This document shows positions 1 through 64,000 of a stretch of 64,000 nucleotides of DNA, one piece after another. Position numbers and translations under genes: made by a program. The first letter of the stretch is position 1, and each line of letters opens with the position of its first letter. The notes under the pieces were generated by a model that saw nothing but the letters and a program-made list of their open reading frames with translations, did not search any database and was not told the DNA's origin. The stretch comes from Pseudomonadota bacterium (GTDB lineage Bacteria > Desulfobacterota > Syntrophorhabdia > Syntrophorhabdales > Syntrophorhabdaceae): assembly GCA_026388315.1 (NCBI GenBank), contig JAPLKA010000128.1:1-64000 (forward strand), read 5' to 3'.

Positions 1-275
1 CCATTGACCGCTACAAAGAGGCCCTTCTCTTGAACAACCCTTTTGACCTGGTGATTCTGGACCTTACGGTACGCCATGGTATGGGCGGGCAGTTGGCCAT
101 GGAAGAGCTGCTGAAGGAAGATCCATCCGTCAGGGTCATCATTGCCTCGGGCTACGTAGATAAACCGGTGATAGAACACTACAAAGACTACGGCTTCCGG
201 GGGGCACTGAAGAAACCTTTTAGTTTTGATGAATTTGAGGAAATGGTAAAGAAGGTTATAGGTACAGAAGCATAA
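1..275 (+). CDS. C-terminal receiver domain of a truncated sensor kinase or response regulator
   Basis: The open frame runs in from the left edge (codons from base 3), so the start lies outside the window. The visible part is the second half of a CheY-like receiver: a hydrophobic strand ending in the phosphoacceptor Asp (codon at 60-62, context LVILDLTV), the switch segment IIASGY, and the conserved Lys-Pro pair in LKKPF. The spacing and the phrase 'KDYGFRGALKKPF' are typical of receivers at the C-terminus of hybrid histidine kinases, so this is probably the tail of such a kinase, though a stand-alone regulator cannot be excluded. The protein ends shortly after the last receiver helix with no output domain. 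No downstream partner gene is on the same strand. Confidence 0.85.
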   Translation, partial: IDRYKEALLLNNPFDLVILDLTVRHGMGGQLAMEELLKEDPSVRVIIASGYVDKPVIEHYKDYGFRGALKKPFSFDEFEEMVKKVIGTEA

Positions 276-568
276 TATATTCCCATTACCGGGGAGAGCG
301 TTTCAAGTGGTAATCTTCGATAACTGATCTATTTTAAATCGTTCAGTAGCAGGTGTTGTCAATTTTCCCTATACACAAAGTCAATTTGCAATTCATAACC
401 GTATGTTTCTGCATGCTAGCCCCCCCATATACAGCATTGCAGAAGGCAATTATCTTACATATTAGTTTTCACCAACTGCATCTCGACTGTTATGAACTTT
501 ACAACCTGATTCGGAAGAAAAGAAAGACAACTGAAAAAGGTATGCAGGATAAATAAGGCAGTTGTTGC

Positions 569-1411
569 TTAACGGCAATCCCCCTTATTTTTTGCCCATT
601 CGTATGACTTGCAATTTCCCATGCTGCATGCTTTCTGAAGGTCATTGCATCCACTGGTGGTATTTCCCATACGCAAATATGCTAACCCCCGGTTGTTGTA
701 TACATCGGCATCATCCGGTTTGAGCCGGATGGCCTCGCTCAAATATTCAATTATCTTTATTCTATCAGGGAATTTTCGGTTCTGCCAGCCTGCTAAGGTT
801 TTATAAAACCAATCTATGGCGGTAAGGCCTTGTGATGTGTCCTTGAACTGGCTTTCCAGCTGTTTTGAGGTTTTATTCTCAGCCATGAACCGTTTATTTT
901 CCTCTTCAAGCTTAGCATTCTTATCGAGTAATTCTTTTTCCTTTTTGCGTGCCTGATTGAGCTGCTCAAGAAGTGTCCTGTCTGCAAGGAACTTCTTCAC
1001 CCGGTCTTCAAGGACAGAGGTATCTACATTTATTCTGACAACTACCTCAACGCCGAATGCATCATCTGTATGGTAGTTTTTCTGCGAAACTACCTCTGCT
1101 GCCAGTACCGCTGCGGTAAGAGCAAGGATTTCGTCCTTATCTATACGTGAATCTTTCACTATGGTGAAACTTTCCACGTAGACCCCTGCCATTTCCAAGG
1201 CTTCCTTTCTTGCTCGTGCTACTGCAGCAATACGTGCATTATCAGGGGATTGGCTTCCCCCAAAAGGTTGTTTGACTGTATGGGTGACGGTCTTCATCTC
1301 TCCCCGGACAGGGAAAGGGATAAGGCTAAGCATTATTGCAATAAGAATTGTGCAGCAAAGTGAGCTGTATGCTTTGACATGTGGAATATGCTTTAAAACC
1401 ATATCTCTCAT
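569..1411 (-). CDS. Exported protein with N-terminal LPP20/FlgT-like region, coiled coil and TPR
   Basis: A 280-residue protein with an N-terminal hydrophobic segment (about residues 17-36) that looks like a signal peptide or anchor. Residues 45-130 resemble the small alpha/beta domain of LPP20/FlgT-type envelope proteins: a run of Ala-rich helix, then a strand with 'VEVVVRINVDT'. Residues 140-190 are strongly charged with heptad character (coiled coil). Residues about 215-255 form one TPR-like repeat (LSEAIRLKPDDADVYNNRGLAYLRMG). The C-terminus holds four cysteines in 'GC...AC...NC...DC' style, seen in TPR/Sel1-type secreted proteins. Function is unknown; a periplasmic scaffold is my inference. 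It lies 34 bases downstream of the relB-like gene on the same strand. Confidence 0.7.
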   Translation of the reverse strand: MRDMVLKHIPHVKAYSSLCCTILIAIMLSLIPFPVRGEMKTVTHTVKQPFGGSQSPDNARIAAVARARKEALEMAGVYVESFTIVKDSRIDKDEILALTAAVLAAEVVSQKNYHTDDAFGVEVVVRINVDTSVLEDRVKKFLADRTLLEQLNQARKKEKELLDKNAKLEEENKRFMAENKTSKQLESQFKDTSQGLTAIDWFYKTLAGWQNRKFPDRIKIIEYLSEAIRLKPDDADVYNNRGLAYLRMGNTTSGCNDLQKACSMGNCKSYEWAKNKGDCR

Positions 1412-1445
1412 AAGTCACCCCTGTGGTCATTTCCTTTGGTTATTT

Positions 1446-1661
1446 TTACCTTTCCTTACCCTGATCTGTCTTTTTGAAGGTTCTCAGTGTGGTTTTGTTG
1501 GGTATCTTTACTTCAAATGGTAAGCCCTTATATAAACATACCTGACTGAAAAATAGATTGATTGCCTGTGTGGTATTGAGCCCAAGTTTCTCAAAAATAT
1601 CCTCAACCTCTGCCTTTAGTTCAGGATTTGTTCTTGCCCTTATCATTGCTGTCTTTGCCAT
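1446..1661 (-). CDS. RelB/DinJ-family antitoxin, orphan
   Basis: A 71-residue protein beginning MAKTAMIRARTNPEL, the usual start of RelB/DinJ antitoxins: a short DNA-binding beta strand (TAMIRARTN) then the two helices of a ribbon-helix-helix (LKAEVEDIFEKLGL, TTQAINLFFSQV). The longer open frame starts 36 bases upstream, but the ATG at 1661 is preceded by AGAGAGGT and matches the family start, so I use it. Such antitoxins normally sit just ahead of a RelE/YafQ toxin gene. Here the next gene on the strand is the TPR protein 34 bases away and no toxin frame is visible, so this looks like an orphan or a remnant whose toxin was lost. Confidence 0.75.
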   Translation of the reverse strand: MAKTAMIRARTNPELKAEVEDIFEKLGLNTTQAINLFFSQVCLYKGLPFEVKIPNKTTLRTFKKTDQGKER

Positions 1662-1892
1662 AATAATACCTCTCTGCTTTTTCTGATATTGTATCACAAA
1701 TGGGGTTAATAAGGAAAAGTTTTCCCATCTTCATCCCACGGGGTAAACCAAGCTTTATAGGCAGTGTTGACCCCCGATAGAGGCATTCGAGGGTGTGGTT
1801 TTGAGTTGAAAAAACCCGATAATATCGGCTTAAATTGTTTAAGTTATGATTGGCCATATTTGAAGCGAAATATGGTATTATAAAGACCGCTC

Positions 1893-2624
1893 ATGCAGAT
1901 CATTACGGCAAAAGGATTAAGCAAGAATTATGACTCACTCAGGGCAGTGGATACTATCGACTTTGAAATTCTTGAGGGCGAATGCTTCGGGTTTCTTGGG
2001 CCGAACGGCGCCGGAAAAACAACGGTCATGCGTATGCTTTATTGCTTTGTTGCCCCCACAGGCGGAGAAATAAAAGTTTTCGGAATGGATGTGACAAAGC
2101 AACCGTCCGTGATAAAATCCAGAATTGGCGTTATGCCACAGGACGACAACCTGGACCTTGAGCTTACTGTACTGGAAAACCTCATCACCTACGCACGGTA
2201 TTTTGACATTCCCAAGACACAATCTGTGAAGATAGCCGCAGGGCTTATCGAATATGCCGGTTTAACGGAAAAATCAAATGTGAACATAAAAAATCTCTCA
2301 GGGGGTATGAAAAGAGCCCTCCTTCTTGCAAGGGCATTGATCAATAATCCCGAACTCCTCATCCTTGATGAGCCCACAACAGGGCTTGATCCCCACAGCA
2401 GGCACAATGTTTGGGAGAAGCTCCATGGCCTTAAATCGAATAACACAACGCTTATTCTCACCACCCACTATATGGAAGAGGCGGAAAAGCTTTGTGACAG
2501 GGTAGCGATTATGGATTCGGGAAGAATTATAACAATAGACTCACCGGTACATCTCATGAATGCCCACGGCGGCAACCTCGAGGATGTCTATCTGAAGCTT
2601 ACAGGGAGGTGGCTGGGGGAGTGA
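1893..2624 (+). CDS. ABC-2 type exporter, ATP-binding protein (NodI/DrrA-like)
   Basis: A 243-residue ATPase with every ABC hallmark: Walker A GPNGAGKTT (36-44), Q-loop MPQDDNL (81-87), signature LSGGMKR (135-141), Walker B LLILDE (155-160) followed by the D-loop of PTTGLDP, and the switch His in TTHYMEE (192). It carries the extended C-terminus typical of the NodI/DrrA group that exports drugs or lipo-oligosaccharides. Its partner permease begins 127 bases downstream. The substrate cannot be told from sequence. The spacer between the two genes is filled by a 7-bp-period repeat. Confidence 0.93.
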   Translation: MQIITAKGLSKNYDSLRAVDTIDFEILEGECFGFLGPNGAGKTTVMRMLYCFVAPTGGEIKVFGMDVTKQPSVIKSRIGVMPQDDNLDLELTVLENLITYARYFDIPKTQSVKIAAGLIEYAGLTEKSNVNIKNLSGGMKRALLLARALINNPELLILDEPTTGLDPHSRHNVWEKLHGLKSNNTTLILTTHYMEEAEKLCDRVAIMDSGRIITIDSPVHLMNAHGGNLEDVYLKLTGRWLGE

Positions 2625-2686
2625 TAGTGGATAGTGGATAGTGAATGGTGAATAGTGAACTGATTGTTGGATGCTGGATGCTGGAT
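2622..2686. repeat. Heptamer tandem array between ABC ATPase and permease genes
   Basis: Units of seven bases (GATAGTG twice, AATGGTG, AATAGTG), then GGATGCT twice. Neighbouring units differ by one or two bases, so the array drifts along its length. It begins on the stop codon of the ATPase gene. It belongs to the family of 7-bp-period arrays scattered through the window. Confidence 0.85.
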
Positions 2687-2751
2687 AAATTAATAGCAGA
2701 GAGCGTAGCGCTAAGGGCAATCAGCTTAGATCTCAGAGATAAAAGGATGTT

Positions 2752-3507
2752 ATGAACATTAAAAGGGCGTTTCGCGTCTGGCAGAGGCATTTTGCGGTAT
2801 ATACAAAGCTCTATAAATCGAGCATTGTTCTCAACTTCGTTGAGCCCATACTTTATCTCCTTGCCCTGGGGGTTGGCCTCGGGGCCTTTATAAAAGACAT
2901 TAACGGGGTGCCCTATGTAAACTTTATCGCCCCTGGTATCATCGCCTCATCTTCCATGTTTGCCGCAACCTACGAATGTACATATGGCACATACATAAGG
3001 ATGACCTTTCAGAAAACCTTCGATGCCATCCTTGCAACACCAGTCAATATCGACGACCTCATAGCAGGAGAATTAATCTGGGCGGCCACAAAAAGTGTGT
3101 TTTACGGTACGATTATTATCGCAACCCTTTCTGTGTTTCGTCTCGTGGATTCCCCTCTTGTCCTGCTTGTTATCCCTGTTCTGTTCCTCAGCGGACTGGT
3201 TTTTGCGGAATTATCCATGATATGCACTGCCATAGTGCCAGGAATCGATTCCTTCAACTACTTTTACACCCTCGTCATGACCCCCATGTTCCTTTTTTCC
3301 GGCATATTTTTTCCTGTTGATACCTTCCCGCCGGTCATTTCCCGCATCGCATCATTCACGCCGCTCTTTCACCTGACGAATATCTGCCGTGCATTCGCAT
3401 GGGGTAATGTTTCGAACGTTAAATGGGATATTGTCTGGCTGATTGGAATGGTGATAATACTTGTTCCATTGTCTTTCAGGTTGATGCGCAGACGCATCAT
3501 TAAGTGA
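2752..3507 (+). CDS. ABC-2 type exporter, permease (NodJ-like)
   Basis: A 251-residue membrane protein with about six hydrophobic spans (near 25-45, 60-80, 108-130, 142-160, 170-190 and 225-245). It keeps the ABC-2 family motifs: 'FVEPILYLLALGVGLG' in the first span region, 'FIAPGI' after it, and the late segment with PMFLFSGIFFPV followed by the 'TPLFHLTNICRA' amphipathic stretch, which is diagnostic of NodJ/DrrB-like permeases. RBS AAAGGATG precedes the ATG. It forms the membrane half of the exporter with the preceding ATPase; both are on the same strand and should be co-transcribed. Confidence 0.9.
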   Translation: MNIKRAFRVWQRHFAVYTKLYKSSIVLNFVEPILYLLALGVGLGAFIKDINGVPYVNFIAPGIIASSSMFAATYECTYGTYIRMTFQKTFDAILATPVNIDDLIAGELIWAATKSVFYGTIIIATLSVFRLVDSPLVLLVIPVLFLSGLVFAELSMICTAIVPGIDSFNYFYTLVMTPMFLFSGIFFPVDTFPPVISRIASFTPLFHLTNICRAFAWGNVSNVKWDIVWLIGMVIILVPLSFRLMRRRIIK

Positions 3508-3526
3508 GGCTAAGGACTATCACTTT

Positions 3527-3578
<52 letters not shown>

Positions 3579-3586
3579 TTATAGCT

Positions 3587-3952
3587 TCAGAGGCTTCCAT
3601 ACAAAGGGAAATGGAGCATCATTTTCTCTTCAATTTCGTCTAATATAACAGTTGCCAGGTCAAGCGGTGTTTGTGCATCTTCCCAACCTGCCGGATTGTA
3701 ATCTTCATCAGAATTTATCATAAAAAAATTTACCAATCGCACCGGCCTCCATGTTATCATTGCTTCAACTGTTTCAAGCACCGGACTTTCTGCCTCTATT
3801 CTTCCACCTTCAACGCCCCATTTTGCTAATTGAACAGCATACATGCTCACCGGATCCGGTTTTTCGCCTGTCTGAATCAACATTTCCTTTGCCTTTCCGT
3901 TGACGGGAAGCGAATTTAACCAAACGACATCATACGATTTATTTTCCTTCAT
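3587..3952 (-). CDS. Conserved-looking hypothetical protein, 121 residues
   Basis: I do not recognise a family. The protein is soluble, acidic and has no signal peptide. It opens MKENKSYDVVWLNSLPVNGKAKE and has hydrophobic segments (AVQLAKWGVEGG, VEAMITWRPVRLVNFFMI) that suggest a compact alpha/beta fold. It lies 15 bases downstream of the ppx-like gene on the same strand, so the two are probably co-transcribed. Codon use looks like that of its neighbours, and the frame is clean over the full length, which supports it being a real gene. Confidence 0.6.
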   Translation of the reverse strand: MKENKSYDVVWLNSLPVNGKAKEMLIQTGEKPDPVSMYAVQLAKWGVEGGRIEAESPVLETVEAMITWRPVRLVNFFMINSDEDYNPAGWEDAQTPLDLATVILDEIEEKMMLHFPLYGSL

Positions 3953-3967
3953 AATACCTGTCCTTTT

Positions 3968-4879
3968 TTAAGAATTTTTCTCAAACGCTTCGGAGAGGAC
4001 TCCATACCTTACGCCGTTTGCGCTTACAGTCAGTTCCTGTGCACCAAAATATTCCATAATCTCTTTTAAAAGGAGAATACCCTGAAGTATAATATCTTCC
4101 CTGCCTTTCTCCATTCCCTTAATGCGGGACCGATCATGTGAGGTTAAACCTTTGAGCTTTTCTATAATGCCTTCAATTTCCTTCAATGCTATTGTATGAC
4201 CATGTATCTTTTCCTTTTCAAAAACCTCCATGCCAAAAATAATGCCCGCCGCATTTGTTACAGTGCCGCCTGTTCCAATAAGAGCGCTGCACCCATCCCC
4301 GTAGAAAGGTATATTCAGCAGATTCTTCACATGATCAACCAGGGAAGAAATCTCCATTGTTGATGGAGGGTCATTTTTTATAAACATCTCCGTCAGTTTT
4401 ACAGAACCAACCGGCAACGAGACGAAATCTACAAACCCTTCTTCATCTCCTTTAATAATCTCCGTGCTTCCCCCGCCAATGTCCGTTATAATGACACTTC
4501 CTCCCTTAACGAACGTATCGCCCTTCACTGAAAGATAGGTATAAAATGCCTCTTCCTTTTCACTTATTATTGTAATCGGAATCCCCAGCTTTTCCTCAAC
4601 CTCATCCAGAAAAATCTTACTGTTTCCCGCCTCCCTCAGTGAGGCGGTCCCGACACAGAAAATCTTTTCCACGTTATGTTCCTTCATAATGCCATTATAT
4701 CGTTGCAGGACTGCGAATGTCCGCTCCATTGCCGCCGCAGAGAGGACGCCGCTCTTTTTCAACCCTTCTCCAAGCCTTGTAATGGTTGAAATATCAAGGA
4801 CATCCACGGGTTGGCCGGCTTTCTCAACAATAGCCAGCAATACCGTATTGGTGCCTATGTCAATGCACGCATATTTCAT
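3968..4879 (-). CDS. ppx: Exopolyphosphatase / pppGpp phosphohydrolase family protein
   Basis: A 303-residue member of the Ppx/GppA family in the ASKHA fold, hydrolysing polyphosphate or pppGpp in the cytoplasm. The N-terminal phosphate loop is IDIGTNTVLLAIVE (7-20) and the second loop is DIGGGSTEII (about 137-146); a third Gly-rich loop GTGGTVTN is near 202. The length fits the short, two-domain form that lacks the C-terminal HD region of E. coli Ppx. Whether polyphosphate or pppGpp is the main substrate cannot be decided. It is divergent from the ccdA-like gene and leads the small hypothetical gene after it. Confidence 0.88.
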   Translation of the reverse strand: MKYACIDIGTNTVLLAIVEKAGQPVDVLDISTITRLGEGLKKSGVLSAAAMERTFAVLQRYNGIMKEHNVEKIFCVGTASLREAGNSKIFLDEVEEKLGIPITIISEKEEAFYTYLSVKGDTFVKGGSVIITDIGGGSTEIIKGDEEGFVDFVSLPVGSVKLTEMFIKNDPPSTMEISSLVDHVKNLLNIPFYGDGCSALIGTGGTVTNAAGIIFGMEVFEKEKIHGHTIALKEIEGIIEKLKGLTSHDRSRIKGMEKGREDIILQGILLLKEIMEYFGAQELTVSANGVRYGVLSEAFEKNS

Positions 4880-4943
4880 TTGACAACCTTACGGGAAAAT
4901 ACATATCATAGCCTTTATGTTTTTCAATGGAACAATCTTATTC

Positions 4944-5657
4944 ATGGATCTAAGCGGATTGATTGCCTTCGGCTCCGGTATTCTATCATTTTTCAGCCCC
5001 TGTGTCCTCCCGCTTATCCCTTCGTATCTCATTTTTATCAGTGGCATATCTGTTGATAATTATAATGAAGTTCTGTCTTCAAAATACAGAAAAAACGTCC
5101 TGATCCATTCCATTGCCTTTGTCCTCGGTTTTTCTTTTGTTTTTATGACATTAGGGTTTTCGTCGTCATTTATCGGAAACATTCTGTCCTCATATCAGAC
5201 CTACATCGTGAAGGCAGGTGGACTGATTCTCATCGTTATGGGGCTATTTTACCTGAATCTTATTAAGATACCCATCTTAAACCGGGAAAAGGTTATTCAA
5301 CTTAAGGAAAAGCCTATCGGAATATTTGGTTCCTTTATCGTAGGGATAACTTTCTCATTAGGGTGGACACCATGCATAGGTCCTGCCCTCTCCTCCATCC
5401 TCATTATTGCCTCTACGGCAGAAAATGTCTTTAAAGGCGTTTATCTTCTGGGCTTATACTCCCTCGGTATGGCAATACCTTTCCTCATCTCTTCGTTGCT
5501 TTGCAACAGACTGCTCGACTTTTTGAAACGTTACGGACACCTTGTAAGATATTCGATGAAGATATTAGGGATACTCCTTATTATCGTTGGCTTATTACTG
5601 ATCACTTCATACTTTGGAAGGCTGAGCCTGGTACTTGGACAGGCGCTAACGTTCTGA
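4944..5657 (+). CDS. ccdA: CcdA/DsbD-type thiol-disulfide transmembrane transporter
   Basis: A six-span membrane protein of the CcdA family that passes electrons from cytoplasmic thioredoxin to periplasmic thiol proteins, usually for cytochrome c maturation. The two redox cysteines are visible in FSPCVLPLIPSYL (first span) and GWTPCIGPALSS (fourth span), each with the flanking prolines of the family. I start at the ATG at 4944 (MDLSGLIAFGSG), which matches family starts and has GGAAC upstream; an ATG 27 bases earlier is in frame but lacks an RBS. No thioredoxin-like or cytochrome gene is adjacent. It converges on the sigma-factor gene. Confidence 0.88.
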   Translation: MDLSGLIAFGSGILSFFSPCVLPLIPSYLIFISGISVDNYNEVLSSKYRKNVLIHSIAFVLGFSFVFMTLGFSSSFIGNILSSYQTYIVKAGGLILIVMGLFYLNLIKIPILNREKVIQLKEKPIGIFGSFIVGITFSLGWTPCIGPALSSILIIASTAENVFKGVYLLGLYSLGMAIPFLISSLLCNRLLDFLKRYGHLVRYSMKILGILLIIVGLLLITSYFGRLSLVLGQALTF

Positions 5658-5669
5658 CGCAAAAAAAAT

Positions 5670-5790
5670 GAAGTAACTGAGTAACTGAGTAATTGAGTAA
5701 CTGAGTAATTAAAATCACTTAATCACTTATTTACTTAATTACTCGAATTTCAATGCATGCTATCTACTATCTACTATTCACTATTCACTG
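5670..5790. repeat. 8-bp and 7-bp tandem arrays between convergent genes, with hairpin
   Basis: About five GAGTAACT-type octamers (5676-5710), then drifted ACTTAATC/ACTTATTT octamers whose end pairs back: GAGTAATTAA near 5702 and TTAATTACTC near 5734 form a 10-bp stem. Then TATCTAC twice and TATTCAC twice, heptamers. The stem lies between the convergent ccdA and sigma genes and could end transcription from either side, though there is no T-tract of the classical kind. Confidence 0.75.
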
Positions 5791-5792
5791 CT

Positions 5793-6695
5793 CTAAAAGT
5801 TCAGTTCCTTCAACTCCTGTTTAAACCTTGTTTTAAACTTATTCAACACCTTATTCTCGATCTGTCTTACGCGTTCCCGTGAAATCTTGAACTTCTCTCC
5901 TATTTCCTGTAAGGTCATGGACTCATCAGTCATTATCCTGTTGTCGAATATAAATAATTCTTTTTCGTTTAAGCCCTTTTTGAACTCCGTCACCCTCTGT
6001 GCAAGCAGATCGCTCATTTCCTTATCAGCAACAATTTCTTCGACGTTCTCCCCAGTCTTGATCATATCCATTACAGTATCGTCACCCTCTTCGTGGATGG
6101 GAGTTTCCAGTGAGATGTCAGTATATGCAAGCCTCTTCTGCATACTCTCCACTTCTTCTTCCTTTACGTCGAGTGTGCTGGCGAGAAGTTGCGGGGCAGG
6201 AAAGATTCCGAGCGCTTCAAGCTTCTGCTTTTCCTTGTTGAGTCTGTAAAACAGCTTTCTCTGTCCCTGTGTTGTTCCAATCTTTACAAGACTCCAGGAA
6301 TCCATGATGTATTTTAAAATGTAGGCCCTGATCCAGAAAGAAGCATATGTTGAAAACTTGGTTCCCCTGTAAGGATTATACTTTTTTACTGCGTGCAGAA
6401 GACCGACATTCCCTTCCTGAATGAGGTCAAGGATATTCAGGTATGTGTTGTAGTATTCGAGTGCTATCTTGACAACAAGCCTGAGGTTTGAAATCACCAT
6501 CTTCTGTGCAGCTTCGATATTCTTGTTTTCATGTATCTTTGTGGCCACCTCCAGCTCCTCTTCCCTCGAAAGTACGGGATATTTAGACACCTCTGAAAGG
6601 TATTTTTTCAGCGGATCAAAGGGGATGGACAAGCTCTTGTCTTCAATTTCCTGCATGATGTCGTTATCATCTTCAGACAATAATTTCTCGGTCAA
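5793..6695 (-). CDS. rpoH: RNA polymerase sigma-32 (RpoH-type) factor
   Basis: A 300-residue sigma-70-family factor. Region 1.2 (DPLKKYLSEVSKYPVLSREEE), region 2.1-2.4 (NLRLVVKIALEYYN, LDLIQEGNVGLLHAVKKY, FSTYASFWIRAYI) and region 4.2 (LQEIGEKFKISRERVRQIE) are all clear. The segment GQRKLFYRLNKEK matches the 'RpoH box' that separates heat-shock sigma factors from primary ones, and there is no region 1.1. It should direct heat- or stress-shock promoters. Its start codon abuts the stop of xdhC, so it probably shares the molybdenum-cofactor transcript, which is an unusual setting. A downstream heptamer array ends the unit. Confidence 0.88.
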   Translation of the reverse strand: MTEKLLSEDDNDIMQEIEDKSLSIPFDPLKKYLSEVSKYPVLSREEELEVATKIHENKNIEAAQKMVISNLRLVVKIALEYYNTYLNILDLIQEGNVGLLHAVKKYNPYRGTKFSTYASFWIRAYILKYIMDSWSLVKIGTTQGQRKLFYRLNKEKQKLEALGIFPAPQLLASTLDVKEEEVESMQKRLAYTDISLETPIHEEGDDTVMDMIKTGENVEEIVADKEMSDLLAQRVTEFKKGLNEKELFIFDNRIMTDESMTLQEIGEKFKISRERVRQIENKVLNKFKTRFKQELKELNF

Positions 6696-7694
6696 TTAAT
6701 GTTCTCCTCTAACCTGAATAAGTTCGGCAACAATACTGACCGCAATCTCCTGCGGTGTTTCGGCATGGATGGAAAGACCGATAGGGGCATGAACCCGCTC
6801 TATTGTTTTCTCATCAAAGTCGCACTCTCTCATATAGTCAAAGACTATCTTTACCTTTCTCCTGCTGCCAATCATTCCAACGTAGCGAACCTGTCTTCTG
6901 AGCGTCTCTTTCAGGACATCTGCATCGTATGCATGTCCTCTCGTAACGATTGCAACAAATTCAGCGCCGGTGAACTTCACACGATCAAATATATGACGAA
7001 AATCGTCCACAATAATCTCGTCTGCCTCAGGAAACCTTTCCCTGTTGGCAAATTCCGCTCTATCGTCAACAACTACAACGTAAAAATCAACTAATTTAGC
7101 TATTTTTGCGATATATTGTGATACATGACCTGCACCAAAAATATACAGCAACGATGATACCTGTAATGGCTCAATCACAACTCCATCAGATACAACAGGT
7201 TTCGTATCAGTGAAATGATTTCTTAAAGAGAGCATTTCTTCATCCGACACGGCATCGCCGGTAAGTTCCAGATTGTAGTCAATGAAAGATTTTGAAAAGA
7301 TATTTTGCCCGAATTTTGTTACAACAAGTCCTTTCTTACCCTTTTTTTTGAAGTCACTGATATTTTTATACACTTCTCTGTAGCTTTCGCTGATGGGCTC
7401 TAAAAGGATGTCCACGTCTCCCCCGCAGAGCATCCCCTCTGCAGCTACTTCTTTGCCATCCATTCTCACGTGGAGTATCTTTGTTTCCCCTTTACCCATA
7501 ATCTGCAATGCCTCTGTACGGGCATCCGATTCGAGACGCCCACCGCCCACCGTACCATAGGTTTTGCCATCCTCGCTGATAAACATCTTGGCGCCCACAT
7601 CTCTGGGTGCAGACCCTGCCCGGTAGATAACGGTGGCCAGTATGCCTGACTTCCTCTCGCTCAAATATTGTTCAATAATTTCGTATAAATCCAT
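6696..7694 (-). CDS. xdhC: XdhC/CoxI-family molybdenum enzyme maturation protein
   Basis: A 332-residue XdhC-family protein. The N-terminal XdhC_CoxI domain (1-115) has ATVIYRAGSAPRDVGAKM and GGGRLESDA followed by MLCGGDVDILLEP with its conserved Cys. The C-terminal Rossmann domain (about 185-330) has LYIFGAGHVSQYIA and AIVTRGHAYDADVL, then YVGMIGSRRK. XdhC proteins bind and sulfurate the molybdenum cofactor before insertion into hydroxylases such as xanthine dehydrogenase or CO dehydrogenase. It follows yqeB by 41 bases (a spacer made of heptamer repeats) and is abutted by the sigma-factor gene. Confidence 0.92.
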   Translation of the reverse strand: MDLYEIIEQYLSERKSGILATVIYRAGSAPRDVGAKMFISEDGKTYGTVGGGRLESDARTEALQIMGKGETKILHVRMDGKEVAAEGMLCGGDVDILLEPISESYREVYKNISDFKKKGKKGLVVTKFGQNIFSKSFIDYNLELTGDAVSDEEMLSLRNHFTDTKPVVSDGVVIEPLQVSSLLYIFGAGHVSQYIAKIAKLVDFYVVVVDDRAEFANRERFPEADEIIVDDFRHIFDRVKFTGAEFVAIVTRGHAYDADVLKETLRRQVRYVGMIGSRRKVKIVFDYMRECDFDEKTIERVHAPIGLSIHAETPQEIAVSIVAELIQVRGEH

Positions 7695-7702
7695 ATCAAC
7701 TC

Positions 7703-7731
7703 CATAACTCTACGCTCTATGCTCCGCGCTA
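7703..7731. repeat. Heptamer array between yqeB and xdhC
   Basis: Drifting units AACTCTA, CGCTCTA, TGCTCCG, CGCTATT in the 41-base spacer between the two molybdenum-cofactor genes. Confidence 0.6.
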
Positions 7732-7735
7732 TTTA

Positions 7736-8584
7736 TTAATTTATTAAGTGCATCACCGCCTCAAGCACCCCGCCACCAATAGCCCTCGCCTTTTCCGTGA
7801 TAGTATAGCAATATTCTTTTACCCTTCTTGGGTCTATATCGCCTATCTTTTCGTTTGCTTTAACATGTATTTCCCGGATAAGCCCTCTCAGGATACCATC
7901 TATAGGTGCAGGAACAGGGGTTTTGTCCACATAGAGAACGATGTCTCCCTTTATTACTTCATCCCCGAATCCCTTTACGTGTTTTACAAGGCCATCGTGT
8001 GGTGACCGTAAAACGCGTTCGCTTGTAATGCCCATCACCGGTCCGGGAATACCTGTATGGGGTTCTGCAGAGCCATTGTAAATAACCCTGCCCAGATGGT
8101 GCCCCCTGTTACTCTCAACGACTGCATGGACATCCTGAGGTGCTGCAAAACCAGGTCCCACGCCGATTACAACAGGGGCTTCGCCCTTCTTTGTCCCCAC
8201 GTTTCTCTTTGCCATTATAGCATCAATCACTATATCCGGTTTTAATGATTCCACGACATTCCATTCAGGATCGACAATTACGGCGATCCTCCCATCCTTC
8301 CAGACATCGGGCACTTCGCTGACACCTTTCACCAGGACTGACCCCACGCCTTCCACTTCCCATTTGCCGGTATAGACTGATTCTGAGAATGCAACCGTCC
8401 TTCTCACGGTAAGAGGTCTTTCTATCTCTGTCATAACGATGTTTTTCAGATTGGCCATGTATAACCTGTGGGCAATCCCCGTTGCCATCTCACCTGCACC
8501 CTTGATAACAATGCTCAATTTTGAGTTTAAATGCTTTGACCCCTGGCCCCTGATCACTGATCCCTGAGCTGTTTTGTCCATCAT
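7736..8584 (-). CDS. yqeB: YqeB/EF2563-type selenium-dependent molybdenum hydroxylase maturation protein
   Basis: The family has a Rossmann-like N-terminus (LSIVIKGAGEMATGIAHRL) and a long conserved body with DAIMAKRNVGT, VIGVGPGFAAPQDVHAVVE and the lipoyl-like tail SPHDGLVKHVKGFGDEVIKGD. YqeB proteins co-occur with selenium-dependent molybdenum hydroxylases (SDMH) and are thought to help place labile selenium on the cofactor. I start at 8584, where ATGATG overlaps the upstream TGA and follows GGAAAGGA; the frame is open further upstream. The first 20 residues are not family sequence: they are encoded by a heptamer repeat (8533-8569), so they look like a late addition. The hydroxylase itself is not in the window. 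Confidence 0.88.
   Translation of the reverse strand: MMDKTAQGSVIRGQGSKHLNSKLSIVIKGAGEMATGIAHRLYMANLKNIVMTEIERPLTVRRTVAFSESVYTGKWEVEGVGSVLVKGVSEVPDVWKDGRIAVIVDPEWNVVESLKPDIVIDAIMAKRNVGTKKGEAPVVIGVGPGFAAPQDVHAVVESNRGHHLGRVIYNGSAEPHTGIPGPVMGITSERVLRSPHDGLVKHVKGFGDEVIKGDIVLYVDKTPVPAPIDGILRGLIREIHVKANEKIGDIDPRRVKEYCYTITEKARAIGGGVLEAVMHLIN
8533..8569. repeat. Heptamer array coding the N-terminal extension of YqeB
   Basis: On the coding strand the units read CAGGGAT, CAGTGAT, CAGGGGC, CAGGGGT. They translate to the non-family residues about 6-18 of YqeB. The same kind of unit is found between genes at 48958-49135. Confidence 0.75.
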
Positions 8585-9597
8585 GGTCCTTTCCCGAAAA
8601 AACATGTCGGATAATGGCAAACTTCACAGTTCAAGCAGAGTCCGCCGTATGAGAGTTTCACCATGTCGTGTTTATGCATCTTTTCACCTGCCATAATCCT
8701 CGTAAGTATTATATCAAAGACAGTATTCCTATTGTAATACACGCATGCCGGTGCACCAAGGATATATTTCCCTTTCAGGCGGGCCACGAGGAACATGGCT
8801 CCCGGAAAAACAGGCGTGCCGTAGAACAGCACTTCAGCCCCTGTTGCCTCTATCCCTTCCCTTGTTACATCATCAGGGTCAACAGAGAGTCCTCCTGTTG
8901 TTATCACAATCTCGGCGCCTGTATTGAAAAGTCCGTAAATAGCATCCCGAATCGCATTAATATCATCAGGGACTAATGTTTTTCCTATAACATCGAGCCC
9001 ATAGCCTTTAATCTTTTCCTCCACCACATATGACCCGTCTTTTATCCTCCCGCTAAAAACCTCACTTCCGGTGATTACAAGACCTATTTTAAAAGATTTG
9101 AAGGGTTTTATTGAAATAATCCCTTTTTCCCCAACCCTTTCTACTTTTTTCAATTCATTCCCTTTTATGTAAAGAGGGATGATCCTTGTTGCTGCAACGA
9201 TGTCCCCGACTTTCACAGGGTGTCTGTTCGGAACGGTGCTTAGGAGGACATTGGGTATCCTGTTGATTTCGTAAAGGTTTTTATCGTTAACGTAAAAGAG
9301 TCCATTCACTTTACTCTTTATACTTACCTTTCCTTCTTTTGGAGGCACAGGCTCCATATGCTCATCCATGATCGATTGGGCAATCCTCATGCCTGCCTCA
9401 TCCTCATGAATGCCCTTTATGCCTTTATCAAAGGCAAAAATATGTTCTTTCCCGAGGTCGAGAAGCCTTTCAATGTCTCCCTTTTCAATAACTTTTCCCC
9501 TCTTAAAGGCCACATCCTTCTTTTTCCCGGGTATCACCTCAGTAATATCGTGGGCCAGGGTCATACCGACAGCATTTTCAACTTTAATCTTTTTCAA
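8581..9597 (-). CDS. Molybdopterin-binding protein with C-terminal Cys cluster
   Basis: A 338-residue protein with a MoeA/MogA-like molybdopterin-binding domain at about 170-310: FKIGLVITGSEVFSGRIKD, then the diagnostic VITTGGLSVDPDDVTREGI and FPGAMFLVARL. The N-terminal half (MKKIKVENAVGMTLAHDITEVIPG, then a domain resembling the substrate-entry part of MoeA) is shorter than in true MoeA. The last 20 residues hold four cysteines (C321, C324, C327, C332) in CLNCEVCHYPTC, a likely metal or Fe-S site. This protein type is found in SDMH/xanthine dehydrogenase accessory clusters. It overlaps mocA by 14 bases and yqeB by 4, so translation is probably coupled. Confidence 0.85.
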   Translation of the reverse strand: MKKIKVENAVGMTLAHDITEVIPGKKKDVAFKRGKVIEKGDIERLLDLGKEHIFAFDKGIKGIHEDEAGMRIAQSIMDEHMEPVPPKEGKVSIKSKVNGLFYVNDKNLYEINRIPNVLLSTVPNRHPVKVGDIVAATRIIPLYIKGNELKKVERVGEKGIISIKPFKSFKIGLVITGSEVFSGRIKDGSYVVEEKIKGYGLDVIGKTLVPDDINAIRDAIYGLFNTGAEIVITTGGLSVDPDDVTREGIEATGAEVLFYGTPVFPGAMFLVARLKGKYILGAPACVYYNRNTVFDIILTRIMAGEKMHKHDMVKLSYGGLCLNCEVCHYPTCFFGKGP

Positions 9598-10237
9598 TCA
9601 CGTATCCCCTTTCTCTGAGAGTATGTATCTCTCCTTCTGTATCAATGTCGAATATATTCCCCTCATCGCCCTCTATAAATAACACACTTCCTGAATGATT
9701 ATCTATGATTTCTCTTAAGCCCTTATCACCTTCAAGGTTCTGTATCTCCTTTATATACGGCTTAATATTCATAAGCACAGGGTGTCCTTTCTTGCCTCGA
9801 TAGACCGGAACGATAATATCAAATAGATTTTTTTCTCTGCTTACATAGAGCTCAATCATCTGCTCCACCATCTCTTTTTTTATAAAGGGTTTATCCCCAA
9901 GCTGAAAAAAAACAGCATCTGCGTCTTGGATGAAAGGTGTGACGGCCTTAATTGATGAAGACATGCCTTCCTGGAAGTGGGGGTTTGGAATAAAGGTAAA
10001 AGGCTGAAGGCTGAAGGCTGAAGGCTGAAGGGGAAAGATGAAAGGTGTTTCAAGCGCCTTTTTAACAGGCCCGTTTTCAGGGTTTGTGACAACATGAATC
10101 TTTTCGATGCCTTTTTGGAAGAAAGGCTCTGCGGCCATTTCGATGACGGATTGGCCATTTATCTTTAGCGTTAATTTATTAAAACCGAGCCTGCTTGAAG
10201 TGCCGGCAGCCAGTATCACTGCATATATTTTTTCCAT
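9584..10237 (-). CDS. mocA: MocA-type molybdenum cofactor nucleotidyltransferase with repeat insertion
   Basis: A 217-residue MobA/MocA-like NTP transferase. The nucleotide loop LAAGTSSRLGFNK (9-21) and the metal-binding FFQLGDKPFI (110-119) are clear, as is KKGHPVL near 149. MocA attaches CMP to molybdopterin to make the dinucleotide cofactor used by xanthine-oxidase-family enzymes. Residues about 68-80 (PLQPSAFSLQPF) have no family counterpart and are written by four GGCTGAA heptamers, so an intergenic-type repeat has entered the gene without breaking the frame. It falls between the N-terminal helix pair and the next strand, probably on a surface loop. It heads the leftward molybdenum-cofactor run. 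Confidence 0.88.
   Translation of the reverse strand: MEKIYAVILAAGTSSRLGFNKLTLKINGQSVIEMAAEPFFQKGIEKIHVVTNPENGPVKKALETPFIFPLQPSAFSLQPFTFIPNPHFQEGMSSSIKAVTPFIQDADAVFFQLGDKPFIKKEMVEQMIELYVSREKNLFDIIVPVYRGKKGHPVLMNIKPYIKEIQNLEGDKGLREIIDNHSGSVLFIEGDEGNIFDIDTEGEIHTLRERGYVIEKD
10002..10030. repeat. Heptamer array inside mocA
   Basis: Four perfect GGCTGAA units at 10002-10008, 10009-10015, 10016-10022 and 10023-10029. The array length (28 bases) is not a multiple of three, yet the flanking gene halves remain in one frame, so flanking bases must have adjusted. Confidence 0.9.
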
Positions 10238-10284
10238 AAATCAGTCTGTGTTTATCATAGCCTTGCACTTTTAACAATATGAGA

Positions 10285-10482
10285 TCAACTCTTGCTTACC
10301 GCCCTGTTGAGGTCTTCCACCAGTGCATTCACATCAATCCCGTGGATTTCAGCCCCCTGCTCAATATTTTCGAAAAGAGCGGCCTGGCATCCAACACAGC
10401 CCAATCCATACCTTTCAAAGATAGCGACAGTTTCAGGGTATGTTTTTACAACATCATCAATCGACATATGCTTGTAAATCAT
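10285..10482 (-). CDS. DUF1858 small redox-disulfide protein
   Basis: A 65-residue protein with the DUF1858 pattern: an N-terminal helix after IDDVVKTYPETVAIFERYGLGC, then a C29-x-x-C32 pair (GLGCVGC) and a C-terminal helix. The family is often linked to hybrid-cluster and other Fe-S proteins and is thought to be redox-active. AAGGAG lies about eight bases ahead of the ATG. It stands alone between amrA, 24 bases upstream on the same strand, and mocA; co-transcription with either is possible. Confidence 0.8.
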   Translation of the reverse strand: MIYKHMSIDDVVKTYPETVAIFERYGLGCVGCQAALFENIEQGAEIHGIDVNALVEDLNRAVSKS

Positions 10483-10506
10483 CGAGTTACTCCTTAAAAG
10501 TTCTCA

Positions 10507-11040
10507 TCAAAATATATCTGCTGAAAAAATATAAATATCCGTGTCCGGAGATTTCCATGCATCTTTGGGCAGGCCTGCCTTCCAGCACGTATAATCGAGA
10601 AAGGTTTCTCTATCCCAGTGGTTTTCTGTAGCAACCTGCGGAAGCAAAAGCCCCGAATTATGCCCCTTTTCAATGTACAAACCGTGGATGCCCACCTCTA
10701 TTTCATTGATGCCCTGTATCTTTTTCATGGGGGTCAGCACAGATATTTCTATATCGATATCCTTCCATTCTTTTTTCTCGAGAGGGGCAAACCGCGGGTC
10801 ATAAAAAGCCGCCTGGATGGCCATTTCTTTTACTGTTTCGTGAAGTGGCTGAACACCCCTGATATAACCGATACACCCCTTTAATTCGCCCTTTTTTTTG
10901 AGGGTAACAAAGGCGCCTCTTTTCTCTTTTAAAATCTTAGGTACTTGGGCATGGTCTCTCTGTTTTCCGAAAAGAACGTCCTCTATGGTGTCCCTTGCCA
11001 ATTCCTTTAGTTGTTTTTTATCTTTTTCGGAAAGGTTCAA
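10507..11040 (-). CDS. amrA: AmmeMemoRadiSam system protein A (AMMECR1 family)
   Basis: A 177-residue AMMECR1-domain protein. The core motif RGAFVTLKKKGELKGCIGYI and the following 'QAAFYDPRFAPL' are the family signature, along with LLLPQVATENHWDRETFL near the C-terminus. The biochemical role of the bacterial protein is not settled. In many anaerobes it is encoded beside a MEMO1-like protein and a radical SAM enzyme. Here the MEMO1-like gene is three bases upstream but no radical SAM partner is adjacent. Confidence 0.93.
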   Translation of the reverse strand: MNLSEKDKKQLKELARDTIEDVLFGKQRDHAQVPKILKEKRGAFVTLKKKGELKGCIGYIRGVQPLHETVKEMAIQAAFYDPRFAPLEKKEWKDIDIEISVLTPMKKIQGINEIEVGIHGLYIEKGHNSGLLLPQVATENHWDRETFLDYTCWKAGLPKDAWKSPDTDIYIFSADIF

Positions 11041-11043
11041 AGT

Positions 11044-11886
11044 TCATTTTTCCTCATGTTTATTATAAAAGATAGCAGATACATAACCCACTACCGTACT
11101 CTTGTCGCCTGAGATATCGCCGGAGTTTGCATATTTTAGAACCTTGCCCTGTTTTGCCCCTAATTTCCGGGAAAGTATCATGGTGGTAATCATGGGACCG
11201 GCGCCGCAGGCTTCGCATTTATCTTTCCCCAGATCAGCTACGAGACCTTTCATATCGAAATCATCAAGGCGTTTTGTCACAATACTGTCAAGCTCAACTG
11301 CATGGGCATACGAATAATAATGAGAAAGGTCGGTGCTTCCAACGATCAAAATCTGTTTTCCGCTGTCTTTTACCGCCTCATAAATGCCCGCAGAGAGGGC
11401 CTCACATGTGGAAAAATCCTGGACGCCCATAATCAGAGGCACAAGTTTAAAACTCTTTAGTATCATTTGTAAAAAGGGAAGCTGAACCTCAAGGGAATGT
11501 TCCTCCTTGTGGACATCGATATTGCTCTGTACTACTGTGCTCTTTTTCAAAATCATACCGGCCGTTTCTTCGTCGACTTCAACGATTCCCAGAGGGGTTT
11601 TGTACCCGCCCTCCTCTATGACGGCGGCCCCTTCGAAGTATTTCCTGTGGCTTGGAGCGATAACAATGACCGTATCATATGCGTGGCCAGCTATAGCCTT
11701 ATAGCCGTAGGCAGCAACAGGACCGGAATACATATATCCAGCATGGGGAGATATGATGCCAACGATATTACCGGCTATCGGATCAAAGACAGCCTCGCTG
11801 AGGTATCTTTCAATATCTCTTTTGAGCGTTTTGGGATTACCCGGGTAAAACATGCCACTTACCGCAGGCTCCCTGATAAAACTCAT
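11044..11886 (-). CDS. amrB: AmmeMemoRadiSam system protein B (MEMO1 family)
   Basis: A MEMO1-family protein of about 280 residues. Family motifs: REPAVSGMFYPGNP at the start, ISPHAGYMYSGPVAAYGY with a metal-ligand His, HSLEVQLPFLQ with a second His, VGSTDLSHYYSY, and CEACGAGPM with the Cys that completes the putative metal site. I use the ATG at 11886 (MSFIREP), which follows AAGGAGA by about six bases; an in-frame ATG 24 bases upstream has no RBS. Human MEMO1 binds metal at the equivalent His/His/Cys site, but the bacterial role is unknown. It is followed directly by amrA. Confidence 0.93.
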   Translation of the reverse strand: MSFIREPAVSGMFYPGNPKTLKRDIERYLSEAVFDPIAGNIVGIISPHAGYMYSGPVAAYGYKAIAGHAYDTVIVIAPSHRKYFEGAAVIEEGGYKTPLGIVEVDEETAGMILKKSTVVQSNIDVHKEEHSLEVQLPFLQMILKSFKLVPLIMGVQDFSTCEALSAGIYEAVKDSGKQILIVGSTDLSHYYSYAHAVELDSIVTKRLDDFDMKGLVADLGKDKCEACGAGPMITTMILSRKLGAKQGKVLKYANSGDISGDKSTVVGYVSAIFYNKHEEK

Positions 11887-11930
11887 GAAAATCTCCTTAA
11901 AAATGCTCACGTTTTGTCAAAATCTATATC

Positions 11931-12151
11931 TTGCCGCCCGCTTGCGCTCGACAAATGCGGACAAGAGCAGACGAATACCGATAAACAATCTTTTTGATAG
12001 CTGGCGACATTGCCGCCTATCAAATATTCAGCCCTTACGGGCGAATATATTAAATTTTCACTCTGCCCGAAGGGCATGGAGTATATCGGGTGCCAGGTCG
12101 GCAGCCGATATAAAATACCGTCCGGCTTTTGTCCGATCTTGTCTGCGGCAA
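11931..12151. other. Multi-hairpin, possibly structured-RNA region between parB and amrB
   Basis: The 301-base gap between parB and amrB holds nested and serial inverted repeats. Two closing stems, TTGCCGC/GCGGCAA (11931-11937 with 12145-12151) and GACAAGA/TCTTGTC (11960-11966 with 12137-12143), enclose four hairpins: TTGATAG/CTATCAA (11994-12023), ATATTC+GCCC/GGGC+GAATAT (12024-12048), CTC+GCCC/GGGC+GAG (12061-12081) and TATCGG+TGCC/GGCA+CCGATA (12084-12110). The arrangement would fold as a multi-branch RNA or single-stranded DNA. No known family is recognised. Confidence 0.55.
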
Positions 12152-12187
12152 AAAAGTTTTTCATGTTTTTTTTGACATTACCAATGC

Positions 12188-13003
12188 TCAATCATTTGCA
12201 ATCAGTTCTGCAATTCTTTCAAGGTCTTCTTTGGAATAGAATTCGATGATGATTTTGCCTTTCTTCTGTTTGAAGGTGATGTTTACTTTTGTGCCCAGAG
12301 TCTCTCTTAATATCTCTTCAACATGGATAAAAGGTGAATGTCTGCCGGCTGATTTCTTTTTAACTGCACGCTCTAACTCCCTCACGGAGATATTTTCTTT
12401 CAAAATCCTCTCAACAAATTTCCCCTGTTCGTTTTCGTTTTTGAGGGTAATGAGCACCCTGGCATGCCCCTGGGTCAATTTACCTTCCCTTATGAGATTC
12501 TTTATCCACTCGGGAAGTTTTAAAAGCCTTATAAAATTAGAAATAGTGGTCCTGTCAATGCCGATCTTCTTTGCAAGTTCCTCCTGGGTATACCCGAAAT
12601 CATCAATAAACCTCTCATATACCGAGGCTATCTCAACGGGGTTTAAATCCTCCCTCTGAAGGTTCTCAATGAGGGCAATCTCAATAGCCTCTTTTTCATC
12701 AACATCCTTGATGATTGCGGGAACTTCTTTGAGCCCTGCCATAATCGACGCACGGAATCTCCGCTCTCCGGCAATAATCTCATACCCTTTCCCCTCCCTC
12801 CTTAAGAGAAGAGGCTGAAGGACCCCCTTCTCCCTGATGGACGCAGCAAGTTCCACAAGTGCATCCTCTTTTATTGCAAACCTCGGCTGGGTCGGGTTAG
12901 GGGCAATGTCCGCCACAGGGATGAGTTTACTCGTTCCCTTTTCCACAGCATCATTCAGTATTGCAGACAGACCTTTACCTAACGGGTCTTTTTTTAACAT
13001 CAA
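12188..13003 (-). CDS. parB: Chromosome-partitioning protein ParB (CTPase clamp)
   Basis: A 271-residue ParB. The N-terminal CTP-binding domain has LIPVADIAPNPTQPR, the C-motif GERRFRAS (near 79) and ENLQREDLNP; the helix-turn-helix that reads parS lies at about 130-175 (YTQEELAKKIGIDRTTISNF), and the C-terminal dimerisation segment ends the protein. It overlaps parA by four bases (ATGA), the usual coupling. ParB spreads as a clamp from parS sites near the origin, so this locus may be near oriC, although no dnaA, gidA or parS consensus is seen in the window. Confidence 0.95.
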   Translation of the reverse strand: MMLKKDPLGKGLSAILNDAVEKGTSKLIPVADIAPNPTQPRFAIKEDALVELAASIREKGVLQPLLLRREGKGYEIIAGERRFRASIMAGLKEVPAIIKDVDEKEAIEIALIENLQREDLNPVEIASVYERFIDDFGYTQEELAKKIGIDRTTISNFIRLLKLPEWIKNLIREGKLTQGHARVLITLKNENEQGKFVERILKENISVRELERAVKKKSAGRHSPFIHVEEILRETLGTKVNITFKQKKGKIIIEFYSKEDLERIAELIAND

Positions 13004-13767
13004 ACCCCCTTATCGAGTATCTCTGATGCGAGTTCGAGATAGCTTTCCGCCCCCTTGGAACATATATCATAAAGCAGGGCAGGCTTTCCATAGCTCGGCG
13101 CCTCACTCAGCTTTACATTCCTCGGAATCACTGTTTTAAAAACACTGTCGTTAAAGTAGCCCTTCGCTTCGTCCATGACCCTGAATGAAAGGTTATTCCG
13201 TTTGTCAAACATGGTAAGGAGCACACCGAGCGTGTCGAGTTTCGGGTTTAACCTTTTTTTGATAATCGTGATTGATCTCAGCAGCAATGCAAGCCCCTCG
13301 AGGGCAAAATATTCACACTGCAGCGGTATCATAACAAAGTCAGATGCCACAAGCGAATTGATCGTCAAGAGCCCAAGGGAAGGAGGACAATCAATCAAAA
13401 TGTATGAATATGTATCCTGCAGCCTCTCAAAGGCCTTTTTCAATACAAACTCCCTCTCTTCCATATCAAGAAGCTCAACCTCTGCTCCGATAAGATCAGG
13501 GTGGGAAGGGACTATATCTAAAAAAGGGATGTCAGTCCTTCTGATGACTTCCTTGATATCCTTTCTGCCGATAAGTACATGGTACAGGTGTGCATATAGA
13601 CCGCTGTACGATATGCCGAAACTGGTTGTTGTATTGCATTGAGGGTCCATATCGACGATGAGCGTCTTTTTTTCCGATACTGCGATGGAAGCAGACAGGT
13701 TTACCGCTGTCGTGGTTTTCCCGACACCCCCTTTTTGATTGGCAATAGATACGATCATGACGTTCAT
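13000..13767 (-). CDS. parA: Chromosome-partitioning ATPase ParA/Soj
   Basis: A 255-residue deviant-Walker ATPase: IANQKGGVGKTTTAVNLSA (8-26) with the signature Lys, DMDPQCNTT for A' and LIDCPPSLG for Walker B. It binds nucleoid DNA as an ATP dimer and moves ParB-parS complexes. Start at 13767 (MNVMIVS) follows AAGGTA; an in-frame ATG nine bases later is the alternative. The gene is divergent from the HDAC-family gene with an 87-93-base gap that must hold both promoters. Confidence 0.95.
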   Translation of the reverse strand: MNVMIVSIANQKGGVGKTTTAVNLSASIAVSEKKTLIVDMDPQCNTTTSFGISYSGLYAHLYHVLIGRKDIKEVIRRTDIPFLDIVPSHPDLIGAEVELLDMEEREFVLKKAFERLQDTYSYILIDCPPSLGLLTINSLVASDFVMIPLQCEYFALEGLALLLRSITIIKKRLNPKLDTLGVLLTMFDKRNNLSFRVMDEAKGYFNDSVFKTVIPRNVKLSEAPSYGKPALLYDICSKGAESYLELASEILDKGV

Positions 13768-13860
13768 TACCTTATCACAAAATAGATAACATTGAAAAGA
13801 CGAAAAACTACAATGTGTTAGATGTTGACTTTAGACGAATAATATTGGTAAAAAGTGTTC

Positions 13861-14610
13861 ATGATACCAACGCTCTACAGTGAAAAATTCCTTACAGACT
13901 ACATGACGGTGGATTGCGAAAACTCCGACAGGATTTCATCCATCTTTTCTGAAATTAAAAATATTGCAGAATTTATAGAGCCGGAATCCTGTGAAGTATC
14001 CGATCTTTTACTGTGCCACAGCGAAACAATCATTAAACTCGTTATGAAGGATAAAGTCGTCTACGAGACGGCAAGACTTGCTGCAGGCGGGGCGATCAGG
14101 GCCGCTGAAATTGCGCTGGAAAGGCCTTCCTTTGCGCTCATCAGGCCGCCGGGCCACCATGCCGGATATAATTTCAACGGTGGCTTCTGTTTTTTTAACA
14201 ACATGACGATAGCCCTCATGAATCTTTTTTCCAGGGGGTTCATAAGTGATGCGCTGATTGTTGACATAGACCTCCACTACGGAAACGGGACATATGACAT
14301 TGTGAAGGAAGATAAACGCATTACCTTTCGGAATATCGATGCCTCCACGCGGGAAGATTTTTTCAGTCAATTTGCAGAAGCGCTGCAGGATGCCTCATCG
14401 TTTGATATTGTGGGGTGCTCCGCAGGGTTTGACACATATATCAGGGATTGGGGATCGCTCCTTTTTACCAGGGATTACAAAGAGATCGCCGGCATGCTCA
14501 TATCCGGCAATCCTCATACCTTTGCTATCCTTGAGGGTGGTTATTATATTCCCGACCTGGGGATAAACGCCCGCTCGTTTCTCGAAGGCATGCAGGAACA
14601 TTGTTCATAA
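13861..14610 (+). CDS. Histone-deacetylase-family (AcuC/APAH-like) amidohydrolase
   Basis: A short (about 249 residues) member of the zinc-dependent deacetylase superfamily. Catalytic signatures are intact: the His pair in RPPGHHAGY (H99, H100), the metal ligands in IVDIDLHYGNGTYD, a third ligand Asp in GCSAGFDTY, and the late EGGYY with the transition-state Tyr. Bacterial relatives remove acetyl groups from enzymes such as acetyl-CoA synthetase or from polyamines. Family members usually exceed 300 residues; loops here are trimmed. An in-frame GTG six bases upstream is an alternative start. Its stop overlaps the comEC start. Confidence 0.88.
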   Translation: MIPTLYSEKFLTDYMTVDCENSDRISSIFSEIKNIAEFIEPESCEVSDLLLCHSETIIKLVMKDKVVYETARLAAGGAIRAAEIALERPSFALIRPPGHHAGYNFNGGFCFFNNMTIALMNLFSRGFISDALIVDIDLHYGNGTYDIVKEDKRITFRNIDASTREDFFSQFAEALQDASSFDIVGCSAGFDTYIRDWGSLLFTRDYKEIAGMLISGNPHTFAILEGGYYIPDLGINARSFLEGMQEHCS

Positions 14611-16865
14611 CTGCTGTTTTATCTTTTATTGCCGGTATGTATCTCCAGACCATATATGCCGTTACTTTAGTCCCTCTTGTTGTTTCCCTTTTTGCAATTG
14701 CATCGGTAATACCCTTTGTCCTTTCAAAAAAACGAAGATTTGCCATGGTTCTGATCCTTATCTGTTTTGTCCTTGCAGGCATGATAAGGATAGGGATAGT
14801 GCTTTCCAGCAAACAGCCCGACATCACAAACGAAGAACCCTCAATCTTTGTGGGCACTGTCGTGGAATCATCCCGGCAAATCAAGACTATCGGGCTATTA
14901 TCACCGCTGCCATTGAAGGGCGTAAAGGCGGTTTTCAGGACAGATGACAATCTTGGTATAAGCGACTCAGTGCGTATTTATGGACAGATAAAAGAGCTCT
15001 CGCCAACATTTAAAAACCCGTACATAACATCATGGAAATGGTTGAAACGTCTCGAAGGAACACATTATGAGATAAAAGGCACGGCACTTTCCGTGAAACC
15101 AGGCAGAAACATTATCCAGCAAGCGAGAAATGCAATACTGAAAAAAATAGAGAAATCGGGCGCAAAGCAACAGGGAATCATAAAGGCGCTTACCATCGGC
15201 GATACCGCATCACTCGATGATGATACAAAGACACTCTTTCTAAAGACAGGCACCACCCATATCCTTGCGATATCGGGGCTGCAGATAGCTATCATAACCG
15301 GTTTTTTCTTTATCCTTGTGAGATGGCTGCTGGGGAGATTCTATGTCCTGAGGCTTTCCGGAAAGGATAAAAAATATGCATCACTCCCAGCAATCCCCTT
15401 TGCGTTTATCTATATGCTCATTGCCGGCGGCGGTGTGTCCATCATCAGATCCACTATCATGATAACGGTCTTCATGCTATCCGTCTTTTTTGAGAGGGAA
15501 AGGGAAATTAAAAATACCATAGCGTTCAGTGCGCTTATAATCCTTCTTCTATATCCTCATTCCCTGTTTATGCCGTCCTTCCAGCTTTCATTTTTAAGCC
15601 TTTTCTTCATTATAATCATTATGGAAAAGATCTATCCACTTCTCAAATCAAGCTGGAAAGGGGTTAGATGGTTTCTGTCATCAATATTGACAACTTCTGC
15701 GGCTACGGTCGGTACACTCCCGATCGTCATATACCATTTCTATGGAGTAAACCCCGTATGCATGTTCCATAACCTTATTTCCATACCGGTTATGTGCATG
15801 GTTGCTACTCCTATGAGTATTGTCGGCATAATAATACCCCATGGAGAATATCTGCTGCGGCTTGCCGGAGAGATGATAAATATCAATGTAGCTGTTCTTG
15901 ATCATATCAATGTGGGATATATCTTTCCAATCGTCCGGCCCGACCTTTTTGAAGCCCTTCTTTTTTATGCGCTCATCCTCTGCATCATATATATAAACAG
16001 GAAATTGGTAAGGAGTTTCCTGTACTTTGCAGTAATTCCGCTCGTCATTGTCAGTGTTGTTTTTGCCTGCGAAAAAAGATTTAATAACAGGCTCTGTTTT
16101 GATTTGATTGATGTCGGCCTGGGCGAAGCGATTCTTATTGAAGCGCCGAAGGGTATCAGAATTCTCATTGACGGGGGAAGTGACTACCGGGGGAATTTCG
16201 ATATTGGCAAAACAATAATAACACCCATCCTTTTGTCAAAAAAGATTCTGACACTTGATTATGTCATTAATACCCATCCGCACGGAGACCATATCGGAGG
16301 ACTCCCCTCCATTCTGAACACCTTTCATGTTAATACATTTGCCACAAGCGGATACTCGGTGAACGATGCACAGTTCTCCAAGGTCTTAAAAATAATTAGG
16401 GAGAAAGGGATAGCATTACAACTGTGGAAACAGGGCGATGTGTTTACCCTGAGAGACAATATGAACATACAGGTCATGCACCCTCCGTCCGGTTACCCTG
16501 CTGAAAATCCCAATACATCGTCCCTCGTATTAAAATTTATTTACAAAGATACCGCCTTTTTGACGACAGGCGACATCGAATCCGGTATAGAAGCAATGTT
16601 AATAATGTCGCATATGTCTCTCAAGGCCAACATTCTGAAAATACCCCACCACGGGAGTAAAAACTCAAGTAGTGCGGCATTCCTGCGGGCTGTCAAGCCT
16701 GACCTTGCCGTTATGAGTGTAGGCGCCGGGATTAAGGGGCTGCCGGGCAAAGAGGCGTTGGACCGCTACAAAGAACTTTCCATCCCTGTCCTCTCTACAC
16801 AGGACAATGGTTTCATACAGGTATGCTCGGATGGAGGCAGGATTACTTATAAGACGTTTAAATAG
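14601..16865 (+). CDS. comEC: ComEC/Rec2 DNA-uptake channel with metallo-beta-lactamase-like domain
   Basis: A 754-residue protein with the full ComEC plan: N-terminal spans (1-60), an OB-like segment with ESSRQIKTIG, the competence channel domain (about 170-460; contains LTIGDTASLDDDTKTLF and TGTTHILAISGLQIAII) and a C-terminal metallo-beta-lactamase-like domain with THPHGDH at 558-564 and IPHHGSKNSSS. It forms the inner-membrane pore for single-stranded DNA in natural transformation. The start is a TTG that overlaps the end of the deacetylase gene by ten bases, with AGGA just ahead, implying coupled translation. Confidence 0.93.
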   Translation: MFITAVLSFIAGMYLQTIYAVTLVPLVVSLFAIASVIPFVLSKKRRFAMVLILICFVLAGMIRIGIVLSSKQPDITNEEPSIFVGTVVESSRQIKTIGLLSPLPLKGVKAVFRTDDNLGISDSVRIYGQIKELSPTFKNPYITSWKWLKRLEGTHYEIKGTALSVKPGRNIIQQARNAILKKIEKSGAKQQGIIKALTIGDTASLDDDTKTLFLKTGTTHILAISGLQIAIITGFFFILVRWLLGRFYVLRLSGKDKKYASLPAIPFAFIYMLIAGGGVSIIRSTIMITVFMLSVFFEREREIKNTIAFSALIILLLYPHSLFMPSFQLSFLSLFFIIIIMEKIYPLLKSSWKGVRWFLSSILTTSAATVGTLPIVIYHFYGVNPVCMFHNLISIPVMCMVATPMSIVGIIIPHGEYLLRLAGEMININVAVLDHINVGYIFPIVRPDLFEALLFYALILCIIYINRKLVRSFLYFAVIPLVIVSVVFACEKRFNNRLCFDLIDVGLGEAILIEAPKGIRILIDGGSDYRGNFDIGKTIITPILLSKKILTLDYVINTHPHGDHIGGLPSILNTFHVNTFATSGYSVNDAQFSKVLKIIREKGIALQLWKQGDVFTLRDNMNIQVMHPPSGYPAENPNTSSLVLKFIYKDTAFLTTGDIESGIEAMLIMSHMSLKANILKIPHHGSKNSSSAAFLRAVKPDLAVMSVGAGIKGLPGKEALDRYKELSIPVLSTQDNGFIQVCSDGGRITYKTFK

Positions 16866-16880
16866 TGGCAATCCCAAGGC

Positions 16881-16915
16881 AGTGAATAGTGAAAAGTGAA
16901 TAGTGAATAGTTAAG
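16881..16915. repeat. Heptamer array after comEC
   Basis: Five units of the AGTGAAT family (AGTGAAT, AGTGAAA, AGTGAAT twice, AGTTAAG), followed by a GGATGCT-like unit. The same unit occurs at 2622-2686. Confidence 0.85.
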
Positions 16916-16962
16916 CGGGGATGCTGGATGAGAAGTCATAGTTCCACATGTTTCACCTTGTG

Positions 16963-17095
16963 TTGCTGAGCCCTGGCTCGGCAATAATCTGATGTGTGTA
17001 CGTGATAATTAACGGGGAGCTGAGCGGTGGCACGACCCTGCTCACACCAAAGGTGTGACTGCAGAGGGAGTGACAACGTTCCAGCGTTTTGTTAC
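16963..17095. other. Cluster of hairpins 3' of the relE/parE gene
   Basis: Inverted repeats: TTGCTGAGCC/GGCTCGGCAA (16963-16984), a hairpin around TCACACC/GGTGTGA (17042-17058) extended by CCCTG/CAG-GGG, and AACG/CGTT with flanking pairs (17070-17095) ending at the stop of the toxin gene. No gene fits here. The nature of the cluster is unknown. Confidence 0.45.
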
Positions 17096-17355
17096 CCGCC
17101 TTTATTTTCAGGTTCTTCAGGCAATTGAGCACTATGCCATACGGCAATGATCCATACAGTCTCATCTTTGACTTTATAGAAAAACCGATATGGTCTCACA
17201 ATTACCTCGCGAAAAGGGAGGTCTGAGAACAAGCGAGAGAGATTCTTCTCAGCCTTTTTGCGAAAATCTACTGCCGCCGAAGGGTTATCCCGGTAAATAT
17301 AAGCAATTGCTTCAAGAAACTGGCGGCGGCCCGTAGGGGTGAAAAGAACTTTCAA
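17092..17355 (-). CDS. RelE/ParE-family toxin
   Basis: An 87-residue toxin of the RelE/ParE superfamily: MKVLFTPTGRRQFLEAIAYI with the first strand and helix, a central helix with AEKNLSRLF, and the C-terminal strands with REVIVRPYRFFYKVKDETVWIIAVWH. The pattern 'VRPYRFFYKV...VWIIAVWHSAQ' is closer to ParE than to ribosome-dependent RelE, so gyrase could be the target, but this is not certain. Its start overlaps the stop of the antitoxin gene by four bases, as usual for such pairs. Confidence 0.88.
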   Translation of the reverse strand: MKVLFTPTGRRQFLEAIAYIYRDNPSAAVDFRKKAEKNLSRLFSDLPFREVIVRPYRFFYKVKDETVWIIAVWHSAQLPEEPENKGG

Positions 17356-17633
17356 GGTTTTGAACTCTCAAGAAAGCGGTCGGCCTCTTTCAGAACATCT
17401 TCAAGTTCATAGCCGGTACCCGTCTCGATCTCTTTTTCACCACGAGCGAGTAACCGCAATATGTCAAGCTCGTGTTGAGACTCCTCATAAACATGCATGC
17501 TGACCATAACTGCAGCCGCTCGCCCACGCTGAGTTATGAAGACAGGTTCCCTGGACGACGAAACGCCTCTAACCACATCGCTGGCGTTTTGCCTGAGATC
17601 TGAAATCGGTATGATTCTTGGTGCATTTGGCAT
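17352..17633 (-). CDS. Phd/YefM-family antitoxin
   Basis: A 93-residue antitoxin. The N-terminal Phd/YefM fold is clear: IIPISDLRQNASDVVRGVSSSREPVFITQRGRAAAVMVSM in outline, with the DNA-binding N-terminus and the 'VFITQRGRAAAV' strand pair. The C-terminal acidic helix (LEDVLKEADRFLES) should bind and block the toxin encoded immediately downstream. AGGAGGT lies ahead of the ATG. The pair sits just left of the integron-like array. Confidence 0.9.
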   Translation of the reverse strand: MPNAPRIIPISDLRQNASDVVRGVSSSREPVFITQRGRAAAVMVSMHVYEESQHELDILRLLARGEKEIETGTGYELEDVLKEADRFLESSKP

Positions 17634-17712
17634 TGGTTGTACCTCCTATGACATTTCTAATAGTACCACTAAATGATTATATCGTCAAGAGTTCGGTCTC
17701 AATTATTTCACG

Positions 17713-17773
17713 GGTAATCGGGGCAGTTAAGCCGTGCCCCGAAGGGGCATCGGTCTTCAACTCCTTGTTCTCC
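17713..17773 (-). other. attC-like site of cassette C1
   Basis: Cassette-sense order: R'' GGAGAAC, spacer AAGGA, L'' GTTGAAG, hairpin with TGCCCC/GGGGCA, L' CTTAAC, spacer TGCCCC, R' GATTACC. L'' pairs with L' leaving one extrahelical G; two further unpaired A bases lie on the same strand of the stem. The R' box departs from GTTRRRY. The body resembles aadA-type attC sites. Confidence 0.78.
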
Positions 17774-17774
17774 C

Positions 17775-18264
17775 GAAGCTGTAAGGAACAATCAATCCGC
17801 CCTCAAATCTAACAATCACTTAACCTTCAAGACTGGCAATATGACAAACCTTAGATATTCGAGATTACCATATTGAGCTTAGCAGGATTGTCTCGCTGTT
17901 TCTTGATCGTCTCCAGGCAATTTTTACAGGATCGGTTTAATCCAGTACTATAGAACCTCCCATTATTGCTCAGTTCAGTACAGAGGGCTGCATGACCAAT
18001 AACAATACATCCTGCCAGTCATGTACCATATTTTTTATGCTATATGGAAGACGCGATATATGTCAAGGCATTTCTATTTCATGAAGGTGTGGAAATATGG
18101 AAAAACCTCCGGCTTTATCACATTTCCACACCTTCTACGGCGTATCCATGTAAAGAGTCTATTATCAAGAGTATCAAGAGGAAAAGCATAAGTCGTCAAT
18201 AAAGATCATATGAGGGTGCAAGACTGTTATATATGAGGGTGTGAAGAGTAACACCTACAGAAGC
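17775..18264. mobile_element. 480-bp MITE with 5-bp target duplication, inside cassette C1
   Basis: The element spans 17780-18259 and is flanked by GAAGC (17775-17779 and 18260-18264), a site present once in the uninterrupted copy C2. Its ends begin TGTAAGG and (reverse strand) TGTAGGT and stay alignable for 34 bp with 21 matches, including CCCTCA at 21-26 and TAAC at 31-34. Inside are a 14-bp inverted pair GAAGGTGTGGAAAT/ATTTCCACACCTTC (18083-18096 and 18122-18135) and two ATATGAGGGTG direct repeats (18208, 18231). No transposase frame is present, so it is non-autonomous. TGT...ACA ends with 5-bp duplication resemble Tn7/Mu/IS-type DDE transposons; the parent is not known. Confidence 0.8.
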
Positions 18265-18323
18265 GGAGCGACGGGAAGGAGTTGACGGCTTAACTGCCCC
18301 GATTCTCGCGGCGCGAAGCGCCG

Positions 18324-18383
18324 GGAGAACGACTGGCATCACCGGCGCGCGTCAGCGCGTCCGTGTGCATGCCATGGTTAGAT
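18324..18383 (-). other. attC-like site of cassette B
   Basis: Cassette-sense: R'' ATCTAAC (fits RYYYAAC and contains the gene's TAA stop), spacer CATGG, L'' CATGCAC, stem CGG/CCG and CGCGC/GCGCG with unpaired A bases on one strand, L' GTGATG, spacer CCAGTC, R' GTTCTCC. CAT-G-CAC against GTGATG leaves one extrahelical G. This is the best-formed attC of the array. Confidence 0.82.
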
Positions 18384-18803
18384 GCTCTTTCCCCTACGTA
18401 TTGCACGAAATGCTTCGCGGTTCTCAGTGTTTTGTTCCGCTTGTTCACGCCATTTATTCATCAGTTCCCGCCAAGAGGGAGTGGAGCATAGGTCCTTAAA
18501 ACAATCTGGAGGTAGATGGCCTTTAAGATCATTGAGATCATATGAAACAATTTGATGACCCAGATCATCACAGCCTGGAGAGCAGTGGTCAACGGCAGCA
18601 TAAATTGGATGTACCCCATGTCCACCAGCAAGAGCAGTTCCTGATAAGGCATCGAACAGCAGTTTAACACCTGAAAAGATGCAACGACCTTGTTGCCGTG
18701 CAATGAGCTCCAACCAGTATGATTTGCCATGCCCATACTTTCGCGCCGCAGATTTAGCCCATCGATGATGATCGGCTGTTATTTGAAAAGTAGTCTCTGT
18801 CAT
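18378..18803 (-). CDS. Cassette B: small HNH-nuclease-like protein
   Basis: A 141-residue protein carried alone between two attC sites. The middle resembles a treble-clef HNH nuclease: a helix WLELIARQQGRCIFSGVKL with one Cys of the usual zinc-knuckle position, then AAVDHCSPGCDDLGH with an Asp-His catalytic-like pair near residue 91, and a later helix start with SYDLNDLKGHLP where the Asn of HNH would fall. The second Cys of a normal knuckle is missing, so the fold is a guess. The start lies 16 bases after the preceding attC, and the stop codon is part of its own attC R'' box. A restriction-like or defence role is inference. Confidence 0.6.
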   Translation of the reverse strand: MTETTFQITADHHRWAKSAARKYGHGKSYWLELIARQQGRCIFSGVKLLFDALSGTALAGGHGVHPIYAAVDHCSPGCDDLGHQIVSYDLNDLKGHLPPDCFKDLCSTPSWRELMNKWREQAEQNTENREAFRAIRRGKSI

Positions 18804-18819
18804 TACGAAATCCTTGGGC

Positions 18820-18888
18820 CACTAACACAAGCATGAGCGGGAGGCGAAGCACCCTTTTTCGCCGATCCGCTCCATGCAGTGGTTATCT
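18820..18888 (-). other. attC-like site of cassette A
   Basis: Cassette-sense: R'' AGATAAC, spacer CACTG, L'' CATGGAG, stem CGG/CCG and GGCGAA/TTCGCC, nine-base loop, L' CTCATG, spacer CTTGT, R' GTTAGTG. CAT-G-GAG against CTCATG leaves the typical single extrahelical G. It begins six bases after the stop of the cassette A gene. Confidence 0.8.
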
Positions 18889-18895
18889 ATGGTCT

Positions 18896-20347
18896 TTAGC
18901 AGGTTATCCGTGAAAGATCACCCTCCAAGTCATGTTTCAGGCTTGCTACAGACTCCACCGAAATCTTCTTCTCCTTGTTCTTTCCAAACAGGGATATTCT
19001 CTCTTCGAGACCGAGGGTATCAGTTGTTCGAGAAAATTCGTCGCTACCTACCAACTGTGTCATGTAGGTTTCGTCCAGCTTGTGCATGGGCAAGATCACG
19101 TCATCGTCAATAAACCTGAGCAAGCTGGCCAATCGGTAGATCCCTGCTATGTCTCTCAGTGCCCTATCGTTGCTACATATGCTGCTGATGACCGTATGTT
19201 CCGGACTACCGAAGGCCAGGAAGAAATCTGGCTGTCTGAGTAACAGCAGGTCCCAAGCGCAGGATCGCAAGATTTGTTTTGCTTTGTCATGTCTCATCGT
19301 TGTCTGAACTCTAAAGAAGTTCTGAAGTTTCCCGGCGAAGTAACAGAACGCAGCCACAATTTCGTAGCTAAACCGAGCTTGTATCACATTCTCCAGGAAT
19401 TCCTGGATCATATCGAACTTCTGCCGCAAAGAAAGGCGCGGCTGAGATTTTTCGATGAGAACGGTCTTAATAATGATGCAGTAGATTATATCGATCAGCT
19501 TAATTTGTTCGCTCATGATGCCTGAGAATTCTCGTGCGGAAGTCATTTCGGAATCGACAAGATCATCGAAGGTAGTTGCGTTGAATGCTGACCTTAGCTC
19601 AGAAAATCGTCGATCATCAAAGCAGAAGGAGCCATCACGCAACATCGCCTCTGTATCCATACAATGCATTCGTGCAATGAGTTCGAATGTACGCCTAAGT
19701 TGAGATTCGTTGCTACCCTTGCTCATTGATTCGAAATAGTAGAAGAATGGGGAATAGAAATACTTGTTTGTAGCCAGGTATTGAAGCAATCTTCTTACGT
19801 ACACGAGACGATCTCCGGGCAGCTTGCCCGGATCGCTAATGTACCAATCAACGTAGTTCAGAATCTGAGAATCCAGAATAATCTGTACTTGGTAGGATAT
19901 GTCCCACTTATCTGCTGTTACCGTTTCGTTGTTCAACAAAAGGGGCTGGTTGCCTCTAAACGGGTCTATTATAGACAGAGAGAAATCATCATTTCCAAAA
20001 GCGGCTGGGTGAGAAAGAAAAGACTGCTTGTTTGGTAGGTAAGTCCAGAAGGAAAAACGCTTACCCGTCAGCTTCATGTACTGTCTCATATATGGAAATA
20101 GGAGGCTCTTGTCTTTAGAATCAATGATGATGGATACGATTTTGAGAACCTCTTCGATTTTGGAGAAATGCTCGCAAAGATATGCTTTCTTGAATGCACT
20201 GTCTTTGGTATTCAAAGCCTTTGTGTTCTCCAGTGTGGGCGCCTGGTCATTTGTCAGGGTATGTGATAACAGGAATGCAAAATGTAGTTCGCCATCTTCT
20301 GAACCAAGAAGCGAGGTCAACATTTTACTGAACGGGTGATTTATCAT
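18896..20347 (-). CDS. Cassette A: 483-residue orphan protein with PIN-like acidic motifs
   Basis: I do not recognise the family. The protein is soluble and largely helical. A weak PIN-nuclease pattern can be drawn: D159 at the end of a hydrophobic strand (QVQIILDSQIL), E206 (FYYFESMSK), D366 (SCAWDLLLLRQPD) and D394 (SSICSNDRALRDI), the last resembling the strand-loop 'T.D..L' of PIN domains. The helical insert between E206 and D366 is much longer than in VapC toxins, so if PIN-like it is a large variant. Start: ATG after GGGACAAGGA, 18 bases inside the cassette. As a single-gene integron cassette, a stress- or phage-defence role is plausible but unproven. Confidence 0.6.
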   Translation of the reverse strand: MINHPFSKMLTSLLGSEDGELHFAFLLSHTLTNDQAPTLENTKALNTKDSAFKKAYLCEHFSKIEEVLKIVSIIIDSKDKSLLFPYMRQYMKLTGKRFSFWTYLPNKQSFLSHPAAFGNDDFSLSIIDPFRGNQPLLLNNETVTADKWDISYQVQIILDSQILNYVDWYISDPGKLPGDRLVYVRRLLQYLATNKYFYSPFFYYFESMSKGSNESQLRRTFELIARMHCMDTEAMLRDGSFCFDDRRFSELRSAFNATTFDDLVDSEMTSAREFSGIMSEQIKLIDIIYCIIIKTVLIEKSQPRLSLRQKFDMIQEFLENVIQARFSYEIVAAFCYFAGKLQNFFRVQTTMRHDKAKQILRSCAWDLLLLRQPDFFLAFGSPEHTVISSICSNDRALRDIAGIYRLASLLRFIDDDVILPMHKLDETYMTQLVGSDEFSRTTDTLGLEERISLFGKNKEKKISVESVASLKHDLEGDLSRITC

Positions 20348-20364
20348 TCCTTGTCCCTATGATA

Positions 20365-20425
20365 GATAATCGGGGCAGTTAAGCCGTGCCCCGAAGGGGC
20401 ATCGGTCTTCAACTCCTTGTTCTCC
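20365..20425 (-). other. attC-like site of cassette C2
   Basis: Same as the C1 site except R' GATTATC instead of GATTACC. Geometry R''(7)-5-L''(7)...L'(6)-6-R'(7) is exact, with the extrahelical G in GTT-G-AAG. Confidence 0.78.
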
Positions 20426-20497
20426 CGAAGCGGAGCTACGGGAAGGAGTTGACGGCTTAACTGCCCCGATTCTCGCGGCGCGAAGCGCCGGGAGAAC
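20426..20497. repeat. Body of ORF-less cassette C2: inverted, internally deleted attC copy
   Basis: The 20 bases at 20451-20470 (ending AACTGCCCCGATT) are the reverse complement of 20368-20387, and AAGGAGTTG at 20443-20451 mirrors CAACTCCTT of the attC. So the cassette body is a second attC in inverted orientation lacking its apical hairpin. Two further hairpins, around CCCG...CGGG and GGCGC/GCGCC (20478-20489), complete the 126-bp unit. No ORF fits. Confidence 0.6.
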
Positions 20498-20730
20498 AAG
20501 TTATTCTATAGTTTCTGACTAATTCCACAAATCAATTATTCTTTCGTGGCTCTATGCAATAACAATGCTCTGTTGTCCATACAAATTATGGTCTTACCGA
20601 CCTCTCAGTGACAACTTAAATCGTTGATATAATAATGTATAATCTCTTGATAAACTATTTGCAACAATTTGTTTTATCTTTCCGTATATCATGTCAATTT
20701 TAAGATTATATAGAAATCGGAGGATTCCCC
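20498..20730. other. Gap between cassette array and integrase remnant, where attI and promoters would lie
   Basis: AT-rich, non-coding, about 230 bases. In an integron the attI site and the divergent integrase and cassette promoters lie here. I see no palindrome of attC type and no certain promoter; attI sites are not recognisable by consensus. The junction on the cassette side is AACTT^GTTCTCC in cassette sense. Confidence 0.35.
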
Positions 20731-20859
20731 ATGCTTGCTATCCCTTCTGCTCTACAGACCAAATTTGAAGAACATTTACGGAACAGGGCCATTCAAAACA
20801 GCTTGCACGGGATGTACAAAAAATGGCTGCAATATTATCCGGACTTTTGCCGGAAATAG
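20731..20859 (+). pseudogene. 5' remnant of an integron-integrase-like tyrosine recombinase (42 codons)
   Basis: ATG at 20731 follows a good RBS (CGGAGG) and reads MLAIPSALQTKFEEHL, then RNRAIQNSLHGMYKKWLQYY and PDFCRK before TAG. From memory this matches the N-terminus of the long integron integrases of delta-lineage bacteria, whose segments 'HGAYKKWLRYYLDFC' lead into the core-binding domain. The remaining 300 or so codons, including the catalytic Arg-His-Arg-Tyr domain, are absent; sequence after 20860 does not continue it. Position and divergent orientation relative to the cassettes are those of intI. A homology search would confirm or reject the assignment. Confidence 0.6.
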
Positions 20860-21341
20860 AAAAATGGTGGGGACGTCCTTCATTATTTCAATAACTTTTC
20901 CCGGCCAGGAAGAGACAATAGGCACGTTGTTGTAATCGTTGCATTGACTCCAAAAGGAGTTTTTCTTGCCGGATTACTGCCTGAATCTCAGAAGGTAGTT
21001 TTAAAATTGAAATCGTGCGGAACAAAGATGCATAAGCCTTTCCAGAGATTTCTATAGCGGTGTCCAATGTGGACACCGCTGCTTCCGATAGAGTGTCTGG
21101 TTTCCGGTTATACTCTAATGAGTGACCCGGTAAGCTGTACCCGGAGACCTGCCAGAGGAAGTTGCTAACACTGTGTTAGCAACTTCTGAAATCTCTGGAA
21201 AATCAATACAGTCCTTACATAGAGTGCTATTACTTTTGAAACTTTCTGATGAGAATCTGTTGGCAGATTTTGGGGAAATACAAGACTTGTATCAAACATT
21301 GATAAGGAGTAAGATATTGGATATGTGTTGGAGGTGATATA
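20860..21341. other. Non-coding stretch with perfect palindromes upstream of hicBA
   Basis: No credible gene. Two perfect inverted repeats stand out: AGCGGTGTCCA/TGGACACCGCT (21056-21066 and 21070-21080), and a 14-bp pair GAAGTTGCTAACAC/GTGTTAGCAACTTC around one base (21158-21186), itself enclosed by CCAGAG/CTCTGG (21152-21157 and 21193-21198). The left edge (GGGGACGTCC at 20872) is where the integrase remnant loses its continuation. Confidence 0.6.
21289..21317 (+). promoter_or_regulatory. Possible promoter of hicBA
   Basis: TTGTAT, 17 bases, TAAGAT, about 25 bases before the hicB start, with the strong RBS TGGAGGTGAT following. The boxes are weak matches. Confidence 0.3.
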
Positions 21342-21542
21342 ATGAAATACAAGGTGAATCTACAAAAGACAGACGAGGGTTATTCCATATGGGTTCCTGG
21401 ACTTCCAGGTTGTTGGTCTCAGGGAAAAACAGAGGTAGAAGCCATGGAAAATATTAAGGACGCTATACAGGCTTATTTAGAAACAGTGGAAGAATTAACC
21501 AAAGACAAAGAATCACGATATGTAGAAATTGCAAATGCCTAA
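21342..21542 (+). CDS. hicB: HicB-family antitoxin
   Basis: A 66-residue HicB: the partial RNase-H-like fold is visible in MKYKVNLQKTDEGYSIWVPGLPGCWSQGKTEVEAMENIKD in outline, with the family phrase 'VPGLPGCWSQGKT' and the helix IKDAIQAYLETVEEL. It lacks a separate C-terminal DNA-binding helix-turn-helix, so it is the short form. It precedes and overlaps hicA, the reverse of the classical hicAB order. GGAGGTGAT gives a strong RBS. Confidence 0.92.
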   Translation: MKYKVNLQKTDEGYSIWVPGLPGCWSQGKTEVEAMENIKDAIQAYLETVEELTKDKESRYVEIANA

Positions 21543-21747
21543 ATTATCAGGAATAAATCATCAACGGGCTGTTAAAGCTTTTAAAAAAGCAGGCTTCTGG
21601 GCTGCACGGGAAGGCAAACATATTACAATGACTAATGGTGAACGCATCATCACAATTCCGAGAGCAAACCCTATCAATGCCCTTACAATGGCTGGTATCG
21701 TGAAAGATGCCGGATTTACGATTGATGAATTCAAAAAACTTTTGTAG
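21535..21747 (+). CDS. hicA: HicA-family mRNA interferase toxin
   Basis: A 70-residue double-stranded-RNA-binding-like toxin: RAVKAFKKAGFWAAREGKHITMTNG with the catalytic His in GKHITM, then ITIPRANPINALTMAGIVKDAGFTIDEFKKLL. I start at the ATG at 21535 (MPKLSG), inside the last codons of hicB (8-base overlap), rather than at the earlier in-frame codon. HicA cleaves mRNA until bound by HicB. This pair lies to the right of the integron remnant, so toxin-antitoxin pairs bracket the array. Confidence 0.92.
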   Translation: MPKLSGINHQRAVKAFKKAGFWAAREGKHITMTNGERIITIPRANPINALTMAGIVKDAGFTIDEFKKLL

Positions 21748-21794
21748 TTATCTAAAAAAATACCTTTTACACGTATCACTCTGTCAATAGAGCT

Positions 21795-21873
21795 GGAACA
21801 TACACAAAACCTGACCTTGATACTCCTTGATGATCTGCGGACTTTCTGTGCCTTGGTAGAGCAGAGGGTTTAA
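21795..21873 (+). pseudogene. Frameshifted fragment related to the sequence at 36890-37000
   Basis: Reading across a frameshift gives YTKPDLDT then LLDDLRTFCALVEQRV and a stop. The same peptide, LLDDLRTFCALVEERV, is encoded on the minus strand near 36940, and the two DNA stretches are about 80-85% identical by eye. Both look like decayed copies of one small gene or element of unknown function. Confidence 0.55.
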
Positions 21874-21963
21874 CCAATAAGACCAATCAAACCAATCAAA
21901 CAGATTCTCAATTCTAACAAATCCCTTGATAATCTCCCTGTTATGAAGTAATTTCTCACTGAT

Positions 21964-22006
21964 TCAGCTATCAGCTCTTAGCTGTCAGCCATGAACCATC
22001 AGCTAT
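21964..22006. repeat. Heptamer array upstream of proS
   Basis: Six units TCAGCTA, TCAGCTC, TTAGCTG, TCAGCCA, TGAACCA, TCAGCTA, ending ten bases ahead of the proS RBS. The next tandem-like sequence at 21880-21905 uses ACCAATCAA units. Confidence 0.85.
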
Positions 22007-22023
22007 ATTTGCAGGAGGAATAA

Positions 22024-23733
22024 ATGCTATTTTCAAAAATGTTCATTCCCACAATGAAAGAGGTTCCGAAAGAAGCGGAGGTTGCAAGCCATAAACTGAT
22101 GCTCAGGGCCGGGTATATCAGGAGGCTTGCATCAGGGATCTATACGTGGTTGCCCATGGGACTTAAATCATTAAGGAAAGTGGAACAGATTATAAGGGAA
22201 GAGATGAACAAAAAATGTGCACAGGAAATCCTCATGCCTGTTGTTCAGCCTAAAGAATTGTGGGTGGAGAGCAAAAGGTGGGAAAAATACGGTAAGGAGC
22301 TCCTGAGATTTATTGACAGGAACGACAGGGAATTGTGCCTTGCCCCTACCCATGAAGAGGTTGTTACCGACCTGGTGAGGAGGGAGGTAAGGTCATATAA
22401 GGAATTGCCACTTAACCTCTATCAGATCCAGACGAAGTTCAGGGACGAGATCAGACCGAGGTTCGGGGTCATGAGGGGCAGGGAATTTTCCATGAAAGAC
22501 GCTTACAGCTTCGATATGGACGAGACAGGCGCTGAGAGGAGTTACATGGATATGTATGATGCCTATGTAAACATATTTACGCGCTGCGGGTTGCGATTCA
22601 AACCAGTAGAGGCAGATACAGGGCAGATTGGCGGAAGTTTTTCCCATGAATTCATGGTCCTTGCCGATACCGGAGAAGATACTATTATTTCGTGCGATAC
22701 ATGCGGCTATGCGGCAAATCTGGAAAAGGCCGAAGCAGGTTTTGTCGGCAGGGAAAAGCGGGTCAGGAATGGCAATTACAGGCGCGTAGAAACACCCGGG
22801 CAGAGAAAGGTGGAAGAGGTCGCTTCTTTTTTACAGGTAATGCCCGACAAGCTCCTCAAGACAATGATCTACAGGACGGATAAAGGCACTATCGGTGTAC
22901 TCGTAAAGGGAGACAGGGAGATAAACGAAACAAAACTGGTAAACCTCTTATCCCTCGATTATCTCGAACTCGCAGATCCCTGTATCATAGAAGAGGTTAC
23001 GGGTGGCCCGCTTGGTTTTTCCGGGCCTATCGGTCTCAAAATTCCTCTTTATGCAGACAGTGATGTACAATCCATGGAAGACTTTGTTATAGGCGGGAAC
23101 GAAGAGGATGTTCATGTCGTTGATGTTAATGTCGATGATTTTAAGGTTGAGGGTTTTTATGCCCTGAAGGTGGTGAAGGATGGGGATCTCTGTCCGAAAT
23201 GCAAAGGAACACTATTATCCACAAGAGGGATAGAGGTGGGCCATATTTTTAAGCTTGGCCTGAAGTACAGCGAGGCCATGAACGCCACATTTCTTGATAA
23301 AGACGGCAAGGAAAGGCATATGGTCATGGGCTGTTACGGCATAGGTGTAGGCAGGACTGTCGCTGCCGCAATAGAACAGGGTTATGACGAAAACGGGATT
23401 GTGCTCCCTATCGCTATAGCGCCTTTTGAGGTAAATGTGCTGCCTGTGAACAATACTCACGCTGAAAGCATGGAACTGGCTGATAACGTATATAAGGCTT
23501 TAATGGGTAAAAACATTGATGTTGTGATGGACGACAGGGATGAGCGTCCGGGGGTCAAATTTAAAGACTGTGACCTTATTGGTATACCCTTAAGGGTAAC
23601 CATAGGCGAAAGAAATTTAAAAGAAGGGTATGTTGAATTAAAGGTAAGGAATGAGAAAGAATCTCAAAAGATAAAGAAGGAAGACATCATCGGGAGGGTC
23701 GTAAGCTATGTTGAAGAGTCTAAATCTATGTGA
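22024..23733 (+). CDS. proS: Prolyl-tRNA synthetase, bacterial type
   Basis: A 569-residue class II synthetase charging tRNA-Pro. Motif 1 lies in GIYTWLPMGLKSLRKVEQI, motif 2 in RDEIRPRFGVMRGREFSMKDAYSF and motif 3 in CYGIGVGRTVAAAIEQ (about 438-453). The insertion between motifs 2 and 3 (about 225-390) is the YbaK-like editing domain of bacterial ProRS; the anticodon-binding domain follows (PIAIAPFEVNVLPVN). Length and order match the E. coli-type enzyme. GCAGGAGG precedes the ATG. The 3' end overlaps the peptidase gene by 26 bases. Confidence 0.96.
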   Translation: MLFSKMFIPTMKEVPKEAEVASHKLMLRAGYIRRLASGIYTWLPMGLKSLRKVEQIIREEMNKKCAQEILMPVVQPKELWVESKRWEKYGKELLRFIDRNDRELCLAPTHEEVVTDLVRREVRSYKELPLNLYQIQTKFRDEIRPRFGVMRGREFSMKDAYSFDMDETGAERSYMDMYDAYVNIFTRCGLRFKPVEADTGQIGGSFSHEFMVLADTGEDTIISCDTCGYAANLEKAEAGFVGREKRVRNGNYRRVETPGQRKVEEVASFLQVMPDKLLKTMIYRTDKGTIGVLVKGDREINETKLVNLLSLDYLELADPCIIEEVTGGPLGFSGPIGLKIPLYADSDVQSMEDFVIGGNEEDVHVVDVNVDDFKVEGFYALKVVKDGDLCPKCKGTLLSTRGIEVGHIFKLGLKYSEAMNATFLDKDGKERHMVMGCYGIGVGRTVAAAIEQGYDENGIVLPIAIAPFEVNVLPVNNTHAESMELADNVYKALMGKNIDVVMDDRDERPGVKFKDCDLIGIPLRVTIGERNLKEGYVELKVRNEKESQKIKKEDIIGRVVSYVEESKSM

Positions 23734-24910
23734 GTTCACACCCAAAGAAGAGATAGAGAACAGGATCATAGAGTTTAAAAAAAGGATGGCAGAGCACGGG
23801 TTCTCCTTTGCGGTCATCATTCAGAATGTGGATTTATTCTATTTTACCGGTTCTTTACAGAATGCTATCCTTGTTGTTCCTCTTGACGGGGAACCGGTTT
23901 TTTTTGTGCTGAAAAACTTAAACAGGGCAGTTGTTGAGACATCTCTCAAGATAACACCTATAAAAAGGGACAAAGACGTTAAGGATATCCTTGCGGATAT
24001 GAAGGTTTTAAAGGGCAGGGGAGGTATGGAACTTGATGTTGTTCCTGTAACGGTTTTTGAGCGGTGGAAGAATATTCTCGGCTACGACAATATAACTGAT
24101 ATTTCCCGGTTAATTAAAGATGTAAGGCTGATAAAAAGCCCCTTTGAATTAGAACAGATAAAAAGATCAGGCGAGATTATCGGCCATGTTTTTAAAAAGG
24201 CAAAGGAAGTCATCAGGGAAGGTGTAAGGGAGATCGATATTGATGCAGCCCTTCTCGCAGAAGGGAGAAGGATGGGGCATCAGGGTCTTTTGCGGATGAG
24301 GGGCATGAATCAGGAAATGATGAGCTGCTATGTAACCCATGGATACTCTGCCACAATATCTTCAGGGGCTGATGTGCCCATATCAGGCGTAGGCATTACA
24401 CCTGCTATTGGTCAGGGCGCTTCAATCAACAGAATCGGGAGAGGAGTTCCTGTTCTCGTTGATTACGGCGGCGGGTATAACGGTTATATTACGGATGAAA
24501 CAAGGGCATTTGCTGTGGGAGACATGAAAGAGATTTTCAGAAAGGGACATGCTGTGGCGGCAGACATCATCGAGGACGCCATGACATTTGGAAAAGAGGG
24601 TGTCGCTGGAACGGAGATATTTATGAGGGCATTGCAGAGAGCGAAAAAGGAAGGATTTGAAGATTATTTCATGGGTCATGGCGAGGGAAAGGTTGGCTTC
24701 ATAGGACATGGGCTGGGACTTGAGATAAACGAACTTCCCGTCATAACCCCGAGACACAACATAATGTTAAAAGAGGGTATGGTCTTTGCCTTTGAACCAA
24801 AGTTTATAATACCAGGAGAGGGTGCAATAGGCATTGAAGTGGATTTCATTGTGCGGAAGGGCCGGCTGGAGAGGGTAACGGATACTTCCATGGACATCGT
24901 ATATGTGTAA
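23708..24910 (+). CDS. pepP: M24-family Xaa-Pro aminopeptidase
   Basis: A 400-residue pita-bread-fold peptidase. The N-terminal creatinase-like domain (1-130) is followed by the M24 catalytic domain with metal ligands in DYGGGYNGYITDETRAF (two Asp), GHGLGLEINELP (His), AFEPKFIIPGEGAIGIE (Glu pair). Such enzymes remove an N-terminal residue before proline. The frame starts within proS (26-base overlap) behind GGGAGGG, so the two genes are translationally linked; pairing with a prolyl-tRNA synthetase is neat but may be chance. The symbol is by family only. Confidence 0.88.
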   Translation: MLKSLNLCEFTPKEEIENRIIEFKKRMAEHGFSFAVIIQNVDLFYFTGSLQNAILVVPLDGEPVFFVLKNLNRAVVETSLKITPIKRDKDVKDILADMKVLKGRGGMELDVVPVTVFERWKNILGYDNITDISRLIKDVRLIKSPFELEQIKRSGEIIGHVFKKAKEVIREGVREIDIDAALLAEGRRMGHQGLLRMRGMNQEMMSCYVTHGYSATISSGADVPISGVGITPAIGQGASINRIGRGVPVLVDYGGGYNGYITDETRAFAVGDMKEIFRKGHAVAADIIEDAMTFGKEGVAGTEIFMRALQRAKKEGFEDYFMGHGEGKVGFIGHGLGLEINELPVITPRHNIMLKEGMVFAFEPKFIIPGEGAIGIEVDFIVRKGRLERVTDTSMDIVYV

Positions 24911-24916
24911 AGGAAA

Positions 24917-24955
24917 GGGTTCAAGGGGTCAAGGGTTCAAGGGGTCGAGGGGTGG
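24917..24955. repeat. 7/8-bp array at the pepP-lpxH junction, reaching into lpxH
   Basis: Units GGGTTCAA and GGGGTCAA alternate, then GGGGTCGA. The array runs past the lpxH stop (24937), so the last residues of that protein (VPHPSTP) are repeat-encoded. The same units occur at 43950. Confidence 0.8.
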
Positions 24956-25659
24956 GGAACATACTTTTTTAATTCAAATCCGGAGGCGCTGCTATATTCA
25001 ACATATGAACAATACCGGATGATGTCACCGGTGTTAAAATATTGTTGTGTTATATCACCTGATTGGCGTTCAAATGCATCAAGCATATGTGAATGTCCCA
25101 ATATGAGCACATCGTACCCTTCATCAAATTTTTTTAATGCATATTTTCTGAAAAGGTCAATTGCTTTATTATTATAAGACTTCTTTCTGCTGGATAGAAA
25201 GACCCTTGCCATAGTGGCGATTGACCATGTAATGTCCGGGCCAAGGGTATCCATTACTTTACTTACAAAGGGTGTTTTAAGGAATTTCGTGAGGTAAAAC
25301 TTGCTGATTTCGTAACCATGTGCTATGTAGGTTTTTTTCCCTTCGATATCCATAACAACACTATGAGTACATCGTATGCCTGTATAATTTTTAAAGAAAT
25401 TCCCCATGTGGAACTCATGATTGCCTTCAATGAAATACACCGTTTTTCCCTTTTTAACCAGGTTTTTAAGAGAGTCTACGATACTTTTGTACCAGGGAAA
25501 TATGTATCCGTCATAGCCATGATAAAATTCGAATAGATCTCCCAGTACGAAGACCATGTCTGCATCGTGGCACACATCATCTATGAATTTCTCGACAAAT
25601 CCTATTTTTTGAATGTCATTTTTATCGAGATGGGCATCGGAGAAGAAGACAGCTTTCAT
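24937..25659 (-). CDS. lpxH: UDP-2,3-diacylglucosamine hydrolase-like metallophosphoesterase
   Basis: A 240-residue calcineurin-like phosphoesterase with the LpxH pattern: SDAHL (D8, H10), GDLFEF (D41), EGNHEFH (N80, H81), AHG (H114) and GHSH (H188, H190). LpxH cleaves UDP-diacylglucosamine to lipid X in lipid A synthesis at the inner membrane. The setting, last in a run of LPS and rhamnose genes, supports this, though other lipid phosphoesterases of the family look alike. It overlaps rfbD by four bases. The C-terminal heptapeptide is encoded by a tandem repeat. Confidence 0.82.
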   Translation of the reverse strand: MKAVFFSDAHLDKNDIQKIGFVEKFIDDVCHDADMVFVLGDLFEFYHGYDGYIFPWYKSIVDSLKNLVKKGKTVYFIEGNHEFHMGNFFKNYTGIRCTHSVVMDIEGKKTYIAHGYEISKFYLTKFLKTPFVSKVMDTLGPDITWSIATMARVFLSSRKKSYNNKAIDLFRKYALKKFDEGYDVLILGHSHMLDAFERQSGDITQQYFNTGDIIRYCSYVEYSSASGFELKKYVPHPSTP

Positions 25660-26501
25660 TTTTGCAAATGCAGATATTCACGCAGGGCTTCCTGCCATGA
25701 CCTCATGGTAATGCCCGTATCTCTCTGAAGTTTGGAAATGTCATAGACAGAATTTACCGGACGTTTTGCCTTGGTTTTGTATGTACCCGATGTTGTTGGA
25801 TTGAGCGGAATATCTATGCTCAACAGGGTAAAAATCTCTTTTGTAAACCCGTACCATGTGGTAGAACCGCTGTTTGATATGTGATAAATACCGGACCTGT
25901 TGTTTTCTATAAGCGCCCTCAGGGGTTCACCGACATCCTTCGCATAGGTGGGGGTACCTTTCTGATCGTTGACGACTTCAACGCGTCCTTTTTCCCTGGC
26001 AACTCTTGTAATCTTGGTGATAAAATCGCCGCCACCCAGGGCGCCTCCATAAAGCCATTCTGCACGCATAATGAGGGCCGAAGGATTATTTCTCCTGATC
26101 TGCATCTCGGCTGAAAGCTTTGATCCCCCGTATACCGACTGTGGGTTCGGGATATCCTCCTCATTGTAAGGGGAGTCCCTGGTGCCGTCAAAAACATAAT
26201 CTGTGCTGAAATGGACAAGCTTAACCCGGTATTTTTCGCAGAGTTCAGCAATAATTCCCGCGGCATCGCCGTTTACTTTCTGTGCAATCTCGGGGATATC
26301 CTCACAGCCATCTACGTTGGTGATGGCGGCGAGATTAATAATGACATCCGGTTTATGCTCCTCGATGAAGGTCTCGCCCTTTTCCTTGTTTGTGATGTCC
26401 CATTCGTCAATATCCACGGTAATCATTTCATGGTAACGACTGAAAGTCGGTAAAAGATTGCTTGCCAACATGCCTTTGCCGCCGGTTATTATAATCTTCA
26501 T
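25656..26501 (-). CDS. rfbD: dTDP-4-dehydrorhamnose reductase
   Basis: A 281-residue extended short-chain dehydrogenase (RmlD). NADPH loop GGKGMLASNL (7-16); FSTDYVFDGTRDSPYNEED and the catalytic YGGSKLSAE (Tyr and Lys) are exact family features. It makes dTDP-L-rhamnose, the last step of the pathway whose other three enzymes are encoded just upstream. It overlaps the dehydratase gene by four bases. Confidence 0.95.
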   Translation of the reverse strand: MKIIITGGKGMLASNLLPTFSRYHEMITVDIDEWDITNKEKGETFIEEHKPDVIINLAAITNVDGCEDIPEIAQKVNGDAAGIIAELCEKYRVKLVHFSTDYVFDGTRDSPYNEEDIPNPQSVYGGSKLSAEMQIRRNNPSALIMRAEWLYGGALGGGDFITKITRVAREKGRVEVVNDQKGTPTYAKDVGEPLRALIENNRSGIYHISNSGSTTWYGFTKEIFTLLSIDIPLNPTTSGTYKTKAKRPVNSVYDISKLQRDTGITMRSWQEALREYLHLQK

Positions 26502-27514
26502 CTGTTTTTATACATCCTCTCGTAATATGTTATGTACTCACCACTCCTGATTCTCTGCCACCATTCTTTGTTATCGATATACCACTTTACCGTATCTTCC
26601 ATTCCTTTTCCAAAGTCAAATCTTGTCTTGTAACCCAATTCGTTTTTCACTTTTGTGGAGTCTATGGCATACCTTCTGTCATGGCCGAGCCTGTCTGTTA
26701 CGTATTGTATAAGCGAATGAGGCTTGCCGAGGATATCAAGGATAAGTTTTACAATCTCGATATTGGCCCTTTCGTTTTCTCCGCCGATATTGTAAACCTC
26801 GCCTTCCACTCCTTTGTGGAGTACGGTATCAATTGCCTCGCAGTGGTCTAATACGTGAATCCAGTCACGGATATTCATGCCGTCACCGTACACAGGCAAT
26901 GCAATGTCCGCAAGGGCATTTGTGATTATGAGAGGTATCAGCTTTTCAGGGAACTGGTATGGCCCGTAGTTGTTGGAGCACCTTGTGATAACGACAGGCG
27001 TCCCGAACGTTTTAAAATATGCCATTGCGAGCATATCTGCTGAAGCCTTGGATGCCGAGTAGGGGCTGTTTGGAGAAATGGGCGTATACTCGGTGAATTT
27101 ACCTTCTTTTCCCAGGGAACCGTAAACTTCGTCCGTTGATATCTGAACAAACCGTTTAATGCCCTTTTTCTTTGCAATTTCCAGGAGATTGAATGTGCCG
27201 TTAATGTTTGTCTGTATGAATTCATCGGGGTTCATGATACTTCTGTCAACATGCGACTCCGCCGCAAAATTGATAATAGTATCAATCTTTGAGGTATCAA
27301 AAATATTTTCCAGAAGATGCCTGTCAATAATATCTCCCTTTATAAAGGAATACCTCCTGTCGTTTTCAATATCTTTTAAGTTTTCAAGGTTGCCCGCATA
27401 GGTAAGCTTGTCGAGATTTATTATGCTGTAAGGATATTTTGACAGCATATACCTTACAAAATTACTCCCGATGAAACCACAGCCCCCTGTAACCAGGATA
27501 TGCGTATTATCCAT
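26498..27514 (-). CDS. rfbB: dTDP-glucose 4,6-dehydratase
   Basis: RmlB of the dTDP-rhamnose pathway. NAD loop VTGGCGFIGSNFVRY, active-site STDEVYGSLG with the Asp-Glu pair, and the catalytic YSASKASADM (Tyr/Lys). I place the start at 27514 (MDNTHILVTGG), with GAGAGGAAGG immediately upstream; the open frame extends 93 bases further but that part is not family sequence and lies inside rfbC. Eight-base overlap with rfbC. Confidence 0.95.
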   Translation of the reverse strand: MDNTHILVTGGCGFIGSNFVRYMLSKYPYSIINLDKLTYAGNLENLKDIENDRRYSFIKGDIIDRHLLENIFDTSKIDTIINFAAESHVDRSIMNPDEFIQTNINGTFNLLEIAKKKGIKRFVQISTDEVYGSLGKEGKFTEYTPISPNSPYSASKASADMLAMAYFKTFGTPVVITRCSNNYGPYQFPEKLIPLIITNALADIALPVYGDGMNIRDWIHVLDHCEAIDTVLHKGVEGEVYNIGGENERANIEIVKLILDILGKPHSLIQYVTDRLGHDRRYAIDSTKVKNELGYKTRFDFGKGMEDTVKWYIDNKEWWQRIRSGEYITYYERMYKNR

Positions 27515-27962
27515 CCTTCCTCTCCCATTTGTAGGGTATGTCCTTTGTATGGGCCTCCTTCCTGTATTCGTCAGGCTGCTGCCGCTTGTAGGTCTCAGTG
27601 GGGGCATTGAGGATCAGGGCTTCTTCATCACTGATGCATTTCCATCCGTGGTAGATCATCTTTGGAACCCTCACAACGGCCGGATTGTATTCTCCGATAA
27701 AGAATTCATTCACATCGCCTTTTGTGGGTGAATCTTCCCTGTCGTCATAAAGGACGAGTTTCAACATTCCTTTGACGCAGCAGATGAGATCATCCTGTAT
27801 CCTATGGTAATGCCAAGCCTTGACTACACCAGGGTAGGTTGTTGTTAAATAGACCTGACCAAATTTGGTAAAGATTTCGTCATCATCCCGTAAAATCTCC
27901 ATTAATCTTCCCCTTTCGTCGGGGACAAACTTTAACTGTTTGTATATGACATCCTTAATCAT
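27507..27962 (-). CDS. rfbC: dTDP-4-dehydrorhamnose 3,5-epimerase family protein
   Basis: A 151-residue cupin of the RmlC family: FVPDERGRLMEILRDDD, the His-bearing GVVKAWHYHRIQDDL and the late PKMIYHGWKCISDEEA. It is shorter than the 180-residue enterobacterial RmlC, like the compact forms found in anaerobes, and may act as epimerase in dTDP-rhamnose synthesis. It lies between rfbA and rfbB. AAGGAGG precedes the ATG. Confidence 0.88.
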   Translation of the reverse strand: MIKDVIYKQLKFVPDERGRLMEILRDDDEIFTKFGQVYLTTTYPGVVKAWHYHRIQDDLICCVKGMLKLVLYDDREDSPTKGDVNEFFIGEYNPAVVRVPKMIYHGWKCISDEEALILNAPTETYKRQQPDEYRKEAHTKDIPYKWERKDG

Positions 27963-27998
27963 GAAAACCTCCTTCTTATAGTATGGAGCATAGAGCAG

Positions 27999-28018
27999 GG
28001 GCGGTTCGCGAACCGCCC
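27999..28018. other. Perfect 20-bp palindrome between rfbA and rfbC
   Basis: GGGCGGTTCG followed directly by its reverse complement, with no loop base. It sits seven bases past the rfbA stop. There is no T-tract on either side, so it is not a standard terminator. Confidence 0.6.
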
Positions 28019-28024
28019 TTACAT

Positions 28025-28783
28025 CTATCCGCTGAACGCTGCCCGCTCTACGTTATCGATGTTATTCGCTCCCGTTTGCGATACCAGTATGTTGGCACGT
28101 AATAATGATTCAAATGTACCGGCATCGGTCCACCAGCCGCGGAGCATCTCCCACGTCATTGTCCCGTTTTCCAGATACGCATTATTCACATCAGTAATTT
28201 CAAGTTCACCGCGATCAGATGGTTTAATGGTTTTGATAAAATCGAATACCCTGCCGTCATATAAATATATGCCGATAACAGCAAGGTTGCTTTTTGGCGC
28301 CCTCGGTTTTTCCACGATGCTTATAAGTTCCCCGTCGCTGATTTCAGCTACACCAAATCTTTCAGGATCAGGCACCTCCTTGAGGAGGATTTTTGCGCCT
28401 TTATCCTGTTTTTCGAAGTCCCTTACCGCTTTCACAATATTATTTTCAATAATATTGTCACCCAGAACAACACATATTTTTTCACCTTCAGCGAACCACC
28501 CTGCCATGGACAGGGCGTCTGCTATTCCCCCTTCTCCCTCCTGATATGCGTAATGAATGTGTGTGAGCCCGAACTCCTTCCCGTTCCCCAGCAGCCTCAG
28601 GAAATCGCCTGCATAATTGCCCCCGGTCACTATCATGATATCTGTTATCCCGGCGTTTACCAGTGTCTGGATGGGATAATACACCATGGGTTTATCGTAT
28701 ATCGGCAACAGGTGTTTGTTTGTTATCTTTGTAAGAGGATGCAATCTTGTCCCCAGTCCTCCAGCCAATATTATTCCTTTCAT
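28025..28783 (-). CDS. rfbA: Glucose-1-phosphate thymidylyltransferase
   Basis: A nucleotidyltransferase opening MKGIILAGGLGTRLHPLT, with the sugar-nucleotide loop, YYPIQTLVNAGI and VVLGDNIIENN. At about 252 residues it is the short type (no C-terminal extension) seen in many anaerobes; it makes dTDP-glucose for the rhamnose pathway. Start chosen at 28783, where AAGGAGG lies seven bases upstream; the frame remains open further but that part overlaps lptD-proximal sequence and is not family sequence. Confidence 0.93.
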   Translation of the reverse strand: MKGIILAGGLGTRLHPLTKITNKHLLPIYDKPMVYYPIQTLVNAGITDIMIVTGGNYAGDFLRLLGNGKEFGLTHIHYAYQEGEGGIADALSMAGWFAEGEKICVVLGDNIIENNIVKAVRDFEKQDKGAKILLKEVPDPERFGVAEISDGELISIVEKPRAPKSNLAVIGIYLYDGRVFDFIKTIKPSDRGELEITDVNNAYLENGTMTWEMLRGWWTDAGTFESLLRANILVSQTGANNIDNVERAAFSG

Positions 28784-28802
28784 AGAAACCTCCTTAATTA
28801 AA

Positions 28803-30845
28803 TCACTGCATGTTTGTGATACCTGCAAGATCCAAGGAAAGCCGGAAGGTTGTATCATTCGGCCTCGTTGACTGAATCAGGGCAAACGTGACGGCCCAGC
28901 ATTTAGGGCGATAAGTGAGTTGATAGAGCGTATCAAGCACTGTAGTGTCTTTAAAGGAATACCGTATCTGATATTTCCCTTCAAAAGATTTATAAAATCC
29001 TCCCACATCAGAAAAAAGTTCATTGCTTAAATCGCTGGTATAATAATGAGAGAGGTTTAACCAGTAAATACCAGGATATTTATGACTCAAAGTATTTCTC
29101 ATAATGGCAAGGCCATCACCGCTTGTGTTGATAGTAGTTTGGTTGCTATACATGAAATTATCTACAGGATACAACGTAAATCTGGCCCTGATATCGGAAA
29201 CCCTGTTCCCGTATCCATCGTACAGCGTTGAAGGTTCTAAGTTGCCCGAGAGTCCGTATGTCTGTTCTATCTCAAGGAGGGACAATTCTCTGGATTTTTG
29301 ATCAGACATTGAATTGAGATAATGGTTCAGAGAATAGGTAATGGTATTTGTATTGTACATCCTGTCATAAGGGTCGATGTTAGGGATACCGCTGAATGAT
29401 GTGTTCGGGATGAATGTATATGACAACCTGGGTTTTATAACGCTCTGCATTTCGCCAATCTTGAGGATATCGGTATAATAGTTTTTCAGGAACTGTACAT
29501 TTGCATCTCCTTCTACCTTGGCTGTTTGGCGAATGTTTGTCTGGTTGCTCATGGTATCGGATTTTGAAATCCCATAGCCTGTTTCATAGAGGGTGCCATT
29601 AATGAGGAAATTGATTCCATTCCAGGAAAGAGGCATCCTCAACCTTGGTTCGAAACTTAATCGTGTATAGTTTGCACCTTCAGCCCTGTTGAAATTTGTA
29701 AGGCCTGCAAAGATGTCTGTATAAAACCTCTCTTTCAAAATAGGCATATACTCTGTAAAGAAGGAAATGGAGGGGAGATATTGAAATACATAGTCGTTAT
29801 TCTTTTGGACTAAATTTTTGAAGTATGACGCTTCAAAGGTGAGGAGTGATTTCGGAAGGGGTTTTTCAAGGTATGCTGTCGATTTTATGAGATTTTCGCT
29901 CCTCTCGGCCGCTGTTTTTCCAAAGTCTACAAGATAATTAATATCTGAGATATAATTGGCATTTATTTTGAAAGTTAAATCCTTCATCATGACCTGTTCA
30001 TGCTTGGACTTTATCTGGTAACGGGTGTTGTCATATGCCCTGTCGCTGATAATTGATGAATAGAAAGTTCCTTTAAAATCTTCCGAAAGGGCATACCGGA
30101 ACTCAGCCCCCGGCTTAATGCCCCTGTCTCCGAAATAATCAAGATAGAAAGTAACGTCTTTATCTTTAGAGATTGCCCAGAAATAGGAGGTATTAATCAT
30201 CATGCCATTCCTGCTTGAAAGTGCAAACCCCGGCATAAGGAATCCTGACTCCCTTTCTGTTTTAACAGGGAACATCCCCCAGGGGAGGTAAAAAACAGTG
30301 GTGTTCAGTATCTGGAACTTTACCCCTTTTGTTTGTGCATATCCCGCAAGGGTTACATCTACGTCGCTTGCCAGAAACTTCCAAGCCGGTCTTTCACCTT
30401 CACATGTGGTTATCTCGCCGTTTTTGATTTTGTATTGTGATTCCCCGACCTTGTTGATATGCTCACCCGCAATCTGGAATCCGCCCTTTTTAATGAATAT
30501 TTTCCCTTTTTCAATGGATCCCATTTTAGTAATGAGATTCAGCTGGAGTTTTTCGCATTCTATAATGTCTTCTCCGTCCTGAAGGACGACATTTCCTTCC
30601 GCAAAGATTTCTTTGGCATTGTCGTCGAATATGACAGAATCGGCATTTAAAATCCTTGTTCCTTCCTTGACGTCCACGTCCCCTTTGGCGATGTATATAT
30701 TTTGTTCTTTTTTATGTTCTAAAAAACGTGCTGATATGTCTATCTGGTTTGAGAGGGAGGATTTATAGTCCAACATTTTAGCATGAGTGGTAAATGGCGA
30801 CAGAAGAATAGTGATTAAAAAAAAGGCTATGCTAAAATATTTCAT
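28803..30845 (-). CDS. lptD: LPS-assembly outer-membrane protein LptD
   Basis: A 680-residue protein with signal peptide (1-22, ending THA), an N-terminal OstA/LptA-like beta-jellyroll (about 35-150; ARFLEHKKEQNIYIAKGDVDV pattern in short repeats) and a long C-terminal beta-barrel with many alternating strands and a final aromatic-poor end. LptD with LptE inserts LPS into the outer leaflet. It overlaps folC by 14 bases and precedes the rhamnose genes, giving an envelope operon. The periplasmic cysteines of E. coli LptD are not conserved; only one Cys pair region (near ECEKL and TTCEGE) is visible. Confidence 0.92.
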   Translation of the reverse strand: MKYFSIAFFLITILLSPFTTHAKMLDYKSSLSNQIDISARFLEHKKEQNIYIAKGDVDVKEGTRILNADSVIFDDNAKEIFAEGNVVLQDGEDIIECEKLQLNLITKMGSIEKGKIFIKKGGFQIAGEHINKVGESQYKIKNGEITTCEGERPAWKFLASDVDVTLAGYAQTKGVKFQILNTTVFYLPWGMFPVKTERESGFLMPGFALSSRNGMMINTSYFWAISKDKDVTFYLDYFGDRGIKPGAEFRYALSEDFKGTFYSSIISDRAYDNTRYQIKSKHEQVMMKDLTFKINANYISDINYLVDFGKTAAERSENLIKSTAYLEKPLPKSLLTFEASYFKNLVQKNNDYVFQYLPSISFFTEYMPILKERFYTDIFAGLTNFNRAEGANYTRLSFEPRLRMPLSWNGINFLINGTLYETGYGISKSDTMSNQTNIRQTAKVEGDANVQFLKNYYTDILKIGEMQSVIKPRLSYTFIPNTSFSGIPNIDPYDRMYNTNTITYSLNHYLNSMSDQKSRELSLLEIEQTYGLSGNLEPSTLYDGYGNRVSDIRARFTLYPVDNFMYSNQTTINTSGDGLAIMRNTLSHKYPGIYWLNLSHYYTSDLSNELFSDVGGFYKSFEGKYQIRYSFKDTTVLDTLYQLTYRPKCWAVTFALIQSTRPNDTTFRLSLDLAGITNMQ

Positions 30846-32127
30846 GGATTATCTGCCTTGCCTCACCTATTGTGTATAACGAACCGGTGATTAAAATCAA
30901 GTCATTGTCGCCTGCAACATTTTTTGCTCTTTCTAACGCGCTTTTTACATCTTGCGTATAGAATACAGTTGAGTGGTTGACCTGACTTAACTTACTCAAC
31001 GGTATTAATGGTTTCAATGCGTCGGGGGAAAGCGCCCTTTCCATATCCGGTTTTGTAATTATAATCAAGTCCATGAGTGGGACAATCTCTTCGAGCATCT
31101 TTTTGTATTCTTTATCCTTCATAACACCAAAAACCAATATTTTCTTTTTTTCTGTGTGGTGAGTCCTGAAAAATTCAGACAATACGTGCATTCCGCCCAG
31201 ATTATGTGCCCCATCCAAAATAATCATCGGTTTTTCTCTAACGACTTCAAGCCTTCCATGCCATTGAACACGTGACATACCCCGGTAAATGGATTCATCG
31301 TTCACATGAAAACCAAGCGGCGAGATGACCTCAGTTGTACATAATGCCATAGCTGCATTTATACATTGATGGTCTCCCTGAAGATTAATAAAAATATCCT
31401 CGAAATGCTTGCTTAAGCCCTGATAGGCCATTACCTGGTCTCTCTTCTTCTCGTAGCGGAAGTCTCTGCCGAGTTCATAGACGGAACCGTTATGATGTTC
31501 TGCTACTTCCTCAACAACCATTCTGGCAATGTCTTTTGCACCGGTGATGACCGGCACCCTGTCTTTTATTATACCAGCCTTTTCCCGCGCTATGTCCGTA
31601 ATATTATTACCAAGGTATTCTGTATGGTCAAGCCCCACATTTGTTATAATGCTTGCGAGAGGTTCTACGACATTTGTTGAGTCGAGCCTCCCCCCGAGGC
31701 CGACTTCAATCAGGGCTATATCAATATTCTTTCGATAAAAATATTCAAAGGCAAGGGCGGTGGTAAAGTCAAAAAAGGTAAAGAACCGGTTGCTGTCTTT
31801 TCTTTCGATCTTCTCTCGGATAAATGCAGTTAATTCTACAATTTCTTCTTCCGTAATCTCCTCTTCATTAATGGTGATTCTCTCGGTGAAGGACATAAGG
31901 TGCGGAGATGTATATTTACCAACACAATATCCGCCTTCTTTTAAAATATACGAAAGCATGGATGCAACGGAACCCTTGCCGTTTGTCCCTCCGATATGAA
32001 CAGCCTTAAGTGTCTTGTGGGGATTATCTATGAGATTGAGAATCCACGTTATATTTTCGAGGCCGAAGACGATACCGAATTTTTCGAGGTTATAAAGATA
32101 CCTCAGGGTATCGTTGTATTCCTTCAT
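30832..32127 (-). CDS. folC: Bifunctional folylpolyglutamate / dihydrofolate synthase
   Basis: A 431-residue Mur-ligase-family enzyme: P-loop GGTNGKGSVAS (46-56), the metal region ALIEVGLGGRLDSTN, GLDHTEYLGN, and the C-terminal ILDGAHNLGGM. It adds glutamate to dihydropteroate and folates. It overlaps accD by four bases, the widespread accD-folC arrangement. Confidence 0.95.
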   Translation of the reverse strand: MKEYNDTLRYLYNLEKFGIVFGLENITWILNLIDNPHKTLKAVHIGGTNGKGSVASMLSYILKEGGYCVGKYTSPHLMSFTERITINEEEITEEEIVELTAFIREKIERKDSNRFFTFFDFTTALAFEYFYRKNIDIALIEVGLGGRLDSTNVVEPLASIITNVGLDHTEYLGNNITDIAREKAGIIKDRVPVITGAKDIARMVVEEVAEHHNGSVYELGRDFRYEKKRDQVMAYQGLSKHFEDIFINLQGDHQCINAAMALCTTEVISPLGFHVNDESIYRGMSRVQWHGRLEVVREKPMIILDGAHNLGGMHVLSEFFRTHHTEKKKILVFGVMKDKEYKKMLEEIVPLMDLIIITKPDMERALSPDALKPLIPLSKLSQVNHSTVFYTQDVKSALERAKNVAGDNDLILITGSLYTIGEARQIIHEIF

Positions 32128-32987
32128 GTTATCAGGGATAATATCTGGTGCAGGCGCTGTTTCAGCTCTTTCCTCGGTGAAATCATGTCGATCATTCCAT
32201 GATCCAGTAAAAATTCAGCCCTCTGGAATCCTGGAGGAAGCTCTTCTTTTATAGTTTCTTTTATAACCCTCGGGCCTGCAAAACCAATCATTGCTTTGGG
32301 CTCAGCGATGATAATATCCCCCAGCATGGCCATGCTCGCCGTTACGCCACCCAGTGTGGGGTCTGTGAGCACTGTCAGGTAGGGAATGCCAAGCGATTTT
32401 AACCGGTAGATTGCGCCTGATACCTTGGACATTTGCATGAGGGATATAATACCTTCCTGCATACGCGCGCCGCCTGATGAGCAGAAAACAATGACAGGCG
32501 TTTTTGTGCTTGCGCCTTCTTCAAGTGTTCTTGTGATTTTTTCTCCCACTACTGAACCAAGACTGCCGCCCATAAAGGAGAAATCAAATATTGCAGCCAC
32601 CACCTCAATCCCGTTTATCTTGCCTCTTCCGCATATCATGGCATCTTTCTTTTTCAATAATTCCTGTGTTTCTTCGAGCCGGGTTTTATAGGATTTCGTA
32701 TCCTTGAATTTCAGAAAATCAACGGGTTCAATATTATTGAAGAGCTCGGAAAAGGTGCCCTTGTCAAAGGTCAGGGTGATCCTGTTTTCAACAGTGATAG
32801 GGAAATGGTATAAGCATTTCAGGCAAACGTGCTGGTTCCTTTCCACCTCTTTTTTGTATAGAAGCTCCTGGCAGGAACTGCATTTTATCCAGAGGGATTC
32901 TTCTTTGCCAGCATTCTTTATCTCTTTCTGGATATCTATCTCTTTGTGCGGTTTTATCTCTTTTTCTTTTTTTCTGAACAGTGACAT
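32124..32987 (-). CDS. accD: Acetyl-CoA carboxylase carboxyltransferase subunit beta
   Basis: A 287-residue crotonase-fold subunit with the N-terminal four-Cys zinc ribbon (C36, C39, C55, C58: KCSSCQ...CLKCLY) and the conserved FSFMGGSLGSVVGEKI and CSSGGARMQEGI loops. With AccA it transfers CO2 from biotin to acetyl-CoA for fatty-acid synthesis. It is the first gene of the leftward envelope run. Confidence 0.96.
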   Translation of the reverse strand: MSLFRKKEKEIKPHKEIDIQKEIKNAGKEESLWIKCSSCQELLYKKEVERNQHVCLKCLYHFPITVENRITLTFDKGTFSELFNNIEPVDFLKFKDTKSYKTRLEETQELLKKKDAMICGRGKINGIEVVAAIFDFSFMGGSLGSVVGEKITRTLEEGASTKTPVIVFCSSGGARMQEGIISLMQMSKVSGAIYRLKSLGIPYLTVLTDPTLGGVTASMAMLGDIIIAEPKAMIGFAGPRVIKETIKEELPPGFQRAEFLLDHGMIDMISPRKELKQRLHQILSLIT

Positions 32988-33037
32988 GCTATTTCTCTCT
33001 TGAAATTTGGATAGAAAACTACCAAAATAAGTATATC

Positions 33038-33652
33038 ATGTCAATAGAAAGGGTTTCCATACAATCCGCCTATGTAATTGAAGGCGTTTTGAAAAAAAAC
33101 CGGAAAGAGGCCGGTGTTGTTATTTGCCACCCTCATCCGCTTTACGGCGGAAGTATGCACAATAATGTTGTAGACGCAATCGAAGAGGGGTTTTCATCAA
33201 AGGGGTTTACCACGCTGAGATTTAACTTCAGGGGTGTCGGGATGAGCGGGGGTTTTTATGATGAGGGGGAGGGAGAGGTGAGTGATCTCATTGCCTCATG
33301 GGATTTCTTAAAAGCCCGGCTTGATGACAATGCCTGTATCGTGCTTGCCGGCTATTCCTTCGGCGCGTGGATATGCAGCAAGGCAGCCGTAAAGGTTAAC
33401 AATATTGCTGCTATGTTCCTTGTAGCGTATCCTTTTGCATTCTACGAAACGACCGAATTGAAGCAATTCAATAAAAAGATATATTTTGTCGGTGGCGAGC
33501 ATGATGACATCTCTCCTGTGGATGCCCTGTTAAAGTTTTATAAGGAGTTCCCTGTAGTCGAGAAATACCTGAAAATCATTTCCACCGACCACTTTTATGG
33601 GAGAAAAGAACAGGAAATAATAGAATTCATCAAAGAAAACGTCCAGTTATGA
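33038..33652 (+). CDS. Alpha/beta hydrolase, dienelactone-hydrolase-like (COG2945 type)
   Basis: About 204 residues. Features: VVICHPHPLYGGSMHNNVV, then LRFNFRGVGMSGG, the nucleophile elbow LAGYSFGAW (Ser), an Asp in 'GGEHDDISP' and a late His in STDHFYG, giving a complete Ser-Asp-His triad. The substrate is unknown. I use the ATG at 33038 (MSIERVSIQ); the frame opens 57 bases earlier, overlapping accD's start. It is divergent from accD with little room for a promoter. Confidence 0.85.
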   Translation: MSIERVSIQSAYVIEGVLKKNRKEAGVVICHPHPLYGGSMHNNVVDAIEEGFSSKGFTTLRFNFRGVGMSGGFYDEGEGEVSDLIASWDFLKARLDDNACIVLAGYSFGAWICSKAAVKVNNIAAMFLVAYPFAFYETTELKQFNKKIYFVGGEHDDISPVDALLKFYKEFPVVEKYLKIISTDHFYGRKEQEIIEFIKENVQL

Positions 33653-33669
33653 TTCACAACGCAAGTTCT

Positions 33670-34491
33670 CTAAAATGCAAAGGCCAGCCCCATTATAGGA
33701 CCATGGATAGTCATATTGTATCTGATACTGCTTGTCCCCGCCTTGTAGTCCACATAGAGAGCCCGGTATCCAAGTAAGCCAGTAATGTCTTTTGTAAAAC
33801 GATAGCCGAATACACCCAGTGCATTCCAACTGAAATCAGAGCCGACGCTAAAGCCTCCAACATCACCCCGTATGTTAAATAACAGTTTTTCTGTGATATC
33901 TGCAGTGAGACAGCCACCGATGAATGGGTCAAGCCACTGGGTTGTCTTAGAAGGATTTATGGTGCTGCTCGTATCCAGGTTGGCGCTTAAATACCAGAAA
34001 CGACCGCCTCCCAGGGCGTCAACGGTTATTGACCGTTTCCCTTTTTCCTCAAGAGACCACTTTCCGAGTTGGTATGTTCCACCGAACTCGACCAGCCACT
34101 GTTCAACCTGCATTCTCACATCTCTGCCATCTTTGAGTGTCCCGCTTTGAGACAGCTTCAGGTAGGTTGGGTCAATAAAGAATCCCCATTTCCCTTTTTG
34201 AGCCTCAAAGTGTACCTGGCCTGCTAAATCCATATCTCGAAGAATATCCGAAAAGTTTATTTTTGAGTCTGCAGTATAGTTACGGACTGTCGCCTTCGTA
34301 TCCATGGCGGTCAGCCAGGCATAGGGGATAAGACGGAATTCCCACGTGTTTCCATCGGTAGATGAAGACCTACTCTCAGTTGTTGAAACGTTTGGGCTGG
34401 AACCCGGTGGTGGAGCGTTTTGGCTGTAAGCCGGTAGTGCAGCAAACACAAATGCCAGAACGCATAATATCGACGCTGCCTTGTTTCTCAT
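33670..34491 (-). CDS. Outer-membrane beta-barrel protein, unknown function
   Basis: A 273-residue protein with a signal peptide (about 1-23, cut after AYSQ) and a body rich in alternating amphipathic strands (WEFRLIPYAWLTAMD, GKWGFFIDPTYLKLS, GLLGYRALYVDY), ending in the aromatic residue Phe (LAFAF), the mark of outer-membrane barrels. Between strands are Gly/Asp turns. It resembles small uncharacterised barrels seen in delta-lineage genomes. It lies 82 bases downstream of the lipoprotein phosphoesterase gene. Confidence 0.78.
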   Translation of the reverse strand: MRNKAASILCVLAFVFAALPAYSQNAPPPGSSPNVSTTESRSSSTDGNTWEFRLIPYAWLTAMDTKATVRNYTADSKINFSDILRDMDLAGQVHFEAQKGKWGFFIDPTYLKLSQSGTLKDGRDVRMQVEQWLVEFGGTYQLGKWSLEEKGKRSITVDALGGGRFWYLSANLDTSSTINPSKTTQWLDPFIGGCLTADITEKLLFNIRGDVGGFSVGSDFSWNALGVFGYRFTKDITGLLGYRALYVDYKAGTSSIRYNMTIHGPIMGLAFAF

Positions 34492-34573
34492 ATCAATTCC
34501 TCCAATTTCTGGGTTATAGTGCTCCCCATGGAAAACCCCAAGTACATTTGCCTTTTTTACTCCAAAAAAATAA

Positions 34574-36349
34574 TTACTTGCCTATCGGTGTTCCTAAGTT
34601 CTTAATCTTATCCTGCATTTCAGGGCTCAATTGTTTCACAAGCTCCGCATTGTACGAACCGGTGGGCATTGGCTTTATACTTGGATCTCCGGTTGGATTA
34701 TTAGTATATATATTAGTATTGATTATCTGCTGCGTTGCGACAGCATAAGAACGCGATTTCGCAGCGGGTGTTCCGTCTTTGACTGCCGGATCAACGTCGG
34801 TCGTGACGATTGAAATTGTATTGTCGCTGTTGAGGAAGATCTCAAAAGTGCGGAACTGCTGAGGGAAATCCCTTAATGATGAGGTTTCAACCTGCCAGAA
34901 ACTATTTTCAGGGGTGGTACCGGAAAATGCTTTAACGTTATTTAAATGACGATGTCCAGCAATCCACATGATGAAATTCGGATGTTTTTGAAGTTCATTA
35001 ATCAGATCCGTCTGGGATACAGCATTTCTATTATCGTTCCACCAACCAAGCTCGGAACCGGACTTTTCGACGCCTATCGGTACGTGCGCAGCGATGATCA
35101 TGAGCTGACCGGCAGCCTGACCATCCGCAAGTTCTTTTTTAAGCCAGGCATAACGTGTCTGGTCAAGAAAGCCGTGCCCATGGATGTCGACAGAGCCATC
35201 GTCTTCCCTTTGGGTATCGTCGAGCACGATAACCCTGATCGGTATATTCGACTTCGGCGCGAAGCTATAACAGGCAAAGCCTTTTTCTTTGTTGGGGTCG
35301 ACCAAGTTGAAACCGTGACCGACCGGATTTGAAGATGTTGTAAAAAATTCTTTCATCCACTCCGTTCTCAAAAGTGAACGGCGGTCCGGATCGGCTACAA
35401 CCTTCGGAGCGCTGCTGAACTTTCCGACAGGTCCTGCGCCTACAATGTCACCGTAAGGAGTCGAACCATCGAGTACGCCCATATAGTAATCAGGTTTGCT
35501 TATGTTTCTCGGGTCGGCGAGGACATCTCCCGTAGCGATGACCGTGTCGCTGATGTATGATTGTCGAAGGAATGCGTTCACAGGGATTGAACCAATCCAG
35601 AAATGATCGTGGTTGCCGAGGGCCTGATACCAGGGGATCGTCTTATCAAGCCCTGCCGCCTTGTAAGGCTTCTGATAATCGATGGTGTCGGCTCCGACAT
35701 GAGCACCGGAACTTGGGGTGATGACCTTGCCGTCAAGGACATCGATATACCACCTTAGTTCGTTGTACTGAGTGCTGTTGCAGGTGTCGCCCAGGGAGAT
35801 GCCGAAATCAATCGGCGATTTTTTATGCAGGGCGTTTACCGTCTGAACGGCTGCGTCGAGAACATGAGTTGTATACGGCATAATCGGTGAATATATCGAA
35901 GTAACAAATGACCATGGCGCTTTGCCCATCGACGGGTAAATCAATTGTTGAAGATAGATCAACTGAGAAGGAGATTCTTTGTCGGTGATATGGATGTCGG
36001 TTATGGTAAAGAAATTCAAAAGTTTTGCTTTTTTAGTTACGGCTGAACCGTCATAAAGAGCCGGCATGATATCGGTTCGCTTTCCGTCATCGATACCTTT
36101 GCCATCCTTCCAGGCGCCATAGCCGTATTGATTGTATTTTGAAACCTCATCAAGAAGAATCGTCACCGAAGGTGTTGGGGCAGGCATGACCGTCCTCTGG
36201 CGCGTCGTAGAAATATCGGAAACAATCGGGTATCCTTCGAGCTGACTTTGATTTCTGACGACGCTTTTTGAACATCCCGATGAAGAGAAAATCAGCGTGC
36301 CCATTAAAAAGGCTAAACAGAACTTTTTGTATTCATAAGATGATTTCAT
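34574..36349 (-). CDS. Lipoprotein metallophosphoesterase (TIGR03768-like)
   Basis: A 591-residue exported phosphoesterase. The N-terminus has a basic stretch, a hydrophobic core and SSSGC with Cys26 as the likely lipidation site. Calcineurin-type metal motifs are FTITDIHITD, GDTCNS, LGNHDHFW, AAHVPIG and IAGHRHLNN, in order. The overall build, with long inserts, matches my memory of the TIGR03768 group of bacterial metallophosphoesterases. The substrate is unknown. The following gene encodes an outer-membrane barrel, so the pair may act together at the envelope. Confidence 0.78.
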   Translation of the reverse strand: MKSSYEYKKFCLAFLMGTLIFSSSGCSKSVVRNQSQLEGYPIVSDISTTRQRTVMPAPTPSVTILLDEVSKYNQYGYGAWKDGKGIDDGKRTDIMPALYDGSAVTKKAKLLNFFTITDIHITDKESPSQLIYLQQLIYPSMGKAPWSFVTSIYSPIMPYTTHVLDAAVQTVNALHKKSPIDFGISLGDTCNSTQYNELRWYIDVLDGKVITPSSGAHVGADTIDYQKPYKAAGLDKTIPWYQALGNHDHFWIGSIPVNAFLRQSYISDTVIATGDVLADPRNISKPDYYMGVLDGSTPYGDIVGAGPVGKFSSAPKVVADPDRRSLLRTEWMKEFFTTSSNPVGHGFNLVDPNKEKGFACYSFAPKSNIPIRVIVLDDTQREDDGSVDIHGHGFLDQTRYAWLKKELADGQAAGQLMIIAAHVPIGVEKSGSELGWWNDNRNAVSQTDLINELQKHPNFIMWIAGHRHLNNVKAFSGTTPENSFWQVETSSLRDFPQQFRTFEIFLNSDNTISIVTTDVDPAVKDGTPAAKSRSYAVATQQIINTNIYTNNPTGDPSIKPMPTGSYNAELVKQLSPEMQDKIKNLGTPIGK

Positions 36350-36369
36350 AAAACTCCTCCTCCGTTACT

Positions 36370-36436
36370 GGGGCTTGCGTCGCCCCCTCTTCGAGCAAAG
36401 CCCGAAGAGACTTCCCTTCTCGCTCGCTGTGCGAGC
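36370..36436. other. Three adjacent hairpins in the leader of the phosphoesterase gene
   Basis: GGGGC/GCCCC (36370-36386), CTCTTCG/CGAAGAG (36387-36409) and GCTCGC/GCGAGC (36422-36436), lying about 20-90 bases before the ATG on the minus strand. There is no T-tract. A structured leader or a decayed mobile element are both possible. Confidence 0.45.
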
Positions 36437-36440
36437 TATT

Positions 36441-36740
36441 TCATAAATTGCCGCTAATGCACTTGCCTTCATACGTTATTAACCACTTTTCATTCAACTT
36501 TTGACAATATCTAATCATCCACAGGGCATTTTCGTTTTTTTCAATAGTAACCCTTTGATATTGATTTGATCTTCCCCTGAAATTTGATAAGAACTTGCTT
36601 TCCGTTAAAGGAAGTATAGGGTCGCCACGCTTGTATGTCAATGAAAAACTGGCCACAAAATGCGGGGTTGCGAGTTGATTTATACGTGACGGATATACCG
36701 AAGTTTTCATCCTCTTTAGAAATTGCTGCCTCTTTTTCAC
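36441..36740 (-). CDS. Doubtful 99-residue hypothetical protein
   Basis: An open frame with GTG start and no convincing RBS. The protein is basic (KKRQQFLKRMKTS...) with a Trp-containing tail (ALWMIRYCQKLNEKWLITYEG). I recognise nothing, and the surrounding 36.35-37.1 kb looks like decayed sequence. Included for completeness. Confidence 0.25.
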   Translation of the reverse strand: MKKRQQFLKRMKTSVYPSRINQLATPHFVASFSLTYKRGDPILPLTESKFLSNFRGRSNQYQRVTIEKNENALWMIRYCQKLNEKWLITYEGKCISGNL

Positions 36741-36746
36741 GATGCG

Positions 36747-37007
36747 TTATGATTGGATGTATTCATCCCGGGAGTAATCGGGGCCCCGATAAAGGTGATC
36801 GTCATTCGTTTCCGATTGAAAGTATGTAGTTTCGTCAACTTTACCAAATGCTTGGCTACAGCACGCGAGCGGTTGTGGATGTGCCTTCATCTGTGCTGAC
36901 ATTGGGGTTGTCTGTACCCGCTCCTCTACCAAAGCACAGAAAGTCCGCAGATCATCAAGAAGTATCTCAAAGTCCGGTTTCATATACTGGACGGTGTCCA
37001 TCTCCAT
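36747..37007 (-). pseudogene. Remnant open frame related to the fragment at 21795
   Basis: Encodes 86 residues starting MEMDTVQYMKPDFEILLDD; the part LLDDLRTFCALVEERV has a second, frameshifted copy at 21795-21873. The C-terminal half (HPQPLACCSQAFGKVDE...) has no visible relative. It lies just downstream of the spermidine-synthase-like gene on the same strand. Probably a gene fragment; the family is unknown. Confidence 0.4.
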
Positions 37008-37093
37008 ATATGATCTGAAGGATCGTAAGACGGCAATCTGTTTTGTCAGGGGTATGGGCTTTGGACGGACGGGCCATCCTAATATCTGACCCC

Positions 37094-38653
37094 CTATGGT
37101 TTCCCTTTGCTCTTCGTATCGCTGAATCTTTCCTTGAAGACAGGTGCAATGAGATTGTCCACCGGTGCGTAGTCATCGGTAATCACAACGGAGCGCCGGT
37201 TCCGGACCATATCATTCACAAGGGTTTCGGGAACGACTACCGATGTGACATCATCCTTCCACTTTGCCTTTGCGTAGACTTCAAAACTTTTCATATCCAC
37301 ATTGCCGGTGCTTGCTAATACGATAAACGTGGATCTCTTTTTGCGTTTAAAGTTAGGCTCTGTCGAAATAAGATGGACATTTTTCCCCCCAAAGACTTCC
37401 CGTAATGTCCTGATATAGGAAGGGAGGAAAGAGCCTTCGAGAAGCTTATCAATGATGTTTGTCATGACAATGCCGCCGGGATTCAGGATATTTTTAATCT
37501 GCTGAGCAAATTCCTTTGTGGTCAGGTGGTAAGGTATAGAAAGGTCATTGAAGGCGTCTGTCAGGATCAGATCGTATTTTTCGCTGCAATTCATGACAAA
37601 CCATCGACCGTCGGTATTATATGATCTGATGCGTGTCCCTTTGTCCATCTCTTGTAGTTTATAGGCTATTTTTGTGACCTCAGGGTCTATCTCCACCACA
37701 TCGATCTGCGCCTCCGGGTATCGCAGTTCCATGTATCTTGGGAAGACATAGCCGCCACCCCCGATGGAGAGGCTCTTGAAAGGTGTGGTCTTTTTGAATC
37801 TCCACCTCAGTACTTCATCATAGACCTGTTCGTATTCATACTCCATGTGGAAGGGATCAGAAGGCACAATATAGGCATGAACAAGATAGTCGAGCGCCAT
37901 TGACAGGACCGGGGTCTCCCCGTCTTCGCTGGTCTCTTTGTTGACAAGTATGGTATAGTAGGCGCTTTCTTTGTAAAGATGGGCGCCTGGAAAAGGAGAA
38001 ACGCTATAGACGAGCATATAGAGGACAAAAAGTGAAGGGATTGCGGCTATAAGAAAGACTATGAGCACCTTCATGGGTCTCAGGAGCCCCCCCGTCAGAG
38101 CTGCCATGAGGATTAAAAGAACACCTGTGAAAAAGATGATTGCTCTCATGTCTACCGTTCCCACAAGAAAGAAGCCGGCAGCAAAAGTACCTGCGATGGC
38201 CCCCAGCGTTGAAAAGGCATACATCTTCCCGATTGTATCGCCTGTTCTGGAAAGGTTTTTCAAGGTCAGCCTCACTGCCACCGGGGAAATTGTGCCCAAT
38301 ACGCACGCAGGGATAAAAAAGATGATTGCGGTAACGAGAAGAATCATTGCCATAAACGGCAGAGGAATGTCATATGTCATAGCATGGTCTGTTATAGGCA
38401 CTATCAAAAGGACCATAATGCCGGACACAAGGAGGATGATGTCCAGGGTCTTCCTCAGGGGAAACCGGTCGGCAATTTTACCGCCGATATATGCACCAAG
38501 GCTGATGCCCGCAAGAATTACCCCTATGATGCTTGTCCATGTGTAGATTGACACCCCGAGATAAGGGGCCAGCATGCGACCTGCTATAATTTCTATTACC
38601 ATGGTGCAGAGGCTGGCAATAAATACGATAATGTAGGATTCAAGAGTCTTCAT
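37094..38653 (-). CDS. Membrane-fused spermidine-synthase-like methyltransferase-fold protein
   Basis: A 519-residue protein: seven or so N-terminal membrane spans (about 1-220; starts MKTLESYIIVFIASLCTMVIEIIAGRMLAPYLG in outline, with the 'E..agRmLaP' motif of this group) joined to a C-terminal spermidine-synthase fold (about 240-500; LSIGGGGYVFPRYM, then VVEIDPEVTKIA and DLILTDAFNDLSIPYHLTTKEF). The acidic gate residues of true spermidine synthase (Asp in 'D.FD') are kept in DAFND. Such fusions are common, and their products are mostly unproven polyamine or other aminopropyl transferases. It is divergent from the lysine-rich gene. Confidence 0.85.
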   Translation of the reverse strand: MKTLESYIIVFIASLCTMVIEIIAGRMLAPYLGVSIYTWTSIIGVILAGISLGAYIGGKIADRFPLRKTLDIILLVSGIMVLLIVPITDHAMTYDIPLPFMAMILLVTAIIFFIPACVLGTISPVAVRLTLKNLSRTGDTIGKMYAFSTLGAIAGTFAAGFFLVGTVDMRAIIFFTGVLLILMAALTGGLLRPMKVLIVFLIAAIPSLFVLYMLVYSVSPFPGAHLYKESAYYTILVNKETSEDGETPVLSMALDYLVHAYIVPSDPFHMEYEYEQVYDEVLRWRFKKTTPFKSLSIGGGGYVFPRYMELRYPEAQIDVVEIDPEVTKIAYKLQEMDKGTRIRSYNTDGRWFVMNCSEKYDLILTDAFNDLSIPYHLTTKEFAQQIKNILNPGGIVMTNIIDKLLEGSFLPSYIRTLREVFGGKNVHLISTEPNFKRKKRSTFIVLASTGNVDMKSFEVYAKAKWKDDVTSVVVPETLVNDMVRNRRSVVITDDYAPVDNLIAPVFKERFSDTKSKGKP

Positions 38654-38824
38654 GGTTTGCCCTGATCCCGGAGATTCTCACAGTTGCACCGGGGGTACAG
38701 CCGGATTACCTTGATCGGGAAGCATTATATCCACATATCATATCAAACTGTAGCCATGCAATGGGAAAATTGTCCTGCCTGCGTGCTTCTTGCACAGATA
38801 ATTTTAAGATGATTTTAAATTATA

Positions 38825-38853
38825 TTGACATGAAAAACACAGCTCGGTACAAT
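38825..38853 (+). promoter_or_regulatory. Strong sigma-70-type promoter of the lysine-rich small protein gene
   Basis: TTGACA at 38825-38830, a 17-base spacer, TACAAT at 38848-38853, then about 18 bases to AAGGAGG. One mismatch from consensus overall, the best promoter seen in the window. Confidence 0.8.
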
Positions 38854-38884
38854 TGAGAAATTTAATATAAGGAGGCATGCAGCA

Positions 38885-39130
38885 ATGAAAAAACTGATCC
38901 TATTGGCAGTATTATTTACCTTTGCAATGGTGTGTTCTACGGAAAGTTTTGCCCGTACAATACCCCAAACCTCACAAACTGAATCTCAGCAGGCAGGAGC
39001 ACAAAAACAGATGTTTGCTCAGGATGAAGGAGATGCGCCGAAAAAGGCAAAGAAGGCTAAGAAGGATAAGAAGGAAGATAAAAAACCAGCTAAGAAGTCG
39101 GCCAAGAAGGCCAAGAAAGACGAAGATTAG
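38885..39130 (+). CDS. Small exported lysine-rich protein
   Basis: An 81-residue protein: signal peptide (1-23, cut after SFA), a short Gln-rich stretch, then a tail of Lys-Ala and Lys-Lys-Asp repeats (APKKAKKAKKDKKEDKK and more) ending in Asp-Glu-Asp. The charge pattern recalls histone H1-like or polyanion-binding tails, but it is exported, so LPS, DNA outside the cell or the peptidoglycan are possible partners (inference). A near-consensus promoter and a strong terminator frame it as a single, probably abundant transcript. Confidence 0.75.
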   Translation: MKKLILLAVLFTFAMVCSTESFARTIPQTSQTESQQAGAQKQMFAQDEGDAPKKAKKAKKDKKEDKKPAKKSAKKAKKDED

Positions 39131-39213
39131 GCCGAGGTTGTTTCCGGCGTGACTCCGCGCGAGATGTGAAACCTTCATATAACAAGGTCTGGTTTGGCTT
39201 TTTAGCATATTTC

Positions 39214-39252
39214 AGCAGTTGTAGACACTGTGTCTACAACTGCTTTTTTTTT
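39214..39252 (+). terminator. Rho-independent terminator of the lysine-rich gene
   Basis: A perfect 15-bp inverted repeat AGCAGTTGTAGACAC/GTGTCTACAACTGCT around one central base, followed by nine T. The inner TGTAGACAC...GTGTCTACA recurs at 63765-63783. Confidence 0.93.
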
Positions 39253-39515
39253 GCACAATAGGCGCCCGAAGTTAATAACAGATAAAATCGCTGCGTTGAT
39301 TTGAGATGGTTTGCATTATTATATGGAGGTTTAACTATCCACCATTCACTGCCTTTATAAGATCGGGGCAGCATTCATAGCTGACAGCAAAGACCATAGG
39401 CATTTAAAGCCAGTTAATTACCTTCTAAATTTCTCATTCTTCTTGAATAGATAGCCCCTTTGTGCTAATTTTAACGACAGCTAACAGCTTAATTTAAAAG
39501 AGGTCAAACAACACT
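39253..39515. other. Gap before ileS, no gene
   Basis: AT-rich. Holds traces of the repeat family (ACCATTCACTGCC near 39340, CAGCTAACAGCTTA at 39478) and no recognisable T-box or other leader for ileS. AAGAGG is the ileS ribosome site. Confidence 0.6.
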
Positions 39516-42272
39516 ATGGACTACAAAGACACATTGAATCTGCCAAAAACACCTTTTCCCATGAGGGGAAACCTGCCTGTTAAGGAAAAGGAGATGCTGA
39601 AATTCTGGGAAGAAAATAAGGTTTATCAGAAGCTTGTCTGGAAGAGCAAGGACAGCCCTTCTTTTATTCTCCATGACGGTCCTCCCTATGCGAACGGGAA
39701 CATCCATCTCGGCACAGCGCTGAACAAGATTCTCAAAGACATTATTATCAAGTCAAAATTCATGTCCGGCTACAGGTCAGACTATGTGCCCGGCTGGGAC
39801 TGTCATGGATTGCCCATAGAACATCAGATAGAAAAGCAGACCAAAGAAAAGAAGCTTTCTTTGTCAAAACTGGAGATACGGCATAAATGCAGGGCTTACG
39901 CAGAAGGTTTCATCGATATACAGAGAAATGAGTTTAAAAGGCTCGGGGTTTTAGGAGATTGGGAACATCCTTATATAACAATGGATTACGATTACCAGTC
40001 GACCATTATCGAGGAGTTGCAAAAGTTCTTCGAGAGGGGCGAGGTGTATAGAAAGAAAAAACCCGTTCACTGGTGTATGAGCTGCATGACGGCCCTTGCA
40101 GAGGCTGAAATAGAATATGAAACAAAGAAGTCCAACTCTATTTATGTAAAATTCCCTTATATTGGCGAGAGAAAAGAGACGTTTCCAAATTATCCGGAAA
40201 AACCGGTTTTTATGCTTATATGGACGACAACGCCCTGGACGCTGCCTGCAAACCTGGCCATAGCAATAAATCCTGATTTTACATACATCTCCGTTGAAAC
40301 AGAAGATGCCGTGTTGATCGTGCTGAAAGACCTGCTCGAAGACATCACCGCACGGGCAGGCATAAAAGATTGTAAGGTAATAGAAGAGATTGAGCCTGAA
40401 AGGCTGAAGGGGCTCAAGTTCAGACATCCCTTTGTGGAGAGGGATTCTGTAATCGTATTTGCTGATTATGTGGCGAATGATACAGGAACAGGGTCTGTCC
40501 ACATTGCGCCGGGGCATGGCGAGGAAGACTACGAGACTGGGCTTGAATATGGGCTTGATGTCTATTCGCCGGTGAATGGCAAGGGCGAATTCATTGATGA
40601 AGTTGAATTTTTTAGGGGGATGAATGTATTCGACAGCAATCCTCATGTCATAAAGAAGCTGGAAGAACTTGGCCGGCTCCTGCACAAGGAGGAGATCGAG
40701 CATTCCTACCCTCATTGCTGGCGGTGCAAAAAGCCGGTAATTTTCAGGGCAACGGAGCAGTGGTTTATATCCCTTGACAGGAACGGATTAAGGCAGAACG
40801 GACTTGCTGAGATAGACAGGGTGGAATGGGTACCCTCATGGGGAAGGGACCGCATATACAACATGCTTCTTATGAGGCCGGACTGGTGCATTTCACGCCA
40901 GAGAACGTGGGGCATTCCTATTACAATTTTTTACTGCGAACAGTGCGGGGAGCCATTCTGGAGCAAAGAAACATTCCAGAACGTAATCAAGGCAGTCAGG
41001 GAATACGGCGCCGACGTGTGGTTCGAGAAGGAATCGTCCTTTTTTCTGCCCGGAGATGCCAAATGTGGCCATTGTGGCAATGGGACGTTTATCAAAGAAG
41101 AAGACATTACTGATGTTTGGTTTGATTCCGGTGTGAGCTGGGCTGCTGTGTGCAAGAAGAGGGGAGAGCTGAAATATCCGGCAGATATGTACCTTGAAGG
41201 GAGCGACCAGCACCGCGGATGGTTTCACAGCTCACTTTTGACATCTGTGGGCAATGAGCGCCATGCCCCCTATAAAACCGTGCTGACACACGGTTTCGTT
41301 GTGGATGGCACAGGGCGGAAGATGTCCAAATCTCTTGGGAACGTTATCGCCCCTGAGGAGATTATCGAGAAATACGGAGCAGAGATCTTGCGGCTCTGGG
41401 TTACCTATGAAGATTACAGAGATGATATAAAGATTTCCAAGGATATTATAAACCGGCTCATCGAAACATACAGGAGGATACGGAATACGTTGAGATTCCT
41501 CCATGCGAATATAAACGATGACTTTAACCCTGAAACCGATGCTGTGCCATATGAAAAGCTGTCATCCCTTGACAAATGGATGCTGTCGAGGCTGAACAGG
41601 CTTATTGACAGGGTTTCCAATGCCTACAATGATTATTCCTTCCATACAATCTATCATAGTCTGCACAATTTCTGTGCTGTAGACCTGAGTGCGCTCTATC
41701 TCGACATTGTAAAGGACAGGATATATGTGGAAAACAAAAATGCTGTAAAAAGAAGGGCATCCCAGACGGTGATTCTTGAAACGCTCATTTCATTTGTGAA
41801 ACTTCTGGCGCCTGTATTGTCATCCACCGCTGAAGAAATGTGGTCATATCTAAGAGGTTATGTAAAGGAAGAGAGCGTGTTCCTCGCAACATTCCCATCA
41901 GTGCGGAAGGAATACATCAATACGGAAATCGAGGAAGAATGGGCAAAGATATGGGACATGAGGGAGCTGATCAATAAAAAGATTGAAGAGAAAAGAGTGG
42001 AAAAGGTGATAGGCCATTCCCTTGATGCCAAAGTTGTTATCACTCTGCCGGAAAATGAGTACCTTTTATTAAAAAAAGTGGGCGAAGAACTGAAAGATAT
42101 TATTATTGTGTCTCAGGTCGAACTTCAACAAGGGGATGAGGTAGACATTGCCGTCCGGAAGGCAGAGGGTGAAAAATGCGAACGATGCTGGCAGTATACG
42201 ACGGAAATGACTATTTCTGAAAAATTCCCCCGCGTGTGTAAGAGATGCGAAAGTATCTTGTCTTCCTTGTAG
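39516..42272 (+). CDS. ileS: Isoleucyl-tRNA synthetase
   Basis: A 918-residue class I synthetase: HIGH-type motif NIHLG (62-66) after PPYANG, the editing (CP1) domain with TTTPWTLPANLAI, KMSKS at 602-606 and a C-terminal zinc knuckle with CERCWQYT and CKRCES. The presence of the C-terminal zinc domain marks the ordinary bacterial type. It overlaps lspA by 28 bases, and ileS-lspA is a common bacterial pair. Confidence 0.97.
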   Translation: MDYKDTLNLPKTPFPMRGNLPVKEKEMLKFWEENKVYQKLVWKSKDSPSFILHDGPPYANGNIHLGTALNKILKDIIIKSKFMSGYRSDYVPGWDCHGLPIEHQIEKQTKEKKLSLSKLEIRHKCRAYAEGFIDIQRNEFKRLGVLGDWEHPYITMDYDYQSTIIEELQKFFERGEVYRKKKPVHWCMSCMTALAEAEIEYETKKSNSIYVKFPYIGERKETFPNYPEKPVFMLIWTTTPWTLPANLAIAINPDFTYISVETEDAVLIVLKDLLEDITARAGIKDCKVIEEIEPERLKGLKFRHPFVERDSVIVFADYVANDTGTGSVHIAPGHGEEDYETGLEYGLDVYSPVNGKGEFIDEVEFFRGMNVFDSNPHVIKKLEELGRLLHKEEIEHSYPHCWRCKKPVIFRATEQWFISLDRNGLRQNGLAEIDRVEWVPSWGRDRIYNMLLMRPDWCISRQRTWGIPITIFYCEQCGEPFWSKETFQNVIKAVREYGADVWFEKESSFFLPGDAKCGHCGNGTFIKEEDITDVWFDSGVSWAAVCKKRGELKYPADMYLEGSDQHRGWFHSSLLTSVGNERHAPYKTVLTHGFVVDGTGRKMSKSLGNVIAPEEIIEKYGAEILRLWVTYEDYRDDIKISKDIINRLIETYRRIRNTLRFLHANINDDFNPETDAVPYEKLSSLDKWMLSRLNRLIDRVSNAYNDYSFHTIYHSLHNFCAVDLSALYLDIVKDRIYVENKNAVKRRASQTVILETLISFVKLLAPVLSSTAEEMWSYLRGYVKEESVFLATFPSVRKEYINTEIEEEWAKIWDMRELINKKIEEKRVEKVIGHSLDAKVVITLPENEYLLLKKVGEELKDIIIVSQVELQQGDEVDIAVRKAEGEKCERCWQYTTEMTISEKFPRVCKRCESILSSL

Positions 42273-42730
42273 TCCCGGCAATCTTTCTCATTGACAGGCT
42301 CACGAAGATACTCATTGTTCAAGATGTCGATTATCTCGGGAGTATCACCATTACCCCATTTTTTTCAATAGTCCATGCAAGAAATTATGGCGGGGCTTTC
42401 AGCCTGTTATCACAGCACCCCTTTGCAAAATATATCTTTACGCTCCTCCCTCTCGCTATTATCGGGGTTCTGATTTACGTTGTCCTTGCCTATCATTTTG
42501 AATTCTCGAAAAAGTTCTCATTAGTCTGCATACTCTCGGGCGCTATTGGCAATATATATGACAGATTAGCGCAAGGGTATGTGGTAGATTTTTTAGATTT
42601 CTATTATAACAGGTACCACTGGCCGGCATTCAATGTGGCGGATATTTCCATCTCATTCGGGATATGCCTGTGGTTGTACGTGGAGCTGACAGATTCGTTG
42701 AGAAAGGCCCGAAGGACGAGGAAGGCATGA
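42245..42730 (+). CDS. lspA: Lipoprotein signal peptidase (signal peptidase II)
   Basis: A 161-residue, four-span aspartic protease of the inner membrane. Catalytic Asp residues are D106 (GNIYDRL) and D133 (FNVADISIS); NYGGAFS near 48 is the conserved first-loop motif. It trims prolipoproteins after lipidation, such as the lipoprotein phosphoesterase encoded 6 kb away. It starts inside the end of ileS (28-base overlap). Confidence 0.95.
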   Translation: MRKYLVFLVVPAIFLIDRLTKILIVQDVDYLGSITITPFFSIVHARNYGGAFSLLSQHPFAKYIFTLLPLAIIGVLIYVVLAYHFEFSKKFSLVCILSGAIGNIYDRLAQGYVVDFLDFYYNRYHWPAFNVADISISFGICLWLYVELTDSLRKARRTRKA

Positions 42731-42811
42731 AAATAAATCCTAAATCCCAATATCTAAATTCTAAACTTTGTTAATTTGAATTTTGTATATTTGTGCTTAT
42801 TTGGAATTTGG

Positions 42812-42840
42812 TGCTTGGTGCTTGGTGTTTGAAATTTGAG
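42812..42840. repeat. Heptamer array downstream of lspA
   Basis: GGTGCTT twice, GGTGTTT, GAAATTT, preceded by drifted AAATCC/TAAATTC-type units from 42731. It ends next to the RBS of the following gene. Confidence 0.75.
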
Positions 42841-42848
42841 GTTATCAG

Positions 42849-43082
42849 ATGGATGACGAATTACTTGAAGAGGAAAAGAAATTGAGGCGGCTGCGCTTTA
42901 TTGTGGATTTTGCCATTGAGTATATCCGGTCGCAGGATGTCTCCCATGATGAGGCCATTGCAATTGTGGAAGGCGTTAGGAAACATGCGTTGAAATTATT
43001 CCCAGGCAAAGACGAAGCCTTTGATATCATGTACATGCAGCGTTTTAAAAGATTATTGAATGAGAAGTATAAAAGAGCATGA
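42849..43082 (+). CDS. Small helical protein, unknown function
   Basis: A 77-residue protein, highly charged and predicted helical throughout (MDDELLEEEKKLRRLRFIVDF, then SHDEAIAIVEGVRKHALKLF). I do not recognise the family. GAGGTT precedes the ATG, and its stop overlaps the next start by four bases (ATGA), so it is translated with the Fe-S protein gene and may serve it. Confidence 0.7.
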   Translation: MDDELLEEEKKLRRLRFIVDFAIEYIRSQDVSHDEAIAIVEGVRKHALKLFPGKDEAFDIMYMQRFKRLLNEKYKRA

Positions 43083-43912
43083 AAGATACCATCATAAAAG
43101 AAATCAGAGAATTTACCGTTTTATCAGGGCATAATCGCTTAAAAACCGGTGATGCCGGATATTTTGATGAGCCGCTCGTGGGTTTTGCCAGTGGGTTTGA
43201 CCCTCTTTTTCAGGAATACAAGAACATTATCGGGGAATTTCATTTTACTCCGAAAGAAGTTTTTGAAGATGAATTCGGGGACGGAAGCTTAACGAGAAGC
43301 ACACTAACGGTGATCAGTTGGATTCTGCCGATAAGTGACACCGTTATTAAAAGCAACAGAAGGCAAAAACTTTTTCCTTCCAGGGAATGGGCACATACAC
43401 GGTACTATGGAGAGTTTTTCAACAACGAATTAAAAAGACATGTGACGGATTTTTTGAAGGAGATGGGATACAGGAGTGTTGCGCCGTCATTAAGCAGAAA
43501 GTGGGAGCGTCTTTATGACCACAGGGTTGGACATGCATCAAGATGGTCCGAGAGGCATGCTGCATATGCCGCTGGATTGGGTACTTTCAGCCTCAGTGAT
43601 GGCCTTATAACCGTTAGAGGGATTGCCGCCCACCGTGTCGGAAGTATTATTACAGAACTCGAGCTTGAGCCTGTTGTAAGACCTTACAAGGGTGTTTACG
43701 ACTATTGTTTGAAAAAGAATGCAGGTACATGCGGTGTATGTATAAAACGTTGTCCGGCAGGTGCAATTACCGAAAACGGCCATAATAAAGATTTATGTTT
43801 TCAATACAGCCGTGAAAAAATCAGTCCGGCAGTCAATGAGAAATATGAAGTCTCCATAGCAGGGTGCGGCCTCTGCCAGACGAAGGTCCCATGCGAACGG
43901 ACTATACCGTAA
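43079..43912 (+). CDS. Epoxyqueuosine-reductase-like Fe-S protein
   Basis: A 277-residue protein related to QueG/corrinoid-dependent reductases: RWSERHAAYAAGLGTFSLSDGLITVRGIAAHRVGSII in outline, a first cluster motif C218-x-x-C221-x-x-x-C225-P (CGVCIKRCP), and a second set with DLCFQY and GCGLCQTKVPC. It therefore holds two [4Fe-4S] sites like QueG, but lacks the usual N-terminal cobalamin-site segment as I know it, so substrate is uncertain. The stop codon is the first unit of a repeat array. Confidence 0.78.
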   Translation: MKDTIIKEIREFTVLSGHNRLKTGDAGYFDEPLVGFASGFDPLFQEYKNIIGEFHFTPKEVFEDEFGDGSLTRSTLTVISWILPISDTVIKSNRRQKLFPSREWAHTRYYGEFFNNELKRHVTDFLKEMGYRSVAPSLSRKWERLYDHRVGHASRWSERHAAYAAGLGTFSLSDGLITVRGIAAHRVGSIITELELEPVVRPYKGVYDYCLKKNAGTCGVCIKRCPAGAITENGHNKDLCFQYSREKISPAVNEKYEVSIAGCGLCQTKVPCERTIP

Positions 43913-43963
43913 AAACCGTAAACCGTAAATTGTGAATAGTGAAAGGGGTAAGGGGTCAAGGGT
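43907..43963. repeat. Heptamer array starting in the stop codon of the Fe-S protein gene
   Basis: ACCGTAA units (the first carries the stop codon), then ATTGTGA, ATAGTGA and the GGGGTCAAGGGTTCAAGG type also seen at 24917-24955. Confidence 0.8.
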
Positions 43964-44027
43964 TCAAGGGGAATAGCCTTCATTATCACGAAGAGAACTC
44001 ATCTGAACCCAAATCTGTCATTGGGAA

Positions 44028-44168
44028 GGTGTCGGGGTATCCCGGAGCAAACCGTCGTGGAGGCGAGGAAGCTTGGCCTTTTGCATAAGCAAAAGTTCCG
44101 AAGCGGAACGCGAGCGAATGGAGCCGCCGGAGCGGAATGAGCGTGTTTGCGAGGGATTATCCGACACC
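44028..44168. other. Nested multi-branch inverted-repeat structure upstream of ilvD
   Basis: Three coaxial stems close it: GGTGTCGG/CCGACACC (44028-44035, 44161-44168), ATCCC/GGGAT (44039-44043, 44153-44157) and GCAAAC/GTTTGC (44047-44052, 44145-44150). Inside are hairpins CTTTTGC/GCAAAAG (44078-44095) and GTTCCG/CGGAAC (44095-44109). The fold could be an RNA leader about 140 bases before ilvD or a mobile palindromic element. It matches no riboswitch class I know. Confidence 0.5.
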
Positions 44169-44261
44169 GATAGTGATTCTAATGATAAATCCGGGTTGAA
44201 CTATTTTATTGAAAAGTATGCACTTGTGTAATAATCTTCATGTATTAATGTAGGAAGCAAT

Positions 44262-44293
44262 ATTCTTCATTCTACATTCTTAATTCTACATTA
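44262..44293. repeat. Heptamer array upstream of ilvD
   Basis: ATTCTTC, ATTCTAC, ATTCTTA, ATTCTAC, ending ten bases before the ilvD RBS. Confidence 0.8.
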
Positions 44294-44310
44294 TCTTAGT
44301 GGAGGACATG

Positions 44311-45981
44311 ATGAGATCGGATAGAATGAAAAAGGGGATTGAGAAAGCGCCCCACAGGAGTCTTCTGAACGCTTTGGGTTACCTCAGGGAGGAGCTTGAA
44401 CAGCACATAGTCGGTGTTGTCAATTCTGCAAATGATTTAATCCCCGGACATATGCACCTTGATAAGATTTGTCAGGCCGTTAAAGACGGCGTAAGGATGG
44501 CTGGCGGAACGCCTATGGAATTTTCGACCATAGGGATCTGTGATGGTATCGCTATGGGCCATGAGGGCATGAAATACTCCCTGGGTTCAAGAGAATTGAT
44601 ATGCGACTCAGTGGAGGTTATGGCAAAGGCATACCCATTTGATGGTCTTGTTTTGATTCCCAATTGCGACAAGATAATTCCGGGGATGATGATGGCCGCA
44701 ATGAGACTGAATATCCCCTGCATCATGATAAGCGGAGGGCCTATGCTTGCCGGACGGCATAAAGGGAAAATCGTGGATCTCATAACCGTATTTGAAGGGG
44801 TCGGAAAAGTGGCAGGAGGCCACATGACTGAGGAGGAACTCTATGAGCTGGAAGAGTGCGCATGCCCCGGAGCGGGATCATGCAGTGGCATGTTTACCGC
44901 AAACTCCATGAACTGTCTCTCAGAGGCACTGGGTATTGCACTTCCCGGCAACGGCACCATACCTGCGGTCCATTCAAACAGGATAAGGCTTGCCAAAAGA
45001 GCGGGCATTAAAATTCTTGAGCTTATAAAGAAAGACATTAAACCACGGGATGTGATGACAAGGGATGCCTTTAAGAATGCCATAACAGTGGATATGGCAT
45101 TCGGCGGTTCTTCAAATACTGCACTCCATCTTCCTGCTATAGCACACGAGGGAGACATTACATTAGAACTTTCCCTTTTTGACGAAATTTCTGAAAAGGT
45201 GCCTCACTTATGTAACATGAGCCCTGCAGGCTCTCACCACCTTGAAGATTTGGATGATGCAGGCGGGGTATTTGCTATCATGAAAGAACTTTCCAAAAAG
45301 AACCTTATTCATAAAGAATGTCTAACGGTTGAGGGAAGAAAGGTAGGAGACATTCTGAAACTTGCGACAGTGAATGATACAACCGTAATAAGACCACTCG
45401 ATAGTCCCTACCATGATAAGGGCGGTCTCGCTGTGCTGAGCGGCAGCCTTGCACCGGATGGCTCTATAGTAAAGAGGATCGGAGTATCAGAAAGTATATG
45501 GCATTTCGAAGGCAAGGCACGTGTGTTTGACAGTGAGGAAGAGGCAGGGGCGGCAATCATGGAAGGAAAAATATGGGCCGGAGATGCGGTGATCATACGG
45601 TACGAGGGACCAAAGGGTGGACCGGGCATGAGGGAAATGCTTACGCCTACAAGCATTCTTGCAGGAAGAGGGCTTGATACCGTCTGTGCTCTAATCACGG
45701 ATGGGAGGTTTTCGGGTGGTACAAGAGGTCTCTGTGTAGGCCATGTATCCCCTGAGGCGGCTGAAGGCGGACCCATTGCATTTGTAAAAGATGGAGACAA
45801 AATAGAAATCGATCTTAATAAAAAGACAATCGATATCAATGTTCCAGAGAAAGAGATGGAAAAACGCAAGGCAGCATGGAAGAAACCTGAGCCCAAAATT
45901 AAGGAAGGATACATGGCACGGTACGCAAGGCTGGTAACAAGCGCAGCCACAGGGGCAGTTTTTAAAACGGATGAAGATTGA
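44311..45981 (+). CDS. ilvD: Dihydroxy-acid dehydratase
   Basis: About 556 residues. Iron-sulfur ligands are in PNCDKIIPG and [27 protein letters not shown]-like [22 protein letters not shown] is the other family hallmark. It makes the 2-oxo acids for valine, leucine and isoleucine. I start at the second ATG of ATGATG (44311, MRSDRMKKG), which fits family starts and has GGAGG five bases upstream; the frame opens at a GTG 12 bases earlier. No other branched-chain genes are near. Confidence 0.95.
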
Positions 45982-45999
45982 TAACGGTATGCTTCTGTA

Positions 46000-47208
46000 A
46001 TGAAACTTCAAGCTAAACTCTTAATCCTTTTTACCCTTGTCATTGCTATCTTTATTACGGGACTCCTCTATCTGAACAGTATCCAGATGAAGCAGGCGTA
46101 TAAGCTCCATCTGGAAAAAGAGCAGGAGAAATTATTACTTTACAATGAAATCGTGAAGCTAAAAGGCATGTCCACGGAATACAAATCTTTTGATACTGCC
46201 TTCTGGAAGAAGATACTCGAAATAACAAACTGGAATATGCTGATGAGCATTATTTTTGTAGCGCTCCTGATGATCTTTCTCTTCATCACTTTAGCGAGGT
46301 GGGTAAACGTTCCCCTCAGTTTAATCGAAAAAAGCCTGAACAATGAAGACCCATTGCCCATAAAGCCTCTCCAGAATGACCGTTCAGAATTCGGCAGGCT
46401 TGCCACAATGATTCTCGGGTTTTTTCAGCAGAAAGAGGAATTGCAGGTTGCATATAAAGAGCTGCAAAAGATGGACAAAATGAAGACAGATTTTTTGTCC
46501 ACGGTATCTCATGAACTGAGGACACCGCTTACTTCGGTTCTCGGATTTGCCGAGATCACGAAGAAGAAATTGAAGGAGACTATTTTCCCTCAGATTACAT
46601 CTGACGACAAAAAGGTGCAAAAGGTGATTTCACAGGTCAGCAATAACCTTGAAATCATAGCAGCAGAAGGTAACAGATTGGCGACATTGATAAATGATCT
46701 CCTCGATATTGCAAAGATGGAGGCGGGGAAGGTTGAGTGGAAACGCAGTCCTTTTTCCGTGGAAGATGTTGTAGACCATGCAACGGCCGCAACGATGGCG
46801 CTTTTCAAAGAGAGAAAAATCCATCTTATCAAAGAGGTTGAGCCTGGTCTGCCGGAAGTGACAGGAGATAGAGACAGGGTCATTCAGGTAGTGATAAACC
46901 TCATTTCAAATGCCTCGAAATTTACAGAAGAAGGTTTCGTAAAGTGCAAGGCAGCCAGGAGAGAAGACGAAATTGTTATCAGCATAATCGACTCCGGAAT
47001 GGGTATCCCGAAAGAAGACCATGCAAAAATATTCGAAAAGTTCAGACAGGCAGGTGATGTACTCACGGGTAAGCCTATGGGAACAGGTCTTGGCCTTACC
47101 ATATGTAAACAGATTGTGGAACATCATGGGGGAAAAATTTGGGTTGAGAGTGAGCCGGGCGAAGGAAGCTCCTTTTCATTCACCTTGCCTCTCAGTACTC
47201 AAATATAA
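46000..47208 (+). CDS. Membrane sensor histidine kinase
   Basis: A 402-residue kinase: span 1 (7-25), a short periplasmic stretch of about 45 residues, span 2 (76-96), a HAMP-like linker, then the dimerisation domain with phospho-acceptor H171 ([11 protein letters not shown]) and the ATPase domain with N box [10 protein letters not shown]1 DSGMGIP, F-box FEKFRQ and G2 GTGLGL. The sensed signal is unknown. An HD-GYP protein and a lone receiver follow on the same strand, so the three probably form one signalling operon. Confidence 0.93.
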
Positions 47209-47227
47209 ACCGGAGGCGGAAGTATAA

Positions 47228-48577
47228 ATGGCCCAAGTGAAAATCAGCAGGATTCTTTCCAAGGGTGATGTGGTTTCGTGCATTTATGCTGTTATAAATT
47301 CGCTGAGACTTTCCTTGAGGATAGAGGATGCCGCCAATAATGTGCTCATAGGTAGTAACGATATTCACCCTTCTTCAAGTTTTCCTATAACATGCGGGGA
47401 TGAGGTAATAGGATGGGTAAAAGGTGATGAGATGGCATCGATTGTAGCATCGTTCCTCAATATCCTTGCAAATGCAGAATTTGAAAAGAAGGTTTTAGCT
47501 CAGGAGGCTTTGAGCAAATACAAGGAATTAGCGATGCTCTACGATTTTACAGAGAGGATAGCTACCTGCCGGAGCAAAAAAGAGGTCGGACAATTAGTAG
47601 TTGAAGAGGCCCGTAAATTTATTAATGGAGATAACATATCGATTATGTTGATTGACGATGAATCGCAGACGATGGAGATAATCGCTGCATCAGGGAGTGA
47701 GGTATATCCCAAAATCAAACTGAAAGCAGGAGAGGGCATAGCTGGTAGCGTGATACTGAGCGGAAAGGCCCAGATAATAAATGATGTGAGTTCCGATCCG
47801 AGATATAAAGCGGGGAAAAACAAGGTTTCTTCTTTGGTGTGTGCCCCTTTGAAGATAAACGACAGGGTTCTGGGAGTCATCAATATAAGCAGCGAAGTGC
47901 CGTATCAATATTCATCGATGGATTTAAAACTATTTTCTGCTCTTGCCCTGCAAGCGGCAGTATCCATAGAAAACGCAATCTTTTATGAAAACTTAAGAGA
48001 AACTTTTATTACCACGATACAAACACTTGCTGAGACAGTTGAAAAGAGGGATCGTTATACGGGTGGCCATATAACGAGGGTTATGAACTATAGCACCCTT
48101 ATCGGACATGAGCTTGGCCTTTCTGATGAAGAGATGCAGCGCCTTGTTTTTGCTGCAATACTCCATGATATCGGAAAGATAGGCATAAGAGATATGATTT
48201 TACTCAAGACCGGAAAGCTTACCGATGAAGAATATGCGGAGATTAAAAAACATCCAATTTATGGGGAAGAGATATTAAAGCCTATAAAACAGCTTAAAAA
48301 CATCATCCCTGGCATAAAACAGCACCATGAGCGGTTTGACGGGAGTGGTTATCCGGAAGGGCTGAGAAAGGATGACATAGATATGATTGCACGTATCATC
48401 TCTGTTGCTGATACATTCGATGCTATGACAACAAACAGACCATATGGATATTGTAAAACCTTTGATGAAACCTTTGAAGAGCTCGAGAAGAATGTCGGGA
48501 CACAGCTTGATCCCGACGTGGTTGCAGCCTTTTTGCGGGTATACGAAAAGAATAAAACGCTAAGTCTGGAGGCGTAA
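47228..48577 (+). CDS. GAF and HD-GYP domain protein (probable cyclic-di-GMP phosphodiesterase)
   Basis: A 449-residue protein. An N-terminal segment without a clear family (1-100) is followed by a GAF domain (about 115-255; contains GEGIAGSVILSGKAQIINDV) and an HD-GYP domain (about 258-445) with AILHDIGKIGI, KKHPIYGEEIL, IKQHHERFDGSGYP and ISVADTFDAMTT. All metal ligands and the GYP triplet are present, so hydrolysis of cyclic di-GMP is expected. It sits 19 bases after the kinase gene. Confidence 0.92.
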   Translation: MAQVKISRILSKGDVVSCIYAVINSLRLSLRIEDAANNVLIGSNDIHPSSSFPITCGDEVIGWVKGDEMASIVASFLNILANAEFEKKVLAQEALSKYKELAMLYDFTERIATCRSKKEVGQLVVEEARKFINGDNISIMLIDDESQTMEIIAASGSEVYPKIKLKAGEGIAGSVILSGKAQIINDVSSDPRYKAGKNKVSSLVCAPLKINDRVLGVINISSEVPYQYSSMDLKLFSALALQAAVSIENAIFYENLRETFITTIQTLAETVEKRDRYTGGHITRVMNYSTLIGHELGLSDEEMQRLVFAAILHDIGKIGIRDMILLKTGKLTDEEYAEIKKHPIYGEEILKPIKQLKNIIPGIKQHHERFDGSGYPEGLRKDDIDMIARIISVADTFDAMTTNRPYGYCKTFDETFEELEKNVGTQLDPDVVAAFLRVYEKNKTLSLEA

Positions 48578-48578
48578 T

Positions 48579-48956
48579 ATGCCAAGAATATTGATAGTTG
48601 ACGATGAGCCCCACATAAGGCTCCTCCTCGAACAAACCATGGAAGAGCTTGAAGACGAGGGCGTGGAGTTACTGACCGCCAGCAATGGAATTGATGCCCT
48701 TAGCATCATTAAGGAAAAAAAACCTGAACTGATTTTCATCGATGTGATGATGCCGGGTATGAGCGGTTTCGAGGTGTGTAACAAGGTTAAAAATGAATTG
48801 GGTATGAAGGAATTGTACATGATCATGCTCACGGCAAAAGGACAGGAAGTAGACAGGGAGCAGGGGATTAAGTCAGGTGCAGACATCTATATGACGAAGC
48901 CATTCAATCCCGACGATGTATTAAAAAAAGCACGAGAAGTGTTGGGATTAGTATAA
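48579..48956 (+). CDS. Stand-alone CheY-like response regulator
   Basis: A 125-residue receiver without output domain: acidic pocket DDE (8-10), phosphoacceptor D55 (FIDVMMPGMSG), T85 and K107 (MTKPF). It starts one base after the stop of the HD-GYP gene, behind GGAGGC. It may shuttle phosphate from the kinase to the HD-GYP protein or another target. Confidence 0.93.
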   Translation: MPRILIVDDEPHIRLLLEQTMEELEDEGVELLTASNGIDALSIIKEKKPELIFIDVMMPGMSGFEVCNKVKNELGMKELYMIMLTAKGQEVDREQGIKSGADIYMTKPFNPDDVLKKAREVLGLV

Positions 48957-48957
48957 A

Positions 48958-49135
48958 GTGAAAAGTGAAAAATAGAAGACAGGGGTCGGGAAGCAGGGGT
49001 CAGGTAGCCGCAGGCTTCAGCCTGCGTACTGACAGCCGACAACTGACAGCTAAAAGCTGAAGACAGGAAACAGGGGTTAGGAAGTTCTTGACAACTGACA
49101 GCCGACCCCTGATCCCTGACAACTGAAGGCAGGTG
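48958..49135. repeat. Long heptamer array between response regulator and FAD oxidase genes
   Basis: AGTGAAA units, then CAGGGGTC/GGGAAG types, then ACTGACA, GCCGACA, ACTGACA, GCTAAAA, GCTGAAG. Inside is a perfect hairpin CGCAGGCT/AGCCTGCG (49009-49026). At about 180 bases it is the longest array of this family in the window and fills the whole spacer. Confidence 0.85.
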
Positions 49136-49140
49136 GATAC

Positions 49141-50514
49141 ATGGATGCTAAGATTATTGATGAAATAGTACAGATTGTAGGAAAGAAAAATGCCCTTACA
49201 GCGCTGGAGGACAGAAAGTGCTATTCATACGATGCAAGGACAGATGGCGTAGCGCCGGACATGGTTGTATTCCCTTCCTCTGCAGAAGAGGTTTCGCAGA
49301 TACTCATCCTGGCAAACAGGCATGTATTCCCGGTGATCCCGAGAGGGCAGGGGACAGGTCTTACCGGCGGTTCTGTTCCTGTGAACGGAGGTGTTGTACT
49401 TGTATTTACAAGGATGAACAAAATCCTCGAGATTGACACGGAAAACCTTATTGCTATAGTTGAGCCCGGTGCAATCACCTTCGAGATTCAGGAGGAAGTG
49501 GCAAGGTATGGACTTTTCTACCCCCCTGATCCGGCCTCTTACAAGTATTCAAGTATAGGGGGAAATGCTGCTGAGTGTGCGGGTGGGCCAAATTCATTGA
49601 AGTATGGTGTTACGAGGGATTATGTCCTTGGACTGGAGGTTGTCCAACCTACCGGTGAGATTATAAATACCGGTGTAAAAACCATGAAGGGTGTGGTCGG
49701 TTACGACTTAACGAGGCTTTTTGTGGGGAGTGAGGGTACTTTGGGTGTTATCACAAAGATTATTTTAAAGCTCGTCCCCCTGCCTGAAGCAAAGGCAACG
49801 ATACTGGCCCTTTTCAGAGAGGTAGAAGAGGCAGCAGAGTCAGTTTCTGCTATAATTGCCGCCCGGATTGTACCATCAGCCATTGAATTCATGGATAAGG
49901 CATCTATTAAATGCAGTGAGCAGGCAAATCCCATGGGTTTTCCTGAAGGATTAGGGGGATTGTTGCTGATTGAGGTTGATGGTGACAATGAATCCATTCA
50001 ATCACAGGCCAAAAAGGTACAGAAGATTATTCTTGAGAAGAATGCTGTTCAGTGTACCATGACTCAGGACCCGAAGGAAGCGGATACGCTATGGAAGGCG
50101 AGACGGACCCTTTCCCAGGCAACATATAATTTGAATCCTGTGAAGATAGCTGAGGATGTGGTGGTGCCGCGCTCCAAAATTCCGACCCTCATCCGGGCGC
50201 TTGAAGAGATGGAGAAGAGGTTTGGCATCCCGATTTTGAGCTTTGGACATGCAGGCGACGGGAATTTTCATGTGAGCATCATGATCAAAGATACCCCTGA
50301 AGACAGAGAAAAGGCGGAAGAGGCGGTAAAAGAGATTTTTACTGAAACAATAAGGCTCGGCGGTACCCTCTCAGGCGAACACGGGATAGGTCTTTCCAAG
50401 GCAGCCTATCTGGGGATGGAACTTTCGCCTGAGGTGATGAACACCATGAAAAAGATTAAAAGGCTTTTTGATCCGAATAATATCCTCAATCCTGGCAAAA
50501 TATTTGCGGTGTGA
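49141..50514 (+). CDS. glcD: GlcD-like FAD-linked 2-hydroxyacid oxidase/dehydrogenase
   Basis: A 457-residue protein with an N-terminal FAD-binding PCMH domain (about 35-215; VIPRGQGTGLTGGSVPVNGGVV in outline, SSIGGNAAECAGGPNSLKYG) and the C-terminal FAD-oxidase domain (FGHAGDGNFHVSI, LGGTLSGEHGIGLSKAAYL, FDPNNILNPGKIF). It oxidises D-lactate, glycolate or a related acid. The Fe-S partner (GlcF-type) that usually follows is missing here; the next gene is the ATP synthase operon. Confidence 0.92.
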   Translation: MDAKIIDEIVQIVGKKNALTALEDRKCYSYDARTDGVAPDMVVFPSSAEEVSQILILANRHVFPVIPRGQGTGLTGGSVPVNGGVVLVFTRMNKILEIDTENLIAIVEPGAITFEIQEEVARYGLFYPPDPASYKYSSIGGNAAECAGGPNSLKYGVTRDYVLGLEVVQPTGEIINTGVKTMKGVVGYDLTRLFVGSEGTLGVITKIILKLVPLPEAKATILALFREVEEAAESVSAIIAARIVPSAIEFMDKASIKCSEQANPMGFPEGLGGLLLIEVDGDNESIQSQAKKVQKIILEKNAVQCTMTQDPKEADTLWKARRTLSQATYNLNPVKIAEDVVVPRSKIPTLIRALEEMEKRFGIPILSFGHAGDGNFHVSIMIKDTPEDREKAEEAVKEIFTETIRLGGTLSGEHGIGLSKAAYLGMELSPEVMNTMKKIKRLFDPNNILNPGKIFAV

Positions 50515-50576
50515 ATGTATCAACCTTGTATCTCTGCTTAAAGCGAGACATTGAAAAATATTATTCATAAAAAAAA

Positions 50577-50605
50577 TTGCAAAAACGTTTGGTTTATGAT
50601 AATAA
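50577..50605 (+). promoter_or_regulatory. Possible promoter of the atp operon
   Basis: TTGCAA at 50577-50582, 17 bases, TAATAA at 50600-50605, 46 bases before the first ATG. It is a moderate match to sigma-70 boxes. Confidence 0.4.
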
Positions 50606-50651
50606 AGTATGTGAAATAATTCTTTTGGCTAGACCAAAAAGGGGTTAGAAG

Positions 50652-51077
50652 ATGGTTGATTTTAATTATACCATACTTATTCAGTTTGCAAATTTTCTTG
50701 TCCTTCTTTTCCTTTTGAACATCTTATTGTTCAAACCGGTTTTGAAGGCTATAGGCAAACGTGACGTCACAATCAGCTCTCTTTTTGGAAAGTCGCAGGA
50801 CATCAGGGAAGACCTTGGCAATCTCGAAAGATCCTACGATGAAAAAATAAAGGAAAGAAAAAGGCCAATCCTTGAATCAAAGGATGCCCTGCTGAACGAG
50901 GCCCGCACCAATTCAATGCACATTATTGAAAAGACAAGGGTTGAATTGTCTGATGAACTCACACGCTCAAAAGCCGAAATAGAACAGGAAAGCAAGAAGA
51001 TTTACGATTCGTTGAACATGGAAGTAGAAAGGCTTTCCACAGAAGTCGCGCAGAAGATATTGAAAAGGAGTTTTTAA
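50652..51077 (+). CDS. atpX: ATP synthase F0 subunit b'
   Basis: A 141-residue subunit: one N-terminal membrane span (about 8-28; IQFANFLVLLFLLNILLF) and a long charged helix that forms half of the peripheral stalk. Two b-type genes in tandem, as here, give a b'b heterodimer, known from phototrophs and many delta-lineage bacteria. RBS GGGGTTAGAAG. Stop and next start overlap by one base. Confidence 0.88.
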   Translation: MVDFNYTILIQFANFLVLLFLLNILLFKPVLKAIGKRDVTISSLFGKSQDIREDLGNLERSYDEKIKERKRPILESKDALLNEARTNSMHIIEKTRVELSDELTRSKAEIEQESKKIYDSLNMEVERLSTEVAQKILKRSF

Positions 51078-51571
51078 TGACTGGTGGCCCTGAATCCATA
51101 TGGTCCTGGGTTTTTAAATTTGTCAATTTTTTTGTTCTCGTAGCAGTTCTTATAAAGTTTGCCGGGAAGCCTTTGAAGGATTATCTTGTAAACCGTCACC
51201 AGACAATCAAAGATAAGCTTGAAGAGGCTGAGAAGCTGCTGAGAGAGGCGGAAGCCTTAAGGGTTGAGTATGAGAAAAAAATCGCAAAGCTTGATGAAGA
51301 AGTCGATGCATTCAAAAAGGCTGTGATTGCAGAGGCCGAAAAGGAAAAGAAAAAGATACTGGATGATGCGGCGAAGTACGCATCAAAAATAAAGGAACAG
51401 GCAAGACTTACTTACGAACAGGAAGCAAAAGAAGTGGTGGATAAAATAAGAGAAGAAATTGCAAGGCAGACAATAGAAAAGGCACAAAATATTGTGATGG
51501 GAAAACTCACAAAAGATGACCACAACAGGATGGTGGATGAGTTTATAGAAAAATTGAGGAGCATGAATTGA
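51077..51571 (+). CDS. atpF: ATP synthase F0 subunit b
   Basis: A 164-residue stalk subunit with one N-terminal span (about 10-27; VFKFVNFFVLVAVLIKFAG) and an extended charged helix (KLEEAEKLLREAEALRVEYEKK in pattern). It partners the preceding b' in the peripheral stalk that holds the alpha3beta3 head against rotation. Confidence 0.92.
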   Translation: MTGGPESIWSWVFKFVNFFVLVAVLIKFAGKPLKDYLVNRHQTIKDKLEEAEKLLREAEALRVEYEKKIAKLDEEVDAFKKAVIAEAEKEKKKILDDAAKYASKIKEQARLTYEQEAKEVVDKIREEIARQTIEKAQNIVMGKLTKDDHNRMVDEFIEKLRSMN

Positions 51572-52110
51572 TAAGCCAATCCATTGCAAAAAGATATGCA
51601 AGAGGTCTCTTTGCCGTCGGTGAAAAGGATGGAAAATACCGTGAATACTACAAAGAACTTGATGCCATTCTGGGGTATTTTAAGGAAGAGCCGAAGCTTG
51701 GAAATGCCCTTATGCTTCCGATCACGGAGATGAGAAAACGTAAAGAACTTCTTGGAGATGTGATGAGGGCATTTGGTGCATCTCTCCCGCTGGCCAATAT
51801 ATTCAGCATGCTGCTTGAAAATAACAGAATGTTGTACCTCCCTCTCATTAAAGATGTTTACGGGGAGCTTATAGACGACAAAGAAGGCAGGGTCAGGGGA
51901 ACGTTATCGTCGGCATACCCCCTTGATGACAGTACAAAGTTGCGCATAGAAGAGGTTTTGAAAGAGAAATTACATAAGGAAGTAGTTCTATCTGCGGTTG
52001 AAGATAAATCGCTGATGGGTGGGGTGAAGGTTGTCATTAAAGGAACAATAATAGACGGCAGCGCAAAAAGACAGCTTGAGTTACTGAAGGAAAATATCTT
52101 GAAGGAGTAG
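51568..52110 (+). CDS. atpH: ATP synthase F1 subunit delta
   Basis: A 180-residue delta subunit: [19 protein letters not shown] at the start is the family signature, and the C-terminal [23 protein letters not shown] is the other. The start is a TTG (51568) overlapping the atpF stop by four bases, with GAGGA seven bases upstream. It joins the stalk to the top of the head. Confidence 0.93.
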
Positions 52111-52115
52111 AGCGT

Positions 52116-53624
52116 ATGGAGATTAGGGCAGATGAGATAAGCAGGATCATAGAGCAGAAGATTTCAGGGTTTGAAAGAGAGATCGATCTGCAGGAGACCG
52201 GTGTAATAATCTCTATTGGTGACGGTATTGCAAGGATTTACGGGCTTGAAAATGCAATGGCAGGTGAACTCCTTGAATTCCCGCATAACATCACAGGAAT
52301 GGTTCTCAATCTCGAAGAGGATAATATCGGCGCCGTTGTTTTTGGTGAAGATTATAAGATAAAAGAGGGTGATCTGGCGAAGAGGACCGGAAAGATCGCC
52401 CGAGTTCCTGTTGGTGAGGCATTGGTCGGAAGGGTTGTTGACGGCCTTGGAGAGCCTATAGATGGAAAAGGTCCTATTGAGACAACAGAATACAGAAATG
52501 TTGAACAGAATGCCCCGGGCGTTGTGGTAAGGCAGCCCGTGAAAGAACCGATTCAAACGGGAATAAAGGCTATCGATGCCATGATACCTATCGGCAAAGG
52601 CCAGAGGGAATTAATCATCGGTGACAGGGGGACAGGCAAAACCGTTGTTGCTATCGACACAATAATAAATCAGAAAGGTAACGATGTTTTTTGTATCTAT
52701 GTTGCTATCGGGCAGAAAAGATCGTCTGTTGCGAGAACCGTAGATTTACTTAGCAGCTATGGCGCTATGGAATATACAACGGTTGTGGCTGCAACTGCAA
52801 GCGATCCGGCGCCTCTCCAGTATCTTGCCCCTTTTTCGGGTACTGCAATGGGTGAGTATTTCAGGGATACAGGAAGACATGCACTGATTGTGTATGATGA
52901 TCTTTCAAAACATGCCGTTGCTTACAGACAATTATCGCTTTTATTAAGAAGACCGCCCGCAAGGGAGGCATACCCAGGTGATATTTTTTATCTCCACTCA
53001 CGGTTGCTTGAACGGTCGGCCAAGTGGGACGATGAGCACGGCGGTGGATCACTCACGGCACTTCCTGTTATTGAAACACAGGCAGGAGACGTTTCTGCAT
53101 ACATACCGACAAACGTTATTTCCATAACAGACGGGCAGATTTATCTTGAACCGGAACTCTTTTATGCCGGTGTAAGACCTGCAATCAATGTCGGTATCTC
53201 TGTATCGCGGGTTGGAGGCAATGCACAGATAAAAGCCATGAAGCAGGTGGCCGGACGCTTGAGAATCGAACTTGCACAGTACAGGGAAATGGCAGCTTTT
53301 GCCAAGTTCGGAAGTGATCTCGACAAGACTACCCAGGCGCTCCTTGCCAGGGGTTCGCGTCTCACAGAACTCCTTAAACAGGGGCAGTACGTTCCAGTCC
53401 CCGTAGAAAAACAGGTTGTGCTCATGTACGCAGGTGCAAACGGATATATTGATACATACCCTGAAAGCGCACTCAGGAAGTATGAGCAGGAGATGCTTCA
53501 GTTTGTTGAAGAAAAGCACCCCGATCTTTATACAGACATTAGAATAAAGAAACAGATCGATTCATCGATCGATGAAAAACTTGTCAGAGTTCTTGAAGAA
53601 TTCAAGAAACAGTTTACATACTAA
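52116..53624 (+). CDS. atpA: ATP synthase F1 subunit alpha
   Basis: A 502-residue non-catalytic nucleotide-binding subunit: P-loop GDRGTGKT at 169-176, the signature [14 protein letters not shown] near 352 and the usual N-terminal beta barrel. GAAGGAG precedes the ATG. Central gene of the operon. Confidence 0.98.
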
Positions 53625-53633
53625 GGGCATTCA

Positions 53634-54494
53634 ATGGCGACATTAAGGGATATAAAGAGGAAGATAAGCAGTATAGAAAGTACCAGGACCATTACCAGGA
53701 CAATGAAAATGGTCTCTGCTTCCAAATTGAGAAGGGCGCAGGATGAACTGGATAAGATACGGGCTTATGCTTTAAAAATAGAGGAATTAACGGGCCGTGT
53801 CATTGCAAACGTGCCTCCGGAGAGCCACCCGCTTCTGGCGGAGAGGGAGCAGATAAAAAAGGTGCTTATTGTTTCGATAGCATCTGACAGAGGCCTATGC
53901 GGTGGATTCAATGTCAACATAGGTATAAAGGCGGAAAACTTTGTTGCACAAAACAGGGATAAGTACGAAAGGATCGCGGTTTATGCTGTTGGAAAGAAGG
54001 TTAAAGATTACCTCCAGCGACGGAAAGTTGAGGTTATTAAAGATTTGACTGACATGAAAAAGGTTGATAAGGGAATAGTTGATTCAATAGCATCTGATCT
54101 TATAAGGTATTACACAGAGGGAGAATTTGATAAAATCTATCTGGAATATACCCACTTCCTGTCGCCTGTTAAACAATTAGTGATGTTTGATGAATTTCTC
54201 CCCATAAAAGCATCTCATATATACGAAGACACAGAATATCTCTATGAGCCGGATAAAAATAAAATCATTGAGAAGCTAATCCCGAGATACATAAGCACAA
54301 AGATATATTTTGCAATACTTAATTCTCAGACATCAGAGCACGGGGCAAGGATGAGTGCAATGGAAAATGCAACGAACAACAGTGGTGAGATGATAGATAA
54401 TCTTACCCTTATCTATAATAAACGAAGACAGGAAAGCATAACCAATGATATGATGGACATCGTTGGTGGTGCTGAGGCTTTGAGAGGAACATAG
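53634..54494 (+). CDS. atpG: ATP synthase F1 subunit gamma
   Basis: A 286-residue rotor shaft. The N-terminal coiled coil (ATLRDIKRKISSIESTRTITRTM in outline) and the C-terminal one (HGARMSAMENATNN, LIYNKRRQESITNDMMDIVGGAEAL) are both conserved; a Rossmann-like middle contains SDRGLCGGFN. Confidence 0.97.
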   Translation: MATLRDIKRKISSIESTRTITRTMKMVSASKLRRAQDELDKIRAYALKIEELTGRVIANVPPESHPLLAEREQIKKVLIVSIASDRGLCGGFNVNIGIKAENFVAQNRDKYERIAVYAVGKKVKDYLQRRKVEVIKDLTDMKKVDKGIVDSIASDLIRYYTEGEFDKIYLEYTHFLSPVKQLVMFDEFLPIKASHIYEDTEYLYEPDKNKIIEKLIPRYISTKIYFAILNSQTSEHGARMSAMENATNNSGEMIDNLTLIYNKRRQESITNDMMDIVGGAEALRGT

Positions 54495-54561
54495 AGGAAC
54501 TTTAAAAATTTCATTGAAGTTCTGCTATGAATAGCTGAACTGCTTAAAAGGAGGAGCATAG

Positions 54562-55980
<1,419 letters not shown>

Positions 55981-55982
55981 CG

Positions 55983-56390
55983 TTGCCAATGCTGAATCTT
56001 GAAATTATTACACCCAGAAGGTTGCTTGTCCATGAAGAGGTTGAGATGGTGGAAGCCAGGGGCGAACTTGGCGAATTCGGAATTCTCCCCGGTCATATAA
56101 AATTTCTTACAACACTTGATGTTGGAGAAATCCGGTATATAAAAGGGGGCAGGACGAGGCATCTTTTTGCAGCCGGCGGTTTCGGAGAGGTAATTGATGA
56201 TAAGGTAACCTTTCTTGTAGACACAGCAGAATTTGCTGAAGAGATAGATGTTGACAGGGCGCAGCGAACTGTGAAATGGGCAGAGTCGGCCCTTAGAGAG
56301 GTAGCAGTAGATTCTTTAGAATACAGAATGCAAGAGCTTGCGCTCCTGCGTTCTATTGCAAGGATCTCGGTGGCGTCGAAGAAACTTTAA
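55983..56390 (+). CDS. atpC: ATP synthase F1 subunit epsilon
   Basis: A 135-residue subunit with the N-terminal beta sandwich (LNLEIITPRRLLVHEEVEMV, GEFGILPGHIKFLTTL) and a C-terminal helical hairpin. The TTG at 55983 is seven bases after GGGAG and is preferred; the ATG six bases later is an alternative. It couples gamma to the c-ring and can inhibit hydrolysis. The operon ends here; atpB and atpE are not in the window. Confidence 0.94.
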   Translation: MPMLNLEIITPRRLLVHEEVEMVEARGELGEFGILPGHIKFLTTLDVGEIRYIKGGRTRHLFAAGGFGEVIDDKVTFLVDTAEFAEEIDVDRAQRTVKWAESALREVAVDSLEYRMQELALLRSIARISVASKKL

Positions 56391-57082
56391 TGTTTTTCTC
56401 TGTAGACGAAAAACTTTTCAATTTGTTCCCCGGATTAAAGATTGGTATCCTTGTATGCGAAATCGAGAATACACGGTACGGTGTAGATGAGCTTGAAGCC
56501 GTTCTTGAAGACTTGAGGTCTCATTTTCAGTATGAAAAACCCCAGGATCATCCCCACATAAAGGTTTGGAGAGAGGCCTTCAATAAGCTCGGTATTTCAG
56601 CTTCTAAGTATTATAGCTCTATCGAATCGCTCCTGCGCAGGTCATTAAAGGGTGGCCCTTTCCCCAGGATCAATCCTGTAGTTGATCTGTACAATACAGT
56701 CTCCTTAAAACATCTTGTACCCATGGGAGGACATGCTGTCCTGCCATTAGAGGGTAATATCGCCCTTTGTTTTGCAAAAGGTGATGAACCGTTTATACCG
56801 ATGGACAGCGCTGATTCAGAAACTGTTGATGCCAATGAGGTGGTCTACAAAGATGCCAGAGAGGTGCTTACAAGAAGATGGGTCTGGAGACAGTGCAATA
56901 AGGACAAGGTAACAGCACAAACGGGTTCTGTTTTTGTTCCCATTGATATTATGGAAGGTTTGTCTGAAGGACTTTGTGAGACAGTCATGGCGGAGATGGA
57001 AGAAGGACTGTTAAAGAACTGGTATGGCAGGGTAATCTTTAAAGACATCCTTACAAGAATAAATACTTCTGTAGAATTCTAA
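56390..57082 (+). CDS. B3/B4 tRNA-binding-domain protein (COG3382 type)
   Basis: A 230-residue protein resembling the free-standing B3/B4 editing-like domain of phenylalanyl-tRNA synthetase beta: FPGLKIGILVCEIEN, HPHIKVWREAFNKLGISASKYYSSIESLLRRSLKGG in outline, then FPRINPVVDLYNTVSL and MGGHAVLPLEG. Such proteins are predicted to edit mischarged tRNA or amino acids. It overlaps atpC by one base, so it rides on the ATP synthase transcript. Confidence 0.85.
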   Translation: MFFSVDEKLFNLFPGLKIGILVCEIENTRYGVDELEAVLEDLRSHFQYEKPQDHPHIKVWREAFNKLGISASKYYSSIESLLRRSLKGGPFPRINPVVDLYNTVSLKHLVPMGGHAVLPLEGNIALCFAKGDEPFIPMDSADSETVDANEVVYKDAREVLTRRWVWRQCNKDKVTAQTGSVFVPIDIMEGLSEGLCETVMAEMEEGLLKNWYGRVIFKDILTRINTSVEF

Positions 57083-58654
57083 TCATATTGACAGACTACT
57101 CTCCACAGCCTTTATAGCATCAGCGGCAGAGCTCGTTATACCGCCTGTATAGCCCGAGCCTTCGCCTATCGGGTACAGGTTTTTTGTATTTACTGATTCA
57201 TGTTTTTCGCTGCGCTTAATTCTTACAGGGGAGGAAGTTCTTGTTTCTGCACCCAACAATATCGCATGATTTGAAACAAATAGCGGATAATCCTCTTTCC
57301 ATTTATTAAACGCGCTTAAAAGCGCCTCATATACAAATTTTGGGAAGATTTCATTCATATTAACAGCTATGGCCCCCATCTTATACGAAGTTTTATTTAA
57401 GTCGTTAGAGATTCTCCCACATAAAAAATCCACCAGGTTCTGTGCAGGGACTTCCCATCTCCCCCCTCCTGCATTAAAAGCCTTCCGCTCTATATCCCTT
57501 TGGAACTCAATACCGGCCAGTGGATTGGTTGATTTATAATCATCCGTATGACAGGTTACAACAATTGCTGCATTTGAGAATGCCGATGACCTGTTCGAGT
57601 AGCTCATGCCGTTTAAAACCATCATGCCGTTTTCAGATGAAGCGTTTATTACCTCGCCTCCAGGGCACATGCAGAATGTATACACCCCCCTTCCTATTTT
57701 TCGATTGGTATAGGTAAAAGAATAATCAGCAGCCCCTATGCCGGGGAAGTCCTTATATTTATTACCATATCTAATAAGATTAATAATCTCAACAGGATGT
57801 TCTACTCTTACACCAACAGAAATTGGCTTCTGCTCAACGGCAATACCTTTTTTGTGAATCATCTCAAACGTATCACGCGCAGAATGTCCAACCGCAAGAT
57901 AGATGATTGAAGAATGATACTCCCTCTCACCATTTATTACTACACCCAGGGCCTTACCATCTGATATAAGCATATCCGTCATTTTTGAGTTAGAAAATAT
58001 CTCACCGCCTCTTTCAAGGATATAGCTCCTTATATTAGTAACTATTCGCCGCAAAGCATCCGTCCCCAAATGGGGCTTGCTGATGTACCCTATTTCTTCA
58101 GGCGCACCAAATTTAATAAAAACATCCAGCACCCTGTTTACATATTCAGAATTTTTTATCCTGGAAAACAGCTTCCCATCCGAGTATGAACCTGCACCGC
58201 CTTCACCGAATTGGATATTTGATTCAGGGTCCAGTTGTCTTTCTTTAATAAATCTTCGAACATCAACAGAACGTTCTTCTATCTTTTTACCTCTTTCGAA
58301 TATTATTGGTTTAATCCCATAATCAATAAGCTCAAGAGCAGCGAACATGCCGGCAGGACCAAAACCTATTATTATGGGCCTCTCCTTGATGTTTTTTGAT
58401 TGCCTGTCTGCCTTTATTTTTTCAGTGTATACAGGGAAGTTCTCCTTGTTGTCGAAGCTGTCAGCAGTACTTACAACTATTGAGATTTCGTAATAGAACT
58501 GTTTCTTGCTTCTCGCATCAAGTGATTTGCTAAGTATTTTAGCGAACTTTATGTTTTTATCGTCAATTTTTAGCCTTTGTGAAGCGGCTTTTACGTATTC
58601 ATCCATTCCGTCTTTTTCAACGGGTATTCTTAAATTGTTTATTATTAAATCCAA
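57083..58654 (-). CDS. NAD(P)/FAD-dependent dehydrogenase (COG2509 type)
   Basis: A 523-residue flavoprotein. After an N-terminal small domain (1-85) comes the dinucleotide fold IIGFGPAGMFAALELIDYG, then FGEGGAGSYSDGKLFSRI, VYTFCMCPGGEVINASSE and the C-terminal GEGSGYTGGITSSAADAI, all hallmarks of this uncharacterised family. The start is TTG at 58654 with GGAGG six bases upstream. It converges on the atp run, with the two coding ends abutting at 57082/57083. Confidence 0.9.
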   Translation of the reverse strand: MDLIINNLRIPVEKDGMDEYVKAASQRLKIDDKNIKFAKILSKSLDARSKKQFYYEISIVVSTADSFDNKENFPVYTEKIKADRQSKNIKERPIIIGFGPAGMFAALELIDYGIKPIIFERGKKIEERSVDVRRFIKERQLDPESNIQFGEGGAGSYSDGKLFSRIKNSEYVNRVLDVFIKFGAPEEIGYISKPHLGTDALRRIVTNIRSYILERGGEIFSNSKMTDMLISDGKALGVVINGEREYHSSIIYLAVGHSARDTFEMIHKKGIAVEQKPISVGVRVEHPVEIINLIRYGNKYKDFPGIGAADYSFTYTNRKIGRGVYTFCMCPGGEVINASSENGMMVLNGMSYSNRSSAFSNAAIVVTCHTDDYKSTNPLAGIEFQRDIERKAFNAGGGRWEVPAQNLVDFLCGRISNDLNKTSYKMGAIAVNMNEIFPKFVYEALLSAFNKWKEDYPLFVSNHAILLGAETRTSSPVRIKRSEKHESVNTKNLYPIGEGSGYTGGITSSAADAIKAVESSLSI

Positions 58655-58675
58655 AAAACGCCTCCATATTATACG

Positions 58676-60283
58676 TTAAACATCGCAGACGAGTGAATTG
58701 GCTGTTTTATAACCCTTAATGATACTCTCTTTTGCCTTTTTAAAAAAGAGATCAATAAGGGCGCTGTCCTGCTTTTCATCGGTATACGTCCTCCCTCTCA
58801 GGTCATAACAAATCAGCCGTTTATTTTTGAGAAACTCGGTAAGGATATGTTTATCAAGTGATTCCTTCTTCCCTGAGAGCAGGCCGGGAAGGTCGCTTAA
58901 TCTTTTCAGGGCGCTATCTTTATCAAGCATCTGTTTTGTGAGATTGATAAATCGTACAAGCTTCATGAGGGTGTATGTTATGTCTCTTTGGAAAAGGGGA
59001 TTGGCCGGAAACATGAAGCTTGATCGCAATGATTTTATATGCTTTTCCCAGTCATTTCCGAAAAAGTTGTCAAACAAAGGGGTGTTGGGCGCCATATAAA
59101 AGATGCTCGGGCCGGGGAGTAATCGTTTTCCCATGAGAAAGATGAGCATATCGATGATATTTTCAGGTTTTTGATCCGGAAGGCCAATGATAAAATGTGT
59201 TTCCACGAGGAAGGGGGATGACTCAAGGTAGGGAACGAGATGGAGAAAGTTTGTGCTGTAAAACCTGTGCTCTTCCCTGATAACATGCTGGTTAATGTCC
59301 ACCAGAGAAAAGTTCAGTCGCCGGAAGCCTGCCTCAAACATATTGTCAAGTATTCCGGTACTCAATGTTTCAGAGTAAATCCCGTTCATGGCAGAGAGGG
59401 TTAGTCCTTTTCCTTTGAAAAGGCTCAGGGCTTCGTTGAAATAAGTGGGATCAAGGGTTAACATGTCATCTTCGAAATCAATGGATTGGATGTTAAAATC
59501 CATGCACTTCGATAGTTCCTGCTCTATGCTTGCAAGGCTTCTTCTTCTGTATGGCACAGGGGGTTTCCCACAGAAGGCACAACGAAAAGGACACCCGCGC
59601 GAAGTAAGAAAAAACGTATAATTTTTCCTACCGATCCGGTATTTGGATGGATCCAGAAACTTCCTGTCAGGTATCAGATTAATGTCAGACTCAATATGAA
59701 TGTCTGACAGAAAGAGTCTGACCCCTTCTTTTGAGCAAACTCCTTGAATATGGGATATCCCCTTATCCCTATCTGTTTTTAATGACTTGATAAGCTCAAG
59801 GAGAGGTGTTTCCCCCTCGCCCCGTATTACATAATCCACATAGGGGGATTTCAAGATGTGTTCCGGGAAAATAGTGGGGTGTGTTCCCCCTGCGACTGTT
59901 ATAATTGAATTATCTACTTCCTTGCAAATCCGGGCTACCTCTATTGCCTCGTCAGCGTATGTGGTAAAAAGGGATGAGATACCGACAATGTCCGGTTTAC
60001 GAGATGCAATGATATCTTTTATTTTTTCGCGGACATGCCCAAAACGATAATATGTGCTGAAAAGAGAGAGAGGCGTATACATATCCTCCCTGTAATAGTT
60101 CTGTAAATCTGGAAAGGGATTACCTTCCAGTATCCTGTGTGTTCTATTTGTTCTGAGATCAAGAATGGAGACATCACATATATCGCGTATCTTTGTTGCA
60201 AGATAGAGGAGGGCAAGGGGGTATGTCCTTATTCCGGTACCGTAGAAATCTTCTATGGGGGGTTGGACGAGAAGTACGCGCAC
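58676..60283 (-). CDS. B12-binding-domain radical SAM protein
   Basis: A 535-residue protein with an N-terminal cobalamin-binding-like domain (about 1-170; LLVQPPI, GISSLFTTYADEA, TVAGGTHPTIFPEHIL) and a radical SAM domain with C231-x3-C235-x2-C238 (RGCPFRCAFCGKP). The C-terminal domain is family-variable. Such enzymes perform methylations or ring rearrangements; the substrate cannot be told. The DxHxxG cobalamin motif is not evident, so B12 may be bound base-off without His or not at all. Starts with GTG at 60283. Confidence 0.88.
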   Translation of the reverse strand: MRVLLVQPPIEDFYGTGIRTYPLALLYLATKIRDICDVSILDLRTNRTHRILEGNPFPDLQNYYREDMYTPLSLFSTYYRFGHVREKIKDIIASRKPDIVGISSLFTTYADEAIEVARICKEVDNSIITVAGGTHPTIFPEHILKSPYVDYVIRGEGETPLLELIKSLKTDRDKGISHIQGVCSKEGVRLFLSDIHIESDINLIPDRKFLDPSKYRIGRKNYTFFLTSRGCPFRCAFCGKPPVPYRRRSLASIEQELSKCMDFNIQSIDFEDDMLTLDPTYFNEALSLFKGKGLTLSAMNGIYSETLSTGILDNMFEAGFRRLNFSLVDINQHVIREEHRFYSTNFLHLVPYLESSPFLVETHFIIGLPDQKPENIIDMLIFLMGKRLLPGPSIFYMAPNTPLFDNFFGNDWEKHIKSLRSSFMFPANPLFQRDITYTLMKLVRFINLTKQMLDKDSALKRLSDLPGLLSGKKESLDKHILTEFLKNKRLICYDLRGRTYTDEKQDSALIDLFFKKAKESIIKGYKTANSLVCDV

Positions 60284-60315
60284 TTTTACAGTTGAGATTA
60301 ATTTTGAAGATGTTT

Positions 60316-60351
60316 AAAAAAAGAGCAGGCCCGGATAGATATGGGCCTGCT
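60316..60351 (-). terminator. Rho-independent terminator of the cold-shock gene
   Basis: On the minus strand AGCAGGCCC and GGGCCTGCT (60343-60351, 60324-60332) form a nine-bp stem followed by C and seven T. It lies just after the csp stop and upstream of the radical SAM gene. Confidence 0.93.
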
Positions 60352-60359
60352 TGATTGGC

Positions 60360-60560
60360 TTAGAGTTTCACTACGTTTGCTGCGCTTGGGCCTTTCGGAC
60401 CGCTTACAACATCAAAACTCACTTGCTGCCCTTCGGACAGGGATTTGAAACCGCTGTCCTGAATTGCTGAATAGTGAACAAACACGTCTCCGCCGTCATC
60501 GTTAGTGATGAAGCCAAAACCCTTAGACTCGTTGAACCATTTTACAACTCCTTTTGCCAT
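60360..60560 (-). CDS. cspA: Cold-shock protein (CspA family)
   Basis: A 66-residue cold-shock domain: RNP1 KGFGFI and RNP2 DVFVHYSAI, spanning the whole protein. It binds single-stranded RNA/DNA as a chaperone. AGGAGGT precedes the ATG. Its own terminator lies eight bases downstream, so it is a single-gene unit, normally highly expressed. Confidence 0.97.
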
Positions 60561-60695
60561 GCTACATACCTCCTATTAAAATGTGGAAAAAACGGAACCG
60601 TGTTAGGAGGATACGACAAAAATAAAGCCTTTGTGGATACAACTAACAAATGTTTCCGAACTCCGATAATATTATTACATAGAATTACGAGAAGG

Positions 60696-60920
60696 TCAAA
60701 CTTTTTGAATATCTTTTTCCTGATTTTCTGAATCTGTCGTTTCGGTTTCGATTTTTGTTTCGGTTTCGACTTCCGTTTCAGTTACTGTTTCCGCTTCAGT
60801 TCCGACTTCCTTTTCGGTTTGTCCGGTGAACCGACGCTGTCTTTTCTCTTCCTGTTTTTTCAGCCGGAATAACTCTTTTTTCCTTTTCTCGCTTTTAAAC
60901 CCGCCACCATGTCTTGGCAT
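60696..60920 (-). CDS. Small protein with basic head and Glu-Thr repeat tail
   Basis: A 74-residue protein: basic first half (MPRHGGGFKSEKRKKELFRLKK) and a tail of Glu-Thr repeats (TETEVETETKIETETT). The GAGGAGG site six bases before the ATG supports translation. The head recalls small basic proteins that I have seen beside RNA-binding genes in delta-lineage genomes, but I cannot name a family. The tail DNA is a six-base-like tandem (GAAACC/GAAACG types), probably variable in length between strains. Confidence 0.6.
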   Translation of the reverse strand: MPRHGGGFKSEKRKKELFRLKKQEEKRQRRFTGQTEKEVGTEAETVTETEVETETKIETETTDSENQEKDIQKV

Positions 60921-60994
60921 AATAGCCTCCTCTCTCTAATATAAAAACCGACCCCCGGAACGATCAGCTATTCGCAGGGATTTGGATATTTCCG

Positions 60995-61210
60995 TTATTT
61001 TTCCAATATTTTCCTTTGTGCCTCTCTCAGAAAACCAACAACAGAGTCTATACTTTCAGGCACTAAGGAAATCCCTTCCGGAGTGGGCATTAATTCACCG
61101 TCATTGATTATGTTATACATTCTTAAGTCAATAATCTTTAATCCCTTACGATCCTCTATTGTTACCATTAGCCTTTGTTTAGAACTCTTAATAATCTTAC
61201 CTATTAGCAC
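60995..61210 (-). CDS. PC4/Sub1-like single-stranded-DNA-binding protein
   Basis: A 71-residue protein matching the PC4 core: a first strand, then GLKIIDLRMYNIINDGELMPTPEGISLVPESIDSVVGFLREA in outline, with the 'DGEL.PT..GISL' phrase that is diagnostic. Bacterial PC4 domains bind single-stranded DNA or melted duplexes and may act at recombination or transcription. No partner genes are close. Confidence 0.8.
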   Translation of the reverse strand: MLIGKIIKSSKQRLMVTIEDRKGLKIIDLRMYNIINDGELMPTPEGISLVPESIDSVVGFLREAQRKILEK

Positions 61211-61386
61211 AAAGCCTCCCTTTATCGATTCTTATTTCCGGTATTTTGTCCTGACCCTTTTCTTCGATTCTTTGATTCAAAGCAATAAGGGACGTAAGCT
61301 GAGACGGGAATAGTAAAAAACTACAATATATACTTAGAATACCACATAATCTGTCGTAAATACAGCGAAAAGAAATACGTTTCTAA

Positions 61387-61872
61387 TCAACCGCAATCAG
61401 TGAGATCGCCTTTTAATTTTGACAGGGCGTGGGGTAGGGCATCTACGATAAAAGACAGGCATTCCGTAGCTGCTTTAGGGCTTCCGGGAAGATTTATGAT
61501 AATGCTTTCTCTGCGTATGCCACAGATGCCACGCGATATAATACCATGTGGTGTTATTTTATAACTCTCCATTCTCATTACCTCTGCGAAGCCCGGGAGT
61601 TCCTTTTCGATGACTGTTCGGGTTGCTTCAGGGGTGACATCCCTCTTCCCGAGTCCTGTTCCACCGGTTGTTATGATAAGGTCTATTTTTAATTCATCTG
61701 TGAACTTTTTTATTGTATCTGCGATGATATTGACTTCGTCAGGAATAATTACAATATTATTTACTTCATAAGCATCCATGAGCATCCCTTTTAATGCCGG
61801 ACCGCTTTTGTCTTCCCTTTCCCCCTTGGAGCCTTTGTCGCTGATCGTAATAATTGCAACTGTATATTTCAC
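61387..61872 (-). CDS. mogA: Molybdopterin adenylyltransferase (MogA/MoaB family)
   Basis: A 161-residue trimeric enzyme activating molybdopterin with AMP. Motifs: ITISDKGSKGEREDKSGP (8-25 in pattern) and LIITTGGTGLGKRDVTPEA. It lies 19 bases after the moaC-MOSC fusion on the same strand, so both belong to one cofactor transcript, in addition to the other molybdenum-cofactor cluster at 6.7-10.2 kb. Confidence 0.93.
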   Translation of the reverse strand: MKYTVAIITISDKGSKGEREDKSGPALKGMLMDAYEVNNIVIIPDEVNIIADTIKKFTDELKIDLIITTGGTGLGKRDVTPEATRTVIEKELPGFAEVMRMESYKITPHGIISRGICGIRRESIIINLPGSPKAATECLSFIVDALPHALSKLKGDLTDCG

Positions 61873-61891
61873 CTGTTAGCCCCTTTCGTTT

Positions 61892-62848
61892 TTACAATGA
61901 ACCGTGAACAGTTAACTGTGAACTGATTTCTATTTCGTCTCCAACTTTGACTTCACCTTCAGTAAGCACCTCGGCGAATACGCCCTCCTTCGGCATGACA
62001 CAATCGCCTACCTGCTGAAATATGGCGCACCTGCTGTGGCATTCCTTTCCTATCTGGCTGACCCGCAGAACAACACTCGTACCAACCTGTAATCTTGTTC
62101 CTACGGGAAGAGAAATGAGGTCGATACCTTCTGTTGTCAGATTTTCTGCAAAATCACCAGAGTGAACATCAAGACCCTTTTTCCTCATCTTTTCGATGCT
62201 TTCCGTGGCAAGCAGGCTTACCTGCCTGTGCATGAAGCCTGCATGGGCATCATTTTCAAGACCCATATCCTTTATAAGACTGCATTTTCCTATATTATGT
62301 TTTTTCTCGCCTTTGTCTTTACTGATATTAACTGAAATGATTTTTCCTTTCATCGCCGTTTCTCCGTTTCTCCGTTTCGGTTTCTTATACGCCCCGCTTT
62401 TCCCACCGCTTTTCTCGAGGAGATAAAACGGGCCCAGTTCAATACCCTTATCGATTGCCTTACACATATCGTATATTGTAAGGGCAACAATTGCAGCGCA
62501 TGTAAGGGCTTCCATTTCAACGCCGGTTTGCCCCTTTGTTCTTACTGTTGAAACAATTTCAACGGCCGAATCCTTATCAATGAAATCGTAATTTACATCT
62601 ATGTGGGTAATTGAGAGCGGATGACAGAGCGGTATAAGTTCATGAGTCTTTTTTGCACCCATTATTCCCGCTATCTTTGCAACAGTGAAGATATCTCCTT
62701 TGGGTCCCTGTCCCATTTTTACCGTCTTGTATGTTTCCTGTGACATTGTGACCCTGCCGTAAGCCTTCGCCTCCCGTTCAGTCTCATTTTTACCGCTCAC
62801 ATCCACCATATGAGCCTTCCCGTCGCTATCGAGGTGTGTCAGTTTCAT
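61892..62848 (-). CDS. moaC: MoaC-MOSC fusion protein, cyclic pyranopterin synthase plus MOSC domain
   Basis: A 318-residue fusion. Residues 1-156 are MoaC (MVDVSGKNETEREAKAYG, K50 in GPKGDIF, LIPLCHPL with H76, GVEMEALTCA), which forms cyclic pyranopterin. Residues 166-318 are a MOSC domain (KGKIISVNIS, the beta-strand core with LTTEGIDLISLPVGT and the Cys in KECHSRC), related to sulfurases and often fused to or paired with cofactor genes. The linker (157-165) is encoded by GAAACGGA repeats (62356-62380), and M166 has GGAGA ahead, so the MOSC part may also be made separately. The last ten residues are written by a heptamer array. Confidence 0.92.
   Translation of the reverse strand: MKLTHLDSDGKAHMVDVSGKNETEREAKAYGRVTMSQETYKTVKMGQGPKGDIFTVAKIAGIMGAKKTHELIPLCHPLSITHIDVNYDFIDKDSAVEIVSTVRTKGQTGVEMEALTCAAIVALTIYDMCKAIDKGIELGPFYLLEKSGGKSGAYKKPKRRNGETAMKGKIISVNISKDKGEKKHNIGKCSLIKDMGLENDAHAGFMHRQVSLLATESIEKMRKKGLDVHSGDFAENLTTEGIDLISLPVGTRLQVGTSVVLRVSQIGKECHSRCAIFQQVGDCVMPKEGVFAEVLTEGEVKVGDEIEISSQLTVHGSL
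61897..61924. repeat. Heptamer array coding the C-terminus of the MoaC-MOSC protein
   Basis: Plus-strand units ATGAACC, GTGAACA, GTTAACT, GTGAACT; on the coding strand they write the tail of the fusion protein (TVHGSL and the stop region). Confidence 0.8.
62356..62380. repeat. 8-bp array at the MoaC-MOSC junction
   Basis: CCGTTTCT twice, then CCGTTTCGG; in coding sense GAAACGGA units giving KRRNGETA. It lies exactly between the two domains. Confidence 0.85.
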
Positions 62849-62898
62849 ATAAAATCTCCTGATGAATAACTGAATTTATTATACATTTATTTTTTACG

Positions 62899-63303
62899 TC
62901 AAACACCTTTTTGCAGTATGATTTTATCCAATTGGTCGACTGCTTCAAAATGTTTATCCCTGGTGAGCAGCATGCCGCCCGAACTCATACAGCATGCGGC
63001 AATCCATACATCATTAATGGGTATTTTGCTTCCCCTTTTTGTCAGTGAAAGAACTATTGTTGCATATTTACGTGCAACATCATCATTTACATCTATTATC
63101 CTGACTTTCAGTACGTCCATGAACCTATCAAGCCTATCTTCATTAAACTGCTGTCTGCTTCCTTTCATAAATCCGTAACGCAACTCTCCAAGCACGATGG
63201 CAGGGATAAAAATCAGGCTGCTACGCTTTGCCAGTATGTCAACCACATCAGGCAATCCTTCAGCGTAATCAGTGTAAACGCTTGTATCCAGGACAATCTT
63301 CAT
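62899..63303 (-). CDS. vapC: VapC-family PIN-domain ribonuclease toxin
   Basis: A 134-residue PIN toxin with the full acidic set: D6 (IVLDTSVYTD), E40 (IVLGELRYG), D98 (INDVWIA) and D116 (LLTRDKHFE). VapC toxins cleave tRNA or rRNA. Its start overlaps the antitoxin stop by four bases. It ends 51 bases before the moaC-MOSC start. Confidence 0.93.
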   Translation of the reverse strand: MKIVLDTSVYTDYAEGLPDVVDILAKRSSLIFIPAIVLGELRYGFMKGSRQQFNEDRLDRFMDVLKVRIIDVNDDVARKYATIVLSLTKRGSKIPINDVWIAACCMSSGGMLLTRDKHFEAVDQLDKIILQKGV

Positions 63304-63539
63304 TTCCAGTCCTCATCATCGACCCTTTCGAAAACGTCCAATGATTGCCTCAACTCGTCTGCTTCTTCATGGGAGAGCCAGCCTGCAAGGCTTCTGATAA
63401 GTTGTTCGCGATTCTGGCCGATACCAATTTTTTCATCAACGGCATCAAGGATATAGCCCGTTTTTGTTTTTCCCGCTTTCAAAGCTTCTTCGCTGATAAT
63501 TTGTTCCTTTTCCGGGGTTATTCTTAAACTGATCGGCAT
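63300..63539 (-). CDS. vapB: VapB-type antitoxin, ribbon-helix-helix-like
   Basis: A 79-residue antitoxin: MPISLRITPEKEQIISEEALKAGKTKTGYILDAVDEKI in outline, a DNA-binding strand and helices of CopG/RHH type, with an acidic tail (DVFERVDDEDWK) that should insert in the toxin. AGGAGGTGATAC gives a strong RBS. It lies downstream of its own promoter with an overlapping palindrome. Confidence 0.88.
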   Translation of the reverse strand: MPISLRITPEKEQIISEEALKAGKTKTGYILDAVDEKIGIGQNREQLIRSLAGWLSHEEADELRQSLDVFERVDDEDWK

Positions 63540-63560
63540 CGTGTATCACCTCCTGTATCG

Positions 63561-63601
63561 CAATGTTATAATATTGTATCTCAATGGAACAGGAAAATCA
63601 A
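63561..63601 (-). promoter_or_regulatory. vapBC promoter with overlapping operator-like palindrome
   Basis: On the minus strand TTGATT (63596-63601), 17 bases, TACAAT (63573-63578), about 33 bases before the start. A near-perfect palindrome CAATGTTATAATATTG (63561-63576) covers the -10 region, a good place for VapB binding. Confidence 0.5.
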
Positions 63602-63883
63602 ACGATAAAACTGCTTTTTGAAATGAAGGGTGAATTCCAATTCACCTCAAAAGGTTTCTATACTTTCTCTCACTGTGATAGAAAGTATACCTAATTGTCT
63701 AAACCAAAGCCAGTATTGGGTTTACAGAGATTTCATGTTTTGTACCAACTGTTGGTACCAATGCTGTAGACACAGTGTCTACAATCGCCGAAAATGATAT
63801 GAAATCGATATTTTCGATCATCTTGTTTCAACGCAAAAATCAGCCGTCTCTGTAAGCGGTCGGCTGGATTTAATTGTTGGACG
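63602..63883. other. Palindrome-rich gap upstream of vapB
   Basis: No gene. Four palindromes: GGTGAATT/AATTCACC (63629-63646), TATACTTTCT/AGAAAGTATA (63659-63689), GTACCAAC/GTTGGTAC (63742-63758) and TGTAGACAC/GTGTCTACA (63765-63783, as in the terminator at 39214). Near 63848 a CAGCCG/CGGCTG stem followed on the minus strand by ATTTTT may end the right-hand gene. Confidence 0.6.
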
Positions 63884-64000
63884 CTACTCTTTCCAATCTT
63901 CTAGTTTCAGGTTTTTAATTCTTATAAATTCGTTTGTATTATTGGTTACAAGAATGAGATTACGCGCAACCGCCTGAGCTGCGATGAGCATATCGTAAGG
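63884..64000 (-). CDS. C-terminal part of a VapC-like PIN protein (cut by window end)
   Basis: The minus-strand frame from the right edge reads PYDMLIAAQAVARNLI, then LVTNNTNEFIRIKNL and a short tail before TAG at 63884-63886. 'DMLIAAQA' and 'LVTNNTNEF' are the third and fourth motifs of PIN toxins, with an Asn in place of the usual Asp in the last one (T-N-N). It is a second PIN-type toxin next to vapBC. Confidence 0.85.
   Translation of the reverse strand, partial: PYDMLIAAQAVARNLILVTNNTNEFIRIKNLKLEDWKE

Follow-up and report, generated by a model that had tools for sequence, protein, structure and literature searches.

The window, that is, the whole 64,000-nucleotide stretch of DNA analysed, carries a 480-bp insert at 17780-18259 that is flanked on both sides by GAAGC and splits an integron-associated palindromic repeat. 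The insert stands between a cassette with a Phd/ParE-type toxin-antitoxin pair and its neighbour, and the list of open reading frames contained no frame of at least 60 amino acids from a start codon within 17780-18259. The features discussed below are as follows.

17715-17779, + strand: left-hand segment of the split integron-associated palindrome, 100% identical to 20367-20431
17775-17779, no strand: left copy of the target site duplication, GAAGC, which is single in the eight intact copies of the host repeat
17780-18259, + strand: predicted 480-bp non-autonomous IS21-family element, its ends matching those of the IS21 element L010
17780-17816, + strand: left terminal repeat, TGTAAGGAACAATCAATCCGCCCTCAAATCTAACAAT, equivalent to the end of the autonomous IS on the istB side
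17787-17834, + strand: two 24-bp direct repeats, 71% identical, in the R1/R2 position, putative IstA binding sites
18083-18135, no strand: internal 53-bp palindrome
18199-18259, - strand: right terminal repeat region, equivalent to the end of the autonomous IS on the istA side
18208-18241, - strand: ATATGAGGGTG twice, 23 bp apart, in the L1/L2 position, putative IstA binding sites
18260-18264, no strand: right copy of the target site duplication, GAAGC
18260-18330, + strand: right-hand segment of the split repeat, which shares 99% identity with the uninterrupted copy
20366-20858, + strand: what is left of a second integron platform, comprising the repeat, the leader and the initial 42 integrase codons, 88% identical in DNA to contig 46, 7936-8438
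20367-20498, + strand: intact copy of the repeat, which represents the empty site and has a single-strand DNA fold z of -9.9

The host repeat is about 130 bp long and strongly palindromic, and the 3.8-Mb genome contains eight uninterrupted copies and the one interrupted copy. Besides 20367-20498, seven near-identical copies lie on contigs 46, 54, 84, 105 and 125, and those on contig 46 sit upstream of a complete integron integrase gene, which passes the NCBIfam integron-integrase cut-off. A palindromic repeat near an integron integrase is as expected of attC, but the core boxes do not follow the canonical order RYYYAAC ... GTTRRRY; read by eye, GTTAAGC precedes GCTTAAC and the ends read GTTCTCC. 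The term attC-like is therefore safer than attC, and the repeat could represent either an atypical attC or a mobile palindrome in its own right. It was absent from 40 relatives searched except for one short partial match (G017), and no Rfam families were found in the region. The contig 46 integron integrase (L033, 8311-9759) is 482 amino acids long, and its family match begins only at residue 172, which suggests an N-terminal extension of about 170 amino acids.

After the uninterrupted copy at 20367, the window has 360 bases that match the contig 46 integrase leader and first 42 codons, and integrase residues 1-42 are 74% identical between the two. Because both the leader and the truncated integrase start match contig 46, the array in the window reads as a second, decayed integron platform, whose genes include the Phd/ParE-type pair and two frames without family matches. 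An earlier note on this DNA had placed the insert within an integron cassette; the integron setting holds, and the sequence interrupted is the palindromic repeat between cassette genes rather than a cassette gene. A further copy of the repeat with the same leader occurs on contig 125. The decayed array is flanked by two toxin-antitoxin pairs, one of Phd/ParE type (17092-17633) and one of HicB/HicA type (21342-21747).

The earlier note had recognised the insert and its GAAGC duplication as a span of 17775-18264, which includes both copies of GAAGC; the insert proper is the 480 bp between them. Its empty-site argument had used one uninterrupted copy of the repeat and proves stronger than that, as GAAGC is single in 20367-20498 and in seven more intact copies genome-wide. 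Taken as its flanks and one GAAGC, the interrupted repeat agrees with the consensus of the eight intact copies at all of approximately 128 aligned positions, which argues that the insertion is a recent event. At the same locus in a relative (G002), comEC is kept and similarity stops directly after it, so that the empty-site evidence is a within-genome comparison.

The terminal repeats of the insert are identical at 24 of their first 40 positions in an ungapped comparison, a number reached by none of 2000 dinucleotide shuffles (mean 11, maximum 20), and the imperfect terminal repeats described earlier are thus real. The tips of the insert are TGT/ACA and each end has a pair of direct repeats, as in IS21, with CCCTCA blocks spaced 23-24 bp at either end; the right-end sequence reads TGTAGGTGTTACTCTTCACACCCTCATATATAACAGTCTTGCACCCTCATAT on the other strand. 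IS21 ends each carry two direct repeats, and integration by IstA requires the full pair at an end (PMC10122671). The CCCTCA blocks fit the approximately 24-bp L1/L2 and R1/R2 direct repeats bound by IS21 transposases and would be putative binding sites here. The suggestion in the earlier note that extra repeats are of the transposase-binding type is borne out by the ATATGAGGGTG pair on the right and extends to the 24-bp direct repeat on the left, again as putative sites. At 5 bp, the target duplication falls within the 4-8 bp span of IS21-family members. Duplications of 4-5 bp occur in other members of the family. Those of Paracoccus members measure 7-8 bp (PMC3281130), and a 5-bp duplication is in line with the 4-5 nt overhangs found optimal in IS21 biochemistry (PMC10122671).

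A same-genus genome from Lac Pavin sediment contains an IS21 element (G002, contig 254, 1557-5712) whose two ends are matched, in the same arrangement, by the two ends of the insert. This 4.16-kb stretch encodes istB and istA, the latter split by an IS481-like transposase gene (3387-4568), and shows no matching target duplication. The partner istA matches NF033546 at 219 bits (cut-off 160), and the partner istB matches Pfam IstB_IS21 at 162 bits, far above the cut-off of 24, while scoring slightly under the NCBIfam cut-off (185 vs 200). A related IstA (L022) matches the solved IS5376 IstA with an E value of 1e-25. In this IS21 subgroup, a small cysteine-containing frame lies upstream of istA (L010, 1639-2064; L021, 1818-2231), and the L010 frame has no Pfam match.

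At the left end of the insert, a 28-bp stretch is 93% identical to L010 5676-5703 and 37 bp are 86% identical to a cousin on contig 24 of the same genome; at the right end, 60 bp are 87% identical to contig 332 of a second relative (G010), where the istA-side end occurs a third time, at a contig terminus, and 58 bp are 81% identical to L010. To avoid circularity, a weight matrix for the ends was built from other elements only, without the insert's own ends. When the 64-kb window was scanned on both strands, the two top positions were 18259 on the - strand (49.8 bits) and 17780 on the + strand (38.2 bits), the next scoring 13.1 bits; the boundaries given by the matrix and by the target duplication agree to the base. 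An end model applied to the whole genome returned exactly four strong ends, two here and two on contig 24, against a background of about 13 bits, these four ends having been in its training set. Among species genomes, the end pattern picked up only the two relatives already known, G002 (JAPLKD010000271) and G010 (CAIJOT010000332), and further matches in a 395-genome phylum sample were weak or partial only. One genome (G005) retains a 31-bp truncated relic. Pattern matches in two others (G288 and G054) were inspected and look like chance. No copies of the element were found in plasmids and phages, and the end pattern was not found in viral contigs.

Since its ends are common to an element encoding istA and istB, the insert is assigned to the IS21 family, and we regard it as very probably a gene-less derivative of that family; this degree of confidence applies jointly to the derivation and to the mobilisation in trans set out below. 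The full-length element with the same ends that the earlier note had proposed to look for thus exists in a same-genus genome, whereas no matching helper was found in the insert's own. In that near-complete genome, IstB of this group was not found and IstA-like matches were only 23-24% identical, so that the element is probably stranded at present.

The contig 24 cousin is 463 bp long, has related ends, is strongly diverged and shows no matching target duplication. Outside the terminal 40 bp, the istB-side half of this cousin can be aligned with the IS (z = 4.2 vs shuffles), and a frame relic, NIIRLERRSYRTTR, resembles the IstB C-terminus, GTFISFEGRSYRKRK. The cousin probably keeps a relic of the istB end, and the alignment together with the relic suggests that it arose from an IS21 element through internal deletion. 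In the 480-bp element, similarity of the interior to the IS was not significant (z = 2.0 vs shuffles). A search for other copies, as suggested earlier, yielded no second close copy in the genome, which holds the one copy and the one diverged cousin. The label MITE is therefore apt for structure, the element being short and gene-less with terminal inverted repeats and a target duplication, and fails on copy number. The autonomous partner lies in a same-genus genome rather than in the same genome.

These data suggest a history in which the miniature element kept both ends, with their putative paired IstA-binding repeats, and lost istA and istB. IstA from such an IS, acting in trans with its helper IstB, would bind both ends and join them, and insertion into the tip of the integron-associated hairpin repeat would give rise to the GAAGC duplication. 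The element probably moved as a 480-bp unit, which is the simplest order of events because the target repeat is undecayed and the element interior is unrecognisable as IS21. A gene-less IS21 miniature mobilised in trans by IstA/IstB is, with high confidence, the best explanation of the sequence. Counting against it, there is a single close copy, which would make the case for movement as a 480-bp unit an indirect one. The non-significant interior similarity of this element, the lack of a matching target duplication in both the G002 element and the cousin, and the partner IstB score under the NCBIfam cut-off also weigh against it.

The same single copy would fit a different order, in which a full-length IS21 inserted here and then lost its genes by internal deletion in place, the 480-bp form never having moved. 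The ends and target duplication would look identical in that case, and the freshness of the target could reflect recent copying of the repeat. However, the flanking repeat has no mismatches to the consensus and yet the interior has no significant IS similarity, so that interior decay seems older than the insertion, and the cousin of near-equal length suggests a lineage of short forms. We consider deletion in place unlikely.

The position of the insertion raises a further question of targeting. In the predicted fold of the single strand, the duplicated GAAGC adjoins the 3-nt loop at the apex, and a preference for attC sites has been reported for IS1111-type elements (PMC9330008), so the element or its helper might prefer folded integron repeats and insert at the hairpin tip by structure. 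There is one case only, however, insertions beside an intact repeat are easier to notice, and both the contig 24 cousin and the G002 IS lie outside this repeat; such a preference is very doubtful. Slimmer still is the prospect of a class of IS21-derived miniatures that would be guided by the folded tips of integron recombination repeats and would switch off cassette exchange there.

Tn7-like elements also show TGT...ACA ends, a 5-bp duplication and multiple end repeats. Despite these likenesses, an origin as a miniature of a Tn7-like or Mu-like transposon is scarcely credible and was rejected, as the autonomous element with the matching ends carries nothing beyond istA, istB, the small upstream frame and a subsequent IS481-like insertion; neither a TnsA nor a TnsD-type gene was seen in it, and it has no TnsA/TnsB/TnsC set. 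A DDE transposase with an AAA+ helper and multiple end repeats are common to IS21, Tn7 and Mu (PMC10122671); the earlier description as Tn7/Mu-like captured this broad mechanistic group and missed the actual family, which is IS21 by the ends in common with the istA/istB element.

As a gene-less IS21 miniature, the element has 5'-TGT...ACA-3' ends, a short target duplication and, at either end, a pair of direct repeats spaced about 23-24 bp, like members of the IS21 family (IS5376, IS21), which encode the IstA transposase and the IstB AAA+ helper; unlike them it lacks istA and istB, and it is 480 bp long compared to the approximately 2-2.6 kb typical of the family's ISs. The bacterial MITEs MITEPsy1 and MITEPsy2, linked to ISPsy2 (IS5 family) and to a Tn3-family element, respectively, are likewise short and gene-less, with IS-like imperfect terminal repeats and a target duplication (PMC3189936), whereas the present element is larger, has a single close copy and no helper in the same genome, and has IS21 as its parent family. 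IS1111-attC elements also insert into integron recombination-type repeats but belong to an unrelated DEDD transposase family, and the 480-bp element has no demonstrated target preference. No paper on miniature IS21 derivatives was found among open-access papers, and such elements seem little described. The kind, a MITE-like non-autonomous IS derivative, is known and the member is new; as mobile DNA, the element is clear-cut but of a rather common type. Its ends are exact, its duplication is perfect and eight empty sites within the genome serve as controls, which makes it a clean reference example, and its 480 bp with two paired-repeat ends offer a minimal natural substrate for testing IstA/IstB in trans.

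Within the element, the 53-bp palindrome folds well (z = -5.8). Four further genomes of the family contain hairpins that share 86-88% identity with the central 43 bp of this palindrome. In one of them (L008), the hairpin lies directly 3' of an rve-type transposase gene, and the palindrome may be a captured piece of another IS.
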